From the NCBI GenBank assembly GCA_026990595.1, contig JALXCZ010000049.1:1-64000 (forward strand): a stretch of 64,000 bases of DNA, in the 5' to 3' direction. This document shows, piece by piece, positions 1 through 64,000 of the stretch. How positions within the stretch are numbered: the first letter of the stretch is position 1; every line of letters begins with the position of its first letter. This DNA comes from Sulfurovum sp. (GTDB lineage Bacteria > Campylobacterota > Campylobacteria > Campylobacterales > Sulfurovaceae). The notes beneath the pieces are model-generated. The model was given only the letters and a program-made list of their open reading frames with translations. It searched no databases and was not told where the DNA came from. The position numbers were made by a program, and so were the translations under genes.

Positions 1-86
1 GGTGTTCTGTGGTGAAGTGTCGGTGTAGCCATAGCCAAACGTACAGACTCGGGTACTGGCGTAGGTCCTGGTGTAAAAAGTAACAT
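1..86 (-). CDS. Class V aminotransferase, N-terminal fragment (cut by window edge)
   Basis: Only the first 28 codons are in the window. Starting at the ATG at 86, the peptide contains LLFTPGPTPVPE and PTLHHRT, the N-terminal signature of PLP-dependent class V aminotransferases (serine-pyruvate / alanine-glyoxylate / aspartate type). A GAGGA ribosome binding site lies six bases upstream, which favours this ATG over in-frame ATGs at 107 and 110. The exact substrate cannot be told from this fragment. Confidence 0.72.
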   Translation of the reverse strand, partial: MLLFTPGPTPVPESVRLAMATPTLHHRT

Positions 87-414
87 AAATATCCTCGCAA
101 TCGCCATCATGACGACGGCGTAATTGGTGGGATTATAGCTAAAAGTAGGTTATACATCGATAAATGTATAATCTAATAAAAATAAATATAATATATTCCA
201 AGAGTGGAATATAATAATTTAGATTGAAATGTTAATTGAGGAATTAACAAAAACGCCTTTTAAAATAAATCTCCACCATCTCTTAGTGTGTAATTCATTG
301 TATAGCCCTTTATTAAATGTTAAGAAGTAATACTACAAAATAGTATTTGTTTATCTAGATATCTAGACAAGCTTGTTCGGTAATATACACATTATTTACT
401 TAAATTAAACTAAA
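87..414. other. AT-rich intergenic stretch with small hairpins
   Basis: I see no gene here. There are perfect short inverted repeats at 193-212 (ATATTCC/GGAATAT, 6-base loop) and 329-347 (AATACTA/TAGTATT, 5-base loop), and a 14-base palindrome at 354-367 (TCTAGATATCTAGA). The region contains upstream DNA of the aminotransferase and downstream DNA of the membrane protein gene, so some hairpins may end transcripts; none has a clear T-run. Confidence 0.4.
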
Positions 415-1491
415 TCAGTATATATTAAACTCAATTGTTGCATTTGGATGATCATCATAAAAAACTTCCCACTTTTTAGTAATATAAAAAGATGACTCTT
501 CTTCTTTGGGACTAATATGTGTTGATTTTCCGTTAGATGTAATATTACTTTTAAATCTTGTTTGATTATCATCTCCATATATTTCTTCTTGAAAAATAAT
601 TTTTCTAACCCCCGCAGGAACTTTCATATCAACAGTAGCTATTTTTGTTTCTTCTTGACGTCTTTTTTTGACTTTGTCATCTGTATACTCCCCAAGTGTT
701 GTTCTTGAGATACGAATTACAAATTTATCTCCTGCTAAACAATCTTCAACACAAACTTTAAAAATTTTCTTATTTTTATCTTCTTTAATACAAGGATAGG
801 ATAATTTAGGATAATTTTCTTTCGCTAATTTATTTCCTTTCCTTTCATAATTAGTTATTTTTACATTAAATGAATAATCAGTAAATCTATCTGTTGTAAA
901 TTTTTTATAATCTGGGTATATACTTGAATTGAAATCACTTTCAAGTTCATAAATTAAATCTAAATTTCCTGAAGATGTGATATCTAATGTAGCAATTGTA
1001 TTTTGAATATCATTTCCATTTTTATAAATCGTTTTAATCCATATCATATCTTCAATAAAAAAATTCTTTTTATTTGGATTCTCATTATATTTTTGCTTTG
1101 CATGATATATAGATTTTATTTTTTTATCATTGTATGAATATTCAATAAATTTACTTTTTTGAGAAACCTTTTCTGATATTTTTTGTAATTGGTTTTCATT
1201 ATATGCTTCAATAAAATTAGATTCTAATAATAAATCTTCAATAGCTTTTTGAACCATTTTCATTACTGCGGTAGAAGTAAGTAGTAACTTAAAAACCAAG
1301 GCACTTAAAAAAGTAGTTGCTGTTGTCAAAACTATTTTTCTCCAATCACTATACGAAATCCAAAGAAAAAAGTTATTTTTATCATCTGGTATATAAAATG
1401 AAAAAGCTATTAAACTTATACCTATAATCAAGACAATTAAAACTAACACTAGTGGGTTGTTTAATGATTTTTTCCATATACCTTTAAACAA
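415..1491 (-). CDS. Unrecognised membrane-anchored protein
   Basis: I do not recognise the family. The protein has two hydrophobic helices near the N-terminus (about residues 5-28 and 45-68 from the chosen start), then a long, lysine-rich soluble part of about 270 residues with no familiar motif. It is therefore probably held in the inner membrane with a cytoplasmic or periplasmic domain. The chosen start is a TTG at 1491 with AGGGAG seven bases upstream; an in-frame TTG at 1512 has no ribosome binding site. Codon use is noticeably more AT-rich than the housekeeping genes that follow, and it lies beside an orphan nucleotidyltransferase and a gene fragment, suggesting acquired DNA. Confidence 0.6.
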   Translation of the reverse strand: MFKGIWKKSLNNPLVLVLIVLIIGISLIAFSFYIPDDKNNFFLWISYSDWRKIVLTTATTFLSALVFKLLLTSTAVMKMVQKAIEDLLLESNFIEAYNENQLQKISEKVSQKSKFIEYSYNDKKIKSIYHAKQKYNENPNKKNFFIEDMIWIKTIYKNGNDIQNTIATLDITSSGNLDLIYELESDFNSSIYPDYKKFTTDRFTDYSFNVKITNYERKGNKLAKENYPKLSYPCIKEDKNKKIFKVCVEDCLAGDKFVIRISRTTLGEYTDDKVKKRRQEETKIATVDMKVPAGVRKIIFQEEIYGDDNQTRFKSNITSNGKSTHISPKEEESSFYITKKWEVFYDDHPNATIEFNIY

Positions 1492-1563
1492 AATAATACT
1501 CCCTATATACAATTATTAATAAATTATTTTATCTAAAAAATACATATTTTAATTTAAATAACT

Positions 1564-1628
1564 ATCTGCAGTCTAATCTCCTTGTAGCATGTATAATAAA
1601 GCTCTACAAAAAAATTTATTATTAATTT
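1564..1628 (-). pseudogene. Decayed duplicate of the 3' end of the ciaB-like gene
   Basis: Translated on the minus strand this stretch reads FVELYYTCYKEIRLQI, which matches the C-terminus of the ciaB-like protein encoded at 2010-3917 (FVEHYYARYKEIGQQ). At DNA level about 30 bases are nearly identical (compare 1574-1606 with 2036-2068). It has no start and no remaining gene around it. The nucleotidyltransferase gene lies between the two copies. Confidence 0.7.
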
Positions 1629-1648
1629 TGATTATACATTTTTATGCA

Positions 1649-1729
1649 TTACATCATAAGCCCATCTATACGCTTAAAAAGTACTCTATATGATTCTAAA
1701 TGTAAGAAAGTATCATCTTCTAGTGCCAC
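1649..1729 (-). pseudogene. 26-codon ORF overlapping the nucleotidyltransferase 3' end, possible remnant of its partner
   Basis: A GTG at 1729 opens a 26-residue frame that overlaps the end of the nucleotidyltransferase gene by ten bases and stops at a TAA just before the ciaB-like fragment. Minimal nucleotidyltransferases are normally followed by an overlapping HepT-like partner of more than 100 residues. This peptide is far too short and I cannot prove homology; its position is the only argument that it is what is left of such a partner. Confidence 0.25.
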
Positions 1730-1989
1730 ACTATCCCCTCTTTTTGAATAATCCCCTTAAGATAAGAAGCTTTAGAGAGGTCAACTAAGTCTATTTTATA
1801 GGGTACAAGAGACTCTTCCAGTGCAAAACGTGCTTGAGAGAGTCGTGAGCCGAGTGCATCTCCTTCAATCGCTATATCAATATCAGAATGCATACTCTCA
1901 TCTCCTCTGGCACGTGAGCCAAAAAGATATATTTTTTCATGAGGAAACTGGGCTATTAAAAAATCTTTTACTTCTTGTATTGTTTTCAT
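1720..1989 (-). CDS. Minimal nucleotidyltransferase (MNT / MntA-like)
   Basis: An 89-residue protein with the nucleotidyltransferase signature GSRARG followed by SDIDIAIEGD, that is the GS-x9-DxD metal-binding site of the DNA polymerase beta superfamily. Proteins of this size act as MntA antitoxins that AMPylate a HepT toxin, or in related two-gene systems. No intact HepT/HI0074-like partner is present; only a 26-codon ORF follows. The gene lies between the real 3' end of the ciaB-like gene and a decayed second copy of it. It is intact, so it may still be active as an orphan, but function without a partner is unknown. Confidence 0.8.
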   Translation of the reverse strand: MKTIQEVKDFLIAQFPHEKIYLFGSRARGDESMHSDIDIAIEGDALGSRLSQARFALEESLVPYKIDLVDLSKASYLKGIIQKEGIVWH

Positions 1990-2009
1990 GATTAGATTAT
2001 AACATAACT

Positions 2010-3917
2010 CTAATCTAGCACAATAGTCTGCTGACCAATCTCCTTGTAGCGTGCATAATAGTGCTCTACAAAAGATTTTATTTTTTCATTTTTAGGCAAG
2101 TAGATACCCTCATTTTTTACTGCATATTGAGACAAATATTCACTCGCATCTACTTTTTTGAGGTAGTTGTCTGCTAAGTTTTTATAGGCAGAGATATAGG
2201 CTTCTTTCATCGCATCATACTTAGAATAGTCTATCTTTATCTCTCCATCATAAGTGATGATACCTGAGCCAAACAATATGTCTAAATGGATAAGCCCTTC
2301 ACAGTAGTAAGGCAATACTTCACCCACTTCACGCCAAGCCATAAGTCCTACGGCACGGCTTACGACATCATCTACCACATGCTCTTTGAGTGCATCACGT
2401 TCATTATGGAAAAATGCCATAAGACCACCAGATGTAGCTTTGAACTCTTCTATGTTCTTAAACTGACCGGTACCATTCATCTTAGTCTCAGTGTCTGAGT
2501 CTATCCATAAGATGTGTCCATACTCATGTCCCACCGTAGAGATGTCGTAAAGTTCCTGCCAGAGTGTTGGGTCATTTTCTATGAGGACTTTTTGTTTTTT
2601 TACAAAATCCTCTCCCATTGTCTCTATATTGAGTTTCATAACAGGTTTGGATTTTTTAGATTCCATCACAAAGTCTGCATAGGCAAAGATCTTCTTGCCA
2701 AGTTCTGTAGAGACCTGTTCATCATTGGGGACGACCTGTGCAGAAAAAAGTCCGTTAAACTCTGCCGCATAGTAGAGCATCGGTTGACCGATATACAGTT
2801 GTGTTTCATCCACCTGCAAAAGATTTTTGCTTATGGTATGCAGTGCTTCTTTCCCAAACTCCTCTGCCATTTCATACACGAACATTTTAATATTATTGCG
2901 TGTTTGAGAACCCTTCTGCAACTTGGGGTTTATGATACGCAGATCCCATTCCAGAGCAACTGCTTTCCTGTAGTGGTCTTCATAATATTCCAAAGGATGT
3001 CCAACTTGAAGCGGAGTGGTGATCTTCATCCAGCGTCTGTCCACCTCTGCCCATTTTCCTATGAGCTCCTCTGTTTTTGTATGTGCAAATGCTTCCTTAA
3101 TAGCCGTAAAGTAGGCAATCCATTCAGATTTTTGACCATAGACCTCATCTTCATATTGTCTAAGCAGTGAGATGAGTTGTTCCACTGCAGTCGTAACTGC
3201 TTCTACCTGCTGAGGAAATGCCTCTGCATAGGCTACAGATTTGTAGCATCGTCTGGCTTCGACAGGTTCAGCCCCCGATTTACCTTTGGTCCTGGTGCTT
3301 GTCGGTTCAGTCACTGAGCTTGCCGAAGTGTCTTTAATGAGCACAGAGTAACATCTGTCACCCACACAGCCATTCTCATCTTTATCAAGTAGAGATTCAC
3401 TTTGTAACATTTCAAATACTTTGGCATCGTCCCCATTAAAAGCTTCACTCAACCCGAGGTTGACAGTATGCAGAATATGTTCTGTCCAGTGACTCTGCCA
3501 CTCAGAGAGCCTCAAGCCTACAAAATGCACGCCAAAAATCAACGAACGATAAAAAGGTGTCAGCAGTTTCTGCTCCTCTATCCACCCTATCAGACTCTCA
3601 TGACGCGTAATGTGCATCATGCTTACAAAGCCATATGCCAACTCTTTTTTGACTCGTATTTCTTCATCTGTCAACTCAAGTTTGCTAAGTACTTGCTCTA
3701 ACGCATCTTCTCTAAGGTTTACAATACGCGTAAGTGCTGCCATAACGGTATCATCGTTTTTAGGTATATTAAGCAGCGACAAAAAAGCATCTACTGACTG
3801 CTCTGCTCTCTCGTATTTACCATTTAAAAGCTCATAAAATCCATTAAGCTCTGTCTGTCTATCTTGCAACTCTAGGTAAATTGCTTGTAAATCATTCATA
3901 AATTGTTGTTGTGTCAT
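2010..3917 (-). CDS. ciaB: CiaB-family / M3-like zinc metallopeptidase
   Basis: The 635-residue protein carries a zinc peptidase motif GHEYGHILW at about residues 460-468, followed by NIEEFKATSGG near residue 488, whose Glu fits a third zinc ligand. Layout, length and sequence fit the Campylobacterota CiaB family, named as an invasion antigen in Campylobacter jejuni but also present in free-living members, where a cytoplasmic peptidase role is more plausible. This copy carries an insertion of about 30 residues (around 196-224) that coincides with an inverted-repeat element; the flanks RCYSV and RCYKSV look like a worn target duplication. The start ATG at 3917 is preceded by AGAGAAGAT. Assignment to CiaB is from memory of the family; the metallopeptidase motif is directly visible. 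Confidence 0.75.
   Translation of the reverse strand: MTQQQFMNDLQAIYLELQDRQTELNGFYELLNGKYERAEQSVDAFLSLLNIPKNDDTVMAALTRIVNLREDALEQVLSKLELTDEEIRVKKELAYGFVSMMHITRHESLIGWIEEQKLLTPFYRSLIFGVHFVGLRLSEWQSHWTEHILHTVNLGLSEAFNGDDAKVFEMLQSESLLDKDENGCVGDRCYSVLIKDTSASSVTEPTSTRTKGKSGAEPVEARRCYKSVAYAEAFPQQVEAVTTAVEQLISLLRQYEDEVYGQKSEWIAYFTAIKEAFAHTKTEELIGKWAEVDRRWMKITTPLQVGHPLEYYEDHYRKAVALEWDLRIINPKLQKGSQTRNNIKMFVYEMAEEFGKEALHTISKNLLQVDETQLYIGQPMLYYAAEFNGLFSAQVVPNDEQVSTELGKKIFAYADFVMESKKSKPVMKLNIETMGEDFVKKQKVLIENDPTLWQELYDISTVGHEYGHILWIDSDTETKMNGTGQFKNIEEFKATSGGLMAFFHNERDALKEHVVDDVVSRAVGLMAWREVGEVLPYYCEGLIHLDILFGSGIITYDGEIKIDYSKYDAMKEAYISAYKNLADNYLKKVDASEYLSQYAVKNEGIYLPKNEKIKSFVEHYYARYKEIGQQTIVLD
3252..3335. 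repeat. Inverted-repeat element inserted in frame in the ciaB-like gene
   Basis: Arms CTTCGACAGGTTCAG (3257-3271) and CTGAGCTTGCCGAAG (3314-3328) are imperfect inverted repeats flanking a core of about 42 bases. The whole element is translated in frame within the ciaB-like gene and adds a low-complexity segment rich in Ser, Thr, Arg and Lys. Similar CTTCGACAGGCTCAG repeats are common dispersed elements in many bacterial genomes. Confidence 0.7.
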
Positions 3918-3932
3918 ATCTTCTCTCTTTTC

Positions 3933-4004
3933 GGGTACCCATGAAGGGCACCCCTACATTTAATTATTTTCTTCGTAGGGGGCAATCCCTTGTTGTTGCC
4001 CTAT
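3933..4004. repeat. REP-pair (BIME-like) element between ciaB-like gene and rdgB
   Basis: Two hairpin arms in opposite orientation: GGGTACCC...CACCCCTAC (3933-3957) and GTAGGGGGCAA...TTGCCC (3975-4002). The second arm starts with GTAG followed by a palindrome, the format of REP sequences. Its edge overlaps the rdgB stop codon at 4001-4003. Confidence 0.65.
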
Positions 4005-4606
4005 TTATTTCGTAACATATTGATAATAGGCTTCGCCAACGCCAATGCCTTACCACGATGCGAAATCCCAGACTTCACATCATTATCCAACTCACCCAAA
4101 GTCTTGTCAAACCCAGCAGGAATGAACATCGGATCATACCCAAATCCTTTCTCTCCTCTGGCTTCATCTATCACATCCCCATGCATCCATCCGTGTACCA
4201 CATACTCACCGTATTTGGAGACTATGGCGATGGCTGCAGTATAGTAAGCAGGTGTAGATTTTAATCCTTTTTCTTTCACCGCCTCAATGAGTTTATAAAG
4301 ATTATCTTTGTCTGTAGCATCCTCACCTGCATATCGTGCAGAGTAAATGCCCGGTGCACCGCCCAATACAGGCAGAGAAATACCACTGTCATCTGCAATG
4401 ACCAGATAGTCTATGGAAGAGTTTTTTGCCACCAACTTCTCATAGATCGTACGTGCTTTAATGAGGGCATTGTCTGCAAATGTATCCCCATCTTCAATAA
4501 TATCAAATTTGCCTAGCAAGTCTGAAAAAGGTACTACCTCATCTTGGCACATCTGTTTAAATTCACGTAATTTTCCTTTATTACCTGTTGCCAATACTAA
4601 TTTCAT
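4001..4606 (-). CDS. rdgB: dITP/XTP pyrophosphatase (RdgB/HAM1 family)
   Basis: Hydrolyses non-canonical purine triphosphates (dITP, XTP) to monophosphates, keeping them out of DNA. The N-terminus [16 protein letters not shown] is the family signature (T/SxxxxK), followed by ADDSG and GIYSARYAG and the C-terminal SHRGKAL. The family start MKLV is at 4606; a TTG two codons earlier is possible but less likely. At about 201 residues it has normal length. It is divergent from the MFS transporter gene and its stop codon lies in the edge of a REP-like repeat. Confidence 0.95.
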
Positions 4607-4627
4607 AAACAATTAACCTTTTACTAC

Positions 4628-4633
4628 TATAAT
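4628..4633 (+). promoter_or_regulatory. Putative -10 box for the MFS gene
   Basis: TATAAT 34 bases before the ATG at 4667, in the short gap between the divergent rdgB and MFS genes. No convincing -35 is visible. A GGAG ribosome binding site follows at 4655-4658. Confidence 0.5.
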
Positions 4634-4666
4634 TAGGACAAATTTTACCCTATTGGAGATATTAAT

Positions 4667-5986
4667 ATGATTAAAAAGGTTTTACCCCTTAGTCTTATTG
4701 TAGCGTTACGATTTTTTGGACTCTTCATTGTCCTCTCAGTCCTTTCAAATTATGCTAAAGAACTACCGGGAGGAACAGCATTTCTCGCAGGATTGGCATT
4801 AGGTGGTTATGCTCTTACACAAGCTGTGCTTCAAGTCCCTTTTGGTGTCATGAGTGACAAATTCGGTCGTAAAAAGACTCTGCTTTTTGGACTGCTTCTC
4901 TTTGCTTTTGGTTCAGCTGTAGCTGCTGTAGCAGACAATATCTATATACTTCTTCTTGGTCGTTTTCTTCAAGGAGCAGGAGCTATAGGTAGCGTAGTAA
5001 CAGCTATGATCGCTGATCAGGTACGTGAAGATGAGAGAGCCCACTCTATGGCGATCATGGGGATGGTCATTGCTATGAGTTTTGCAGCAGCTATGATCAT
5101 CGGTCCGGTAATTGCCGGAATTTGGAGTGTGAGTGCACTCTTCTGGCTCACAGGTGCTCTGGCACTGACTGCACTGGTCATTCTCTTCACTGCCGTACCG
5201 GAGCCTCCACATATTGAACACCACTATTCTGAAGAGGAAGCCAAGATCAAAGAGGTCTTTAAAGACAAAGATCTGGTAAGAATGTACATTACGTTCCTCT
5301 TTCACAGTTCTACCATGGCGATCGCTTTTTTTATCATTCCTATTGTCATGAAAAGTAAATTTGATATGACACGTATGGAGTACTGGAAGGTCTATCTGCC
5401 TGCGGTACTCTTTGGTATCATCGCTATGGCTCCGGCAGCCATATTGGGTGAAAAATATGGTAAAGGCAAAGAGATTTTTGTGGTCTCTGTACTCTTCATT
5501 ATCGCCTCTTTTGCACTGATGGGCTTTAGCAGCAACTTTTGGCTCTTTGCAACAGGGGCTACCTTCTTTTTCATCGGATTTAACATGTTTGAACCGCTGC
5601 TTCAAAGCTTTGTTGCCAAATTTGCAAAAGTACACCAAAAAGGTGCAGCTCTTGGTGTTGCCAACACCTTCTCCTACGTAGGAATTTTCCTTGGCGGTGC
5701 AATTGGCGGATGGCTCTATGGACATTATCAGGAACAGGGTGTTGCCATTGCCGTTATGGTTCTCTGTATCTTTTGGATACTCTGGATTCTGGGTATGCGA
5801 AACCCTGCTCTTCGTGCCAATCTCTTTCTCTCTACCGATATTTTCGACGAGAATAAGCTTGCCGAACTGAAAAATATAGAAGGGATCAATGATTTCTATA
5901 CCAACAAAACAGAAAAGACAATAGTGATCAAATATGAAAGTGAAGTGATCGATGAAGATACAATCAGGGGAATGATGCTCAAATAG
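4667..5986 (+). CDS. YajR-like MFS transporter with C-terminal YAM-type domain
   Basis: A 12-helix major facilitator with the classic loop motif GVMSDKFGRKKTL (about residues 63-76), so it is a proton-coupled inner-membrane exporter or importer. After the last helix it has a cytoplasmic tail of about 60 residues (from about 378) with alternating strand/helix character (LKNIEGI, TIVIKYESEVID), matching the ferredoxin-like YAM domain of Escherichia coli YajR. Substrate is unknown. A good GGAG site precedes the ATG. The transglutaminase gene follows after 15 bases on the same strand, so the two may be cotranscribed. Confidence 0.85.
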   Translation: MIKKVLPLSLIVALRFFGLFIVLSVLSNYAKELPGGTAFLAGLALGGYALTQAVLQVPFGVMSDKFGRKKTLLFGLLLFAFGSAVAAVADNIYILLLGRFLQGAGAIGSVVTAMIADQVREDERAHSMAIMGMVIAMSFAAAMIIGPVIAGIWSVSALFWLTGALALTALVILFTAVPEPPHIEHHYSEEEAKIKEVFKDKDLVRMYITFLFHSSTMAIAFFIIPIVMKSKFDMTRMEYWKVYLPAVLFGIIAMAPAAILGEKYGKGKEIFVVSVLFIIASFALMGFSSNFWLFATGATFFFIGFNMFEPLLQSFVAKFAKVHQKGAALGVANTFSYVGIFLGGAIGGWLYGHYQEQGVAIAVMVLCIFWILWILGMRNPALRANLFLSTDIFDENKLAELKNIEGINDFYTNKTEKTIVIKYESEVIDEDTIRGMMLK

Positions 5987-6001
5987 CAGCATAAAAAACT
6001 T

Positions 6002-7102
6002 ATGAAAAAAATACTTTTTATACTCACCTCACTACTATTGTTTACACTGACACTCTTTGCTGAAAACAAAAGCAGAACCTTTGAAGTTACTTACGACTTT
6101 GATATCAAATACGATACAAAAAACTACCCTGTCAAACTTTGGAACCCGATTCCATTTGACAGTAGTTACCAAAATATAAAAATGTTGACATTTGACGGAA
6201 ACTATGACAACTTTAACATCAACAAGAACAATAGTGCTGATGCAACAATCCTGTATGCCCAATGGCAAAAGGAAAATAAACCTAAAAAACTGCATATAAC
6301 TCTACGTATAGAGACCAAAGACCGTTTGGTACCACTGGATGTTATTAGCAAAGCAAGTGCGAAAAACCTACCTTTGCCTGATGCAGTCAAACCTTTTATC
6401 AAAGCAACTGCCCACTTGCCTACGGATGGCATTGTCAAAGGGCTTTCTGACAGAATTACACAAAACAAAACAGACCGTTTTGAAAAAGTTAAAGCTATCT
6501 ACTACTGGTGTACATCACACACTTTTAGAGACAGTAAGGTCAAAGGGTGTGGTGTAGGTGATGTGCATAAAATGGTGACACAAAAAGAGGTAGATGATGC
6601 CTTTGCCAATGGCTACTATGGTGGCAAATGTACTGATCTTAGCTCACTCTTTGTTGCCCTTGTGCGTGCAGCAGGTATCCCTGCCAGAGAAGTATTCGGT
6701 ATTCGTCTTGGGAAAAGTCACTTCTCCAAAGCCTTGGGTAAAAGTGATGACAAAGGTTTTGCTACTATCACCTCATGGCAGCACTGTCGTGCGGAATACT
6801 TCATCCCGGGAGCAGGCTGGATTCCTGCTGATCCGGCAGATATTACCAAACTTGAATTGGTAGAGAAACTAAAACATAATGACCCACGCGTCAAAGAGCT
6901 CAATAACAAATACTTACACAGCTGGGAAATGAACTGGGTAGGCTTCAACCATGGAAGAGACTTTGTTCTTTCACCAAAACCAACCCAATACCCTATCAAT
7001 ATGCTGGGCTACCCTTATGCTGAGGTAGAGGATGATGTATTAGACTACTATGAGCCAAAAAGTTTTAGCTACCAAATCACCTCTCAGGAAATTTTTAAGT
7101 AA
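6002..7102 (+). CDS. Secreted transglutaminase-like cysteine protein
   Basis: 366 residues with an N-terminal signal peptide (hydrophobic LFILTSLLLFTLTLFA). The transglutaminase-core triad is visible: Cys in GGKCTDLSS (about residue 209), His in WQHCRAEYF (about 261) and Asp in WIPADPADI (about 276). Such proteins act in the periplasm or at the surface as proteases or peptide-modifying enzymes. The stop overlaps the next ATG (TAATG), so it is translationally coupled to the MerT-like gene, an uncommon partnership. No clear ribosome binding site is visible before its own ATG. Confidence 0.82.
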   Translation: MKKILFILTSLLLFTLTLFAENKSRTFEVTYDFDIKYDTKNYPVKLWNPIPFDSSYQNIKMLTFDGNYDNFNINKNNSADATILYAQWQKENKPKKLHITLRIETKDRLVPLDVISKASAKNLPLPDAVKPFIKATAHLPTDGIVKGLSDRITQNKTDRFEKVKAIYYWCTSHTFRDSKVKGCGVGDVHKMVTQKEVDDAFANGYYGGKCTDLSSLFVALVRAAGIPAREVFGIRLGKSHFSKALGKSDDKGFATITSWQHCRAEYFIPGAGWIPADPADITKLELVEKLKHNDPRVKELNNKYLHSWEMNWVGFNHGRDFVLSPKPTQYPINMLGYPYAEVEDDVLDYYEPKSFSYQITSQEIFK

Positions 7103-7452
7103 TGGCTCAAAACTCTGAAAAGTCTTTTTGGGCACTTATTGTCACCTCTTTGGTAACTGCTTTTCTTGCCAGTACCTGTTGCCTGACACCCTTACTGTTT
7201 TTACTCTTTGGTATCAGTGCCTCATCACTCTCATTTCTCAAAATATTTGCACCCTATCATATCTATTTTGTGCTTGCAGCATTCATACTTATACTCTATT
7301 TGTGGTACCGTTATTTTAAGTTGAAAAGCACAAGAACCTACTGTTCTAAAAACCTATGCAGATACCATCTGCATTATCTCATCTTTGGTACACTACTCAT
7401 TGGCATACTACTGACTTACCAGTACTGGATACTTTACTTTATAGGAGACTAA
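7102..7452 (+). CDS. MerT-like metal ion membrane transporter
   Basis: A 116-residue inner-membrane protein with three predicted helices. A Cys-Cys pair sits in the first helix (STCCLTPLL, residues 26-27) and a second pair (C81 and C86) in the loop before helix 3; this arrangement matches the mercuric ion transporter MerT. It would take a metal ion, classically Hg(II), from periplasmic MerP and pass it inward. The ATG overlaps the preceding stop and merP-like starts directly after its own stop. No merR or merA is nearby, so substrate and purpose are open. Confidence 0.82.
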   Translation: MAQNSEKSFWALIVTSLVTAFLASTCCLTPLLFLLFGISASSLSFLKIFAPYHIYFVLAAFILILYLWYRYFKLKSTRTYCSKNLCRYHLHYLIFGTLLIGILLTYQYWILYFIGD

Positions 7453-7722
7453 ATGAAAGCTTTTTTACTTATTGCATTATCTATAGGCATACTGCTTGCC
7501 AAAGAGGCTACTGTACATATTGCCATCACAGGTATGACCTGCCCCTTATGCACTATGACCATCAAAAAGAATCTTAAAAAACAAACTGGTGTCACCAAAG
7601 CCAAAGTTATTTTAAATACACATACAGCTACGGTTACTTACGATGATACAAAAGTACAAAACAAGACATTGCTAAAAGCGATTGAAGAAGTTGGATATAA
7701 AGGAAAGGTCATTGATAAATAA
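7453..7722 (+). CDS. MerP-like periplasmic heavy-metal-binding protein
   Basis: 89 residues: a signal peptide (about 1-17) followed by one HMA domain with GMTCPLC (Cys30, Cys33) as metal-binding site. This is the size and layout of MerP, which scavenges Hg(II) or another soft metal in the periplasm and hands it to MerT, encoded immediately upstream with no spacer. The gene converges on the tRNA-Pro gene three bases away. Confidence 0.85.
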   Translation: MKAFLLIALSIGILLAKEATVHIAITGMTCPLCTMTIKKNLKKQTGVTKAKVILNTHTATVTYDDTKVQNKTLLKAIEEVGYKGKVIDK

Positions 7723-7725
7723 ATA

Positions 7726-7804
7726 TGGTCGGAGTGACAGGACTTGAACCTGCGACCTCTATCACCCCAAGATAGCACGCTAGCCAGACTGCGCTACACC
7801 CCGA
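7726..7804 (-). tRNA. tRNA-Pro(GGG)
   Basis: Cloverleaf on the minus strand with a complete acceptor stem TCGGGGT/ACTCCGA (one G-T pair), anticodon stem CTATC/GATAG around loop TTGGGGT (anticodon GGG), T arm with GGTTCAAGTCC, and an encoded 3' CCA. Confidence 0.96.
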
Positions 7805-7861
7805 TTGTTTGGAGAGTGTGATTATAAAACATAGCTTCTTAAACAGACTTTAGAAAAGTGA

Positions 7862-9847
7862 TTAACACTTCCCTAAATCAACTACTTGATACTCCGCACC
7901 TACTAAATTACAGGCACGCTTAGTAATATTTTGAATAGTAAATCCAAACTTCTCAAAGAGTAGATCTGCCGGTGCAGAGGCTCCAAAGGTTTCCATGCCA
8001 AGCACATCATCTGCATAACGGTAATACTCAGTTGCTGTGGCAGCTTCTACTGCCAATACTTTAGTATTCGGATCAACGACTATATTTTTGTAGGCTGCAT
8101 CCTGCTCATTGAAAAGGTCAAGACAAGGGACAGAAACAACATTAGCTTTCACCCCAAGTACCTCTAAATGACAAGCTGCCTGAAGACATGGCATAAGCTC
8201 TGAGCCACTTGCCATCAATGTTATTGTTGCACCTTCACGTTTTTTAACGATATATGCCCCTTTGCTTACCTCTCCAAAATCTCTTTTTGGCTTCAATGTT
8301 TTAAGCTTTTGACGACTCAAGACAAAACCGTGTGGTACTTTCATGTTAAGGGCTGTTCTCCATGCTTCCACATTTTCTGTTGCATCTGCCGGTCTCCATA
8401 CATAGAAGTTCGGCAGCGCTCTAAACTGGCTGATCTGTTCTATAGGTTCATGTGTCGGACCGTCTTCACCTACACCGATACTGTCATGTGTCCAGACAAA
8501 GAAGTTTTGAATCTTAGTCAATGCTGCAATACGTGCTGCCGGTTTAAGATAATCGGAGAAGACAAAGAATGTTGCATTGAACGGCATAGTCGTACCGTAA
8601 AGTGCCATTGCATTGGTTATGGCAGCCATAGAATGCTCTCTGATCCCAAAGTGGATATTTTTCCCCTTAGGGAAGTTGCCCATCTCTTTGAGTTCTGTCT
8701 TGTTACTTGGGGCAAGGTCTGCCGAACCGCCAAGAAATGATGGTACTGCCTTGGCAATGGCATTAAGGATTTTACCATTTGAATCTCTTGTTGCCACTGC
8801 AGGATCATTAGAAAAATCTGGATACTCGATCGTTGAAAAGTCAGGAGTAAGCAGTCTTGACAAAGCCTTATTTTGCTCTATAAGCGGAGCCTCTTTTTGT
8901 CTGTGTATCCACTCTTTTTCTGCTAGTTCACCTTTTTCAACTGCACATCTGAAACGAAGCAGTACATCTTCAGGAATAGCAAATTTTTCTTCAGGATCAA
9001 AACCCTCCTTTGCTTTAGACTCAGCAATGATCTTTTCACCAAGCGGTGCACCATGGGTATGGTGTGTACCCTCTAGCTCCATTGCTCCTTTACCAATGAT
9101 CGTATTTGCAATAATGATCGTAGGTCTTGTAGCAGATTTTGCCTCTTCAAGCACCTTTTCGATCTCATCATAACAGTGACCGTTCACTTTAAGTACATTC
9201 CAGTTCTGTGCTGTGAACCTTGCCGCTACATTTTCACTCCAGGCGATATTTGTATCTCCCTCGATCGTTATTTCATTTGAATCATAAATGAGTACCAGAT
9301 CTTTCAGTCCAAGATGTCCCGCCAAGGCACATGCTTCATATGAAATACCTTCTTCTAAGTCACCATCACCACAGAGGCAATATACTTTATGGTCAATCAA
9401 TTTACATGTCTCAGAGTTCACTTGATTAGCGGTAAACGCTTCTGCCATAGCAAAACCGACTGCATTGGCGATTCCTTGTCCCAATGGTCCAGTAGTGATC
9501 TCTATACCGTCTGTATGTCCATACTCTGGGTGACCCGGTGTTTTGGAATCAAGCTGACGAAAATTTTTCAGATCATCAAGACTTACATCATACCCCCAAA
9601 GGTGTAAAAGTGAGTAGATAAGTCCTGTCGCATGTCCTCCTGAAAACACCAAACGGTCACGGTTAAGCCATTTTGGGTTTTTCGGGTTATGGCTGAGCTT
9701 TTCAGAAAGCACGACTGCAATATCCGCAAGACCCATCGGTGCACCCGGGTGTCCTGAATTTGCTTTTTGCACCATATCTGCCGCCAAAAATCTAATGGTA
9801 TTTGCCATCTTTTTACGCATTTGGTTTTGTTCAGTCATTACTGCCAT
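7862..9847 (-). CDS. tkt: Transketolase
   Basis: 661-residue thiamine-diphosphate enzyme of the non-oxidative pentose phosphate pathway, moving two-carbon units between sugar phosphates. Visible landmarks are SGHPGAPMG, HTDGIEITTGPLGQG, the ThDP motif GDGDLEEGISYEA...LIYDSNEITI, and the C-half HDSIGVGEDGPTHEPIEQ. Length is typical. AAAGGAT lies seven bases before the ATG at 9847. A TATAAT at 9869-9864 could be a promoter very close to the start. It follows ispA on the same strand after a gap of about 150 bases that contains a strong hairpin. Confidence 0.97.
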   Translation of the reverse strand: MAVMTEQNQMRKKMANTIRFLAADMVQKANSGHPGAPMGLADIAVVLSEKLSHNPKNPKWLNRDRLVFSGGHATGLIYSLLHLWGYDVSLDDLKNFRQLDSKTPGHPEYGHTDGIEITTGPLGQGIANAVGFAMAEAFTANQVNSETCKLIDHKVYCLCGDGDLEEGISYEACALAGHLGLKDLVLIYDSNEITIEGDTNIAWSENVAARFTAQNWNVLKVNGHCYDEIEKVLEEAKSATRPTIIIANTIIGKGAMELEGTHHTHGAPLGEKIIAESKAKEGFDPEEKFAIPEDVLLRFRCAVEKGELAEKEWIHRQKEAPLIEQNKALSRLLTPDFSTIEYPDFSNDPAVATRDSNGKILNAIAKAVPSFLGGSADLAPSNKTELKEMGNFPKGKNIHFGIREHSMAAITNAMALYGTTMPFNATFFVFSDYLKPAARIAALTKIQNFFVWTHDSIGVGEDGPTHEPIEQISQFRALPNFYVWRPADATENVEAWRTALNMKVPHGFVLSRQKLKTLKPKRDFGEVSKGAYIVKKREGATITLMASGSELMPCLQAACHLEVLGVKANVVSVPCLDLFNEQDAAYKNIVVDPNTKVLAVEAATATEYYRYADDVLGMETFGASAPADLLFEKFGFTIQNITKRACNLVGAEYQVVDLGKC

Positions 9848-9954
9848 AGAGTTATCCTTTGTTATTATAATATAATGCTTTTAGAGTAAAGCTCCAAAAA
9901 CTACGCTAACGCTGAGTTCTCTTCAGCAGAGTGCTCTCGCAACTTGTCGCTCTT

Positions 9955-10003
9955 GAGATGTCAAGGCTATACTTTTAACCATAAAGTGTACCCGTGACAT
10001 CTC
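9955..10003 (-). other. Long stem-loop directly after ispA
   Basis: Perfect 9-bp outer stem GAGATGTCA/TGACATCTC with further pairing inside (ACTTT/AAAGT). It begins one base after the ispA stop codon on the minus strand. There is no U-run, so it is not a standard terminator; it may stabilise or process the ispA-tkt transcript. Further inverted repeats occupy 9911-9950. Confidence 0.5.
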
Positions 10004-10004
10004 T

Positions 10005-10853
10005 TTATTTATGTCTATGTAGATATTTTGTTATCAAGGGTTGCAAAGCTGTTTGCAGCTTTACATCAAACGTTTCAAATCGTCTTTGCAAATCTTTTGC
10101 CAGTGTGTCTGCTTCTTCAACACTCCTCGCTAGTCCTAAAAGATTTATAAAGCTATTTTTATCACTATCATTGCCTGTCGTTTTTCCTGCTTCTTCTGCA
10201 CTTTGTGTCTCATCTATAATATCATCTTGTATCTGAAAGAGCAACCCGAGATCAATACCGAAACAGTAAAGTTCATTTTGTACCTCTGCTTCAAGCCCAA
10301 CAATCACAGCGCCCATCTGAAGACTTACAGCTATAAGTTTTGCTGTTTTATTCGTATGAAGTATTTTGATCTGTTCCAGATCAAGAGGCTTGTTCTCAAA
10401 ATAACAATCGATCGCCTGCCCCAGTACCATTCCACGACTTCCACCGTCACGGGCAAGTAGTTCCACCAGTTTGATTTTGACATCTTCACGCAGCGGAGCT
10501 TTGGCTATAAGGAAAAAAGCATCGGAGTTGAGTGCATCTCCGGCAAGGATTGCTGTAGTTTCATCATAACGTTTATGAAGTGTTAGCTGTCCACGGCGCA
10601 AGTCTGCATTATCCATAGCAGGGAGATCATCATGGATAAGAGAGTAGGTATGGAACATTTCCAATGCCATCGCTACAGGCAGGGCACCATTATAAAGCAT
10701 TGGCTCATAGGCATCTACTACACTTAAAAGCAGCATAGGACGAAAACGTTTTCCACCGGCAGACAACATCACACCCAGTGCATCTTCATACACAGGATGG
10801 AAACTTGGTACCTTGGGAAGATTATCTTGTAGATATTGCTCGAACCGTTGCAT
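10005..10853 (-). CDS. ispA: Polyprenyl (farnesyl/geranyl) diphosphate synthase
   Basis: Makes C15 or C20 isoprenoid diphosphate from IPP and DMAPP for quinones and undecaprenyl phosphate. It has the first Asp-rich motif HDDLPAMDN with RRG downstream and the second motif QDDIID, plus GKRFRP near the N-terminus. The inserted Asp spacing in motif 1 (DDxxxxD) is the bacterial FPP synthase type. The ATG at 10853 with AGGGTGA upstream is preferred over the in-frame GTG at 10859, which has no ribosome binding site. Chain length cannot be set from sequence alone. Confidence 0.92.
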   Translation of the reverse strand: MQRFEQYLQDNLPKVPSFHPVYEDALGVMLSAGGKRFRPMLLLSVVDAYEPMLYNGALPVAMALEMFHTYSLIHDDLPAMDNADLRRGQLTLHKRYDETTAILAGDALNSDAFFLIAKAPLREDVKIKLVELLARDGGSRGMVLGQAIDCYFENKPLDLEQIKILHTNKTAKLIAVSLQMGAVIVGLEAEVQNELYCFGIDLGLLFQIQDDIIDETQSAEEAGKTTGNDSDKNSFINLLGLARSVEEADTLAKDLQRRFETFDVKLQTALQPLITKYLHRHK

Positions 10854-10909
10854 TTTCACCCTAGATTTTTTATTGGTAAAATTATACCTTATTAGGCTAA
10901 AATACGGCT

Positions 10910-11125
10910 ATGGAAAATCAACAAAAACAGACAATTATTTTATGGACTAAAAGAGTTTTGGGTCTTTTAGCTATTTTGGTTTGGGGATATGCAATCATCA
11001 CCATCTCCCAATCCCCTGCTCCATTCAGAGAACAAGTACCCTACTGCATGGGAAGTACAATGCTGATCTTTGGACTACTCACTATGGTATATAAAGGGTT
11101 AGAGTATTGGGGGGAAAACACGTAG
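10910..11125 (+). CDS. Small two-helix membrane protein
   Basis: 71 residues with two hydrophobic helices (about 11-30 and 47-63) joined by a short loop with a single Cys. No family recognised. It is divergent from ispA across about 50 bases, which holds an AT-rich promoter-like stretch. Its last codons and stop (ACG TAG) are formed by the first bases of a REP-like repeat at 11121, so the original C-terminus may have been changed by the insertion. Confidence 0.55.
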   Translation: MENQQKQTIILWTKRVLGLLAILVWGYAIITISQSPAPFREQVPYCMGSTMLIFGLLTMVYKGLEYWGENT

Positions 11126-11230
11126 GGTGTTGTCCCATGACAACACCTTTTAAGTTTAAATATACAGATAAACTTTGAATTTTAATACATATTCAAATTA
11201 TTGGTGTCGTAAGGGTACAACACCCTACAG
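11121..11230. repeat. REP-pair (BIME-like) element, GTAGGGTGTTGT type
   Basis: Arm 1 (11121-11148) is GTAG followed by the palindrome GGTGTTGT...ACAACACC; arm 2 (11202-11230) is the inverted counterpart ending ACAACACCCTACA. The 110-base unit has terminal inverted repeats of about 14 bases. The same arms recur at 27005-27082 inside the NFACT gene. Confidence 0.8.
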
Positions 11231-11247
11231 AACAATAGGTTAAAAAA

Positions 11248-11760
11248 TCAGACTTTACACTTCCTAGCAATAAACACTAGCTGCTCATCAAGCGACATCT
11301 TTTCTACATCCACCACTACATCAGCCAGTTTTTTATAGGCTTTTTCTCTCTCTTCATAGAGTTTTTTCGCTTTTTTTGGTTCTTGAAAAAGCGGCCGCTT
11401 TGCAAGTTTCTGTTCACTGTTCTTGGCAGTTTTAAGACGGTTATATATCCATTCAAATGAAGCATCAAGCAATACAACGGTTCCCAGTTTTTTAAGGTTA
11501 TCAACTTTATAAAATCCGCCTCCACAGGAGATCAGTGTACCTTTGACACATTTTTCTATCCAATCTGCTGTGACTTGTTCCTGTTGGCGAAAATAGGCTT
11601 CTCCTTTTTTCTCAAAGATTTTTTTGACTTCTTTGTTCTCTTTGGATTCTATGAGGTCGTCAGTATCAATGATGTATGTGCCGTACCTCTTGCTAAAAGC
11701 ACGCGCTGTTGTACCCTTTCCCACACCCATAAAACCTATAACAATTATATTTTTTTTCAT
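11248..11760 (-). CDS. aroK: Shikimate kinase
   Basis: Phosphorylates shikimate at O3 in the chorismate pathway. 170 residues with Walker A motif GFMGVGKGTTAR (residues 9-20), the shikimate-binding DTDDLIE, FRQQE and the SCGGGFY glycine motif. Length is normal. It lies between a REP-like element and a small conserved gene (40-base gap), possibly one transcript. Confidence 0.95.
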   Translation of the reverse strand: MKKNIIVIGFMGVGKGTTARAFSKRYGTYIIDTDDLIESKENKEVKKIFEKKGEAYFRQQEQVTADWIEKCVKGTLISCGGGFYKVDNLKKLGTVVLLDASFEWIYNRLKTAKNSEQKLAKRPLFQEPKKAKKLYEEREKAYKKLADVVVDVEKMSLDEQLVFIARKCKV

Positions 11761-11799
11761 TTTAATTTTTAACTTTTAACTTTTAATTTGACGCCATCG

Positions 11800-12039
11800 T
11801 TACACCATATTGTAACGATCAATGATCTTTCTAAGACGTTTACGAAGCTTTTTAAGAGCATCTACTGCATCTACACCCTCAGCAATGAGTGATTCAAACT
11901 CATCAAACTGTATCTTTGCGACCCATCCGATCTTGGTATGTTTTTTGATCCCTACAAAACGTACCTCACCGAAATGTTCTTTTGCAAGTTTGTAAATACG
12001 TTCTATTCTCTCATCGATTGTTTTTAAATCTTTACTCAT
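11800..12039 (-). CDS. Small conserved protein, function unknown
   Basis: 79 residues, highly charged and mostly helical at both ends (LKTIDERIERIYKLAKEHFG; ALKKLRKRLRKIIDRY) with a central strand-like part containing VGIKKHTKIGW. I recall similar short proteins in Campylobacterota but no function. The ATG at 12039 is preferred because GAAGGAT sits upstream at the right distance; the ATG at 12045 overlaps that site. Divergent from the SDR gene. Confidence 0.6.
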   Translation of the reverse strand: MSKDLKTIDERIERIYKLAKEHFGEVRFVGIKKHTKIGWVAKIQFDEFESLIAEGVDAVDALKKLRKRLRKIIDRYNMV

Positions 12040-12108
12040 TATCATCCTTCATATAATATATTTATTTTGGCATAATTATAGCACAGAGTATTACAAAAGG
12101 ATTACATT

Positions 12109-12804
12109 GTGAAGAATATACTTATTACAGGTATCGGCTCGGGACTTGGCGAAGCATTGGCTAAAGAGTATCTATCCAAAGGAGACCATGTCTATGCCAT
12201 AGGAAGAAGTTTCCCAAAAGAGCTTGATCATGATCCTCATTTTTTCTTTTTTCCTTTTGATCTTAGTCAAACTTTTATGATACAGTCCAGTATTAAAGAG
12301 TTCATCGACAAACACTCGTTTGATCTTGTTATTCTAAATGCGGGTATCTTGGGTGAGATCAAAACATTAAAAGAGATGGAAGTAACAGAGATCAAAGAGG
12401 TGATGGAGCTCAATGTATGGGCAAACAAGGAATTGATCGACCTGCTCAGCACATATGCCTCTGTCAAACAGATAGTAGGTATCAGCTCCGGAGCTGCAGT
12501 AAATGGTTCTAAAGGATGGGGAGCCTATTCTCTTTCCAAATCAGCACTCAATATGCTGCTGAATGTCTATGCAAAAGAGTTACCCCATATTCACTTTACT
12601 TCACTTGCCCCGGGAGTCATCAATACACCTATGGTACAACAGATCATCAAGTATGTGAATGAAACTGAATTTCCCTCAGCAAGACGTCTAAAAGAAGGAA
12701 AGATACAAAGCCCAAAAGAAGCAGCCAGACTTCTTGTGGCTACTTTTAATACATTATTGGACTATGAAAGTGGAAGTTTTTTGGATGTAAGAGAAATCTC
12801 TTAA
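12109..12804 (+). CDS. Short-chain dehydrogenase/reductase
   Basis: 231-residue SDR with nucleotide-binding GIGSGLGEAL at the N-terminus, LNAG, and the catalytic Ser (ISSGAAV) and YSLSK motif. It uses NAD(P)(H) on an unknown small substrate. The start is a GTG at 12109 supported by AAAAGGA seven bases upstream. Its 3' end overlaps by four bases with the PAS gene on the other strand. Confidence 0.88.
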   Translation: MKNILITGIGSGLGEALAKEYLSKGDHVYAIGRSFPKELDHDPHFFFFPFDLSQTFMIQSSIKEFIDKHSFDLVILNAGILGEIKTLKEMEVTEIKEVMELNVWANKELIDLLSTYASVKQIVGISSGAAVNGSKGWGAYSLSKSALNMLLNVYAKELPHIHFTSLAPGVINTPMVQQIIKYVNETEFPSARRLKEGKIQSPKEAARLLVATFNTLLDYESGSFLDVREIS

Positions 12805-13367
12805 CCGAACATCTTTTTCATTTTATTAAAGAAGATCGCTGTAAGACCTTTTGGTTTTGCCAGCTCTTCTATAAATTGATCATAATTCATTCTTTTCTCT
12901 TCAAGATATCCGTTCAAATACTCAATGGAAGCATCCATATCATGCTCTTTTTCAATCTCAAGCAATTTTGCATAAAGTGGTTCTATTGCCTTGACAACAT
13001 GTTTGGGTGCAGCTTGTCTGAAAGCAAGATAGTGACGTACATTACCCGTTTGATCACGCTTGATATCGAAGTCTGTCACTACCCAGTAGTGGTCACCGTT
13101 TTTCGCTAAGTTCTTAACCACTGCCATGATATTTCTACCGCTTTTAAGGTACTGCCACATCAAATAAAATACTGCTTTTGGCATATCGGGATGACGAAGG
13201 ATATTATGAGGAGCTCCTATGAGCTCACTCTCCTTATATCCAGCTATTTCGGAAAAATAGTCATTACCATAGACTATCTTACCTGTTGTATCTGTTTTAC
13301 TGACAATAAATCTTTTAGCATCAAGTTTGATCTCATTTCCTGTTGGAACCGGTCTTAGTACTGACAT
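12801..13367 (-). CDS. Aer/CetB-like PAS domain protein
   Basis: 188 residues with one N-terminal PAS domain (about 15-125): GKIVYGNDYFSEIAGY, NILRHPDMP, FYLMW and KNGDHYWV are the typical signature of Aer/CetB PAS domains, which bind FAD and report redox state in energy taxis. The remaining 60 residues are helical and there is no transducer (MCP) domain, so like CetB it would need a separate partner; none is encoded here. A GEMM-type riboswitch candidate occupies its 5' leader (13390-13525) and ends about 22 bases before the ATG, next to the AAGGG ribosome binding site. Translation is therefore probably controlled by a cyclic dinucleotide. Confidence 0.85.
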   Translation of the reverse strand: MSVLRPVPTGNEIKLDAKRFIVSKTDTTGKIVYGNDYFSEIAGYKESELIGAPHNILRHPDMPKAVFYLMWQYLKSGRNIMAVVKNLAKNGDHYWVVTDFDIKRDQTGNVRHYLAFRQAAPKHVVKAIEPLYAKLLEIEKEHDMDASIEYLNGYLEEKRMNYDQFIEELAKPKGLTAIFFNKMKKMFG

Positions 13368-13389
13368 CTTTTTACCCTTATATTAAATT

Positions 13390-13525
13390 AAGAGCAACCC
13401 GGCTAACTCATTATAATTCTCTTCGTATCAAAGTAAAACTTCGATACAAGTCCTATCACCAAAGCTTACGCTTGTTGAGTCCCGTGGCTTTCCGTCCCTG
13501 CTTCACAACAGGTTTGGCTTTGAAT
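13390..13525 (-). ncRNA. GEMM-I (cyclic di-GMP class I) riboswitch candidate, variant
   Basis: On the minus strand the leader of the PAS gene contains, in order, AAAGCCAAACC, a 6-bp P2 hairpin capped by the GNRA loop GTGA, GGGACGGAAAGCCACGGG, a long P3 arm closed by ACTCA/TGAGT, and TAGCCGGGTTGC. These are the conserved blocks of GEMM-I RNA. Two oddities: the P3 arm carries about 65 extra bases including a strong hairpin (TTGTATCGAAGT/ACTTTGATACGAA), and the base before CAAACC is C where c-di-GMP binders have G and cGAMP binders A. Its end is close to the Shine-Dalgarno, suggesting translational control. Confidence 0.8.
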
Positions 13526-13590
13526 TTCAGCATTATAATAAAAAAATGTCAAAAAAATGTCAAAAAACTAATCACTTTGATCAATTTATC

Positions 13591-14916
13591 TTATACTTTG
13601 ATCTTCTGCCACTCTCCTTTTTGAAATGTCACCCACAACCAAATAGCTTTCACGAAGGTATCTGAGATCATTGCAAGATAGACAAACAGTATGTTTTCAA
13701 AATACCAACTTAACAAAAATGCAGGAAGAATACGCACAAACCATAAAGAGATCAAGTTTATTTTCAAGGTTCGCTTGGAATCTCCTGCTCCACGAAGTGC
13801 GCCCGAGAGTACAAAGTTAAAAGCCAATGGAATTTGTGATACTCCTACGATACGCAGATAGAGACTTGCCTCTTTGATGGTCTGTGCATCATTGGTAAAG
13901 AGCCATACAATCTTCTCAGGCATGAAGATCATAAAAAAAGAAAGAATAAACATAAATCCAGAGGTATATTTAAGTACTAAAATGACATCTTCTTTTGCCT
14001 GTTCTGGCTTTTTGGCTCCGAGTCCCTGCCCCATGAGTGCCATCGCAGCAATGGTAAACCCAATACCTGGCATAAATGCCAAACCTTCCACACGCAGACC
14101 TATCTGATACCCGGCAAGTACCGATGTACCGTAGTGAGCAATGATCACTGTAAAAAGCATAAAACTTCCAAAGGTCAGTGAACGCTCAAACGATGCAGGG
14201 ATGCCTACTTTGAGTGCACGGGAGAGCAGAGATTTTGAGTAATACCATACAGGGATATAAGGTGTTTTTTCTCTAAGGTATAAAATGACATAGACGATGA
14301 ATTCCAAAATATTGACGATCACCGTACCCACAGCTGCACCCAGAACCCCAAGTTCAGGGAAACCGTAATGCCCGAAGATCAGCAAATAGTTCAGGATCAC
14401 GTTAAGGATAATGGAGCCTATCTTCACCTGCATCGGCATTTTGGTATTGCCGGCAGAATTGAGTGCTGAGACAAAGACCAGCTTCATAAATACAAAAGGC
14501 ATCATCCATGTCAGCATCTGCACATAATCTTCCCCTAAAGCTACAACCTCGGGTGCCGTACCGAACCAGACATAAATGTTTGAGGCAACAAGATACCATA
14601 CCGCCATCACAGGCAGACTTAGCAGAAATGCGAACCGAAGCAGTGTAGAGAGTCCTATGGAGGCACGTTTCATACGTCCTGCTCCTACAAAACGTGAAAG
14701 CAGTGCTGATGTACCAACATGCAGCAAGGTCAACACAGCAAAAATAAACATCAGTGACTGTAAACCAAGCCCCACTGCTGCCACAGCAAAAGCAGAGAGT
14801 CGCCCTACCATGATCAAGTCAGTGATCACCTGCAACATATCCAGCAGAGAATTGATCGCTGCAGGGATGGAGAGTTTGAGTATTTTTTGATGTTTAGGCG
14901 GGAAAAGTTTTAACAC
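13591..14916 (-). CDS. MATE family efflux transporter
   Basis: 441 residues with about 12 membrane helices and the internal twofold repeat of MATE pumps (NSLLDMLQVITDLIMVGRLS near the N-terminus, repeated as SALNSAGNTKM and SGALRGAGDSKRT in the two halves). It would export cationic drugs or metabolites in exchange for Na+ or H+. A short gap separates it from a small membrane gene upstream on the same strand. Substrate is not evident. Confidence 0.9.
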   Translation of the reverse strand: MLKLFPPKHQKILKLSIPAAINSLLDMLQVITDLIMVGRLSAFAVAAVGLGLQSLMFIFAVLTLLHVGTSALLSRFVGAGRMKRASIGLSTLLRFAFLLSLPVMAVWYLVASNIYVWFGTAPEVVALGEDYVQMLTWMMPFVFMKLVFVSALNSAGNTKMPMQVKIGSIILNVILNYLLIFGHYGFPELGVLGAAVGTVIVNILEFIVYVILYLREKTPYIPVWYYSKSLLSRALKVGIPASFERSLTFGSFMLFTVIIAHYGTSVLAGYQIGLRVEGLAFMPGIGFTIAAMALMGQGLGAKKPEQAKEDVILVLKYTSGFMFILSFFMIFMPEKIVWLFTNDAQTIKEASLYLRIVGVSQIPLAFNFVLSGALRGAGDSKRTLKINLISLWFVRILPAFLLSWYFENILFVYLAMISDTFVKAIWLWVTFQKGEWQKIKV

Positions 14917-14970
14917 ATGGTCTCTTTTTTAAATAAATATGAGTGTCTAAGGTTATTAGAGATACCCATA

Positions 14971-15297
14971 TTATACTCCTACGAGCTGAGAAAGATGAAG
15001 ATAGAGAAGAACAATGATCACTGCAGCCCATGCCATAACCAACCCAACGGCATAGACTCTTCTATTTTTATCGAACAAGCGCCTGGTTTTATAGAGTATA
15101 ACAGGGAATCCAACAAGAGTAATCAGCTCAGGAAGATAGCTCATAAAAGTCAGACTATATTTAACTATAGCCAATTTCACTGCAATAAAAGCCGTATAAA
15201 CAAATCCATAAACGATTAGAAGCATACATATTTGAAAGAACAAAAATATGACTTTTGCAGCAGATTGGTTACTTTTGTCATTATAATACTTCATCAT
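14971..15297 (-). CDS. Small three-helix membrane protein
   Basis: 108 residues with three or four hydrophobic segments (about 14-40, 48-68 and 81-105). Family not recognised. Its ATG overlaps the purN stop (ATGA), so it is translationally coupled to purN. No functional link to purine synthesis can be seen. Confidence 0.65.
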   Translation of the reverse strand: MMKYYNDKSNQSAAKVIFLFFQICMLLIVYGFVYTAFIAVKLAIVKYSLTFMSYLPELITLVGFPVILYKTRRLFDKNRRVYAVGLVMAWAAVIIVLLYLHLSQLVGV

Positions 15298-15839
15298 AGC
15301 ACTTTACAAATTGCTTCAACCAAAGCCTCTTTTTCAAGGGTATGTATCTTTTTTTTATACTGTTCAAGCGTGAATCCATCTTTTACAATCTCTTTTTGTA
15401 CAATTATTTCACCTCCATCAAGCTCAGAAGTAACATGATGCACAGATACACCGCCTGTGGGAAATGGATCTTCATAACTTTTGATAATCGCATGAAGCCC
15501 TTTATGTCTAGGTAGAAGTGAAGGATGTAGATTAATACTTTTGATATTCTCTGTAAACACAGGTGTCAAAATACGCATAAAACCAACCAATACTGTCAAG
15601 TTTAGTTGATATTTCTGTAAACTTTTTACAATATCTTTATCAAACGTTTCTCTATCCTTATACACTTTTGAATCTATTATTTCCAAAGGGATACCATGTG
15701 CTTTTGCTATGGAAATGCCCCCTGCTTCAGGGTTGTTTGTCAAAGCAATGACAACTTCAAGCTCTTTGTTATGAAGGGTGTTGACAATATGGGAAAAGTT
15801 GGATCCTTTGCCGCTGAAAAGTATAGCTATTTTTTTCAT
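15294..15839 (-). CDS. purN: Phosphoribosylglycinamide formyltransferase (10-formyl-THF dependent)
   Basis: Third step of purine synthesis: transfers formyl from 10-formyl-THF to GAR. 181 residues with FSGKGSNF at the N-terminus, the catalytic Asn/His in INLHPSLLP and the catalytic Asp in SELDGGEI. Length fits PurN. Coupled to the downstream small membrane gene. A formate-dependent PurT for the same step is encoded 3 kb away. Confidence 0.95.
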   Translation of the reverse strand: MKKIAILFSGKGSNFSHIVNTLHNKELEVVIALTNNPEAGGISIAKAHGIPLEIIDSKVYKDRETFDKDIVKSLQKYQLNLTVLVGFMRILTPVFTENIKSINLHPSLLPRHKGLHAIIKSYEDPFPTGGVSVHHVTSELDGGEIIVQKEIVKDGFTLEQYKKKIHTLEKEALVEAICKVL

Positions 15840-15873
15840 AGTGATATTTTATCGTTTTTCTCTTCAAGAGAGT

Positions 15874-17118
15874 ATGCTACACTTACATATGGCTAAAACA
15901 CTATTTCTCTACCTTGTTTGTATCTTTACGATATATGCAAATATTCTTCAGAATACTATTGATAAAGCACCCATAGGTGCGACACTCACGCTACCTTCAG
16001 GTGTTTATAAAGGCAATATTGTCATAAACAAACCTTTGACTATTAGGGGGAAAGATAAAAACGTTATCATTCAAGGTGATAATAGAGGAAGTGTGGTTAC
16101 CATTAACAGTGCCTATGTCGTTCTCGAAAACCTCCATATTACATCTTCCGGAGAAAGAATGGAAATGCTAGATGCGGGTATCAGACTTCATCATGTCAAA
16201 CAGTGTAAAATAGACCATTGTAAAATTACCAATACCCTTTACGGGATAGATATGGACAGTGTTGAAGATTCTATCATTTCAAATAACTATATTACTTCTA
16301 AAAAAAATACTTTACCTCTTCGTGGTGATGCTATCAAAATATGGTACGCCAAAAACAATATAATTCAGAATAATACGATAGAACGCAGCAGAGATGTCAC
16401 CCTGACATATGCCAGCCATAATCGCATTGAAGGAAACATTTTTTTAAACAATCGCTTTGCTCTTCATCTTGAAATGAGTCATCAAAACATCATCAAAGAC
16501 AATATATTCAAATATAATTCCGTAGGCATTTTGATGATGGGGATCAAAGATATCAATATCACCGGAAACCAGATCTTAAGTTCAAAAGGTGCCGCAGGTA
16601 TTGCAGTAGTCGCTGACAAAGTCAATCATTTTCATTTTGAACACAACAGTGTCAAATTCAATGCAAAAGCACTCTATATTGATGAAAAAGGGAATGAAAA
16701 AGGCATACAAAGATATATTTCCCATAACCAGTTCTTGTACAATAATGAAGTGTTTCACTTTCATTCAGCGATTCAAAACAATATAATCACACACAATATC
16801 ATTCGTGGCAATATTGAGGATGTTCTTCAGGATCTTACCTCCAAATCACCCCAAAACAATACTATAGCTTACAACTACTGGGACAGATATGAAGGATTTG
16901 ACAGAGATCATGATAATCTGGGAGATACCCCTTACCGTATATTTTTATATGCTGACCAGCTTTGGAAACAAGACAACAAGTTAAAATTTTTTTACAATAC
17001 TCCCATACTCTCTGTCATCAATCTTCTCTCACGTATAGCCCCATTCATAGAACCTGTGCTACTCCTTGAAGATACAAAGCCCGTTATGGTACTTCCAACT
17101 GAGCCAATACATCGATAA
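15874..17118 (+). CDS. NosD-like periplasmic right-handed beta-helix protein
   Basis: About 414 residues: signal peptide, then repeating beta-helix turns rich in N-x-I/V (IIQNNTI, NRIEGNIF, NIIKDNIF, NITGNQI), and the C-terminal block YNYWDRYEGFDRDHDNLGDTPYR characteristic of NosD, which assists copper-site assembly of nitrous oxide reductase in the periplasm. No nosZ, nosF or nosY is in the window, so the role here is uncertain. The start is unclear: ATG 15874 has AAGAG just upstream, ATG 15889 gives a cleaner signal peptide (MAKTLFLYLV). It starts 34 bases from divergent purN and its 3' end overlaps nnrD by 35 bases. Confidence 0.78.
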   Translation: MLHLHMAKTLFLYLVCIFTIYANILQNTIDKAPIGATLTLPSGVYKGNIVINKPLTIRGKDKNVIIQGDNRGSVVTINSAYVVLENLHITSSGERMEMLDAGIRLHHVKQCKIDHCKITNTLYGIDMDSVEDSIISNNYITSKKNTLPLRGDAIKIWYAKNNIIQNNTIERSRDVTLTYASHNRIEGNIFLNNRFALHLEMSHQNIIKDNIFKYNSVGILMMGIKDINITGNQILSSKGAAGIAVVADKVNHFHFEHNSVKFNAKALYIDEKGNEKGIQRYISHNQFLYNNEVFHFHSAIQNNIITHNIIRGNIEDVLQDLTSKSPQNNTIAYNYWDRYEGFDRDHDNLGDTPYRIFLYADQLWKQDNKLKFFYNTPILSVINLLSRIAPFIEPVLLLEDTKPVMVLPTEPIHR

Positions 17119-18493
17119 TATCCGTAGGCAGCATCGAATAAGAGGCACCTTTGTATCTGTTTGCTGAAAGTACCAAAGTCAATGATCCCTGCACCGCAGC
17201 TTCTATACCTGTATACCCCTGTGCCAAAAGTGAGACGATCAGCCCGGAAAGTACATCACCGCTGCCCCCCTTACTGAGTTTGGAGCACCCAAGAGGATTA
17301 ACATAAAGGTTTTCTTCCTGCATGATGAGAGTATTGGCACCTTTAAGCAAAAGTGTCACATGCGGATATTTGGTATTGAAGCGACGCACCATTTCAAAAC
17401 GGCTCTTCTGTACTTGAGAGACTGTAAGAATCTCCCCTGTCAACCGTTTCCATAAGGCAATGAACTCTTTGGGATGAGGAGTGATGACCACTTCTCTGTT
17501 CTTTTGCTCCAAAATACCCAATAGTTGAGGGGAATAGAAAGCATCTGCATCCAGCAATACAGGCAGATGGCTCTCCACCACATATTTTTGTAAAAATTCA
17601 CTCTCAAAATGTCCACCCAGCCCCATACCTATGGCAATGGCTGATGCATTGTCAGGGACTACGGTCGCATGCATCAAATATGCAGGTGGAGAAACTTTGT
17701 CATGGACAACCAGTGTGGTAAGCCCTGCCCCAAACCTGCTACATGCCATACCGGCAATGATACCTGCTCCCTCTTTCTCTCCACAGAAGAGTGCTGCATG
17801 ACCAAAATCTCCTTTGTGTGTCGCCTCTGTCAGTCTGCTTGGCAAACTCAGATCAGAAGATTCCAGTACAAAAGTTTTACTCTCTCCCTCATACTGTCTA
17901 CTGCTTATACCAAGATCTGCCCGTATGATCCTGCCTATAGAATCTTTACTCTCATCCAAAAAGAGCCCTTCTTTGAATGCCCCCATAGTAACAGTTACAT
18001 CTGCTTTGAAAGCCATAGGCATCAACGTTCCGTTTTCTCCTATTCCTGTAGGTACATCACAGGCGATCTTGTGTCCTTTAAAACTGTTGAGTCGATGCAG
18101 AAGGTACTGCGTCTCTTTGTCTATTTCTCTGTTGAGTCCTGCACCAAAGAGTGCATCAACAATCACATCAGAATCATAAAGCTCTTTTACAATATTGACA
18201 CCCAATGCTTCTGCTCTTTGAAGCTGCAGTTTTGCCATCTCTGACTTTACACCAAAAGGCAGCACCAACTTTACTTCATAGGTTCCATGCAGCTGCCGTG
18301 CAAGCACTATGCCGTCTGCTCCATTATTGCCCACTCCGGAGACGATAAGCACAGAAGAGCCTTTTTCAAAACGGTTTTGTATATACTCTGCCATTCCTCT
18401 AGCGGCATGTTCCATGAGAATGTCTTCGGTAAGTCCGTATGTCTCGTAGCATTTTTGATCAAATTTATAGCAGGATTTAAAGAGTTTGTGCAT
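17084..18493 (-). CDS. nnrD: Bifunctional NAD(P)H-hydrate epimerase / dehydratase
   Basis: Repairs hydrated NADH and NADPH. The N-terminal half is a YjeF_N epimerase domain (VSGVGNNGADGIVLARQL, VDALFGAGLNR, CDVPTGIG). The C-terminal half is the ADP/ATP-dependent dehydratase of ribokinase fold, with TPHPKEF, LLKGANT and the catalytic GGSGDVLSG. 469 residues is slightly short for the fusion but both halves are complete at motif level. The 3' end overlaps the convergent nosD-like gene by 35 bases. Confidence 0.93.
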   Translation of the reverse strand: MHKLFKSCYKFDQKCYETYGLTEDILMEHAARGMAEYIQNRFEKGSSVLIVSGVGNNGADGIVLARQLHGTYEVKLVLPFGVKSEMAKLQLQRAEALGVNIVKELYDSDVIVDALFGAGLNREIDKETQYLLHRLNSFKGHKIACDVPTGIGENGTLMPMAFKADVTVTMGAFKEGLFLDESKDSIGRIIRADLGISSRQYEGESKTFVLESSDLSLPSRLTEATHKGDFGHAALFCGEKEGAGIIAGMACSRFGAGLTTLVVHDKVSPPAYLMHATVVPDNASAIAIGMGLGGHFESEFLQKYVVESHLPVLLDADAFYSPQLLGILEQKNREVVITPHPKEFIALWKRLTGEILTVSQVQKSRFEMVRRFNTKYPHVTLLLKGANTLIMQEENLYVNPLGCSKLSKGGSGDVLSGLIVSLLAQGYTGIEAAVQGSLTLVLSANRYKGASYSMLPTDIIDVLAQLEVP

Positions 18494-18545
18494 GAGTCAT
18501 CCTTTAAAGGTTCTTTACTTTTATCTTACCATAAATTTATTTCGA

Positions 18546-18592
18546 TATAATCCGCTTCATATTTATCTCTTTTGGGCCAAGTTCCCAAAAAA
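18546..18592 (+). promoter_or_regulatory. rpsU promoter -10 and leader hairpin
   Basis: TATAAT at 18546-18551 in an AT-rich setting is a likely -10 for rpsU. The leader that follows contains the inverted repeat TTTTGGG/CCCAAAA (18572-18592) a few bases before the Shine-Dalgarno region, which could limit ribosome access or attenuate the transcript. Confidence 0.5.
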
Positions 18593-18618
18593 TTTTGATA
18601 AGGAAGGGGGTGCCGGAC

Positions 18619-18831
18619 ATGCCAGGAATTAAACTAACATCACGTGATTCATTTGATGACGCTTACAGAAAATTCAAAAGACAATGTGACAGAAACCTTA
18701 TCGTAACTGAAGCAAGAGCTAGACAGCACTACGAAACAGCAACTGAAAAAAGAAAAAAAGAGAAGATTGCAACACGCAAAAAGATCCTTAAAAAACTCTT
18801 CATGCTTAGAAGATACGAGTCTAGACTGTAA
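18619..18831 (+). CDS. rpsU: 30S ribosomal protein S21
   Basis: 70 residues beginning [20 protein letters not shown] with a basic C-terminal helix, as expected for S21, a small-subunit protein near the anti-Shine-Dalgarno site. The family start (MPGI) fixes the ATG at 18619; AAGGAAGGGGG lies upstream at a slightly long distance. Single gene between divergent nnrD and purT. Confidence 0.96.
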
Positions 18832-18841
18832 TCATTACAGC

Positions 18842-18863
18842 AGTAGGGCATCTGCCCTGCTAC
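18842..18863. terminator. GTAG-type hairpin after rpsU
   Basis: AGTAGGGCA pairs with TGCCCTGCT (nine pairs, one wobble), eleven bases after the rpsU stop. It resembles a single REP arm (GTAG plus hairpin). It has no immediate T-run, so termination is plausible but unproven. Confidence 0.4.
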
Positions 18864-18969
18864 TCAATCTACATTTTTACTACAAACTCTATAAAATCCT
18901 ACCAAACTCATTACATCTTAGTTAACTTTTCGCTAAAATAATTCCAATTATTTTTTTAAAGGTTTCTCT

Positions 18970-20133
18970 ATGACATTTACTACCCCATTACAAAAAAATG
19001 CGATCAAGATCATGCTCCTTGGTTCAGGTGAACTTGGTAAAGAAGTGGCTATAGAGGCACAACGTCTTGGCATCGAAGTCATTGCTGTGGACAAATATGA
19101 AAATGCCCCTGCACACCTGGTAGCCAACAGAAGTTACGCTATAGACATGCAAAATGAAGCAGCCGTTCTTGAAGTGATAGAAAAAGAGAAGCCTAGTTTC
19201 ATTTTACCTGAAGTAGAAGCCATCTCCATCTCTGCACTTTTTAAGGCAGAAAAAAGAGGTTTTCATGTTATCCCTAACGCTGAAGCGGTAAACAAGACCA
19301 TGAACCGTAAAAATATCCGTGTTTTTGCGGCCCAAGAGTTGGGTGTGAAAACATCTGGCTTTGAGTTTGTCACCACACTTAATGGACTCAAAGAGGCATC
19401 AGAGCACATAGGATTCCCTTGTGTCATTAAGCCTGTGATGAGCTCATCTGGACATGGACAAAGCATCGCCAAAACAGCAGATGACATAGAAAAGTCATGG
19501 GAGATAGCCAAAGAGGCACGTGGTGATGCGAGTGAGCTGATTGTCGAAGAGTTTGTACCTTTTGACTATGAGATCACCTTGCTAACCGTGCGTAACGAGA
19601 CAGGTACCGTCTTTTGTGACCCTATAGGACACGTACAAAAAGATGGTGACTTCATCCTCTCATGGCAACCAATGCAAATGAGTGATGCAGCACTGCAAAA
19701 GGCAAAAGAGATTGCCAAGGCTGTGACAGACGGTCTTGGCGGTCGCGGTATCTTTGGAGTGGAGTTCTTTGTTAAAGGTGAAGAAGTTTACTTCTCTGAA
19801 CTTAGCCCTCGTCCACATGACACAGGGATGGTGACACTCATCACACAGAGTCAAAGCCAGTTTGCCCTGCATGTAAGAGCCGTACTTGGTCTGCCACTTG
19901 ACTACACCACTTACGGCTCTGGTGCCTGTGGTGCATACAAAGCAAAAAATGAGAGCCATAGCCCTGTACTTGAGATTCCTGATGATGCTTTCTCTAAAAA
20001 CTCTTTTGTAAGAGTCTTTGGAAAACCAGAATCCCATGTAGGTCGCCGTATGGCAGTCAGTCTTGTTCTCGATGAAGTAGAAGAAGCAAAAAGAAGAGCT
20101 GCACAGATCGTTGATAGCATCAATGATAACTAG
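18970..20133 (+). CDS. purT: Formate-dependent GAR formyltransferase
   Basis: ATP-grasp enzyme that formylates GAR with formate and ATP. 387 residues: N-terminal [26 protein letters not shown]-type segment (LPEVEAIS), [12 protein letters not shown] phosphate clamp, [11 protein letters not shown], and [13 protein letters not shown], all PurT hallmarks. Start ATG has AAAGG upstream. The next gene starts inside its last codons, making it the first gene of a five-gene operon. It duplicates the step catalysed by PurN. Confidence 0.96.
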
Positions 20134-20545
20134 ACAGTACCGACTTACCCTCCCTGCCTACCCAAGAGGGATGCACCTTATCACAGATCAGATAGAAGCA
20201 CTCTTTGACGGTTCCGTTTCTACCGGTATGGCACATCTTTTCCTGCAGCATACCAGTGCAAGTCTGTGTATCAGTGAAAATGTAGACCCTTCTGTACGCA
20301 GTGATGCAGAGACATTCCTGAATGACCTCATCCCTGAGTCCTACCCCAAATTTCAACATACCTATGAAGGAAGCGATGATATGCCCGCCCATCTGAAGAA
20401 TATGCTTTTGGGTACATCACTCAGCATTCCTCTGACCCAAGGCAGGTTGGCACTTGGAACATGGCAGGGGGTCTACCTTTTTGAACACAGGGATCATGCA
20501 TCTAGAAGAACAGTTATCCTCACACTGCAAGGAGAGCAGTCATGA
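20123..20545 (+). CDS. YjbQ family protein (UPF0047)
   Basis: 140 residues with [13 protein letters not shown] and the C-terminal [19 protein letters not shown], the signature of the YjbQ family, small trimeric proteins with a conserved metal-like His/Asp/Glu site and weak thiamine-phosphate-synthase activity in E. coli. The ATG at 20123 overlaps the end of purT by 11 bases; the TTG 12 bases earlier is less likely. Its stop overlaps the next start (ATGA). Confidence 0.9.
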
Positions 20546-21474
20546 AGATCGTTCTGCTCGATGCTCAGACACTCGGTGATGATCTTGACCTTTGCGTTCT
20601 TGAACCATTTGGAGATATGACTGTTTACCAGACCACCTCTTATGATGAGACCTATGAGCGGATCAAAGATGCACAGATCGTCATTACCAACAAAGTGGTC
20701 ATTGATGCAAACCTGCTTGAACTTACCCCTAAACTCAAACTTATCTGCATCGCAGCCACAGGGATGAACAATGTTGATCTTGAAGCAGCCAGAGCGAATG
20801 GCGTGGTGGTCAAAAATGTAGCAGGATATTCCACCAAATCCGTTGTTCAACATACCTTTACCATGGCTTTGTACCTTTTGGAGAAAATAGCATATTATGA
20901 CCAAACAGTCAAAAGCGGTACATGGACAGCGTCAGGACTTTTTACTGATGTCTCCCAACCTTTTTATGAGATCGCAGGAAAAAAATGGGGGATCATCGGT
21001 CTTGGTACCATAGGTCAGGAAGTCGCCAACGTTGCCACTGCCTTTGGTGCAGAAGTAAGCTACTACTCCACCAGCGGGAAGAACCTTAAACATGGTTACC
21101 CCCATAAAAGTCTGGAGTTCATTCTAAAAGACTCCGATATCATCTCGATCCATGCACCGTTGAATGAGGATACATATGAGCTCATCAATGAAATGAATCT
21201 CTCCTACATTAAAGAAGATGCTATTTTACTCAACCTCGGACGCGGAGGCATCATAGATGAGACCGATCTCTCTTATGAACTGGACAGAAAAAGATTTTAC
21301 GCAGGGTTGGATGTACTGGAAAAAGAGCCGTTGCAGTCTACTAACAGGCTTAATGAGATCAAACACAAAGAGAGACTGCTTATCACCCCTCATATCGCAT
21401 GGGCAAGTATTGAAGCCAGACAAAAGCTTCTTAAAGGTATTGTGAAAAATATTGAAACATTTTTGGAGAAATAA
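20542..21474 (+). CDS. D-2-hydroxyacid dehydrogenase (NAD-dependent)
   Basis: 310 residues with the catalytic-domain segment ATGMNNVDLEAA, the nucleotide-binding GLGTIGQEVANVA, NLGRGGIIDETDL (Arg), Glu in GLDVLEKEP, and His in LLITPHIAWAS, that is the Arg-Glu-His triad of the family. It interconverts a 2-ketoacid and a D-2-hydroxyacid, perhaps hydroxypyruvate/glycerate. It overlaps yjbQ by four bases and is followed after three bases by a fumarate-reductase-like flavoprotein gene, so the three are co-translated. Confidence 0.9.
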   Translation: MKIVLLDAQTLGDDLDLCVLEPFGDMTVYQTTSYDETYERIKDAQIVITNKVVIDANLLELTPKLKLICIAATGMNNVDLEAARANGVVVKNVAGYSTKSVVQHTFTMALYLLEKIAYYDQTVKSGTWTASGLFTDVSQPFYEIAGKKWGIIGLGTIGQEVANVATAFGAEVSYYSTSGKNLKHGYPHKSLEFILKDSDIISIHAPLNEDTYELINEMNLSYIKEDAILLNLGRGGIIDETDLSYELDRKRFYAGLDVLEKEPLQSTNRLNEIKHKERLLITPHIAWASIEARQKLLKGIVKNIETFLEK

Positions 21475-21477
21475 ACT

Positions 21478-23073
21478 ATGATCGATGTTCTCATCATTGG
21501 TTCAGGAGGTGCAGGATTAACTGCAGCCTTGGCTGCAAAAGAAGCCGGTGCTTCTGTACTTGTAGTAGGTAAATCCTACCCTACCAACTCTCAAACTTCT
21601 ATGGCACAAGGCGGGATGAATGCGGCACTTGGCAATGCGGGTGAAGACCATATAGCCCTGCATGTACAAGATACCATCAAATCAGCACACGGTCTGTGCG
21701 ATGAAGATATGGTACGTCAAATGTGTGCAGATGCCCCAAAAACCATAGAGTGGCTAGAGAGTATCGGTGTACCTTTCTCACGTCTTGACAATGACAAAGC
21801 CGGTGTAGAGACAGTAGCCCAGCGTCAAATGGGTGGAGCCTCTGCCAAACGTGCCTGCTATGCACAGGACTATACAGGATTGAAGATCCTTCACACTCTG
21901 TATGATACCTGCCTAAAAGAAAAGATAGACTTTTTAGATGAACACTATTTTCTTAACCTCATTGTAAAAGATGGCATAGCAAAAGGTGCAACTTTTTTAG
22001 ACATACGTACAGGCGAGGTCAAACAGATTAACGCCAAATCTATCATCATCGCTACAGGTGGGTATGCTTCACTCTATCACGGTTTTACGACTAATGCTTA
22101 TGGAAGTACAGGTGACGGTGTAGCAGCCGTACTTCGTGCAGGCGGTGCAGTCTCTGACATGGAATTCATACAGTTCCACCCCACTGCACTCAAACACTCT
22201 TCTATTCTCATAAGCGAGAGTGCCAGAGGTGAAGGCGGACATCTGCTAAACTCTGAGGGTGAGCGTTTTGTGGATGAGCTTAAACCTCGTGACGAAGTAG
22301 CCAGAGCCATTTTTAAAGAGCTCTCTGAGGACAAAGAAGTGTTCCTTGATGTCAGACATCTTGGGGAGGACAAACTCATGGAACTCCTCCCTCAGGAGGT
22401 GGCACTGTGCAAACTGCATGAACATATAGACCCAGCCAAAGAGCTCATCCCCATTAAACCTGTGGCACACTACAGCATGGGTGGGATAGATGTTGACTAT
22501 GCACTAGAAGTTACAGGTATCAAAGGCTGTTTTGCAGTAGGAGAATGCTCCAATGCCAAGGTACACGGAGCCAACCGCCTTGGAGGGAACTCCCTGCTGG
22601 AGATTACAGCATTTGGAAGATTTGCAGGAGAGAATGCCTACAAACACAGTATCTATGCCAGTACCAAACCTGATGAAGGTAGACAACTTCAAAAAGACAG
22701 AGCACACATAAAAAACATCTATACCCAGAAAGCCAGCGTGAATTTCTATACACAACGTGAACAACTTGGAAAACTCTTTTATGAAAAAGTAGGTATTATC
22801 AGAGAAAATTCTCAGCTCAGTAAGGCTCTTGATGAAGTCATCGCGATGCAGGTACTTTCAAACAAAATAGGCATACAGGACAAAAGCGCCACCAACAACA
22901 CCAATCTTATAGACTTTTTAGAGTTCTCCAATGCACTCCTGCTTGCTCCCACCATCATCTCAGCAGCCATTGCCAGAGACGAGAGCCGCGGGGCACACTA
23001 CAAAGTAGATTTTAAAGAAGAGAATGAGGATTTTAGAAAGCATATTGTTTTGCAGTGGAAGAGGGAGTCATAA
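21478..23073 (+). CDS. Fumarate reductase/succinate dehydrogenase-type flavoprotein subunit, class E-like
   Basis: 531 residues with an FAD-binding GSGGAGLTAALAA start and the full dicarboxylate site: FIQFHPTAL, RGEGGHLLN, RDEVARAI, HYSMGGIDVD, and GANRLGGNSLLE. So it should reduce fumarate or oxidise succinate (or a close relative). At the place where FrdA/SdhA carry the His that binds FAD covalently, the sequence is NSQTSMAQGG, with Gln39, so FAD is probably not covalent. The iron-sulphur subunit follows with TAATG overlap; no anchor or SdhE subunit follows. GGAGAA precedes the start. Confidence 0.9.
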   Translation: MIDVLIIGSGGAGLTAALAAKEAGASVLVVGKSYPTNSQTSMAQGGMNAALGNAGEDHIALHVQDTIKSAHGLCDEDMVRQMCADAPKTIEWLESIGVPFSRLDNDKAGVETVAQRQMGGASAKRACYAQDYTGLKILHTLYDTCLKEKIDFLDEHYFLNLIVKDGIAKGATFLDIRTGEVKQINAKSIIIATGGYASLYHGFTTNAYGSTGDGVAAVLRAGGAVSDMEFIQFHPTALKHSSILISESARGEGGHLLNSEGERFVDELKPRDEVARAIFKELSEDKEVFLDVRHLGEDKLMELLPQEVALCKLHEHIDPAKELIPIKPVAHYSMGGIDVDYALEVTGIKGCFAVGECSNAKVHGANRLGGNSLLEITAFGRFAGENAYKHSIYASTKPDEGRQLQKDRAHIKNIYTQKASVNFYTQREQLGKLFYEKVGIIRENSQLSKALDEVIAMQVLSNKIGIQDKSATNNTNLIDFLEFSNALLLAPTIISAAIARDESRGAHYKVDFKEENEDFRKHIVLQWKRES

Positions 23074-23780
23074 TGAAAATTAAAATACAAAGAGACAAAA
23101 GTATTGAAGAATTTGAAGTCTCCCCATCCATGACCCTGCTTGCCGCCCTTTACGAAATTAAAGAAGATCAGGATGCTTCACTGACATTCATGGCAGGATG
23201 CCGTGCTTCGGTATGCGGTACCTGTGCAGTACGTGTCAACGGCAAAGAAGAGTTGGCTTGTGCCTATAAAATAAAGGGGGATGAACTTGTCGAACCCCTA
23301 CAATACCATCCCGTACTGCGTGACCTGAGAGTAGACAAGAACAGAGCCAAAGAGACATTGGTAAAGACCACCGCATGGCTACATGAAAGCAAAGAAGCAA
23401 CACTTACACATAATGATGAAAAACTTACCGAAAAACAGACAGACTGCATACTCTGTGACTCCTGTTATTCTGCCTGCCCTGTGTACGCAGTCAATCCTGA
23501 CTTTTTAGGACCTTTTGCTCTCACACGTGCCTACCGCTACACTACAGACAAAAGAGAAGGTGATGCCAAAGCCATCATAGACAACATCCAGACCAACGGG
23601 GTCTGGGACTGTACTTTATGCGGGGAGTGTACAGCTGTATGCCCCAAAGGCATTGACCCAAAAATGGACATTACCATGCTTAGAGGAACATCCTTGCAGT
23701 TTGGACACTCTGACCCCAATTTTGCTACACAAAGTTTTGGAACACCGGATTTTGGATTTGATCCAAATGGTGGGTTTTAA
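23073..23780 (+). CDS. Iron-sulphur subunit of the SdhAB/FrdAB-like pair, class E-like
   Basis: 235 residues from the ATG at 23073, which overlaps the upstream stop and has GAGGGAG before it. N-terminal ferredoxin domain with C43, C48, C51 and C63 for [2Fe-2S]; then CxxCxxCxxxCP at 125-136 for [4Fe-4S]; then C180, C183, C186, C190 in CTLCGECTAVCPKG. Ordinary SdhB lacks the second Cys of this last motif and holds [3Fe-4S]; the extra Cys is typical of class E enzymes, where the cluster is [4Fe-4S]. The usual CCG-domain partner SdhE is missing. Electron acceptor or donor is thus unknown. Confidence 0.9.
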   Translation: MKIKIQRDKSIEEFEVSPSMTLLAALYEIKEDQDASLTFMAGCRASVCGTCAVRVNGKEELACAYKIKGDELVEPLQYHPVLRDLRVDKNRAKETLVKTTAWLHESKEATLTHNDEKLTEKQTDCILCDSCYSACPVYAVNPDFLGPFALTRAYRYTTDKREGDAKAIIDNIQTNGVWDCTLCGECTAVCPKGIDPKMDITMLRGTSLQFGHSDPNFATQSFGTPDFGFDPNGGF

Positions 23781-24190
23781 TCTGCCTGAGCCTTTTCAAA
23801 TCCTTCAACAATCACTTCAGGGATCTTCATAGGTCTCATCTTTTTGCTATCTACAAAAACCCACTCCGTTTTTCCTTCACAGACCGTAGCACCATCACTC
23901 ACACGGGTGATAAGATAACGACGTACAGACATAACCTTCCCTATCTCTTCTACCCATGTTTCCATCACGAGTTCATCACCTTCAAATGCAGCTCTTTTAT
24001 ACTCAATGTTATGGGATCTGGCAACCCATGTACCACCAAGCTCCAAACATTTCTCATAGCCGAATCCAACTGCTTCTGAGTGTTTGGTAGCAGCATCTAT
24101 CATCCAGCTTAGGTAAGTAACATTATGTACATGGCCGTTAAAGTCTATCTCTTCTTTTTTCACTCTAAAAGTATAGGTATAGTGTTTCAT
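23777..24190 (-). CDS. Acyl-CoA thioesterase, 4HBT (YbgC/FadM-like)
   Basis: 137-residue hot-dog-fold protein. The catalytic segment EIDFNGHVHNVTYLSWM has the Asp and the GHV-N pattern of 4-hydroxybenzoyl-CoA thioesterase-like enzymes. It probably hydrolyses short or medium acyl-CoA in the cytoplasm. The start overlaps the stop of the membrane metalloprotease-like gene by four bases; the 3' end overlaps the end of the iron-sulphur gene on the other strand by four. Confidence 0.85.
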   Translation of the reverse strand: MKHYTYTFRVKKEEIDFNGHVHNVTYLSWMIDAATKHSEAVGFGYEKCLELGGTWVARSHNIEYKRAAFEGDELVMETWVEEIGKVMSVRRYLITRVSDGATVCEGKTEWVFVDSKKMRPMKIPEVIVEGFEKAQAD

Positions 24191-24813
24191 TGTTCCTCTT
24201 TTTGGTTTGAAAATGCTTCAAAAAACATTGCAATAAGTGCTCCAGCCATTAATAGTACCGAAACCAGCTTAGTCATGCCGGAAATCAAGGACTCATAAGG
24301 CATCACACCAAGTGTTGTAAACATATAGTTAAAATCATGGATTCCATCCACTCCTAAAAAAGATTTTGCTGCAGTAACTATCGCACCTTGATGTGCAGTC
24401 GACATATACCAAGACGAATAATCAAAGGAAATACCCAATATAAATATACCTACATAATACGCCATATAGTTTTTTTGTTTTTTATAATAATAGGCAACGC
24501 CAAAAGGAAACAGCCACTGAAACAGTGTACCATTCATTACCATCACGAACTTGGGACATGGTAAAATATAACATACACCATGCCCTCCTTCATGTACGAT
24601 ACCTAAAGTTTGATTGATGATAAATTGATAGATACCAAAGAAATATTCACTTATCGTTCTAAATTCGTGTATTTGTCCTGAATAGGGTTTGTATTGTAAA
24701 TAAAAAAAGAAAAAGCACACAAAAAGAAGCAAAATAAATTTTTTAGTTCTTTTATCAGGAAGTCCATCGGTTGAAGACTTCTCTTTTTTAAATAGATGAT
24801 TAAATTTTTTCAT
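24187..24813 (-). CDS. Membrane protein with HExxH-type motif (putative M50-like metalloprotease)
   Basis: 208 residues with about five hydrophobic segments. The second lies at IVHEGGHGVCYIL, an HExxH zinc motif (H74, E75, H78) inside a membrane helix, which suggests a relative of site-2-type intramembrane proteases. A second ligand motif typical of M50 (NxxPxxxLDG) is not visible, so activity is uncertain. It overlaps the small membrane gene upstream and the thioesterase downstream by four bases each, giving a coupled run after leuC. Confidence 0.6.
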   Translation of the reverse strand: MKKFNHLFKKEKSSTDGLPDKRTKKFILLLFVCFFFFYLQYKPYSGQIHEFRTISEYFFGIYQFIINQTLGIVHEGGHGVCYILPCPKFVMVMNGTLFQWLFPFGVAYYYKKQKNYMAYYVGIFILGISFDYSSWYMSTAHQGAIVTAAKSFLGVDGIHDFNYMFTTLGVMPYESLISGMTKLVSVLLMAGALIAMFFEAFSNQKEEQ

Positions 24814-25025
24814 TTAGATATCTTTACAAAAAATATCAAATAAAGAAATAGAAAAAAAGAAAAAATAGTCCCTGAGGTGTATAAATATATAACAAATTGG
24901 TAATGTTCTCTCTGTTCTACAGGAGCATTAACAGAAAAGCTTCCCATCATAACAAAACCGCTTAAGCAAAAAAAGAAACCCAAGAGACAAATGACTATGA
25001 GTATAGTTTTCATCCCTTGTTTCAC
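24810..25025 (-). CDS. Small two-helix membrane protein
   Basis: Up to 71 residues with two hydrophobic helices (about 6-27 and 46-67). No family recognised. Start is probably the GTG at 25025, three bases after the leuC stop, by translational coupling; an ATG at 25013 is the alternative, but AAGGG is too close to it. It overlaps the HExxH membrane gene and may work with it. Confidence 0.5.
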   Translation of the reverse strand: MKQGMKTILIVICLLGFFFCLSGFVMMGSFSVNAPVEQREHYQFVIYLYTSGTIFSFFLFLYLIFFVKISK

Positions 25026-25027
25026 AA

Positions 25028-26308
25028 CTAGGTATCTCTAGGATCCACTATCTTCCCTGCTATGGCAGATGCAGCAGCCACAGCTGAGTTTGCCAAGTAG
25101 ATTTCAGAGGTTCTAGCCCCCATACGTCCTACGAAGTTACGGTTGGTCGTTGCCACACAACGCTCACCATCACCCAAGATTCCCATATATCCGCCAAGAC
25201 AGGCACCACACGTTGGGTTTGAAACAACTGCCCCTGCCTCTATAAGTATATTCATCAACCCTTCATCTTGTGCTTGTAAAAATATTTTCTGGGTTGCAGG
25301 AGTTACTATCATACGTGTATGTTTTGCCACTCTCTTCCCCTCCATGATCTTCGCTGCGATTCTCAAATCTTCAATCCGTCCGTTGGTACAAGATCCTATC
25401 ATCACCTGATCGATTTTAAGATCATCTGCTACTGCCTGCTCTACAGGTTTTCCGTTACTTGGCAAGAACGGGTAGGCGATGATGGGAGAAAGGTTCTCCA
25501 TATCTATGGTGATCTCTTGGCAATAGATTGCATCTGCATCAGAGTAGTGAAGTTTCGGCTCAGCCCTTAACCCACAATTTGCCTCTTTTCTCTCATCAAT
25601 ATATTTCTGAGAGATGGCATCAATAGCAAAAATACCGCTTTTTGCCCCCGCTTCGATCGCCATATTACACATAGAGAATCTGTCTGCCATACCAAGGTAT
25701 TGCACACCCTCTCCTGTAAACTCAATAGCTTTATACAACGCACCATCCACTCCTAAAATACGGATAAGCTCCAAGATGATATCTTTTCCGTAAATGTGTT
25801 CTCCGGGTTTACCCACTAGATTTACTTTGATAGACTCCGGTACCTTGAACCAGTTACCTCCGGTGATGATGGAGAATGAGATATCCGTACTTCCCATTCC
25901 TGTAGAGAATGCACCCAGTGCTCCATGTGTACAGGTATGGCTGTCCGCACCGATAATCACATCACCGGGAATTACAAGTCCTTTTTCAGGAAGCAAGGCA
26001 TGCTCGATTCCCATATCTTTCTCATCAAAAAAGTACTTAAGGTCGTGCTTGTATGCAAACTCTCTTGAAATCTTTGCTTGGTTTGCCGAAGCGATGTCTT
26101 TTGCAGGGATATAGTGGTCCATTACAATAGCAAAACCATCAGGATTTGCCAACTTCTCAGCACCACTCTCCTCAAAAGCTCTAATAGATATTGGTGTAGT
26201 AATATCATTCCCTATCGTCATATCGATTGGCACTCTTACTATCTCTCCTGCAAATACATCTTTACCAGCATGCTCCGAGAAAATCTTTTCTGTTATAGTT
26301 TGTCCCAT
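25028..26308 (-). CDS. leuC: 3-isopropylmalate dehydratase large subunit
   Basis: 426-residue aconitase-superfamily protein of the HacA/LeuC type 2 group, for leucine synthesis (2- to 3-isopropylmalate). ADSHTCTHGALGAF, IGSCTNGR and NPTCGACLGG supply the three [4Fe-4S] cysteines. Start ATG has AAGGA eight bases upstream. The small subunit leuD is not adjacent. Downstream genes are coupled membrane proteins with no obvious leucine role. Confidence 0.93.
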   Translation of the reverse strand: MGQTITEKIFSEHAGKDVFAGEIVRVPIDMTIGNDITTPISIRAFEESGAEKLANPDGFAIVMDHYIPAKDIASANQAKISREFAYKHDLKYFFDEKDMGIEHALLPEKGLVIPGDVIIGADSHTCTHGALGAFSTGMGSTDISFSIITGGNWFKVPESIKVNLVGKPGEHIYGKDIILELIRILGVDGALYKAIEFTGEGVQYLGMADRFSMCNMAIEAGAKSGIFAIDAISQKYIDERKEANCGLRAEPKLHYSDADAIYCQEITIDMENLSPIIAYPFLPSNGKPVEQAVADDLKIDQVMIGSCTNGRIEDLRIAAKIMEGKRVAKHTRMIVTPATQKIFLQAQDEGLMNILIEAGAVVSNPTCGACLGGYMGILGDGERCVATTNRNFVGRMGARTSEIYLANSAVAAASAIAGKIVDPRDT

Positions 26309-26409
26309 AAGGTTATCCTTAATTTGGGAATCTCTAATAATAGGTTCCCATTTATTACGCGAATTATAGCAAAATAAAATTATGCTAGAATTTCATTAAT
26401 AATTTTAAC

Positions 26410-26522
26410 CTCGTTCCCCTTCGTCCTCGGTGGGAATGCATACAGATATTTAGAATGTTTTGCAAATTTTATATCTATAGTTAAACACAAATATGCATTC
26501 CCACGCAGAGCATGGGAACGAG
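26410..26522. repeat. Paired palindromic repeat, CTCGTTCCC...GGGAATGCAT type
   Basis: Arms CTCGTTCCCCTTCGTCCTCG-GTGGGAATGCATA (26410-26442) and its inverted partner ATGCATTCCCACGCAGAGC-ATGGGAACGAG (26491-26522) around a 48-base AT-rich core. Each arm is itself a hairpin (TTCCCA/TGGGAA). The element fills the gap between leuC and the NFACT gene and ends 17 bases before the latter's ATG. Similar CTCGTTCCCA repeats occur in many bacterial genomes. Confidence 0.75.
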
Positions 26523-26539
26523 AGCCAAAGGGCTCAACT

Positions 26540-27925
26540 ATGAAACTCTACGAACTTCAAGCCATCGCCAAACGTCTAAATGATTTCACATTTATAAGCC
26601 GTGCACGGCGCACGGAAGACAATACCTTAGAGATTATGTTTGACAAATCTCAGAGTTATTTCTTCAACATGACACGAGGGCACAGCTTCATATATAAAGC
26701 TCCCAGCCAAAGACCACTTCAGGGGTACAATGCCCCTTTTGACACTCTGTTGCACTCACTGCTTAGCGGAAGTAAGTTAATTGCTGTTGATATACCCAAT
26801 GATGATCGTATGTTACGTTTTTCTATTGCCCCAAAAAGCTCATATAAAAATAAGATAATTTACCTGCAACTTGAATTTACTGGCAAGAATACCAATGCCA
26901 TCCTCATTGATGAGAATGAAGTCATTATCGAAGCGCTTAGACACATCGATGCAGACAGCTCTTTTAGAGTGGTACGTCCAGGTATGGAGTTGCTACAAAT
27001 ACCTCGTAGGGTGTTGTCCCACGACAACACCTTAAATCAGCAAAATAACAAAGAGGGTGTTGTACCATCACAACACCCTACGGATATAGATATATTCCTA
27101 AAAGAGAAATTTGCACAGATACAGCATAAAAAACTTCAAGAGATGAAAAAACAAAAATGCTCTGCTGTTTCTAAAAAAATTAAAAAATTTGAGCAGCTCC
27201 TATATAAACTTCCAAACAAAGAAAAACTCGAAGAGCAAGCAAAAGATTTTAAAAATCTTGGTAACCTCATCTTGTCAAACCTTTATCAGATAAAACCTTA
27301 TGACACAGAGCTTAAAACCTATGATTTTGAAGGCAATGAAGTTGTCATACCCCTACCCAAAAATATCAAAGTGAACCGCATGTCTGACCACTACTTCAAT
27401 CTCTCAAAACGTGCCAAGGCCAAAGCTAAAAATGTCCATATAGAACAGGAGAATCTTAGCTCTAAAAAAGCTTTTTATGAGAATATCTATTATGCTTTAG
27501 AACAGGGAAATACTCCGTACGAACTAGAACTGCTTGTACCTAAACGTGCGAAATCACTGCGCAAAAAAGAGAAGTTAAGAGAGGGAGAGCTTTTCTGGAT
27601 AGAAGACTACAAAGTCATGGTAGGACGCAACAGCAAGGAGAACCAAAAACTACTCTCAAGAGCAAAAAGCAATGATATTTGGATGCACACAAGAGAGATA
27701 CCCGGTTCTCATGTCATCATCCGTACTGACAAGCAGAATCTGCCTGACTCAGTTTTAGAAGCAGCTGCCAAACTTTGTGTTGATTTCTCCACCGATCAAC
27801 CGGGAAACTATCTTGTTGACTATACCAAACGAAAATTCGTCAAGATTCAAGAAGGTTCCAGTGTAGAATACGATAAGTATCAAACGCTTTCCGTTTTGAA
27901 AGAAGGGGTTGAGATCAGAGAATAG
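26540..27925 (+). CDS. NFACT family protein (RqcH / FbpA-like)
   Basis: 461 residues. The N-terminal NFACT-N domain (about 1-155), a coiled coil (about 185-235 and 285-320), and the C-terminal NFACT-R domain with GRNSKENQKLL and WMHTREIPGSHVIIR are visible. RqcH members bind stalled 50S subunits and add alanine tails; older names are fibronectin-binding proteins. It is shorter than Firmicutes homologues. Residues 155-181 are encoded by a REP-pair element (27005-27082) in frame between the N domain and the coiled coil, so the linker has been lengthened by about 26 residues. AAAGGG precedes the ATG. Confidence 0.85.
   Translation: MKLYELQAIAKRLNDFTFISRARRTEDNTLEIMFDKSQSYFFNMTRGHSFIYKAPSQRPLQGYNAPFDTLLHSLLSGSKLIAVDIPNDDRMLRFSIAPKSSYKNKIIYLQLEFTGKNTNAILIDENEVIIEALRHIDADSSFRVVRPGMELLQIPRRVLSHDNTLNQQNNKEGVVPSQHPTDIDIFLKEKFAQIQHKKLQEMKKQKCSAVSKKIKKFEQLLYKLPNKEKLEEQAKDFKNLGNLILSNLYQIKPYDTELKTYDFEGNEVVIPLPKNIKVNRMSDHYFNLSKRAKAKAKNVHIEQENLSSKKAFYENIYYALEQGNTPYELELLVPKRAKSLRKKEKLREGELFWIEDYKVMVGRNSKENQKLLSRAKSNDIWMHTREIPGSHVIIRTDKQNLPDSVLEAAAKLCVDFSTDQPGNYLVDYTKRKFVKIQEGSSVEYDKYQTLSVLKEGVEIRE
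27005..27082. repeat. REP-pair element inserted in frame in the NFACT gene
   Basis: 78 bases, exactly 26 codons, from CGTAGGGTGTTGTCCC to CACAACACCCTACG with ACGACAACACC and GGGTGTTGT inside. Both arms match the intergenic element at 11121-11230, but the core is shorter. It adds no stop and keeps the frame. Confidence 0.85.
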
Positions 27926-27926
27926 A

Positions 27927-30290
27927 CTATTTTCTCCTTCGTCTCATCACCCAATACATCAATCCAAGCCCTAATAACAGTCCACCCAGGACCTGTACCC
28001 AAGCAGTCATTAAAAGTGATTTATGCACCAAAGTATGGTGCATCTTGTTGTCTATTTTCACACCTGCCATTTCAGCAGTATGAACCAACAGAGAGACTGC
28101 CAAATCTTTATGCGGCATCTCTTGGTGACAACTCAGACAAACACCTCTTCTATCCAGTTTGGCTCTAGTTTCATTATCTAAAGCCTGAGAAAGCTTCCAG
28201 TGATCTCCTACTGTTTGTACCTGTGTTCCGTTTTCATCTACAAAACGAGACAAATCATCTTTTAAGTTAGGAATTGCTGGCATCTGTTCATCTGTTTTAT
28301 GCGGGAGTACTCTTTTATCTGCACTCATTAAATCAACAATGGTTGTTTTACTCTGATCTGCAAAGTATTTACCACCTTCTATCCCATACCCCAACGCTTT
28401 GGCTGAATCATGACAAGAGGTACAGGTACGTCCTTTTTTAGTAATGGTATGGGGATTCACCGGAGACATCACAATAGAATTTATCCCCTCTTTACCCCTA
28501 CCCTCTTTGTTGGGGATCTTAAAGATGTGGTTATGGAGTTTGGCTTTACCATCTTTGCCTATCACTGTCAAAATCACCTGACAACCAGGAATTACCGGAG
28601 AAATACGTCCTTCACCATTCTGTGCCAATGCTGGGTTTTCCCATCGTAAATAAGAACGGGTTTCTGTCACTTTTCCATCTACCAAAAAGTCTTTGAGGTT
28701 ATGTACCTCCCCTGTGACACCGTTATGGTGCATCTTCGAAGCTGCCAGATAATCAGGATTCTGTTTGCCTTTGGAGTAGTCTATCTTGACATGACAGCCA
28801 TAACACTGCGGTGCCCAGGTAGCATGACAGGTATAACACTCCAATTTATCTGTATGCGCTTTAATCTGGTCCATTGCCACAAGTCCCTCTTTGGAAAGTT
28901 TTTTCTCTTTTTTAAGTAATTTGAGTGGCTTAAGTGTCAAATCTTTTCCCGAAGCCAGATGCACCACTACCTCATTGCCTTTTTTAACGGTTTTTGGCAT
29001 AGGGTTCCCACGCGCAGAAAGCAGATAGCCATCACCCTTATCTTTAGGCACAAACCCCTGTTTAAGATATTTTGCCAAAGTATGTCCTACACCTCTTGCT
29101 TTACCTGTCTTTGGAGATGTCTTAAACTCATCACTGTACCCAAGTGGTAACTCCCACGGATATTTATCGGTTGTACCGTGACAATCCTGACACTCTATCT
29201 CCACTGCTCCAAGATTGGCTCCTACATTGAAGCCGTCACCATGGTGGTCAATGGAAGTATGACAATCCTGACAGAGCATCCCTTTGGTGTAATGAATATC
29301 TTCCTGAAGATGCAGATAACGCTTTGTGTGCAACTTTGGCTGCCCGTTACCCTGAGCATCAAAATTGGCCTTATACTCTGTTTCCATTAATCCCTGATAA
29401 CTCACCCCAATACGTTTACCACGGTTGTGACAGGTTGTACAGGTCTCTACAGGGATACCCGAATAGGTTTTGTCATGCACAGTTACTTTTACTTTACGTG
29501 AAGATTGTATCTCATGCACCAGCATATGTCCTGTAGCATTCTTATCTATCGTAGGATCATTTCCTTCATAGTACCCTTCATTGGAATAGGGAATATGACA
29601 AGAGGAACAACCGATCCCACGGTAGTCCCCTCTTCTTTTACGCCCTTTTCCTCCCGTATGGCAACGTAAACATTCTTGACGCAGATAGGTATAGACAGAA
29701 AGTGTCGGATCTTTCTCTATCTGTTCTGCTGTAGGTGCAGGGGGAAGCTCTTTCATTTTTTCAGGAAATCCCTGAGGCTCTTTTTTACGCAGTTTTTTCA
29801 TATATTTACTGTAAATATCTGTGCCGATACGCTTGTGAATATCTACATTTCCAAAGTTGCTGTGGTTATGGTCATACCCATCTTTGGCACCAAAGCCCCA
29901 AAGTGCTCCATGGATCTTTCCGGCTTCTGTTGCCATCAGGTTGTTCCACTGTGAAGCTACCTGTTTTTTATGGCACATACCGCAGGTATTTTTATTGATC
30001 CACGGACTTCCCGGATCAGGATAAAAAGCTTTGGGACCCTCATTGTCTTCAAAATATTCCGGTGTGCCTTTGTGTGCCTCTATTTTGGTTGTTGCTTCAG
30101 GGTTTCCTCCATGACAAACCACACAGTCATTGCCTGTCACATCTGCTTCATCTGCCTTGGCAAAGATCTTCTCCATCATTTTGGATTTATGGTCTCTAAT
30201 GTGTTCTATGCCTTTATGACAATGCAGACAGGTATTATTTGCACCATACAAAAATGTGAATAGAATACCTATGATAACTATTTTTTTCAT
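27927..30290 (-). CDS. Dodecahaem c-type cytochrome, membrane anchored
   Basis: 787 residues with a signal peptide (IVIIGILFTFLYGA), twelve CxxCH haem sites spread along the chain (among them CLHCH, CVVCH, CGMCH, CLRCH, CSSCH, CTTCH, CYTCH, CYGCH, CTSCH, CLSCH, and CQDCH twice), and one C-terminal membrane helix (VQVLGGLLLGLGLMYWV) ending in RRRRK. It should sit in the periplasm, held in the inner membrane, and carry out multi-electron transfer. I cannot assign it to NrfA, HAO, OTR or another named family. AGGGAT precedes the ATG. It appears to be transcribed alone and meets the NFACT gene tail to tail. Confidence 0.88.
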   Translation of the reverse strand: MKKIVIIGILFTFLYGANNTCLHCHKGIEHIRDHKSKMMEKIFAKADEADVTGNDCVVCHGGNPEATTKIEAHKGTPEYFEDNEGPKAFYPDPGSPWINKNTCGMCHKKQVASQWNNLMATEAGKIHGALWGFGAKDGYDHNHSNFGNVDIHKRIGTDIYSKYMKKLRKKEPQGFPEKMKELPPAPTAEQIEKDPTLSVYTYLRQECLRCHTGGKGRKRRGDYRGIGCSSCHIPYSNEGYYEGNDPTIDKNATGHMLVHEIQSSRKVKVTVHDKTYSGIPVETCTTCHNRGKRIGVSYQGLMETEYKANFDAQGNGQPKLHTKRYLHLQEDIHYTKGMLCQDCHTSIDHHGDGFNVGANLGAVEIECQDCHGTTDKYPWELPLGYSDEFKTSPKTGKARGVGHTLAKYLKQGFVPKDKGDGYLLSARGNPMPKTVKKGNEVVVHLASGKDLTLKPLKLLKKEKKLSKEGLVAMDQIKAHTDKLECYTCHATWAPQCYGCHVKIDYSKGKQNPDYLAASKMHHNGVTGEVHNLKDFLVDGKVTETRSYLRWENPALAQNGEGRISPVIPGCQVILTVIGKDGKAKLHNHIFKIPNKEGRGKEGINSIVMSPVNPHTITKKGRTCTSCHDSAKALGYGIEGGKYFADQSKTTIVDLMSADKRVLPHKTDEQMPAIPNLKDDLSRFVDENGTQVQTVGDHWKLSQALDNETRAKLDRRGVCLSCHQEMPHKDLAVSLLVHTAEMAGVKIDNKMHHTLVHKSLLMTAWVQVLGGLLLGLGLMYWVMRRRRK

Positions 30291-30322
30291 TTATTATCCC
30301 TAATTATTCAAGATTATAAATG

Positions 30323-30373
30323 ATTATAGCAAAAGTGACTAAAACCATAGTATAATCCAAGTCGTGTTATAAT
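30323..30373. promoter_or_regulatory. Divergent promoter region, cytochrome / cdsA
   Basis: The 110-base gap between the two divergent genes has three TATAAT boxes: one on the minus strand at 30328-30323 (for the cytochrome) and two on the plus strand at 30351-30356 and 30368-30373 (for cdsA). Matching -35 boxes are weak. Confidence 0.5.
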
Positions 30374-30400
30374 TATAGTTACTCTAAATCAGGATAAAAT

Positions 30401-31159
30401 ATGACAAAAATTTTTACAGACCATCAGGAGCGTTGGCTAACAGGACTTGGCTTGCTTGCTCTTGTTGGCTTTATAGGTTGGATCGACAGTTTTTTTGTGA
30501 TGTGGGTTTTTTTAGGGGTTATCTACATGTTCGGTTTCTATGAAGCCATGAAACTCTTTAAACTTGTCTCTCCACCTGCTTATTTTTGGGCTGCACTTTT
30601 GTGGATCATTGCCTATTTCTACCCCAATCCTGATGATCTCTTCTTTCTGATCGCTATACTCTTTGGTGCATCACTTGCCTACTTGCATAATTTTGACAAA
30701 AAACTAATCTTCCCGTTTCTCTACCCGGTCAGTGGTATACTTTTTTTCCTTATTCTTTACGAAGATTTTGGCATAGTCTCCATGTTCTGGCTTTTGGTAA
30801 CTGTAGCACTTACCGATGTAGGTGCATTCTTTACAGGCAAAGCCATCGGAAAAACCAAATTTTCAGACACTTCCCCGAATAAAACCCTTGAGGGTGTCAT
30901 TGGAGGCATTGTCATCGCAACGGTCTTCGGTACCTATGCAGGTCTGTATATCACACCATTTTGGACAGCATTAGTCGTTACTCTACTCACTGCAACCGCT
31001 TCGGTATTCGGCGATCTCTTTGAATCTTATCTAAAGCGTGAAGCAGGGGTAAAAGACTCCGGTGATCTGCTCCCGGGACACGGCGGCATACTGGACAGAA
31101 TAGATGGGTATCTTTTTGGTGCACCCATGATGGTCATCGCACTAAGAGCATTTTTATAA
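30401..31159 (+). CDS. cdsA: Phosphatidate cytidylyltransferase
   Basis: Makes CDP-diacylglycerol from phosphatidate and CTP in the inner membrane. 252 residues with several helices and the family signature LKREAGVKDSGDLLPGHGG followed by ILDRIDGY near the C-terminus; DVGAFFTGKAIGKTKFS and SPNKTLEG are also typical. dxr follows after three bases, the common cdsA-dxr order. Confidence 0.95.
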   Translation: MTKIFTDHQERWLTGLGLLALVGFIGWIDSFFVMWVFLGVIYMFGFYEAMKLFKLVSPPAYFWAALLWIIAYFYPNPDDLFFLIAILFGASLAYLHNFDKKLIFPFLYPVSGILFFLILYEDFGIVSMFWLLVTVALTDVGAFFTGKAIGKTKFSDTSPNKTLEGVIGGIVIATVFGTYAGLYITPFWTALVVTLLTATASVFGDLFESYLKREAGVKDSGDLLPGHGGILDRIDGYLFGAPMMVIALRAFL

Positions 31160-31162
31160 CCT

Positions 31163-32242
31163 ATGCCTTCCATTGTACTTTTAGGCTCTACCGGCTCCAT
31201 TGGGGTCAATACCCTTATCATTGCCAAACGCTACAATATACAAATTGAAGCGATGGTCGCAGGCAGCAATATAGAGTTGCTCAACGAACAGATACAGGAA
31301 CATCAACCCAAAACTGTTGTCATCGCCCATAAGGCAGACAGACATAAAGTGAACCATCCTGATGTACGTTGTGGAAATGATGCTATCTTAACCCTCATAG
31401 AAGAATCTAAAAGCCCTATGATTGTCAATGCCTTAGTTGGCTACACAGGTCTAGCTCCGACACTCAAAGCCACAAGCTTAGGTAAACGTGTGGCACTTGC
31501 AAACAAAGAGTCTCTTGTGGTTGCTGGGGCATTTATAGACATGTCTCTTATTAATGTCATCGACTCTGAGCATTTTGGGCTTTGGTACCTTATCAATGAA
31601 CGTCCTGTCTCTAAACTTTACATTACAGCAAGTGGTGGTGCATTTAGAGACTGGGAACTAGACAAGATGAAAGATGCAACATTTTCAGATGCTCTTAAGC
31701 ACCCTAACTGGTCTATGGGGAACAAGATCACTATAGATTCAGCCACTATGACTAACAAACTCTTTGAACTCCTCGAAGCCAAGTGGTTATTTAACACTTC
31801 CAACATTGATGCAGTCATCGAAAAAAAGTCTATCATCCATGCCTTGGTAGAGTTCAAAGATGGTTCAACCACGGCACACTTTGCAGGCGTAGATATGAAA
31901 CTACCTATCGCTTTTGCATTGCAGGGAGAAGTCACTGAAGAGATACTCCCTCCTACAGATTTACTGAGTATTGGTGGCTTGGAATTTCTACCCATAGAAG
32001 CCCAACGTTACCCTATTTGGCACATCAAAGAGCATATTTTACAAAATCCTCACTTGGGTGTTGTGGTCAATGCTGCCAACGAGATAGCCATAGAAAAATT
32101 TCAAAAAGAAGCATGTAGCTTTTTTGGAATGAGTAATATTATCTTGGATGCGTATGAGAAATTTAAACATATTAAAGCAAACAATATTCAAGACATTATC
32201 CAGATAGACAAAGAGGTAAGAGCCTATGCAAGTACAAGATAA
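31163..32242 (+). CDS. dxr: 1-deoxy-D-xylulose 5-phosphate reductoisomerase
   Basis: Second step of the MEP isoprenoid pathway. 359 residues with NADPH-binding LGSTGSIGVNTL, ANKESLV, metal ligands in DSEHFGLW, the substrate loop SGGAFRDW, and HPNWSMGNKITIDSATMTNK with the conserved Lys and Glu. Slightly shorter than E. coli Dxr, as usual in Campylobacterota. It overlaps the next gene by 17 bases. Confidence 0.96.
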   Translation: MPSIVLLGSTGSIGVNTLIIAKRYNIQIEAMVAGSNIELLNEQIQEHQPKTVVIAHKADRHKVNHPDVRCGNDAILTLIEESKSPMIVNALVGYTGLAPTLKATSLGKRVALANKESLVVAGAFIDMSLINVIDSEHFGLWYLINERPVSKLYITASGGAFRDWELDKMKDATFSDALKHPNWSMGNKITIDSATMTNKLFELLEAKWLFNTSNIDAVIEKKSIIHALVEFKDGSTTAHFAGVDMKLPIAFALQGEVTEEILPPTDLLSIGGLEFLPIEAQRYPIWHIKEHILQNPHLGVVVNAANEIAIEKFQKEACSFFGMSNIILDAYEKFKHIKANNIQDIIQIDKEVRAYASTR

Positions 32243-32783
32243 AGTACTTATCTTGCATGGTTGGGGCGGTTCAGATGCACCACATTGGCAGGCAGAACTT
32301 GCAAGTGAAATAGCCAAGAACTATGGCACGGTCTCTTTTCCTCTTTTGGATAACTGCCACTTCCCCTCAAAGAACAGATGGCTAAAACAGGTAAAACAGA
32401 TACTGGATGACTTTAAACCAGATACCGTAGTCTGCCATTCACTTGCAAACAACCTTTGGCTATGGCTTTGCCAAGAGGCTGATATGCGTGAAATAAAAAG
32501 ACTCTTTATGGTCTCTCTGCCAAGCCTTGTGACACAAGAAAAAACCATTAAAACCTTTTTTCCTTGTCCTTTACCCAAAAACATCTATGCAAAAGAGGTG
32601 CATATAATAGTCTCAGACAATGACCCATGGGTAAAAAGGCAAGAGGCAAAAGAGATAGCTTCACACTATGATGCCACATTTACCACCATAGCAAATGCGG
32701 GACACATTAATACCGATTCGGGTTATGGAAAATGGAAATTGATAGAAAACCTTGTTTTAGGAACATCAAATGCAAAAATATAA
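32226..32783 (+). CDS. RBBP9/YdeN-type alpha/beta hydrolase
   Basis: 185 residues of the small serine hydrolase family: LILHGWGGSDAPHW near the start, the nucleophile in VVCHSLANNLW (Ser about 66), and a C-terminal Asp (SDNDPWV) and His (NAGHINTDSGYG). The substrate is unknown. It starts inside the 3' end of dxr, so it is coupled, and ends four bases before a REP-pair element. Confidence 0.85.
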   Translation: MQVQDKVLILHGWGGSDAPHWQAELASEIAKNYGTVSFPLLDNCHFPSKNRWLKQVKQILDDFKPDTVVCHSLANNLWLWLCQEADMREIKRLFMVSLPSLVTQEKTIKTFFPCPLPKNIYAKEVHIIVSDNDPWVKRQEAKEIASHYDATFTTIANAGHINTDSGYGKWKLIENLVLGTSNAKI

Positions 32784-32786
32784 AAA

Positions 32787-32888
32787 TGTAGGTCGGGGTG
32801 CCCTCACCCCGACAGTATTGTCGATAGACAAGAATAACCAAAATAGATATTTCAATTTATTGTCGGGGTGGGGACACCCCGACCTACA
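32787..32888. repeat. REP-pair (BIME-like) element, GTAGGTCGGGGTG type
   Basis: Arm 1 is GTAG followed by GTCGGGGTG-CCCT-CACCCCGAC (32788-32814); arm 2 is the inverted copy ending CACCCCGACCTACA (32861-32888). The core of about 45 bases is AT-rich. It lies between the hydrolase gene and tsaD, ten bases before the tsaD ATG. An in-frame ORF extension of tsaD runs into arm 2 but is not likely coding. Confidence 0.82.
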
Positions 32889-32897
32889 GGCAAATCT

Positions 32898-33911
32898 ATG
32901 ATACTAAGCATCGAAAGTTCATGTGATGACAGCTCCATAGCTATCACCGAAATAGAAACTAAAAAAATCCTCTATCATAAAAAAATCTCTCAAGAAGAGC
33001 AACACTCCTGCTATGGCGGGGTAGTCCCCGAACTCGCTTCACGCTTGCATGCCGTTGCTCTGCCTGAGATACTGAGAGAGACCAAACCCTACTTTGACAC
33101 ACTCAAGGCGGTTGCAGTCACCAACCAACCTGGACTTGGAGTAACTCTTCTGGAAGGTATTGCTATGGCAAAGACCTTGGCAGTTTTGCAGGATATTCCA
33201 CTCATCCCTGTACACCATTTAAAGGGTCATATCTACTCTTTATTCATTGAAAAGGAATCTACACTACCCCTACTGGTACTTCTTATCTCCGGAGGGCATA
33301 CACAGGTCATACGCGTGGAAAGTTTTGAACGGATGGAGATACTTGCAACCTCTATGGATGACTCAGTAGGTGAAAGCTTTGACAAATGTGCCAAGATGAT
33401 GGGGCTTGGCTATCCCGGAGGTCCTCTCATAGAGCAACTTGCACTTCAAGGGGATGAGAACCGTTTTGAGCTGCCTGTACCTCTGCGTAATTCACCACTT
33501 GTTGCCTTCTCTCTCTCTGGACTAAAGAATGCTGTACGTTTGGCGGTAGAAAAGCTTGGTGGAGCTTCCAAAATGACTGAACAGGACAAAGCAGATCTCT
33601 CTGCCTCTTTTCAAAAAGCAGTTAAACTTCACCTGCTTCAAAAAAGCAAAAAGATCTTTGCAAAAGAGCCTATCAAAGATTTTGCTATTGTGGGTGGTGC
33701 ATCAGCCAATAAATATATACGAAATGCTTATGTAAAACTCTGTCATGAATTTGGAAAAACCATGCATGTAGCACCTCTAAGATACTGTTCTGATAATGCA
33801 GCCATGATAGGACGTTATGCCCTTGATGCCTATGAAAAACAACAATTTATAGACCCCAATACCATTGATATTATAAGTACGAAAAAACAACAATCTGGGA
33901 TGCTACTGTAA
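32898..33911 (+). CDS. tsaD: tRNA threonylcarbamoyladenosine (t6A) synthase TsaD
   Basis: 337 residues starting [13 protein letters not shown], the ASKHA-fold N-terminus of TsaD/Gcp, with the metal site [25 protein letters not shown] and a C-terminal SDNAAMIG. With TsaB and TsaE it installs the threonylcarbamoyl group on A37 of ANN-decoding tRNAs. The family N-terminus fixes the start at 32898, although the frame is open further upstream through a REP element. Confidence 0.95.
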
Positions 33912-33920
33912 TTCTCTCTT

Positions 33921-33929
33921 CCCCCCCCC
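33921..33929. repeat. C9 homopolymer tract upstream of the efflux operon
   Basis: Nine consecutive C bases, ten bases after the tsaD stop and just ahead of the AT-rich TTTATATATT promoter-like stretch (33953-33962) of the metal efflux operon. Poly-G/C tracts of this length are mutable by slippage in Campylobacterota. Confidence 0.75.
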
Positions 33930-34007
33930 TTACAATTATTCATGCTACATGCTTTATATATTAACACTTATTTCGCTAAACTAAACAAAATGATGAAAGG
34001 CATATCT

Positions 34008-34313
34008 GTGAAGAAACACGTGATACAATTTTTACTACTGTTTTCTCTCTTCTTCAACATTGCACATGCCTCTATTATCGCTACTGAAGATACTTGTCAT
34101 CATGAAACTGCCTATGAGTATGTTGCAGAGCAGGAACATGCTACAGATTGTGGTGATTTGTGTGAGTTACATCATCTCTTTCATTTTATGGCTATCATAT
34201 CTAATGTTGAAATACATTTTGATACAAAATATGCGAAAACGTTACTCACAGAAAAACCAACGCTTTATACGCCTCCATTCCACGAAACAAGCATAAAACC
34301 TCCTATAGCTTAA
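34008..34313 (+). CDS. Small secreted His/Cys-rich protein at the head of the metal efflux operon
   Basis: 101 residues from a GTG at 34008 supported by GAAAGG eight bases upstream. A signal peptide (VIQFLLLFSLFFNIAHA) is followed by a short mature part with clustered ligands: TCHHETAYEY, EHATDCGDLCELHHLFHF. It probably binds metal in the periplasm. Similar small proteins lead czc/cus-like operons in related bacteria but I know no assigned function. The frame is open to an ATG at 33942, which lacks a ribosome binding site. The tolC-like gene follows after 77 bases. Confidence 0.65.
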   Translation: MKKHVIQFLLLFSLFFNIAHASIIATEDTCHHETAYEYVAEQEHATDCGDLCELHHLFHFMAIISNVEIHFDTKYAKTLLTEKPTLYTPPFHETSIKPPIA

Positions 34314-34390
34314 ACCACGTTACCACACCCTCATTCTCTCTTTTTAGAAGTGATGAACAACAATTAATATTTTACATTACAGGAACAACT

Positions 34391-35566
34391 ATGAAAAAAA
34401 TCGGCATGATTTTTTTAATTTTGACACTCTCCTCTTTTGGTATGAGTTATGCAAAATTTAAAAAATATACACTAAAACACTCCAATGTGCTTCAAAGTAA
34501 AGCATTATCATTACAAACAACAGATGAACAAAATAAACAGATGCTTAGAACAAAAAACCCTGAGTTAAATATGGAGATTTCTAAGTTTAATCCTAAGTTT
34601 TCATCCTCTGCTTATGGGTATGCCCTGAGTGCCTCTCAACGTATACGAACCAATGGGTATTACAATGCGCTAGAAGACAAAGCCTATGCATCCAGACTTC
34701 TACAAGAAGCATATGTAACAAATGGCAAAGCAGGATTTATAAAAACCTTGGAAAGCCTCTATACAGAGTATGTCTATCAGAGTAAACTCTTTTCACTTTT
34801 ACAGGATGAATACAAGCTTTCACGTAAGGTGACACATATAGTGAAAGAACGCTATAAGAGTGGCTCTGAGACTAAAGTATCCTATTTACAAGCCAAAACT
34901 GATACACTGACGCTCAAAGCACAAATACATACCACAAAACAAGCCATGCAATCTTTGTATTATCAACTTCTAGCCATTGGTGGATTTAAGAAAAAGGTTA
35001 CTTTGTCAAAAAAGTTTATCTATTCGGTAAGTGCGGGTACAAAAAGCGGTAAACACCTTACACCCAAAGAAAAAATACTTTTAGCAAAAGAAAAACTCCT
35101 TCAAAGTCAAATGCGTATGAATGACAATAGTATTAACGCCTATGCATTACAAGCAGGCATAGAAAAAGAACCAGACCAGTCTATATTCAGGCTAGGTATT
35201 TCTATCCCTCTTCCTGTACGAAATAACAAAGAAGAAGAGAAAGCCCTCGCACGATTGAAAATGCAGCAACTCAAGCTGGACAATGCACAATTAAAACTTG
35301 ATTTACATGCACAGCGACAGATGCTTAAATCTTCTATTAAAGAACTTTCTAGTCAGTATCAAGCACTTAAAATACTCAAACGTGAACAAAAATCTCTCAA
35401 TAGTTTATTACTTGAAGGATATAAAATTGCACAAGGCTCAATATTTGAGATGATGAATACAAAAAATAAATTGATACAAACAAGTAAATCTTTACTTCAA
35501 ACACAAAAAATGATAAATACAAAAAAAATAGAACTTCGTTTTATACAAGGACAATACAATGACTAA
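34391..35566 (+). CDS. TolC-family outer membrane efflux protein (CzcC/CusC-like)
   Basis: 391 residues: signal peptide, then long amphipathic helices with two repeats of the outer-membrane factor family (for example RYKSGSETKVSYLQAK and, in the second repeat, GYKIAQGSIFEMMNTKNKL). It would form the exit duct of the tripartite pump. A little shorter than average for the family. It overlaps the adaptor gene by eight bases. Confidence 0.85.
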   Translation: MKKIGMIFLILTLSSFGMSYAKFKKYTLKHSNVLQSKALSLQTTDEQNKQMLRTKNPELNMEISKFNPKFSSSAYGYALSASQRIRTNGYYNALEDKAYASRLLQEAYVTNGKAGFIKTLESLYTEYVYQSKLFSLLQDEYKLSRKVTHIVKERYKSGSETKVSYLQAKTDTLTLKAQIHTTKQAMQSLYYQLLAIGGFKKKVTLSKKFIYSVSAGTKSGKHLTPKEKILLAKEKLLQSQMRMNDNSINAYALQAGIEKEPDQSIFRLGISIPLPVRNNKEEEKALARLKMQQLKLDNAQLKLDLHAQRQMLKSSIKELSSQYQALKILKREQKSLNSLLLEGYKIAQGSIFEMMNTKNKLIQTSKSLLQTQKMINTKKIELRFIQGQYND

Positions 35567-36677
35567 ATACTTACTATTTCTGCTCCCATTATGGGCTTTT
35601 TCAAATGAAATAAGCATCTCACATGCACAGATGAAACCCTTAGGAAAGATTGTAAAAACCAATGCACAGATTACACAACTCTCCGACCAAAAACAAGAGA
35701 TAGTCTCTCGTCTGCCTGGTCATGTTGAAAATTATTTTGTAACCACTGGTCAAAAAGTCAAAAAAGGTGAAAAGGTTGTACTCATAGAATCTATATCACT
35801 TTCTAAAATGTCTGCAGAGTATGTCGCACTCAGACAACAGGTAAAGGCAGCAAGAGAACAACTTGAAGTAACAAAAAAACTGTATAAAAAAGGACTTGCC
35901 TCACAAAATGAACTGAACCAAAAGATTATAGCCCTAGAGAAAATACTGGCAAAACAAAATGCCCTTGTTTCACAACTTAAATCTCTTGGTATCAAAGCAT
36001 CAGACTTAAAAGAAGCTACAGACAAGTTTGTCCTTTATGCACACGCTAGTGGTGTTGTGGGAGAGATATTTGTACCACTACACTCAAATGTAAATGCTGA
36101 AGACGCTCTTATGTCTATTGTGAACCGAAGTCACTACTATGCCGTGGCATATATGCGTATCAATGATGCTATGAAAATTACATCCAAAACCACTGGGTTT
36201 GTCACCATTGCCAATAAACAGTACCCTGTACACTTTGTACAACTTCTTCCAAATATTGATGAAGAAACGCAGCGTGCAAAAGTACTCTTTATAATGATGA
36301 AATATCCTAAAAATATACTCATTCATGCCTTTACCCAAATAGATATAAGCTTAGAACCTTACCAAAATGCTGTCATGATTAAAAAATCTGCTCTTTCACT
36401 ATTCCAAGGTGAGTGGGTCGTATTTGTTGAAACACATGAAGATGAAAAAGAAGGTAAAGCTGATACGCATCCCAAAAAGGGAAATAGTGAAAGAGAAGGT
36501 GATAATGATGAAGCAGAGGAAGAAGTTCCCTATGCACCAAAAGTAGTACAAATCATAGCATACAATGGTGACGAAGTAGCCATAAAGGGGTTAAAACCAA
36601 ATGAAGAGTATGTAAGCGATGGTGTATATTATGTTAAATCTATGCTCCTTAAATCTGCCATTGGCGATGGGGATTAG
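35559..36677 (+). CDS. RND periplasmic adaptor (CzcB/CusB-like)
   Basis: 372 residues with a short signal peptide, a lipoyl-like domain (RLPGHVENYFVTTGQKVKKGEKV), a helical hairpin, and a second half-lipoyl (FVLYAHASGVVGEIF). It joins the RND pump to the outer-membrane duct. Between about residues 288 and 325 there is an insertion of mostly charged residues (HEDEKEG, HPKKGN, GDNDEAEEE) that could bind metal. Overlaps the upstream gene; the pump gene follows after nine bases. Confidence 0.88.
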   Translation: MTKYLLFLLPLWAFSNEISISHAQMKPLGKIVKTNAQITQLSDQKQEIVSRLPGHVENYFVTTGQKVKKGEKVVLIESISLSKMSAEYVALRQQVKAAREQLEVTKKLYKKGLASQNELNQKIIALEKILAKQNALVSQLKSLGIKASDLKEATDKFVLYAHASGVVGEIFVPLHSNVNAEDALMSIVNRSHYYAVAYMRINDAMKITSKTTGFVTIANKQYPVHFVQLLPNIDEETQRAKVLFIMMKYPKNILIHAFTQIDISLEPYQNAVMIKKSALSLFQGEWVVFVETHEDEKEGKADTHPKKGNSEREGDNDEAEEEVPYAPKVVQIIAYNGDEVAIKGLKPNEEYVSDGVYYVKSMLLKSAIGDGD

Positions 36678-36686
36678 GAGTCAAAT

Positions 36687-39600
36687 ATGAAACGTTTTTT
36701 TGAACTGTTAATACAGTATAAATTTTTAATTATAGCCCTTTTCATTGCCATTTCCAGTTTCGGATACAAGGCTTACACCAATATTCCTGTAGATGCCTTC
36801 CCCGATATTACACCTAAGCAGGTCGTTATCTATACAGAAAGCCCAGGAAACTCCGCTGAGGACATAGAAAAACTCATCACCTATCCTATAGAAGCAGCAA
36901 TGTCTGGGCTTCCTGGAGTAAAGATGATACTTTCAAACTCTATCTTCGGACTCTCCTATGTCTCTATTTTCTTTGAAGATAAGTACGATACCTATTTTCT
37001 AAGACAACTTGTAACTGAACGTCTCAATACCATTGAAATACCAATGGGTTGGGGAAAACCAACTATGGGACCAAACACAACGGGTCTTGGACAAGTCTTT
37101 TGGTATCAAGTGGCTGACAGTACAGGCAAACTTTCTACAACCAAACTACGTGAGATACAAGAGTATATCGTTACACCTCTACTTAAGTCTGTTGATGGGG
37201 TAGAAGATGTCATTAGCTGGGGTGGTTTTACAAAACAATACGATGTTCTCATCGATCCAAAACGTCTACAGGCGACTAACACTACCTATGATGAAGTTGT
37301 TGAGGCATTAGAGCGTTCCAATATGTCAGCAGGTGGACAATATCTTGAGTTTAACAAAGAGCAGTATCTTATTCGTGGTGCAGGTTTTTATAGGACACAA
37401 GATGATATTAAAAATACCGTCATACGCAGTAAAGATGCCATCGCTGTAACCATTGCAGATGTGGCAGAAGTAAAAAAAGGGAAAGCACCACGTTTTGGTG
37501 CAGTGACTATTGATGGAAAAGAGGCAATGTTTGGTATGGTACTGCAAAGAAGTGGTACCAACGCTGCAAAAGTGGTGGATGCCATTAAAGAAAAACTCCC
37601 ACTGGTAAATGCTGCCCTTCCAAAAAATGTAAGTATAAAAACAATATATGATAGAACAGAGATTACACATAAGGCAGTCAGTACGATGACTTCTGCTCTC
37701 ATGAGCGGGTCTATACTCGTTGCTATCGTACTCTTTTTGTTCCTCTTTGAGTTACGTTCTGCTTTCATCGTTATACTCTCTTTACCTGTCTCCTTACTCA
37801 TAGCCTTTTTGATGATGCAAGAGTACGGTATGTCTGCAAATCTTATGAGTCTCTCAGGGCTTGCCATAGCCATAGGGATGATAGTCGATGGTACTATCGT
37901 TGTGGTGGAAAACAGTTTTAGACTCCTACACGATAACCCAAAACTTGGACGCGCAGAAGTCATTGCTATGGCAACAGCAGAAGTTGCAAAACCTGTTATT
38001 TTTGCTCTACTCATCATCGCCGTAGTCTTCATACCACTACTCAGCCTTGAAGGACTTGCAGGAAAGCTATATTCACCTATGGCACTAGATATTGTATTTG
38101 TCATGTTAGGTTCACTGGCAGTGGCACTCCTGCTTGTACCCGTACTCTCATTCATGATGCTTAAAACGGGTAAACACTCTAACTCACCACTGATGCATGT
38201 TATTAAAAAGTTTTATACACCTATGCTGACTTTTGCAATGCACCATGCCAAAAAAGTGATTATCGTTACGTTTGCTATCTTCGCAGTACTTGCAGCATTA
38301 CTTACACAACAAGGTCGTGAATTTATGCCTGAGCTTAACGAAGAGTCCATAATGTATCGTGTCATTGCTATTCCTGGTACTGCCTTAGGACAAAGTACCG
38401 AGACTGCAAAAAAAATAGAAAAGTATATACTCAAACACTACCCCAATGACGTAAGCTCTGTTCTAACCATGATAGGACGAAGTGAAAAAGGAGAAACTGC
38501 ACAGGGTAACTACATGGAAGTACTCCTTACACTTAAACCTGATATTGAAGACTTAGAGGCATTGGGACACAATATGACAGAGAAGTTGCAAAATGCTTTC
38601 TCTTTTGTACAATTTGTACCCACACAACCTATTTCTATGCGTATTGAAGAGCTACTTGAAGGTGTTAAAGCTGAACTTGCCGTCAAAATATACGGAGAAG
38701 ACCAAAAAGTAATGGATAGAATTGCTACAGATATTCAAAAAGCCGTCTCTGGCATCGAAGGTTTGGAAAGACCTGAGATAGAATCACAGTTAGGACAAGC
38801 ACAAATTACTATCAAACCAGACTACTTGGCACTCTCTCGCTATGGTATCACTGTCGATGAAGTGATGCGTGTCATCCGAAATGGTATAGGTGAAGAACCT
38901 GTCACTGAGAAAATAGAGGGTATCCGCCGATTTGGTATCGTTCCTAAAATAAAAAATGCCAAAAAAGATATATCTACCATAAAAGCAATTCTTTTACGTA
39001 GCAAGACAGGGAAAATGGTACGACTTGATGAAGTATGTCACATTAAAGTTGTCCAAGGTCCTGCATTTATCAAACGTGAAGATTTGAGTCGATACATGGT
39101 TATTTCTATGGAAGCAGAAGGCAGAGACATCGCTTCATTTGTTGCCGAGGCTGATGCCAAAATAAAAAAAGATGTGAACATTCCCAACGGATACTACATC
39201 AAATGGGCTGGAGACTTCAAAAATATGCAAGAAGCCACAGCAACACTTGCTATGATTATCCCTATTACACTACTGCTCATTTTACTCCTACTCTATACGG
39301 CATTTAATTCATTCAAAAAAGCGTTCCTCATTTTACTAGGGGTACCACTAGGAATGATAGGAGGTATAGCAGGACTTCTCATAAGTGGTGAGTACCTCTC
39401 CGTCTCCGCTATTGTCGGGTTCATCGCTATCTTTGCCATCGCCATACTCAATGGTATCGTCTTGGTATCCTTCATCGATGAACTACGTAAGAAGTTTCCT
39501 ACCATCAAAACCATCGACTTGGTTAAAGATGCCACACTGCTACGCCTAAGACCCGTACTCATGACAGCCTTTACCACACTCTTTGGTATCTTGCCACTGC

Positions 39601-39737
39601 TTTATGCCACTGGTGTAGGCTCAGAGATACAGTACCCACTCTCGGTGGTTGTTACAGGGGGAATCATCTCTTCAACTATACTAACGCTTTTGGTTTTACC
39701 GGGGTTGTATGTCTTGTTTTTTAAGGAGAAGAAGTAA
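36687..39737 (+). CDS. Heavy-metal RND efflux pump (CzcA/CusA family)
   Basis: 1016 residues with the RND layout of 12 helices and two large periplasmic loops; the N-terminus has DAFPDITPKQVVIYTESPG typical of HME pumps. In helix 4 the proton-relay segment reads AIAIGMIVDGTIVVVEN (about 392-408), keeping the Asp and Glu but lacking the first Asp (DFG) of CzcA, so it is closer to the HME subgroups with AIAIG. Metal specificity is not settled; a divalent or monovalent soft metal is likely. Last gene of the operon; 229 bases without a gene follow before gyrB. Confidence 0.92.
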   Translation: MKRFFELLIQYKFLIIALFIAISSFGYKAYTNIPVDAFPDITPKQVVIYTESPGNSAEDIEKLITYPIEAAMSGLPGVKMILSNSIFGLSYVSIFFEDKYDTYFLRQLVTERLNTIEIPMGWGKPTMGPNTTGLGQVFWYQVADSTGKLSTTKLREIQEYIVTPLLKSVDGVEDVISWGGFTKQYDVLIDPKRLQATNTTYDEVVEALERSNMSAGGQYLEFNKEQYLIRGAGFYRTQDDIKNTVIRSKDAIAVTIADVAEVKKGKAPRFGAVTIDGKEAMFGMVLQRSGTNAAKVVDAIKEKLPLVNAALPKNVSIKTIYDRTEITHKAVSTMTSALMSGSILVAIVLFLFLFELRSAFIVILSLPVSLLIAFLMMQEYGMSANLMSLSGLAIAIGMIVDGTIVVVENSFRLLHDNPKLGRAEVIAMATAEVAKPVIFALLIIAVVFIPLLSLEGLAGKLYSPMALDIVFVMLGSLAVALLLVPVLSFMMLKTGKHSNSPLMHVIKKFYTPMLTFAMHHAKKVIIVTFAIFAVLAALLTQQGREFMPELNEESIMYRVIAIPGTALGQSTETAKKIEKYILKHYPNDVSSVLTMIGRSEKGETAQGNYMEVLLTLKPDIEDLEALGHNMTEKLQNAFSFVQFVPTQPISMRIEELLEGVKAELAVKIYGEDQKVMDRIATDIQKAVSGIEGLERPEIESQLGQAQITIKPDYLALSRYGITVDEVMRVIRNGIGEEPVTEKIEGIRRFGIVPKIKNAKKDISTIKAILLRSKTGKMVRLDEVCHIKVVQGPAFIKREDLSRYMVISMEAEGRDIASFVAEADAKIKKDVNIPNGYYIKWAGDFKNMQEATATLAMIIPITLLLILLLLYTAFNSFKKAFLILLGVPLGMIGGIAGLLISGEYLSVSAIVGFIAIFAIAILNGIVLVSFIDELRKKFPTIKTIDLVKDATLLRLRPVLMTAFTTLFGILPLLYATGVGSEIQYPLSVVVTGGIISSTILTLLVLPGLYVLFFKEKK

Positions 39738-39965
39738 CCAAGACAGACCTCCTTTTTGATTTAACCCAAATTTATACATTAGTATTTCTCGATTAGGGGA
39801 AATGCATGTATTTTAGGTTATATCTGCTGTAATAATTTAAGATGAATTGGTGGGAAGGAATGATCACCCTACATACACCCCCTAAAACCCCTTATTATCG
39901 TGCTTTCTATAAGGTAATTTTAGATAAAATAGTTACTATTATAAACCTATTAAGGGAGTCTGACC

Positions 39966-42281
39966 ATGGCAGAATATGGAGCGAGTAATATTAAGGTTCT
40001 TAAAGGACTTGAAGCAGTAAGAAAAAGACCAGGAATGTACATTGGAGATACCTCTACAAAGGGTCTTCACCACTTGGTCTATGAAGTCGTAGACAACTCA
40101 ATAGATGAGGCTATGGCAGGCTTCTGTGATACGATCAAAGTGACACTGACCAAAGCAGGTTCTGCCATCATTGAAGATAACGGTCGTGGTATCCCTGTTG
40201 CTGAGCACCCAACAGAAAAGATCTCTGCCGCAACAGTGGTAATGACCGTACTTCATGCCGGTGGTAAATTTGACAAAGACACTTACAAAGTTTCCGGTGG
40301 ACTTCATGGAGTGGGAGTCTCTGTTGTCAATGCTCTTTCGAAAGATCTTCACCTTACGGTTAACCGTGAAGGGAGTATCTATGAGCAGGACTTTAAAGCA
40401 GGTATCCCGCAGGAACCGTTAGCTGCTACAGGAACAACCCGTAAAAAAGGAACCAAGATCGAGTTCTGGCCGGATGATACCATCTTTACAGAAGGCGTCA
40501 TATTCCAAAAAGAGATCCTTATGAAGCGTTTCAAGGAACTTTGCTACCTTAACCCTCGTATTACCATTGAGTTCAAAGATGAACGTGATGGAACCAAAGA
40601 GGCGTATCATTTTGAAGGCGGTATCAAGCAGTTCGTCGAAGATATGAACAACAAAGAGCCTCTTTCCACTGCTCAATTCTTTCAGGGTAAAGCAGATGAT
40701 ATTGAGATAGACATTGCGCTCATGTATTGTGATGCAGACTCAGAAAAATCACTTTCATTCGTGAATAACATTAAAACACCTGATGGCGGAACACATGAAG
40801 CAGGTTTCAGAGCAGGATTGACACGTTCTATGGCAAGCTACATCGCTAAAAATGCCAATGCCAAAGAGAAAGGGGTGAAGATCACAGGTGATGACTGTAA
40901 AGAGGGGCTGATCGCTATTGTCTCCGTACGAGTACCTGAGCCACAGTTCGAAGGACAAACCAAAGGGAAACTCGGTTCATCCTATGTGCGTCCGTTGGTA
41001 CAGAAATTCTTCTCTGAAAACTTTAACAAATATCTTGAAGAGAATCCTATAGAAGCTAAAGCGATCATGGCACAGGTATTACTTGCTGCACGTGGTAGAG
41101 ATGCTGCAAAAAGAGCAAAAGATCTTGTAAAACGTAAAGATTCTATGAGTATCGGTACGCTTCCAGGTAAACTGGCAGACTGCCAAAGCAAAGACCCTGA
41201 AATCTCTGAGATTTACCTAGTGGAAGGGGATTCTGCAGGCGGTTCTGCAAAACAGGGACGTGACAGAGTATTTCAGGCGATTTTACCTCTTAAAGGTAAA
41301 ATTCTAAATGTTGAAAAAGCACGTTTGGAAAAGATCCTAAAATCAGACGAGATCAAGAATATGATCACTGCGCTTGGCTGTGGGATCGGTGAAGAGTTTA
41401 ACGAAGAGAAACTCCGCTACCACAAGATCATTATTATGACGGATGCCGATGTAGATGGTTCCCATATTCAAACACTCCTCATGACCTTCTTCTTTAGATT
41501 TTTGCAGCCGGTAATCGAACAAGGCTATCTCTATCTTGCACAGCCACCGCTTTACCGGTATAAAAAAGGGAAAAATGAGACCTATCTCAAAGATGATACT
41601 GCTCTGAATAACTTCCTTATAGAACATGGTATTGATGCGATAGAAAGCGAAACAATGGGACAGGCAGATCTGGTAGATCTCTTTAAACTTGTAGGACATT
41701 ATAAGATGGCACTCAAAGATCTTGAAAATCGTTTTGCCCTGCCTGAAGTCATCCGTTATATGATAGAAAATCCTGATATCATTGGTACTTCCAATAAAGC
41801 ATTGGCAAAAACAATTGAAAAATATATTGCTGCACTGGGGTACAACATCCTTAATAAAAACATTACTGAAGAAGAGATCCATCTCTTTGTACAGACGAAT
41901 GACGGTTTGGAAGAGCTCATTATAGATGAAGTACTCTTTACCAATCCTCAATACAATCAAGCCATAGAGTTAAACCAGAGAATCAAGGAACATATTACAG
42001 ATGAATTTAAAGATAAAGATCTTTTAGAACTCTTCAATCAAATAGAGGGATCTGCAAAAAAAGGTGCCTATATCCAACGCTATAAAGGTCTTGGTGAGAT
42101 GAACCCGGAACAGCTTTGGGAAACTACTATGACCCCAGACAACAGAAAACTCCTTCAAGTCAAAATAGAAGATGTAGAAGAGGCAAGTGATACCTTTACT
42201 CTTTTCATGGGTGACGAAGTTGAACCAAGAAGAAACTACATCGAAAGCCATGCTAAAGATGTAAAACATCTGGATGTTTAA
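39966..42281 (+). CDS. gyrB: DNA gyrase subunit B
   Basis: 771 residues: GHKL ATPase domain (VDNSIDEAMAG, EDNGRGIPV, GLHGVGVSVVNALS), then the TOPRIM region with EGDSAGGSAKQGRDR and the DVDGSHI metal site, and a C-terminal QRYKGLGEMNPEQLW. With GyrA it introduces negative supercoils. GGGAGTCTGACC lies before the ATG. Its TAA overlaps the ATG of the next gene by one base. Confidence 0.98.
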   Translation: MAEYGASNIKVLKGLEAVRKRPGMYIGDTSTKGLHHLVYEVVDNSIDEAMAGFCDTIKVTLTKAGSAIIEDNGRGIPVAEHPTEKISAATVVMTVLHAGGKFDKDTYKVSGGLHGVGVSVVNALSKDLHLTVNREGSIYEQDFKAGIPQEPLAATGTTRKKGTKIEFWPDDTIFTEGVIFQKEILMKRFKELCYLNPRITIEFKDERDGTKEAYHFEGGIKQFVEDMNNKEPLSTAQFFQGKADDIEIDIALMYCDADSEKSLSFVNNIKTPDGGTHEAGFRAGLTRSMASYIAKNANAKEKGVKITGDDCKEGLIAIVSVRVPEPQFEGQTKGKLGSSYVRPLVQKFFSENFNKYLEENPIEAKAIMAQVLLAARGRDAAKRAKDLVKRKDSMSIGTLPGKLADCQSKDPEISEIYLVEGDSAGGSAKQGRDRVFQAILPLKGKILNVEKARLEKILKSDEIKNMITALGCGIGEEFNEEKLRYHKIIIMTDADVDGSHIQTLLMTFFFRFLQPVIEQGYLYLAQPPLYRYKKGKNETYLKDDTALNNFLIEHGIDAIESETMGQADLVDLFKLVGHYKMALKDLENRFALPEVIRYMIENPDIIGTSNKALAKTIEKYIAALGYNILNKNITEEEIHLFVQTNDGLEELIIDEVLFTNPQYNQAIELNQRIKEHITDEFKDKDLLELFNQIEGSAKKGAYIQRYKGLGEMNPEQLWETTMTPDNRKLLQVKIEDVEEASDTFTLFMGDEVEPRRNYIESHAKDVKHLDV

Positions 42282-43708
42282 TGTTACTCTCCGAACTGCA
42301 AGAGAGGGAACGTCGTTTTAAACTTGCACTTCGGGCAGGTATCCCTTTACTTGTTCTTATTTTCCTGGTACTCTATGCTCTTTTCTTTCAAGATGAAAAC
42401 CTCACTCTTACACTGGGCAATAAATTTTTAATTGCCGGTATTGTTTTTATTACGATCTACTTTATCTATTTTCTCATCGAACTAAGTGTACAGGAGACAC
42501 TCATAGACCAGACCACCCAGGGCTTTAACCAAAAAGCATTTATATATAAACTGAAACACTACAAACCCAAATCTTTAGTACTCTTGACCATTGACAATCT
42601 ATCAACACTCAATGAACATTACAGTATTGAACAGATTGATCTTCTTCTCTATACCATGGTGCATAAATTGAACCTTGTTTTTAAACAGCATGGATTAGAA
42701 AATGTTTTCATCGGTAGACTCTATGGTGCAGAGTTCGTTATCGCCCTGAATGAGGAGAATGAACAGATCCAGTCGATCATGCAAAAATATATTGCAGAGA
42801 ACAAAATAATTAATGATATAGAAGTAGATTATAAATTTTCTATTGTAACCCATACCGGTGAAGATTTTGAAAAGATCATTTTACAGCTTAAAGATATTAT
42901 TGCTGCACAGGAAAAAGATACTTCCGGATCTCAAGAAGCAAACTTCATTAAAAATGCTGAAGAGATCTCTCAAGTTGAATCCAATATCATTACAGCCTTA
43001 AAAGAAGAAAAACTTCTCCTCTCCTTCAGACCTTTGCTTAATACAAAAAACAACCAGATCGATATTTATGAAATATCTGCCAAACTCAAGTCAGAAACTA
43101 TAGGAGATATCCTTCCCAGAGTCTACCTTCCTATAATTAACCGTTTAGGCTTAGGCAGAGAGTATGACTTCATTTTATTTAAACATGTAGTAGATCTTCT
43201 CCCTCTGGTAGATGAGACTATTGCTTTTACATTCAATCTCTCTCCTTTTTCTTTAAGAGATAAAACTTTTCAGGATAAATTTTTTGCCTACCTGAAAGAA
43301 AAAAATATTGATCCTTCACGTTTGATCATAGAACTTTATGAGAGAAAAGCACACCATAATCTCAGCAGCTATCTTAAGACACTCAACAGTTTCAGATCCA
43401 AAGGGATACGAATTGCCATTGATAACTTTGGTTCTTCCAATGCCTCCATGGAATATATGAAACATTTTAAGTTTGATCTTGTGCAGTTTGACAGAGACTA
43501 TGTCACAAAACTTGATGATACGAATACCTATGCCATGCTGACTTCTTTGGTCAAAATGTCAAAAGATCTACATATTACTACTGTAGCAAAATGGGTAGAC
43601 AACGAGTCACAAAAAAAGAAACTTAAAGCACTTGGAATCGACTACCTGCAAGGGTTTGGTATTGCTAAACCTATTGCAGAAAAAACACTTATAGACAAAT
43701 ATAATTAA
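42281..43708 (+). CDS. Membrane protein with degenerate GGDEF and EAL domains
   Basis: 475 residues: two membrane helices (about 20-42 and 49-70), a diguanylate-cyclase-like domain whose active-site loop is RLYGAEF instead of GGDEF, and an EAL-like domain. In the latter the catalytic motifs are altered: ELYE for EAL, DNFG for DDFG, KFD for KxD, and AKWVD for AEGVE, while YLQGFGIAKP remains. It is probably inactive as a cyclase and phosphodiesterase and may sense c-di-GMP, as LapD and FimX do. Translationally coupled to gyrB, with queF nine bases downstream. Confidence 0.85.
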   Translation: MLLSELQERERRFKLALRAGIPLLVLIFLVLYALFFQDENLTLTLGNKFLIAGIVFITIYFIYFLIELSVQETLIDQTTQGFNQKAFIYKLKHYKPKSLVLLTIDNLSTLNEHYSIEQIDLLLYTMVHKLNLVFKQHGLENVFIGRLYGAEFVIALNEENEQIQSIMQKYIAENKIINDIEVDYKFSIVTHTGEDFEKIILQLKDIIAAQEKDTSGSQEANFIKNAEEISQVESNIITALKEEKLLLSFRPLLNTKNNQIDIYEISAKLKSETIGDILPRVYLPIINRLGLGREYDFILFKHVVDLLPLVDETIAFTFNLSPFSLRDKTFQDKFFAYLKEKNIDPSRLIIELYERKAHHNLSSYLKTLNSFRSKGIRIAIDNFGSSNASMEYMKHFKFDLVQFDRDYVTKLDDTNTYAMLTSLVKMSKDLHITTVAKWVDNESQKKKLKALGIDYLQGFGIAKPIAEKTLIDKYN

Positions 43709-43717
43709 AGGATAGAA

Positions 43718-44104
43718 ATGAAATACGGTGAAAAAGAGATACAAGAATTTGATATAAATGCCAAAGAGAACTTCTGGCCAAATGAACATGAAAAGAATTA
43801 TACAATCAATATTGAACTTCCGGAGTTCATGTGCCTCTGCCCACGTTCAGGTTACCCTGACTTTGCAACATTGAAACTCTCTTATGTTCCAAACAAAAGA
43901 GTTATAGAACTCAAAGCGCTGAAACTATACATTAATTCATTTATGTATAGACATATCTCTCATGAAAATTCTGCCAATGAGATCTATGATACACTCTACA
44001 GTAAACTGGAACCGAGATCTATGAAATTAATTGCTGATTTCAATCCAAGAGGAAATGTACATACTGTTATAGAAATAGATAGTACAGATAGTACAAAAAA
44101 CTAA
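43718..44104 (+). CDS. queF: NADPH-dependent 7-cyano-7-deazaguanine reductase (type I)
   Basis: 128-residue single-domain QueF that reduces preQ0 to preQ1 for queuosine. The active Cys is in CLCPRSGYPDFA, the NADPH motif in ELKALKLYI and the catalytic His-Glu in SHEN. AAAGGA lies before the ATG. Follows the degenerate EAL gene after nine bases. Confidence 0.94.
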   Translation: MKYGEKEIQEFDINAKENFWPNEHEKNYTINIELPEFMCLCPRSGYPDFATLKLSYVPNKRVIELKALKLYINSFMYRHISHENSANEIYDTLYSKLEPRSMKLIADFNPRGNVHTVIEIDSTDSTKN

Positions 44105-44121
44105 ACTTCACCATTTGAAAT

Positions 44122-44146
44122 AAAATATGACAATATGTCATATTTT
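44122..44146. promoter_or_regulatory. Perfect palindrome, possible operator
   Basis: AAAATATGAC and GTCATATTTT surround five bases (AATAT). It lies in the 99-base gap between queF and a CI-like HTH gene, about 60 bases before that gene's ATG. It may be the binding site of that regulator, or a queF terminator (T4 at its end). Confidence 0.45.
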
Positions 44147-44203
44147 CAACCTCCTCTCTAAAAATCTATTATTATATCACCAGACTAACTACCAAGGATA
44201 ATA

Positions 44204-44440
44204 ATGATAGATTTTAATAACGTGATGCAAAGAATAAAAAAAATTCTTTCTATTCAAACCAAAAAAGAGAAAATTCTGGATAAAGATATTGCATTGGCAC
44301 TTGGTCTTGATCCCCAATACTATGCAGTGATCAAAAAACGTAAAAAAATTCCTTTTGAATCCATTGCACACTTTTCCCACTCCCATAAACTAAATATGAA
44401 TTGGATACTTTTAGCCCAAAAACCTCAATATTTGACCTAA
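44204..44440 (+). CDS. CI-repressor-like HTH protein
   Basis: 78 residues, essentially one helix-turn-helix domain: KDIALALGLDPQYYAVIKKR followed by KIPFE and LNMNWIL, the pattern of the bacteriophage CI repressor HTH family. No C-terminal oligomerisation or protease domain. AAGGATAAT precedes the ATG. A perfect palindrome upstream suggests self-regulation. Not near any other phage gene. Confidence 0.78.
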   Translation: MIDFNNVMQRIKKILSIQTKKEKILDKDIALALGLDPQYYAVIKKRKKIPFESIAHFSHSHKLNMNWILLAQKPQYLT

Positions 44441-44494
44441 AAGAATTTTATAGCTATAATTAATGGCTACAAATTCATAAATAAAGGAAGAAGA

Positions 44495-44836
44495 ATGAGC
44501 AAAAGAGATGAAAAAATAGAGCACTATACTGCCGAAGCCAAAAAGCTTGGTTTAAACGTATCTGCTGACCTTATTGCAAAAGTCACTGCAGGGCTGGGAC
44601 CGTCTATTTATAAAAAAGACAGTGAGACAGTATCATGTTCTCAAGCTTCAGAACTTGAAACAGTCAAAAAGAATTTCTTACAGAAAAAGCTTGGTTTGGC
44701 TGCAGATGATGCTAAACTTGATGCTGCTATTAAAAAAGTATGTGAAGCGATGGGTACATCGAACAGAAACAAATACAGAGCCCTTTTTTATGCAATGCTT
44801 GCCAAAGAGTTCAAAAAAGAATCTGTTTACGCATAA
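44495..44836 (+). CDS. DUF2853 family protein
   Basis: 113 residues, soluble and helical, with the conserved middle SELETVKKNFLQKKLGL and the end RNKYRALFYAML of the DUF2853 family. Function unknown. A strong AAAGGAAGAAG site precedes the ATG. It converges on the small gene at 44852. Confidence 0.8.
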   Translation: MSKRDEKIEHYTAEAKKLGLNVSADLIAKVTAGLGPSIYKKDSETVSCSQASELETVKKNFLQKKLGLAADDAKLDAAIKKVCEAMGTSNRNKYRALFYAMLAKEFKKESVYA

Positions 44837-44851
44837 GAAATTAAAGAAGAT

Positions 44852-45217
44852 TTATATCCTGATAAAGAGGATATATCTCTTCTGCTGATCATTTTTACCA
44901 AACCCTACAATCTCCATATCTTTATATTGAATATTCACATCCATTCTAAGCTCATACATCATTCTATCCATGTCAGATATCAACAAAGAGGGAATAATCT
45001 CTCCTATGGTCAGTTCTGACTCACTACCATCCATTTTAAAGATCAATTGTCTTTTCTGCTCATCCAAAACAGTAGTATTTAAAGGTGCTTCTCCGGCATA
45101 GATCAGTTTCTCGCTATCATTTTCATCCGCTTTCAACAATCCAGCAGTCACCAGATACTCCTCATGATTCCCTATCTGCTCACGCACATCTTCTATGAGA
45201 TCTATGATGAATTTCAT
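44852..45217 (-). CDS. Conserved protein of unknown function
   Basis: 121 residues, acidic, beginning MKFIIDLIEDVREQIGN, no signal peptide or membrane helix. I recall similar proteins only from Campylobacterota and know no function. AAAGGAAC lies before the ATG on the minus strand. Confidence 0.6.
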   Translation of the reverse strand: MKFIIDLIEDVREQIGNHEEYLVTAGLLKADENDSEKLIYAGEAPLNTTVLDEQKRQLIFKMDGSESELTIGEIIPSLLISDMDRMMYELRMDVNIQYKDMEIVGFGKNDQQKRYILFIRI

Positions 45218-45332
45218 TTTGTTCCTTTAATTCTTAAAAATACTATTATATGCTAATTTGAAATTAGAATAGAGTAATATTTAATACTTCCGAAATAATT
45301 AAGATTTTTTTGAACTATGCTTAGATTTAAAA

Positions 45333-45452
45333 TAGTTTTAGGTTTCGTAGTAGTTTGCTGTAGATTTGAAGGTTGTGCTGAAGGAGTGTACGTCAGTACA
45401 TGACTGAACGCACTCCTTCAAAGATGCAGTGAAATACTGCGAAAGATTAACT
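45333..45452. repeat. 120-base imperfect palindrome overlapping the fusA stop
   Basis: An outer inverted repeat of about 40 bases (45333-45372 with 45413-45452, both containing TTTCG and TTTGAAGG) encloses a perfect inner one GAAGGAGTG/CGCACTCCTTC. One edge supplies the last codon and stop of fusA. It could fold into a long hairpin after fusA and end the str operon, but also looks like a dispersed repeat. Confidence 0.65.
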
Positions 45453-47537
45453 ATTTCGTTTTTCTATGATTTCTTTTGCTACATTCTGCGGCACTTCTTC
45501 ATAGTGGTCAAACTCCATCGCATACGTTGCACGACCCTGGGTCATTGAACGCAGGTCAGTTGAATAACCGAACATTTCTGAAAGTGGTACAAAAGCATTC
45601 ACGATCTTGTTACCTGCTCTGTCATCCATACCAGATACTTGACCACGTCTTTTGGCAACATCACCAATAACATCTCCCATGTAATCTTCTGGCACTTCAA
45701 CTTCAACTTTCATCATTGGCTCAAGGATCACCGGATTTGCTTCTCTGGCACCTTCACGGAATCCCATAGAACCGGCAAGTTTAAATGCCATTTCAGAGGA
45801 GTCAACATCATGGTAAGAACCATCATAAAGTGTTACTTTTATATCTTCAACAGGGTAACCCGCTTGAATACCTCTTTGCATTGCTTCTTGAATACCTTTG
45901 TTAACCGGCTGAATGAATTCTTTTGGAATAACCCCACCTTTAACTTCGTCCACGAACTCATAACCAAATCCTGGCTCTTGTGGCTCGATTCTAAGGTAAA
46001 CATGACCAAATTGTCCACGACCACCAGACTGTTTTGCATACTTATATTCTTTATTCACTGCTTTTCTGATCGTTTCGCGGTAAGCAACTTGTGGTGCACC
46101 GACTTCAGCTTCAACTTTAAATTCTCTTTTCATTCTATCTACAAGAATTTCTAGGTGAAGTTCACCCATTCCTGAAATAATAGTTTGACCAGACTCTTCA
46201 TCAGTAGCCACACGGAAAGATGGATCTTCAGCTGCTAGTTTACCCAGTGCAAGTCCCATTTTTTCCTGGTCGGCTTTTGTTTTAGGTTCAACGGCTACAG
46301 AAATAACCGGATCCGGGAAATCCATTCTTTCAAGCACTACTTTATCTTTGTCTGAACATAGGGTATCACCTGTGGTTGTGTTTTTAAGACCAACAACCGC
46401 ACCGATCTCACCAGCATAGATTTCAGAAATTTCTTCACGTTTGATCGCGTGCATTTTCATGATACGACCAATACGCTCTTTTTTCTCTTTAGTAGAGTTA
46501 AGTACGTAAGAACCAGACTCCAAAGAACCACGGTATACACGGATAAATGTCAATTGTCCAACAAATGGATCTGTCATAATCTTAAATGCCAATGATGCAA
46601 ATTCACCGTCATCTGTAGATTCAACAATTACTTCTTTGTCCTCATCATCCATTTCAGTACCTTTAATAGCAGGTGCTTCAACTGGAGATGGGAGGTAGGC
46701 AACAACAGCATCAAGTAAAGTCTGAACACCTTTGTTTTTAAACGCAGTACCTGGGAGCATTGGTACTACATGCATACCGATACATGCTGCTTTGATACCA
46801 GCAACAATCTCATCTTCAGTAAGTTCTTCACCTTCCATATATTTTTCCATAAGTGCTTCGTTACCATCCACTTCAGAGATACCTTCAATAAGTTTTTCTC
46901 TCCACTCATCAGCTTGCTCTTGAAGTTCAGCACGGATTGGCTGTACATGGTAGTTAGAACCCATTTCTGCATCTTGATCCCATACAACTTCTTGCATTTT
47001 TACTAAGTCAACAACACCTTCGAAATTTTCTTCAGCACCTATTGGAAGTTGGATCACAAGCGGATTCCCTTTAAGTCTGTCTCTAATTTGTCTTTCAACT
47101 TCTAAGAAATCAGCACCTGTTCTGTCCATTTTGTTAACAAATACAAGTGAAGGTACACCATAACGGTTTCTCTGTCTCCATACTGTCTCTGATTGTGGTT
47201 GAACTCCACCTACAGCACAGAATACAGATACAGCACCATCAAGAACTCTCATTGAACGCTCAACTTCAATAGTAAAGTCAACGTGACCCGGAGTGTCAAT
47301 AATGTTAATTTGTTTACCTAACCACTCACAGGTTGTCGCAGCAGAAGTAATAGTAATACCACGTTCTTGCTCTTGCTCCATCCAGTCCATAGTTGCAGCA
47401 CCATCGTGAACTTCACCGATTTTATGCTCAACACCTGTATAGAAGAGAATTCTTTCAGTTGTTGTTGTCTTACCTGCATCAATGTGTGCAGCAATACCGA
47501 TGTTTCTTACATCTTCAAGTTTATGCGTTCTTGCCAT
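45447..47537 (-). CDS. fusA: Elongation factor G
   Basis: 696-residue translocation GTPase: G1 [16 protein letters not shown]3 [10 protein letters not shown]4 [10 protein letters not shown], followed by the domain IV segment typical of EF-G. Last gene of the rpsL-rpsG-fusA (str) operon; tuf is not downstream but at the head of the rif block. The stop lies in the edge of a long palindrome. Confidence 0.98.
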
Positions 47538-47548
47538 GACTTAGTCCC

Positions 47549-48040
<492 letters not shown>

Positions 48041-48157
48041 TTACTCAAAAATTTTAAATAAATTTCTGTTATTGCTTCTCAGTTTTTTAACTGATACTCA
48101 ATGTTATTTAGCTCTCATTTATATAAAAGCGTCTCTGCTGTTTTTATTTCTTAGGTT

Positions 48158-48532
48158 CTATTTTTTTGGTTTCTTGGTACCATATTTAGAACGTGCAACA
48201 GTTCTACCAGTTACTCCTGACGCATCCAATGCACCACGAACGATGTGATATTTCACACCAGGTAAATCTTTAATTCTTCCCCCACGTACAAGTACAATAG
48301 AGTGCTCTTGAAGGTTGTGACCTTCACCACCGATGTATGAGATTACTTCAAATCCTGATGTTAATCTAACTTTTGCAACTTTTCTCAAAGCTGAGTTAGG
48401 TTTCTTTGGAGTTGTTGTGTAAACTCTAGTACATACGCCTCTTCTTTGAGGACATTTTACGAGTGCAGGTGATTTTGATTTTTTCACTTGCTTTTTACGT
48501 TCTTTACGAATCAATTGGTTAATTGTAGGCAA
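48158..48532 (-). CDS. rpsL: 30S ribosomal protein S12
   Basis: 124 residues beginning with [12 protein letters not shown], with [25 protein letters not shown] split motifs and the [13 protein letters not shown] loop, all S12. The start codon is TTG at 48532 with AAAGGAA just upstream, unusual for so highly expressed a gene. First gene of the str operon; 141 bases separate it from rpsG. Confidence 0.97.
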
Positions 48533-48636
48533 ATCGTTTCCTTTCTGGTTAGTTTGAATTGAATCTGGTTTTTACACCATATATAAAGACTCGGAAAGTC
48601 CTTAAATAGAGTGTCTATAGACAAAAATGGAGGCAT

Positions 48637-48642
48637 ATTATA
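48637..48642 (-). promoter_or_regulatory. Putative -10 of the str operon
   Basis: TATAAT (minus strand) in the 207-base gap between rpoC and rpsL, within AT-rich DNA, about 105 bases before the rpsL start. The gap also has a small hairpin ATGGTA/TACCAT (48667-48686). A -35 box is not obvious. Confidence 0.45.
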
Positions 48643-48739
48643 TCGAAAAATTCTTGATTTATTCTTATGGTAACGAGAGGTACCATAGAGCCGATCAAAT
48701 CGACCCTTTGATATATGGAGGCTTTTAATTAAGTATCAA

Positions 48740-57503
<8,764 letters not shown>

Positions 57504-57577
57504 TTAGATACACAAAGAAACTATTAGAGGAGGGTATGAAAATGTCTCCGAATAGCTTTTAACTATATCTGCGTAGG

Positions 57578-57606
57578 TTGAGACCGGATAAAGTATCCAA
57601 TCTCAA
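57578..57606 (-). other. Stem-loop between rplL and rpoB
   Basis: TTGAGA..GGATA and TATCC..TCTCAA pair with a short loop, with no U-run following on the minus strand. The position matches the rplL-rpoB spacer, where E. coli has an attenuator and an RNase III site, so processing or attenuation is likely. Confidence 0.55.
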
Positions 57607-57619
57607 TAAGTCCTTAGAC

Positions 57620-57994
57620 TTATTTAAGCTCACACTTAGCGCCAGCTTCTTCGATCTGTTTTTTGAACTCTTCTGCTTCTTCTTTAGAACAAGCTTCTTT
57701 AAGTACTGAAGGTACTTCTTCAACTGCAGCTTTTGCTTCTTTAAGTCCAAGACCTGTGATCGCTCTTACTACTTTAATCGCGTTGATCTTTTTATCTCCT
57801 GCATCTGTAAGAACTACGTCAAACTCAGTTTGCGCTTCAGCAGCTTCACCACCAGCAGCAGCTCCACCAGCAGCTACTACTGTAGCTTGTGCAGATACGC
57901 CAAATTTCTCTTCAAATTCTTTTACAAGCTCAGAAAGCTCAAGTACTGACATGTTTGAGATAAACTCAAGAACATCTTCTTTAGTTGTTGCCAT
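57620..57994 (-). CDS. rplL: 50S ribosomal protein L7/L12
   Basis: 124 residues: N-terminal dimerisation helix ([20 protein letters not shown]), Ala/Gly-rich hinge ([12 protein letters not shown]), and C-terminal factor-binding domain KIKVVK-type ([20 protein letters not shown]). Follows rplJ after 82 bases. Confidence 0.98.
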
Positions 57995-58076
57995 AATTAA
58001 TCCTTAAAATTATTATTCAAATTAGTTGAAACGCTTTCGCCTTTCAAATTAAAAGAGCCTCGTGGCTCTCACCACA

Positions 58077-58559
58077 CTACTCTTCTTCTTTTTTAGTCGC
58101 AAGTGCCTGCAATCCAATAGTAAAGTTCTGAACCGGTGCATTCCATACATTAAGAAGCATACCAATAAGCTCATCTCTAGTAGGAAGTTTGGCCATAGCC
58201 ATAATCGTATCCATACTAGCAACTTCACCCTGGATCAAACCAGTTTTGATTGCAAAACTATCTTTGAATTGAGTCGCAGCTTTGTCAGCGATCTTACAAG
58301 GTAAAACCTGTGTATCACCCCAAATTACAAGGTTAGTTTCTTTAAAATCCACAGCTTCACATCCTGCATTTTCCAATGCGATCATTGCTAGTCTGTTTTT
58401 AACAACTTTGACTTTAGTCTCTTCAGCTTTTGCAAGATTTCTTACAATCTCAAGATTCTCAACAGTCATACCTTTGTAATCACAAACGATAATGGCACCA
58501 GCTTCTTTAAACTCTGCCGTCATCTCTGCAACTAGTTCTTCTTTTCTAGTTCTTGTCAT
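58077..58559 (-). CDS. rplJ: 50S ribosomal protein L10
   Basis: 160 residues beginning MTRTRKEELVAEM, the family N-terminus, with GGAAGGAG before the ATG at 58559; the frame is open further upstream but without family sequence. It anchors the L7/L12 stalk and usually controls its own operon through the leader. Confidence 0.97.
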   Translation of the reverse strand: MTRTRKEELVAEMTAEFKEAGAIIVCDYKGMTVENLEIVRNLAKAEETKVKVVKNRLAMIALENAGCEAVDFKETNLVIWGDTQVLPCKIADKAATQFKDSFAIKTGLIQGEVASMDTIMAMAKLPTRDELIGMLLNVWNAPVQNFTIGLQALATKKEEE

Positions 58560-58687
58560 AGTGTCTCCTTCCGACCTTCTAACAGGGTATATGGACAGAC
58601 CATACACATATATCTTTTCGGATATATTAATTAAGCTTTCGCCCCGGTTATCTTCAGTCTAAGATTATGAGTGGTAACCAGTTACCC

Positions 58688-58721
58688 TCAACAGAAAATT
58701 AAACTCTGTAATTTTCTGTTG
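58688..58721 (-). promoter_or_regulatory. rplJ leader hairpin
   Basis: Perfect 12-base inverted repeat CAACAGAAAATT/AATTTTCTGTTG in the rplA-rplJ spacer on the minus strand, followed by a second one GGTAAC/GTTACC (58671-58684). This is the place of the L10-L12 autoregulatory leader; pairing is visible, regulation inferred. Confidence 0.5.
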
Positions 58722-58732
58722 AAACAACTAGG

Positions 58733-58758
58733 AAAAAGACAGGAAATTCCTGTCTTTT
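58733..58758 (-). terminator. Terminator/attenuator between rplA and rplJ
   Basis: AAAAGACAGG-AATT-TCCTGTCTTTTT on the minus strand: a strong stem ending in T5, right after rplA. It would end part of the rplK-rplA transcripts and set the rplJL-rpoBC level. Confidence 0.7.
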
Positions 58759-58771
58759 ATAAAGTTAAAAT

Positions 58772-59479
58772 TTATTTAATATCCATGACTTCTGTTGTAT
58801 CAAGCGTGATTGACGGGCTCATCGTCAATGAAATTGCTGCATTGCTTATAAATCTACCTTTGGCAGATGCGGGCTTTGCTTTATTAATAGTCTCAAGAAG
58901 TGTATTGAAGTTTTCTCTGATTTTTTCAATATCAAATGAAATTTTTCCAATACCGGCATGAATGTTACCTTTTTTATCTACTCTAAAGTTGACCTGTCCA
59001 CCTTTTGCATTCTCAACAGCTTTAGCAACATCCATCGTTACTGTACCTGTTTTAGGATTTGGCATAAGACCTTTTGGTCCAAGTACTCTTGCAACTTTAC
59101 CAAGTACACCCATCATATCCGGTGTTGATATCACGATATCAAAATCAATATTCCCTGCTTGAATTTGCTCAATAAGTTCATCTGAACCTACAAGATCAGC
59201 ACCTGCAGCTTTTGCTTCGTCTGCTTTAGCATCTTTTGCAAAGACTGCTACTCTTACTTTTTTACCAGTTCCATTTGGAAGAACAACTGATCCTCTTACC
59301 ATTTGATCTGCATGTCTTGGGTCAACATTGAGGTTTAGCGCTACTTCAACTGTTTCATCAAATTTTGCTGATTTAAGATCTTTAAGTGTGCTCATTGCTT
59401 CATCAACACTATACTCTTTGGTTGCATCTACTTTTTTAAGTAGAGCTTCTCTTCTTTTACTTACTTTTTTTGCCATCAT
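58772..59479 (-). CDS. rplA: 50S ribosomal protein L1
   Basis: 235 residues with [26 protein letters not shown] and [15 protein letters not shown], all L1 signatures. Two adjacent ATGs (59479, 59476) are possible; GGAG lies before both. It often represses its own operon. Confidence 0.97.
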
Positions 59480-59545
59480 TTTCTCCGCTTTCTATGCTCC
59501 CACATTTTTTAAATCATGTGGTATAAGATTATCTTTAACTTAAGA

Positions 59546-59971
59546 TTAGTCTACTATCTCAACACCCATACTTCTACAAGTTCCGGCAATAATATTTGCT
59601 GCCATCTCTTTATCATTTGTATTCATATCAACAATTTTTCTCTCAATAATCTCATCAAGTTTTGCTTTTGTGATCGTTCCAACTTTGTTAAGAAGAGGAT
59701 TGTCTGTACCTTTTTTCAGCCCAGCTGCTTTCAAAATAAGCTCACTTGCAGGTGGCTGCTTTGTCTCCATTGTAAAACTTTTATCTGCATATACAGTTAC
59801 GATCACTGGAACTTTAAATCCCATCTGATCTTTTGTTTTCTCATTAAACGCTTTACAAAACTCCATAATGTTTACACCACGTTGTCCAAGTGCTGGACCT
59901 ACCGGTGGTGATGGATTTGCAGCACCAGCTGGGATCATCATTTTAAACTTTTCAGCTATTTTTTTTGCCAT
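59546..59971 (-). CDS. rplK: 50S ribosomal protein L11
   Basis: 141 residues with [20 protein letters not shown] and the C-terminal [11 protein letters not shown]. Part of the GTPase centre. GGAAGAAC precedes the ATG; 66 bases before rplA. Confidence 0.98.
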
Positions 59972-60006
59972 CTGTTCTTCCTTTGTTTGATTTAACCGCT
60001 ATACGG

Positions 60007-60537
60007 TTATATTATTTTTTCTACTTGTGTGTAGAGAATTTCAACTGGTGTATTTCTACCAAAAATTGAAACATTTAACTTCAATTTACCATGGTCAAGA
60101 TCATACTCTTCGACCATTCCTGTAAAGTTCGCGAATGGTCCGTCAATAATACGTACCATTTCACCTGTTTCAAAATCAACTTTAGGTCTAGGTGCAGCTT
60201 TTTGCTCCATCTTGTCTAAAATCACTTTGATATCTGCTTCACTTAAAGCAGTAGGTGTCTTTTGTTCACCGATAAATCTAGATACTCTTGGCAAAGATTG
60301 TATCTTATGCCAAAGATCAGTATCCAGGTCTATATGTGCGAAAGCATACCCTGAGTAGAGTGTACGTTCAGTAATTTTCTTCTCACCATTTTTAACTTCA
60401 ATTACTTCTTCGGTAGGAACTACAATACGTTCAACTTTCTCTTCGATACCGTGATCAAGGACTAGTTGTTCAATTGCTCTTTTTACTGATTGTTCAGAAC
60501 CTGAATATGTTTGGATTGCATACCATTGAAAAGCCAT
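60007..60537 (-). CDS. nusG: Transcription antitermination factor NusG
   Basis: 176 residues: N-terminal NGN domain starting WYAIQTYSGSEQSVKRAI, and C-terminal KOW domain with GEMVRIIDGPFANFTG. Couples RNA polymerase to ribosome or Rho. It starts eight bases after secE. Confidence 0.97.
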   Translation of the reverse strand: MAFQWYAIQTYSGSEQSVKRAIEQLVLDHGIEEKVERIVVPTEEVIEVKNGEKKITERTLYSGYAFAHIDLDTDLWHKIQSLPRVSRFIGEQKTPTALSEADIKVILDKMEQKAAPRPKVDFETGEMVRIIDGPFANFTGMVEEYDLDHGKLKLNVSIFGRNTPVEILYTQVEKII

Positions 60538-60545
60538 TGTCTATC

Positions 60546-60725
60546 CTATAAAACTGATGATACGATTGATGACATCATGAGGTCAACCAACGCTAAAAAT
60601 ATTGATATTACAGTTACTACGAGAATAACTGCTAAAAATGCTTGTCTTACTTGTACTTTTGTTGGAAATATTACTTTATGGATCTCCGCTTTCGCGTTTG
60701 CAATAAATGTTGAAATTTTTCCCAT
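60546..60725 (-). CDS. secE: Preprotein translocase subunit SecE
   Basis: 59-residue single-helix form: amphipathic EIHKVIFPTK followed by one membrane helix (AFLAVILVVTVISIFLALV). The family start MGKISTF fixes the ATG at 60725; the frame is open upstream only through the tRNA-Trp gene. Usual position before nusG. Confidence 0.95.
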   Translation of the reverse strand: MGKISTFIANAKAEIHKVIFPTKVQVRQAFLAVILVVTVISIFLALVDLMMSSIVSSVL

Positions 60726-60742
60726 GTCTGTTACCTTTGTTA

Positions 60743-60818
60743 TGGCAGGCCAAGAGGGACTCGAACCCCCGGCACCTGGTTTTGGAGACCAGTGCTCTAC
60801 CAACTGAGCTATTGGCCT
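60743..60818 (-). tRNA. tRNA-Trp(CCA)
   Basis: Acceptor AGGCCAA/TTGGCCT with G discriminator, anticodon stem CTGGT/ACCAG around CTCCAAA (anticodon CCA), T loop GGTTCGAGTCC, encoded CCA end. Lies between rpmG and secE, a conserved position. Confidence 0.97.
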
Positions 60819-60840
60819 AAAAATAAAGAGCCAAAGCTTG

Positions 60841-60993
60841 TTACAGCTTCATCTCTTTATGAACAGTGTGTTCTTTACACCACTTACAGTATTTCTTAAG
60901 TGCAAGTTTCTCTGTTGTTGTTTTTTTGTTTTTAGTTGTGTGATAATTACGTCTTGTACATTTCTCACAGCCTAAGTGAACAGTTTCTCTCAT
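60841..60993 (-). CDS. rpmG: 50S ribosomal protein L33
   Basis: 50 codons: [20 protein letters not shown] then [14 protein letters not shown], a zinc-ribbon L33 with two CxxC pairs. The gene is short but unmistakable, located between tuf and tRNA-Trp as in many bacteria. GGAGATAAC lies upstream of the ATG. Confidence 0.96.
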
Positions 60994-61045
60994 TGTTATC
61001 TCCTATGATAAGTGAGCAAGAGAACAAGTCTCTTGCTGTGTTTTA

Positions 61046-62254
61046 CTAAGCAATAATCTTAGAAACAACACCAGCACCAACAGTTCTACCACCTTCACGG
61101 ATAGCGAATTTAGTACCTTCATCAAGTGCAACTGGAGCAATAAGTTCAACATTGATTTTAACGTTATCACCTGGCATAACCATTTCAGTACCTTCTTGAA
61201 GCTTAACTGAACCAGTTACATCTGTTGTACGTACATAAAACTGTGGTCTATAGTTATCAAAGAATGGAGTGTGTCTACCACCTTCTTCTTTAGTAAGAAC
61301 ATAGATTTCAGCTTCAAATTGAGTATGTGGAGTGATTGAACCCGGTTTACAAAGAACCATACCTCTTTGTACCGCTTCTTTATCGATACCACGGATAAGA
61401 ACACCACAGTTATCACCGGCAATACCACAATCCATCTCTTTACGGAACATTTCAACACCGGTTACGGTTGTTTTTTGAGTATCTTTAAGACCAACGATTT
61501 CAACTTCGTCACCAACACATACTTGACCACGATCAACTTTACCAGTTACAACTGTACCACGACCTTGGATAGTAAAGATATCTTCGATTGCCATTAGGAA
61601 ATCTTTATCTGTTTCTCTTTTTGGTTCAGGGATGTATGCATCAACTTCATCCATAAGTGTATAGATTTTTTCTGACCACTCACCAGCTGTTCCAGCTTTT
61701 GCTTCTTCAAGCGCTTTGAATGCAGAACCGGCTACGATTGGTGTATCATCACCCGGGAAATCGTACTCAGAAAGAAGTTCACGTACTTCCATCTCTACAA
61801 GCTCTAACATCTCTTCTTTATCTTCATCATCAAGTTGATCTTCTTTGTTCAAGAATACAACGATATATGGTACACCTACTTGCTTAGAAAGAAGGATGTG
61901 CTCTCTAGTTTGAGCCATTGGTCCATCTGTTGAAGCAATAACAAGAATAGCACCGTCCATTTGAGCAGCACCGGTAATCATGTTTTTAACGTAATCCGCG
62001 TGACCTGGACAGTCAACGTGAGCATAGTGTCTACTATCTGTTTCGTACTCTACGTGAGAAGTAGCAATTGTAATTCCTCTTTCTCTCTCTTCTGGAGCAT
62101 TATCAATTTGATCATAATCCATAGTTGCTTGACCATTTTTAAGCCCTAAACACATTGTGATTGCAGCTGTTAATGTAGTTTTTCCGTGGTCAACGTGACC
62201 GATAGTACCGATGTTAACGTGCGGTTTCGTACGTTCAAATTTTTCTTTAGCCAT
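61046..62254 (-). CDS. tuf: Elongation factor Tu
   Basis: 402-residue GTPase: [30 protein letters not shown] and the C-terminal [14 protein letters not shown]. Carries aminoacyl-tRNA to the ribosome. It follows four tRNA genes and has its own -10 box. The GGAGAAA site precedes the ATG. Confidence 0.99.
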
Positions 62255-62291
62255 GCTTTTCTCCTAGCGTAAATGTTTTTATAAAGGCAGT

Positions 62292-62317
62292 ATTATACCC
62301 AAATCTTCTTAAGTCAA
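62292..62317 (-). promoter_or_regulatory. Putative internal promoter for tuf
   Basis: GGGTATAAT with a perfect -10 (62297-62292) and TTGACT upstream at a short 14-base spacing, 38 bases before the tuf ATG. It would give tuf transcripts independent of the tRNA genes. Confidence 0.55.
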
Positions 62318-62377
62318 TATTAACCTATATGGACAGGAGTATAGTATCGTTACTACACACTTGTCCATACTTGGTTC

Positions 62378-62452
<75 letters not shown>

Positions 62453-62602
62453 ACTTTTGTTTATTGTGTGTTTGCTATTTAATATATTTAGTATATAGGT
62501 TAGATTTTTTTAGCCTATCCCTAAAAATAATAAATAAAATGTGAAGCTTTTCAATGTGAAGTAGTTAGTGTTAAGTACATAATTCACACAGCTCCCAGTT
62601 TA

Positions 62603-62678
62603 TGGAGCGGGCGAAGGGATTCGAACCCTCGACAGCCTGCTTGGAAGGCAGGAACTCTAGCCACTGAGCTACGCCCGC
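62603..62678 (-). tRNA. tRNA-Gly(TCC)
   Basis: Acceptor GCGGGCG/CGCCCGC, anticodon stem CCTGC/GCAGG around CTTCCAA (anticodon TCC), encoded CCA. Confidence 0.97.
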
Positions 62679-62706
62679 GTCGTTTCTTTATGCAACTTAA
62701 CAGAGA

Positions 62707-62791
<85 letters not shown>

Positions 62792-62844
62792 ACGATATTT
62801 GCTTGTTGTTATTACTGGTACAAACACTGATAATTATATTTCTA

Positions 62845-62921
62845 TGGAGCTGGTAAAGGGACTCGAACCCCCGACCTGCTGATTACAAATCAGCTGCTCT
62901 AGCCAGCTGAGCTACACCAGC
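62845..62921 (-). tRNA. tRNA-Thr(TGT)
   Basis: Acceptor GCTGGTG/TACCAGC, anticodon stem GCTGA/TCAGC around TTTGTAA (anticodon TGT), encoded CCA. First gene of the tRNA-tuf block; same order (Thr-Tyr-Gly-Thr-tuf) as E. coli thrU-tyrU-glyT-thrT-tufB. Confidence 0.97.
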
Positions 62922-62959
62922 ACCATCATTAAAAGATGTTACACTTAAAATGGACGGGA

Positions 62960-62988
62960 ATTATAGACAAAAATATTTTAAAAGTCAA
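62960..62988 (-). promoter_or_regulatory. Strong sigma-70 promoter of the tRNA-tuf block
   Basis: TTGACT, 17-base spacer, TATAAT on the minus strand, about 40 bases before tRNA-Thr. This is the best match to a consensus promoter seen in the window and suits a stable-RNA operon. Confidence 0.85.
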
Positions 62989-63073
62989 GGATTTTTAGAA
63001 AAAAAATCAAAATTCCTCTTTTTTAGCCAATTTCTATAGAATACAGACATATTTACAGAAGGATATCTCTTTA

Positions 63074-63811
63074 ATGAAAATACTATTGGCACCCAGCGAA
63101 ACAAAAACATCTGGCGGAACAGAGCCATTCAAATTGGAAAATCTACTTTTTGAAGATCTGCTACCTCATCGTACACAACTTTTACATTACTATATGAATA
63201 TTTTGCAAAAGGGGGATATGGTAACACTTTCTACCATGTTTGGGCTCAAAAAAGAAGCAGATATTCTAAGACATAAACGTGACATTATCCATGAACCTGC
63301 CATGAAAGCTATTGAACGTTACACGGGTGTGGCTTTTGATTACTTAAATTACAGTGAGCTTGATGAAGATGCCCAAATATACCTACATAATAACCTGCTG
63401 ATCTTCTCAAATCTGTTTGGTATACTCAAAGCCAATGACAACATCCCAGAATACCGGCTGCAACAAGGTAAATCAATAGGTGACATCAAACCAGAACAGT
63501 TCTACAAACCTCTGCTGCAAGAACGTTTGGACAACTATCTTGAAGGAGAAGATATCTTGGACATACGTGCAGGCTTCTATGACAAATACTACAAACCTAC
63601 CTTACCTTACACCACACTCAAATTCATCAAAGAGGGTAAAGTAGTGAGTCACTGGGCAAAAGCCTACAGGGGTATCGTCTTAAGAGAGATAGCAAAAGCA
63701 GGTATCACTTCTTTAAAAGATTTTATGAAACTCCCTATAGAAGGATTGAGTATTTATGAGATACAGACCAAGAAAAATAAGACTGAGATCATTTACATTA
63801 TAGACAATTAA
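63074..63811 (+). CDS. yaaA: YaaA family peroxide-stress protein
   Basis: 245 residues beginning MKILLAPSETKT, with the conserved HWAKAYRGIVLREIAK toward the C-terminus (K-x-x-R-G), matching YaaA/UPF0246. In E. coli YaaA lowers free iron during peroxide stress and binds DNA. AGAAGGATAT precedes the ATG. A 32-codon membrane peptide gene follows after ten bases. Confidence 0.88.
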   Translation: MKILLAPSETKTSGGTEPFKLENLLFEDLLPHRTQLLHYYMNILQKGDMVTLSTMFGLKKEADILRHKRDIIHEPAMKAIERYTGVAFDYLNYSELDEDAQIYLHNNLLIFSNLFGILKANDNIPEYRLQQGKSIGDIKPEQFYKPLLQERLDNYLEGEDILDIRAGFYDKYYKPTLPYTTLKFIKEGKVVSHWAKAYRGIVLREIAKAGITSLKDFMKLPIEGLSIYEIQTKKNKTEIIYIIDN

Positions 63812-63821
63812 AAGGAACCCT

Positions 63822-63920
63822 ATGCGACTCCCAAGTGAAGAAACACTTTATAAGATCATGATCTTTCTTCTTGTGCTTATGGTGATCCTTGGTATATTCT
63901 TTGATACGGATTATGCTTAA
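63822..63920 (+). CDS. 32-residue single-helix membrane peptide
   Basis: ATG with AAAAGGAA eight bases upstream; the product is MRLPSEETLYK followed by one hydrophobic helix (IMIFLLVLMVILGIFF) and DTDYA. No family recognised, but the ribosome binding site, spacing to yaaA and clean helix argue that it is real. Confidence 0.6.
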   Translation: MRLPSEETLYKIMIFLLVLMVILGIFFDTDYA

Positions 63921-63992
63921 ATTATTTTTATAATCATTCCACTTTTAACCTACTTTTCGTTATTCTGCATTATTAATATACAGGAGAAAATA

Positions 63993-64000
63993 ATGACAAT
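63993..64000 (+). CDS. Start of a gene cut by the window edge
   Basis: AGGAGAAAATA followed by ATGACA at the last bases of the window. Only the ribosome binding site and start codon are visible; the product cannot be told. Confidence 0.4.

Follow-up and report, generated by a model that had tools for sequence, protein, structure and literature searches.

A c-di-GMP class I riboswitch as the probable translational ON switch of a solitary Aer-type PAS sensor in Sulfurovum

Introduction

Does a cyclic dinucleotide act through RNA on an energy-sensing protein? This question is raised by one locus in the DNA studied here, a 64,000-nucleotide (nt) stretch from Sulfurovum sp. that we refer to as the window. 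An earlier inspection of its letters (the sequence-only reading) had placed a GEMM-I riboswitch on the negative strand in front of a gene encoding an Aer/CetB-like PAS protein and had proposed that it links c-di-GMP or cGAMP levels to energy-taxis sensing. In Campylobacter jejuni, the best-studied member of the phylum, riboswitches are essentially limited to the TPP riboswitch (PMC3847290). Our search of the literature on Epsilonproteobacteria/Campylobacterota, Sulfurimonas, and Sulfurovum found no description of GEMM-I/c-di-GMP riboswitches, in agreement with the earlier remark that their pairing with Aer/CetB-type PAS genes was not known to be described in Campylobacterota. Here, we ask whether the aptamer is genuine, which ligand it would bind, how it would act on the gene, and what the PAS protein may be connected to.

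Results

A covariance search (cmscan, Rfam 15, whole window), as called for by the sequence-only reading, returned the c-di-GMP-I family RF01051 at positions 13390 to 13528 of the negative strand with a score of 54.2 bits (E value of 8 × 10−8; gathering score, 35 bits). The match spans the complete model (positions 1 to 87), and RF01051 was the sole non-tRNA Rfam family in the window. Every conserved block quoted in that reading was present on the negative strand in the correct order, and we counted 22 nt between the 3′ end of the aptamer at 13390 and the ATG of the PAS gene at 13367, the distance that it had given. Its extent for the element, 13390 to 13525, held at the 3′ edge, whereas the 5′ edge had to be moved to about 13528. 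Judging from the sequence and from the covariation among 127 relatives described below, we regard the window leader as carrying a genuine GEMM-I riboswitch aptamer, which adds one member to a known family.

The aptamer forms part of the 5′ leader of a same-strand gene. A promoter-like site at positions 13563 to 13535 of the negative strand, TTGACA-17-TATTAT, matches the consensus at 11 of 12 bases and places the predicted transcription start at about 13528, which is the first base of the aptamer; the promoter consensus scan found 4 sites, compared with 1.2 expected in shuffles. TTGACA recurs 11 bases downstream, which gives TTGACATTTTTTTGACA. The direct repeat TTGACAnTTTTTTGACA (13547 to 13563) was seen upstream of only 3 of the 127 aptamers, all in the source genome (L001, L002, and the window), at an HD_5 gene, a PAS-PAS pair, and the window PAS gene; it is possibly a shared regulator site or a duplicated leader cassette.

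Within the aptamer, P2 (13497 to 13512, negative strand; CCUGUU-GUGA-AGCAGG) is capped by a GUGA tetraloop of the GNRA type. The base of P3 is kept, and its apex carries an unusually long insertion of about 65 nt (13411 to 13475, negative strand), which begins near the tetraloop-receptor position for the P2 loop and contains a 12-bp hairpin (13423 to 13449). The sequence-only reading had not mentioned this insertion. The orthologous locus L046/L193 retains a hairpin with this loop.

The relatives comprise 127 aptamers from 14 genomes, namely, the source genome, 11 others of the Sulfurovum genus, and 2 from other genera of the order. Across the 18 consensus pairs, 97.6% of the pairings were standard, and 13 pairs showed two-sided changes; the observed covariation measures were reached by 0 of 500 shuffles, and sliding the pair partners by 1 to 3 columns destroyed the signal. 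Collectively, the 127 aptamers are real, and their fold covaries strongly. The source genome (2.05 Mb, 99.8% complete) contains 16 RF01051 matches, all above the cutoff, and genomes of the genus contain up to 21 GEMM-I copies. A scan of the phylum found GEMM-I in at least 43 of 397 good genomes and in 10 of 11 within the Sulfurovum genus; outside the genus, there were mostly at least 1 to 4 copies and at least 7 in one genome, all of these counts being lower bounds, as the scan scored ten candidates per genome.

Positions 20, 47, and 92 are numbered here after the Vc2 aptamer and its structure. On the negative strand, the G20 equivalent, which discriminates between ligands and as a G is of the c-di-GMP type, lies at 13518; the A47 equivalent, which stacks between the ligand guanines, lies at 13491; and the C92 equivalent, the Watson-Crick partner of the ligand, lies at 13394. 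G20 was found in at least 125 of the 127 aptamers (one of the two exceptions resembles an alignment shift), C92 was found in 124, and A47 was found in all. Pair 21-46 (13517/13492, negative strand), adjacent to A47 and neighboring the ligand, reads C-G in 127 of 127, in contrast to the G-C of the Rfam consensus.

Aptamers for cGAMP have A20, and an A20G exchange converts a GEMM-Ib aptamer to c-di-GMP selectivity (PMC6456294). Since position 20 is a G in the window and in nearly all relatives, c-di-GMP rather than cGAMP is the predicted ligand; of the two ligands that the sequence-only reading had left side by side, the first is retained and the second is dropped. A GEMM-Ib aptamer sensing 3′,3′-cGAMP would have the same fold, and the GEMM-I aptamers of Geobacter likewise occur in many copies (17, several of them tandem) before surface and electron-transfer genes (PMC6456294), but the G at position 20 and the shift of selectivity brought about by A20G make this alternative very improbable. 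The source genome has 16 GGDEF matches, which are potential makers of c-di-GMP. In the window itself, a weak partial GGDEF match (42557 to 42850, positive strand; 26.7 bits) lies in a 483-amino-acid (aa) frame that is perhaps a degenerate diguanylate cyclase. For some sibling aptamers, the subfamily c-di-GMP-I-GGC (RF03167) gave the top E value; it was rejected, as its consensus G47 is absent. A subset of 16 aptamers (alignment A2; e.g., L127, L102, L143, and L130) has CC/CU in place of AA at columns 16/37 in the P1/P2 internal loop, and most of these also have a longer P3.

The leader is further predicted to form an 8-bp hairpin that sequesters the Shine-Dalgarno (SD) sequence (13373 to 13396, negative strand; −6.7 kcal/mol; pair probability of 0.998). 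Its strands are UGC(92)UCUUA (13396 to 13389) and UAAGGGUA (13380 to 13373), and it contains both C92 and the SD sequence AAGGG; the probability of C92 lying within it, 0.998, was reached by 4 of 300 leader shuffles. With C92 alone blocked, the predicted accessibility of the SD went up from 0.01 to 0.43; with neighboring P1 bases blocked too, it reached 0.64. The window leader showed no intrinsic terminator. Because the hairpin contains C92, its full form and ligand binding are mutually exclusive. With c-di-GMP scarce, pairing of UGCUCUUA with UAAGGGUA would close the hairpin, pull C92 from the binding pocket, and hide the ribosome site; with c-di-GMP abundant, the ligand would pair with C92, the hairpin would come apart at its base, and the start site would open. 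In the ON switch of Geobacter pilM, a GEMM-Ib riboswitch, it is likewise the equivalent C that is sequestered (PMC9262584). Taken together with the other loci described below, this favors ligand-ON regulation that would be translational at this locus, and we infer that high c-di-GMP probably switches on, through this class I riboswitch, the translation of the stand-alone Aer-type PAS sensor.

The same aptamer might instead serve as an OFF switch, in which AAGAG of the P3 insertion pairs with CUCUU and frees the SD in the ligand-free state, and the SD hairpin can form once the ligand is bound. Indeed, AAGAGAAUU, which is complementary to CUCUU, occurs in the insertions of both the window and L046, and some GEMM-I riboswitches are OFF switches, for example, Cd1 of C. 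difficile (PMC9262584). However, the SD hairpin includes the ligand-pairing C92, the ligand-free minimum-energy fold has P3 and the SD hairpin instead of AAGAG:CUCUU, and at other loci C92 is also taken up by terminator-like hairpins (L006, with −18.5 kcal/mol, L164, and L125), all of which makes an OFF switch unlikely.

The pairing of C92 on which the ON model relies was compared across loci. In short leaders (12 to 60 nt; n = 38), the mean probability that C92 pairs in the SD zone was 0.29, compared with 0.08 in shuffles; it exceeded 0.5 at 11 loci and did not at the remaining 27. Among the loci above 0.5 are the window PAS gene and, in another species, a different PAS gene (L190), where the C92 block barely shifts the predicted SD accessibility, from 0.33 to 0.36; therefore, the C92-SD model does not hold equally everywhere. 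Over all leaders, mean C92 pairing was 0.32 compared with 0.28 in shuffles, which is little excess. As the C92 signal is confined to short leaders, at the SD, we do not claim a universal mechanism.

The riboswitch is also present at the orthologous locus L046/L193, where the PAS proteins are 89 to 90% identical. In L046, the SD hairpin has an identical stem, a different loop, and nearly equal accessibility numbers; because the stem does not vary between the two loci, covariation offers no support for this hairpin. The PAS orthologs L194/L047 (86%) and L064 (81%) occupy the same locus and also follow the MatE gene, and their unrelated leaders lack the riboswitch. The close orthologs without it therefore indicate either a recent gain at the window PAS gene or (repeated) loss elsewhere. 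The presence of the riboswitch among the closest orthologs only at L046/L193, together with a length of 139 nt compared with 74 to 107 nt in the other aptamers, would suit a decaying or nonswitching aptamer whose function was broken by the long P3 insertion, leaving the leader a relic. Against this, the aptamer has kept P2 with its GNRA loop, P3, and every binding-site base intact; P3 contains a compensatory change from U-A to A-U that is found in other family members too; and the aptamer and the SD hairpin are preserved in L046 though the insertion diverged. We consequently consider a relic quite improbable and retain the ON switch as the preferred reading.

To what genes are the aptamers attached? 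Among 115 downstream genes (mechanical calls with some uncertain start codons, in drafts and metagenome-assembled genomes (MAGs) that may miss genes), PAS was the commonest Pfam domain, with 17 genes. Next came domains of the cell surface and envelope, namely, carboxypeptidase-regulatory-like domains, outer membrane protein barrels, DUF4382, CAP, LysM, YkuD, cadherin and Ig-like domains, ABC exporters, PilJ sensors, and histidine kinases. In the source genome, a glycosyltransferase gene and the gene of an SdrD_B-type surface protein are among the targets, as is a gene for an HD_5-domain (HD-GYP-like) protein (L001:1666-2385). The latter stands behind the best-scoring aptamer of this genome, which makes c-di-GMP feedback possible. 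Tandem GEMM-I aptamers are common, often before genes for glycine-rich lipoproteins or DUF4382 proteins (L093, L097, L117, L119, L123, L136, L187, L132, L107, L173, and L099). At L013 (G000:C17:3726-3802), the aptamer is followed by a hairpin, and a downstream gene on the same strand was not recognizable.

Seven PAS_3 domains were found in the source genome, six of them as stand-alone short proteins, and five of these six genes lie behind GEMM-I, one being the second in a PAS-PAS pair. Across 12 Sulfurovum genomes, 18 of 57 short PAS genes are located behind GEMM-I, compared with an expectation of about 0.3 that assumes about 2000 genes per genome, with orthologs counted repeatedly in the 18 of 57. 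They fall into about four PAS subfamilies, and in the L009-type subfamily, a different one from that of the window gene, the riboswitch is present in seven genomes. The pairing of GEMM-I with PAS is not an isolated case but belongs to a regulon of 16 copies.

As the sequence-only reading had recognized, the gene behind the window aptamer (12801 to 13367, negative strand) encodes a PAS protein of the Aer/CetB type, which stands alone and measures 188 aa (PAS_3 E value of 2 × 10−13). Among solved structures, the Aer PAS domain is its closest relative (8dik; E value of 4 × 10−28), and the two share the signature RHPDMPKAVF..MW. The nearest named genomes that encode the protein are Sulfurovum MAGs, and the genus assignment made here follows these relatives. 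The gene is monocistronic, with an SDR gene (12109 to 12804, positive strand) lying tail to tail after it. An Aer-like PAS domain would fit an Aer/CetB-type receptor by way of which the riboswitch ties energy taxis to c-di-GMP, but neither the MCP signaling domain (PF00015) nor CheW (PF01584) was found in the 99.8% complete source genome, and MCPs were not found in 59 of the 61 Sulfurovum-genus genomes searched. Because chemotaxis is absent, the PAS sensors cannot act through it; the proposed link to energy taxis is scarcely credible and was abandoned.

Some GEMM-I-controlled PAS genes suggest another output. In five genomes, the L010-type PAS gene has the same neighbor 18 to 19 bases after it; in the two genomes read fully (operons L203:641-2101 in G000:C8 and L204:659-2056 in G027:C6), this second gene encodes a protein of 465 to 486 aa that ends in an Hpt-like domain. 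This domain scored 26.8 bits in the source genome (cutoff, 24.6) and 23.7 bits, slightly below the cutoff, in G027. Given the Hpt-like gene in these operons and the absence of MCP and CheW, a phosphorelay is a more probable output than taxis and, passing through Hpt-like proteins, the most probable output of at least one PAS group.

Discussion

The window aptamer shares with Vc2 of V. cholerae and other RF01051 riboswitches the full-length covariance match, G20, A47, and C92, the P2 GNRA loop, and P3; it differs from them in the C-G pair at 21-46, the P3 insertion, and the predicted SD hairpin that uses C92. Its ON logic, in which an alternative hairpin would sequester the ligand-pairing C, resembles in prediction that of the Geobacter GEMM-Ib pilM riboswitch (PMC9262584). 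In contrast to pilM, however, the ligand-selecting base is a G and not an A, and the hairpin would hide an SD sequence instead of acting as a terminator. The regulon as a whole is reminiscent of the 17 copies in Geobacter sulfurreducens (PMC6456294) in copy number, tandem arrangements, and surface-protein and transpeptidase targets, yet its pockets are of the c-di-GMP type and PAS is its commonest target.

With the Aer/CetB energy-taxis proteins, the PAS protein has in common the FAD-PAS signature RHPDMP and the Aer PAS domain as its best solved match, and FAD binding is predicted. Unlike them, it is a stand-alone protein in a genome without MCP or CheW. A PAS regulon under c-di-GMP riboswitches in nonchemotactic bacteria appears to be undescribed in the literature that we searched.

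Under the ON model, sessile cells with high c-di-GMP would equip themselves with a fresh set of small redox sensors that probably bind FAD, together with adhesins, exopolysaccharide enzymes, and outer membrane proteins. We propose, tentatively and as something less than the probable case, that in Sulfurovum c-di-GMP directly resets redox sensing, with riboswitches co-inducing several Aer-type PAS proteins, some of which are Hpt-wired. The large Sulfurovum c-di-GMP-I regulon would show c-di-GMP acting via RNA across a whole genus of Campylobacterota, and the enrichment of PAS sensors among its targets, in bacteria without chemotaxis machinery, poses the question of what role Aer-type sensors play when there is nothing to steer. 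If the proposal is true, attached cells would change which internal redox signals they read, and Aer-type PAS sensors would have a chemotaxis-independent role under the control of a second messenger acting through RNA.
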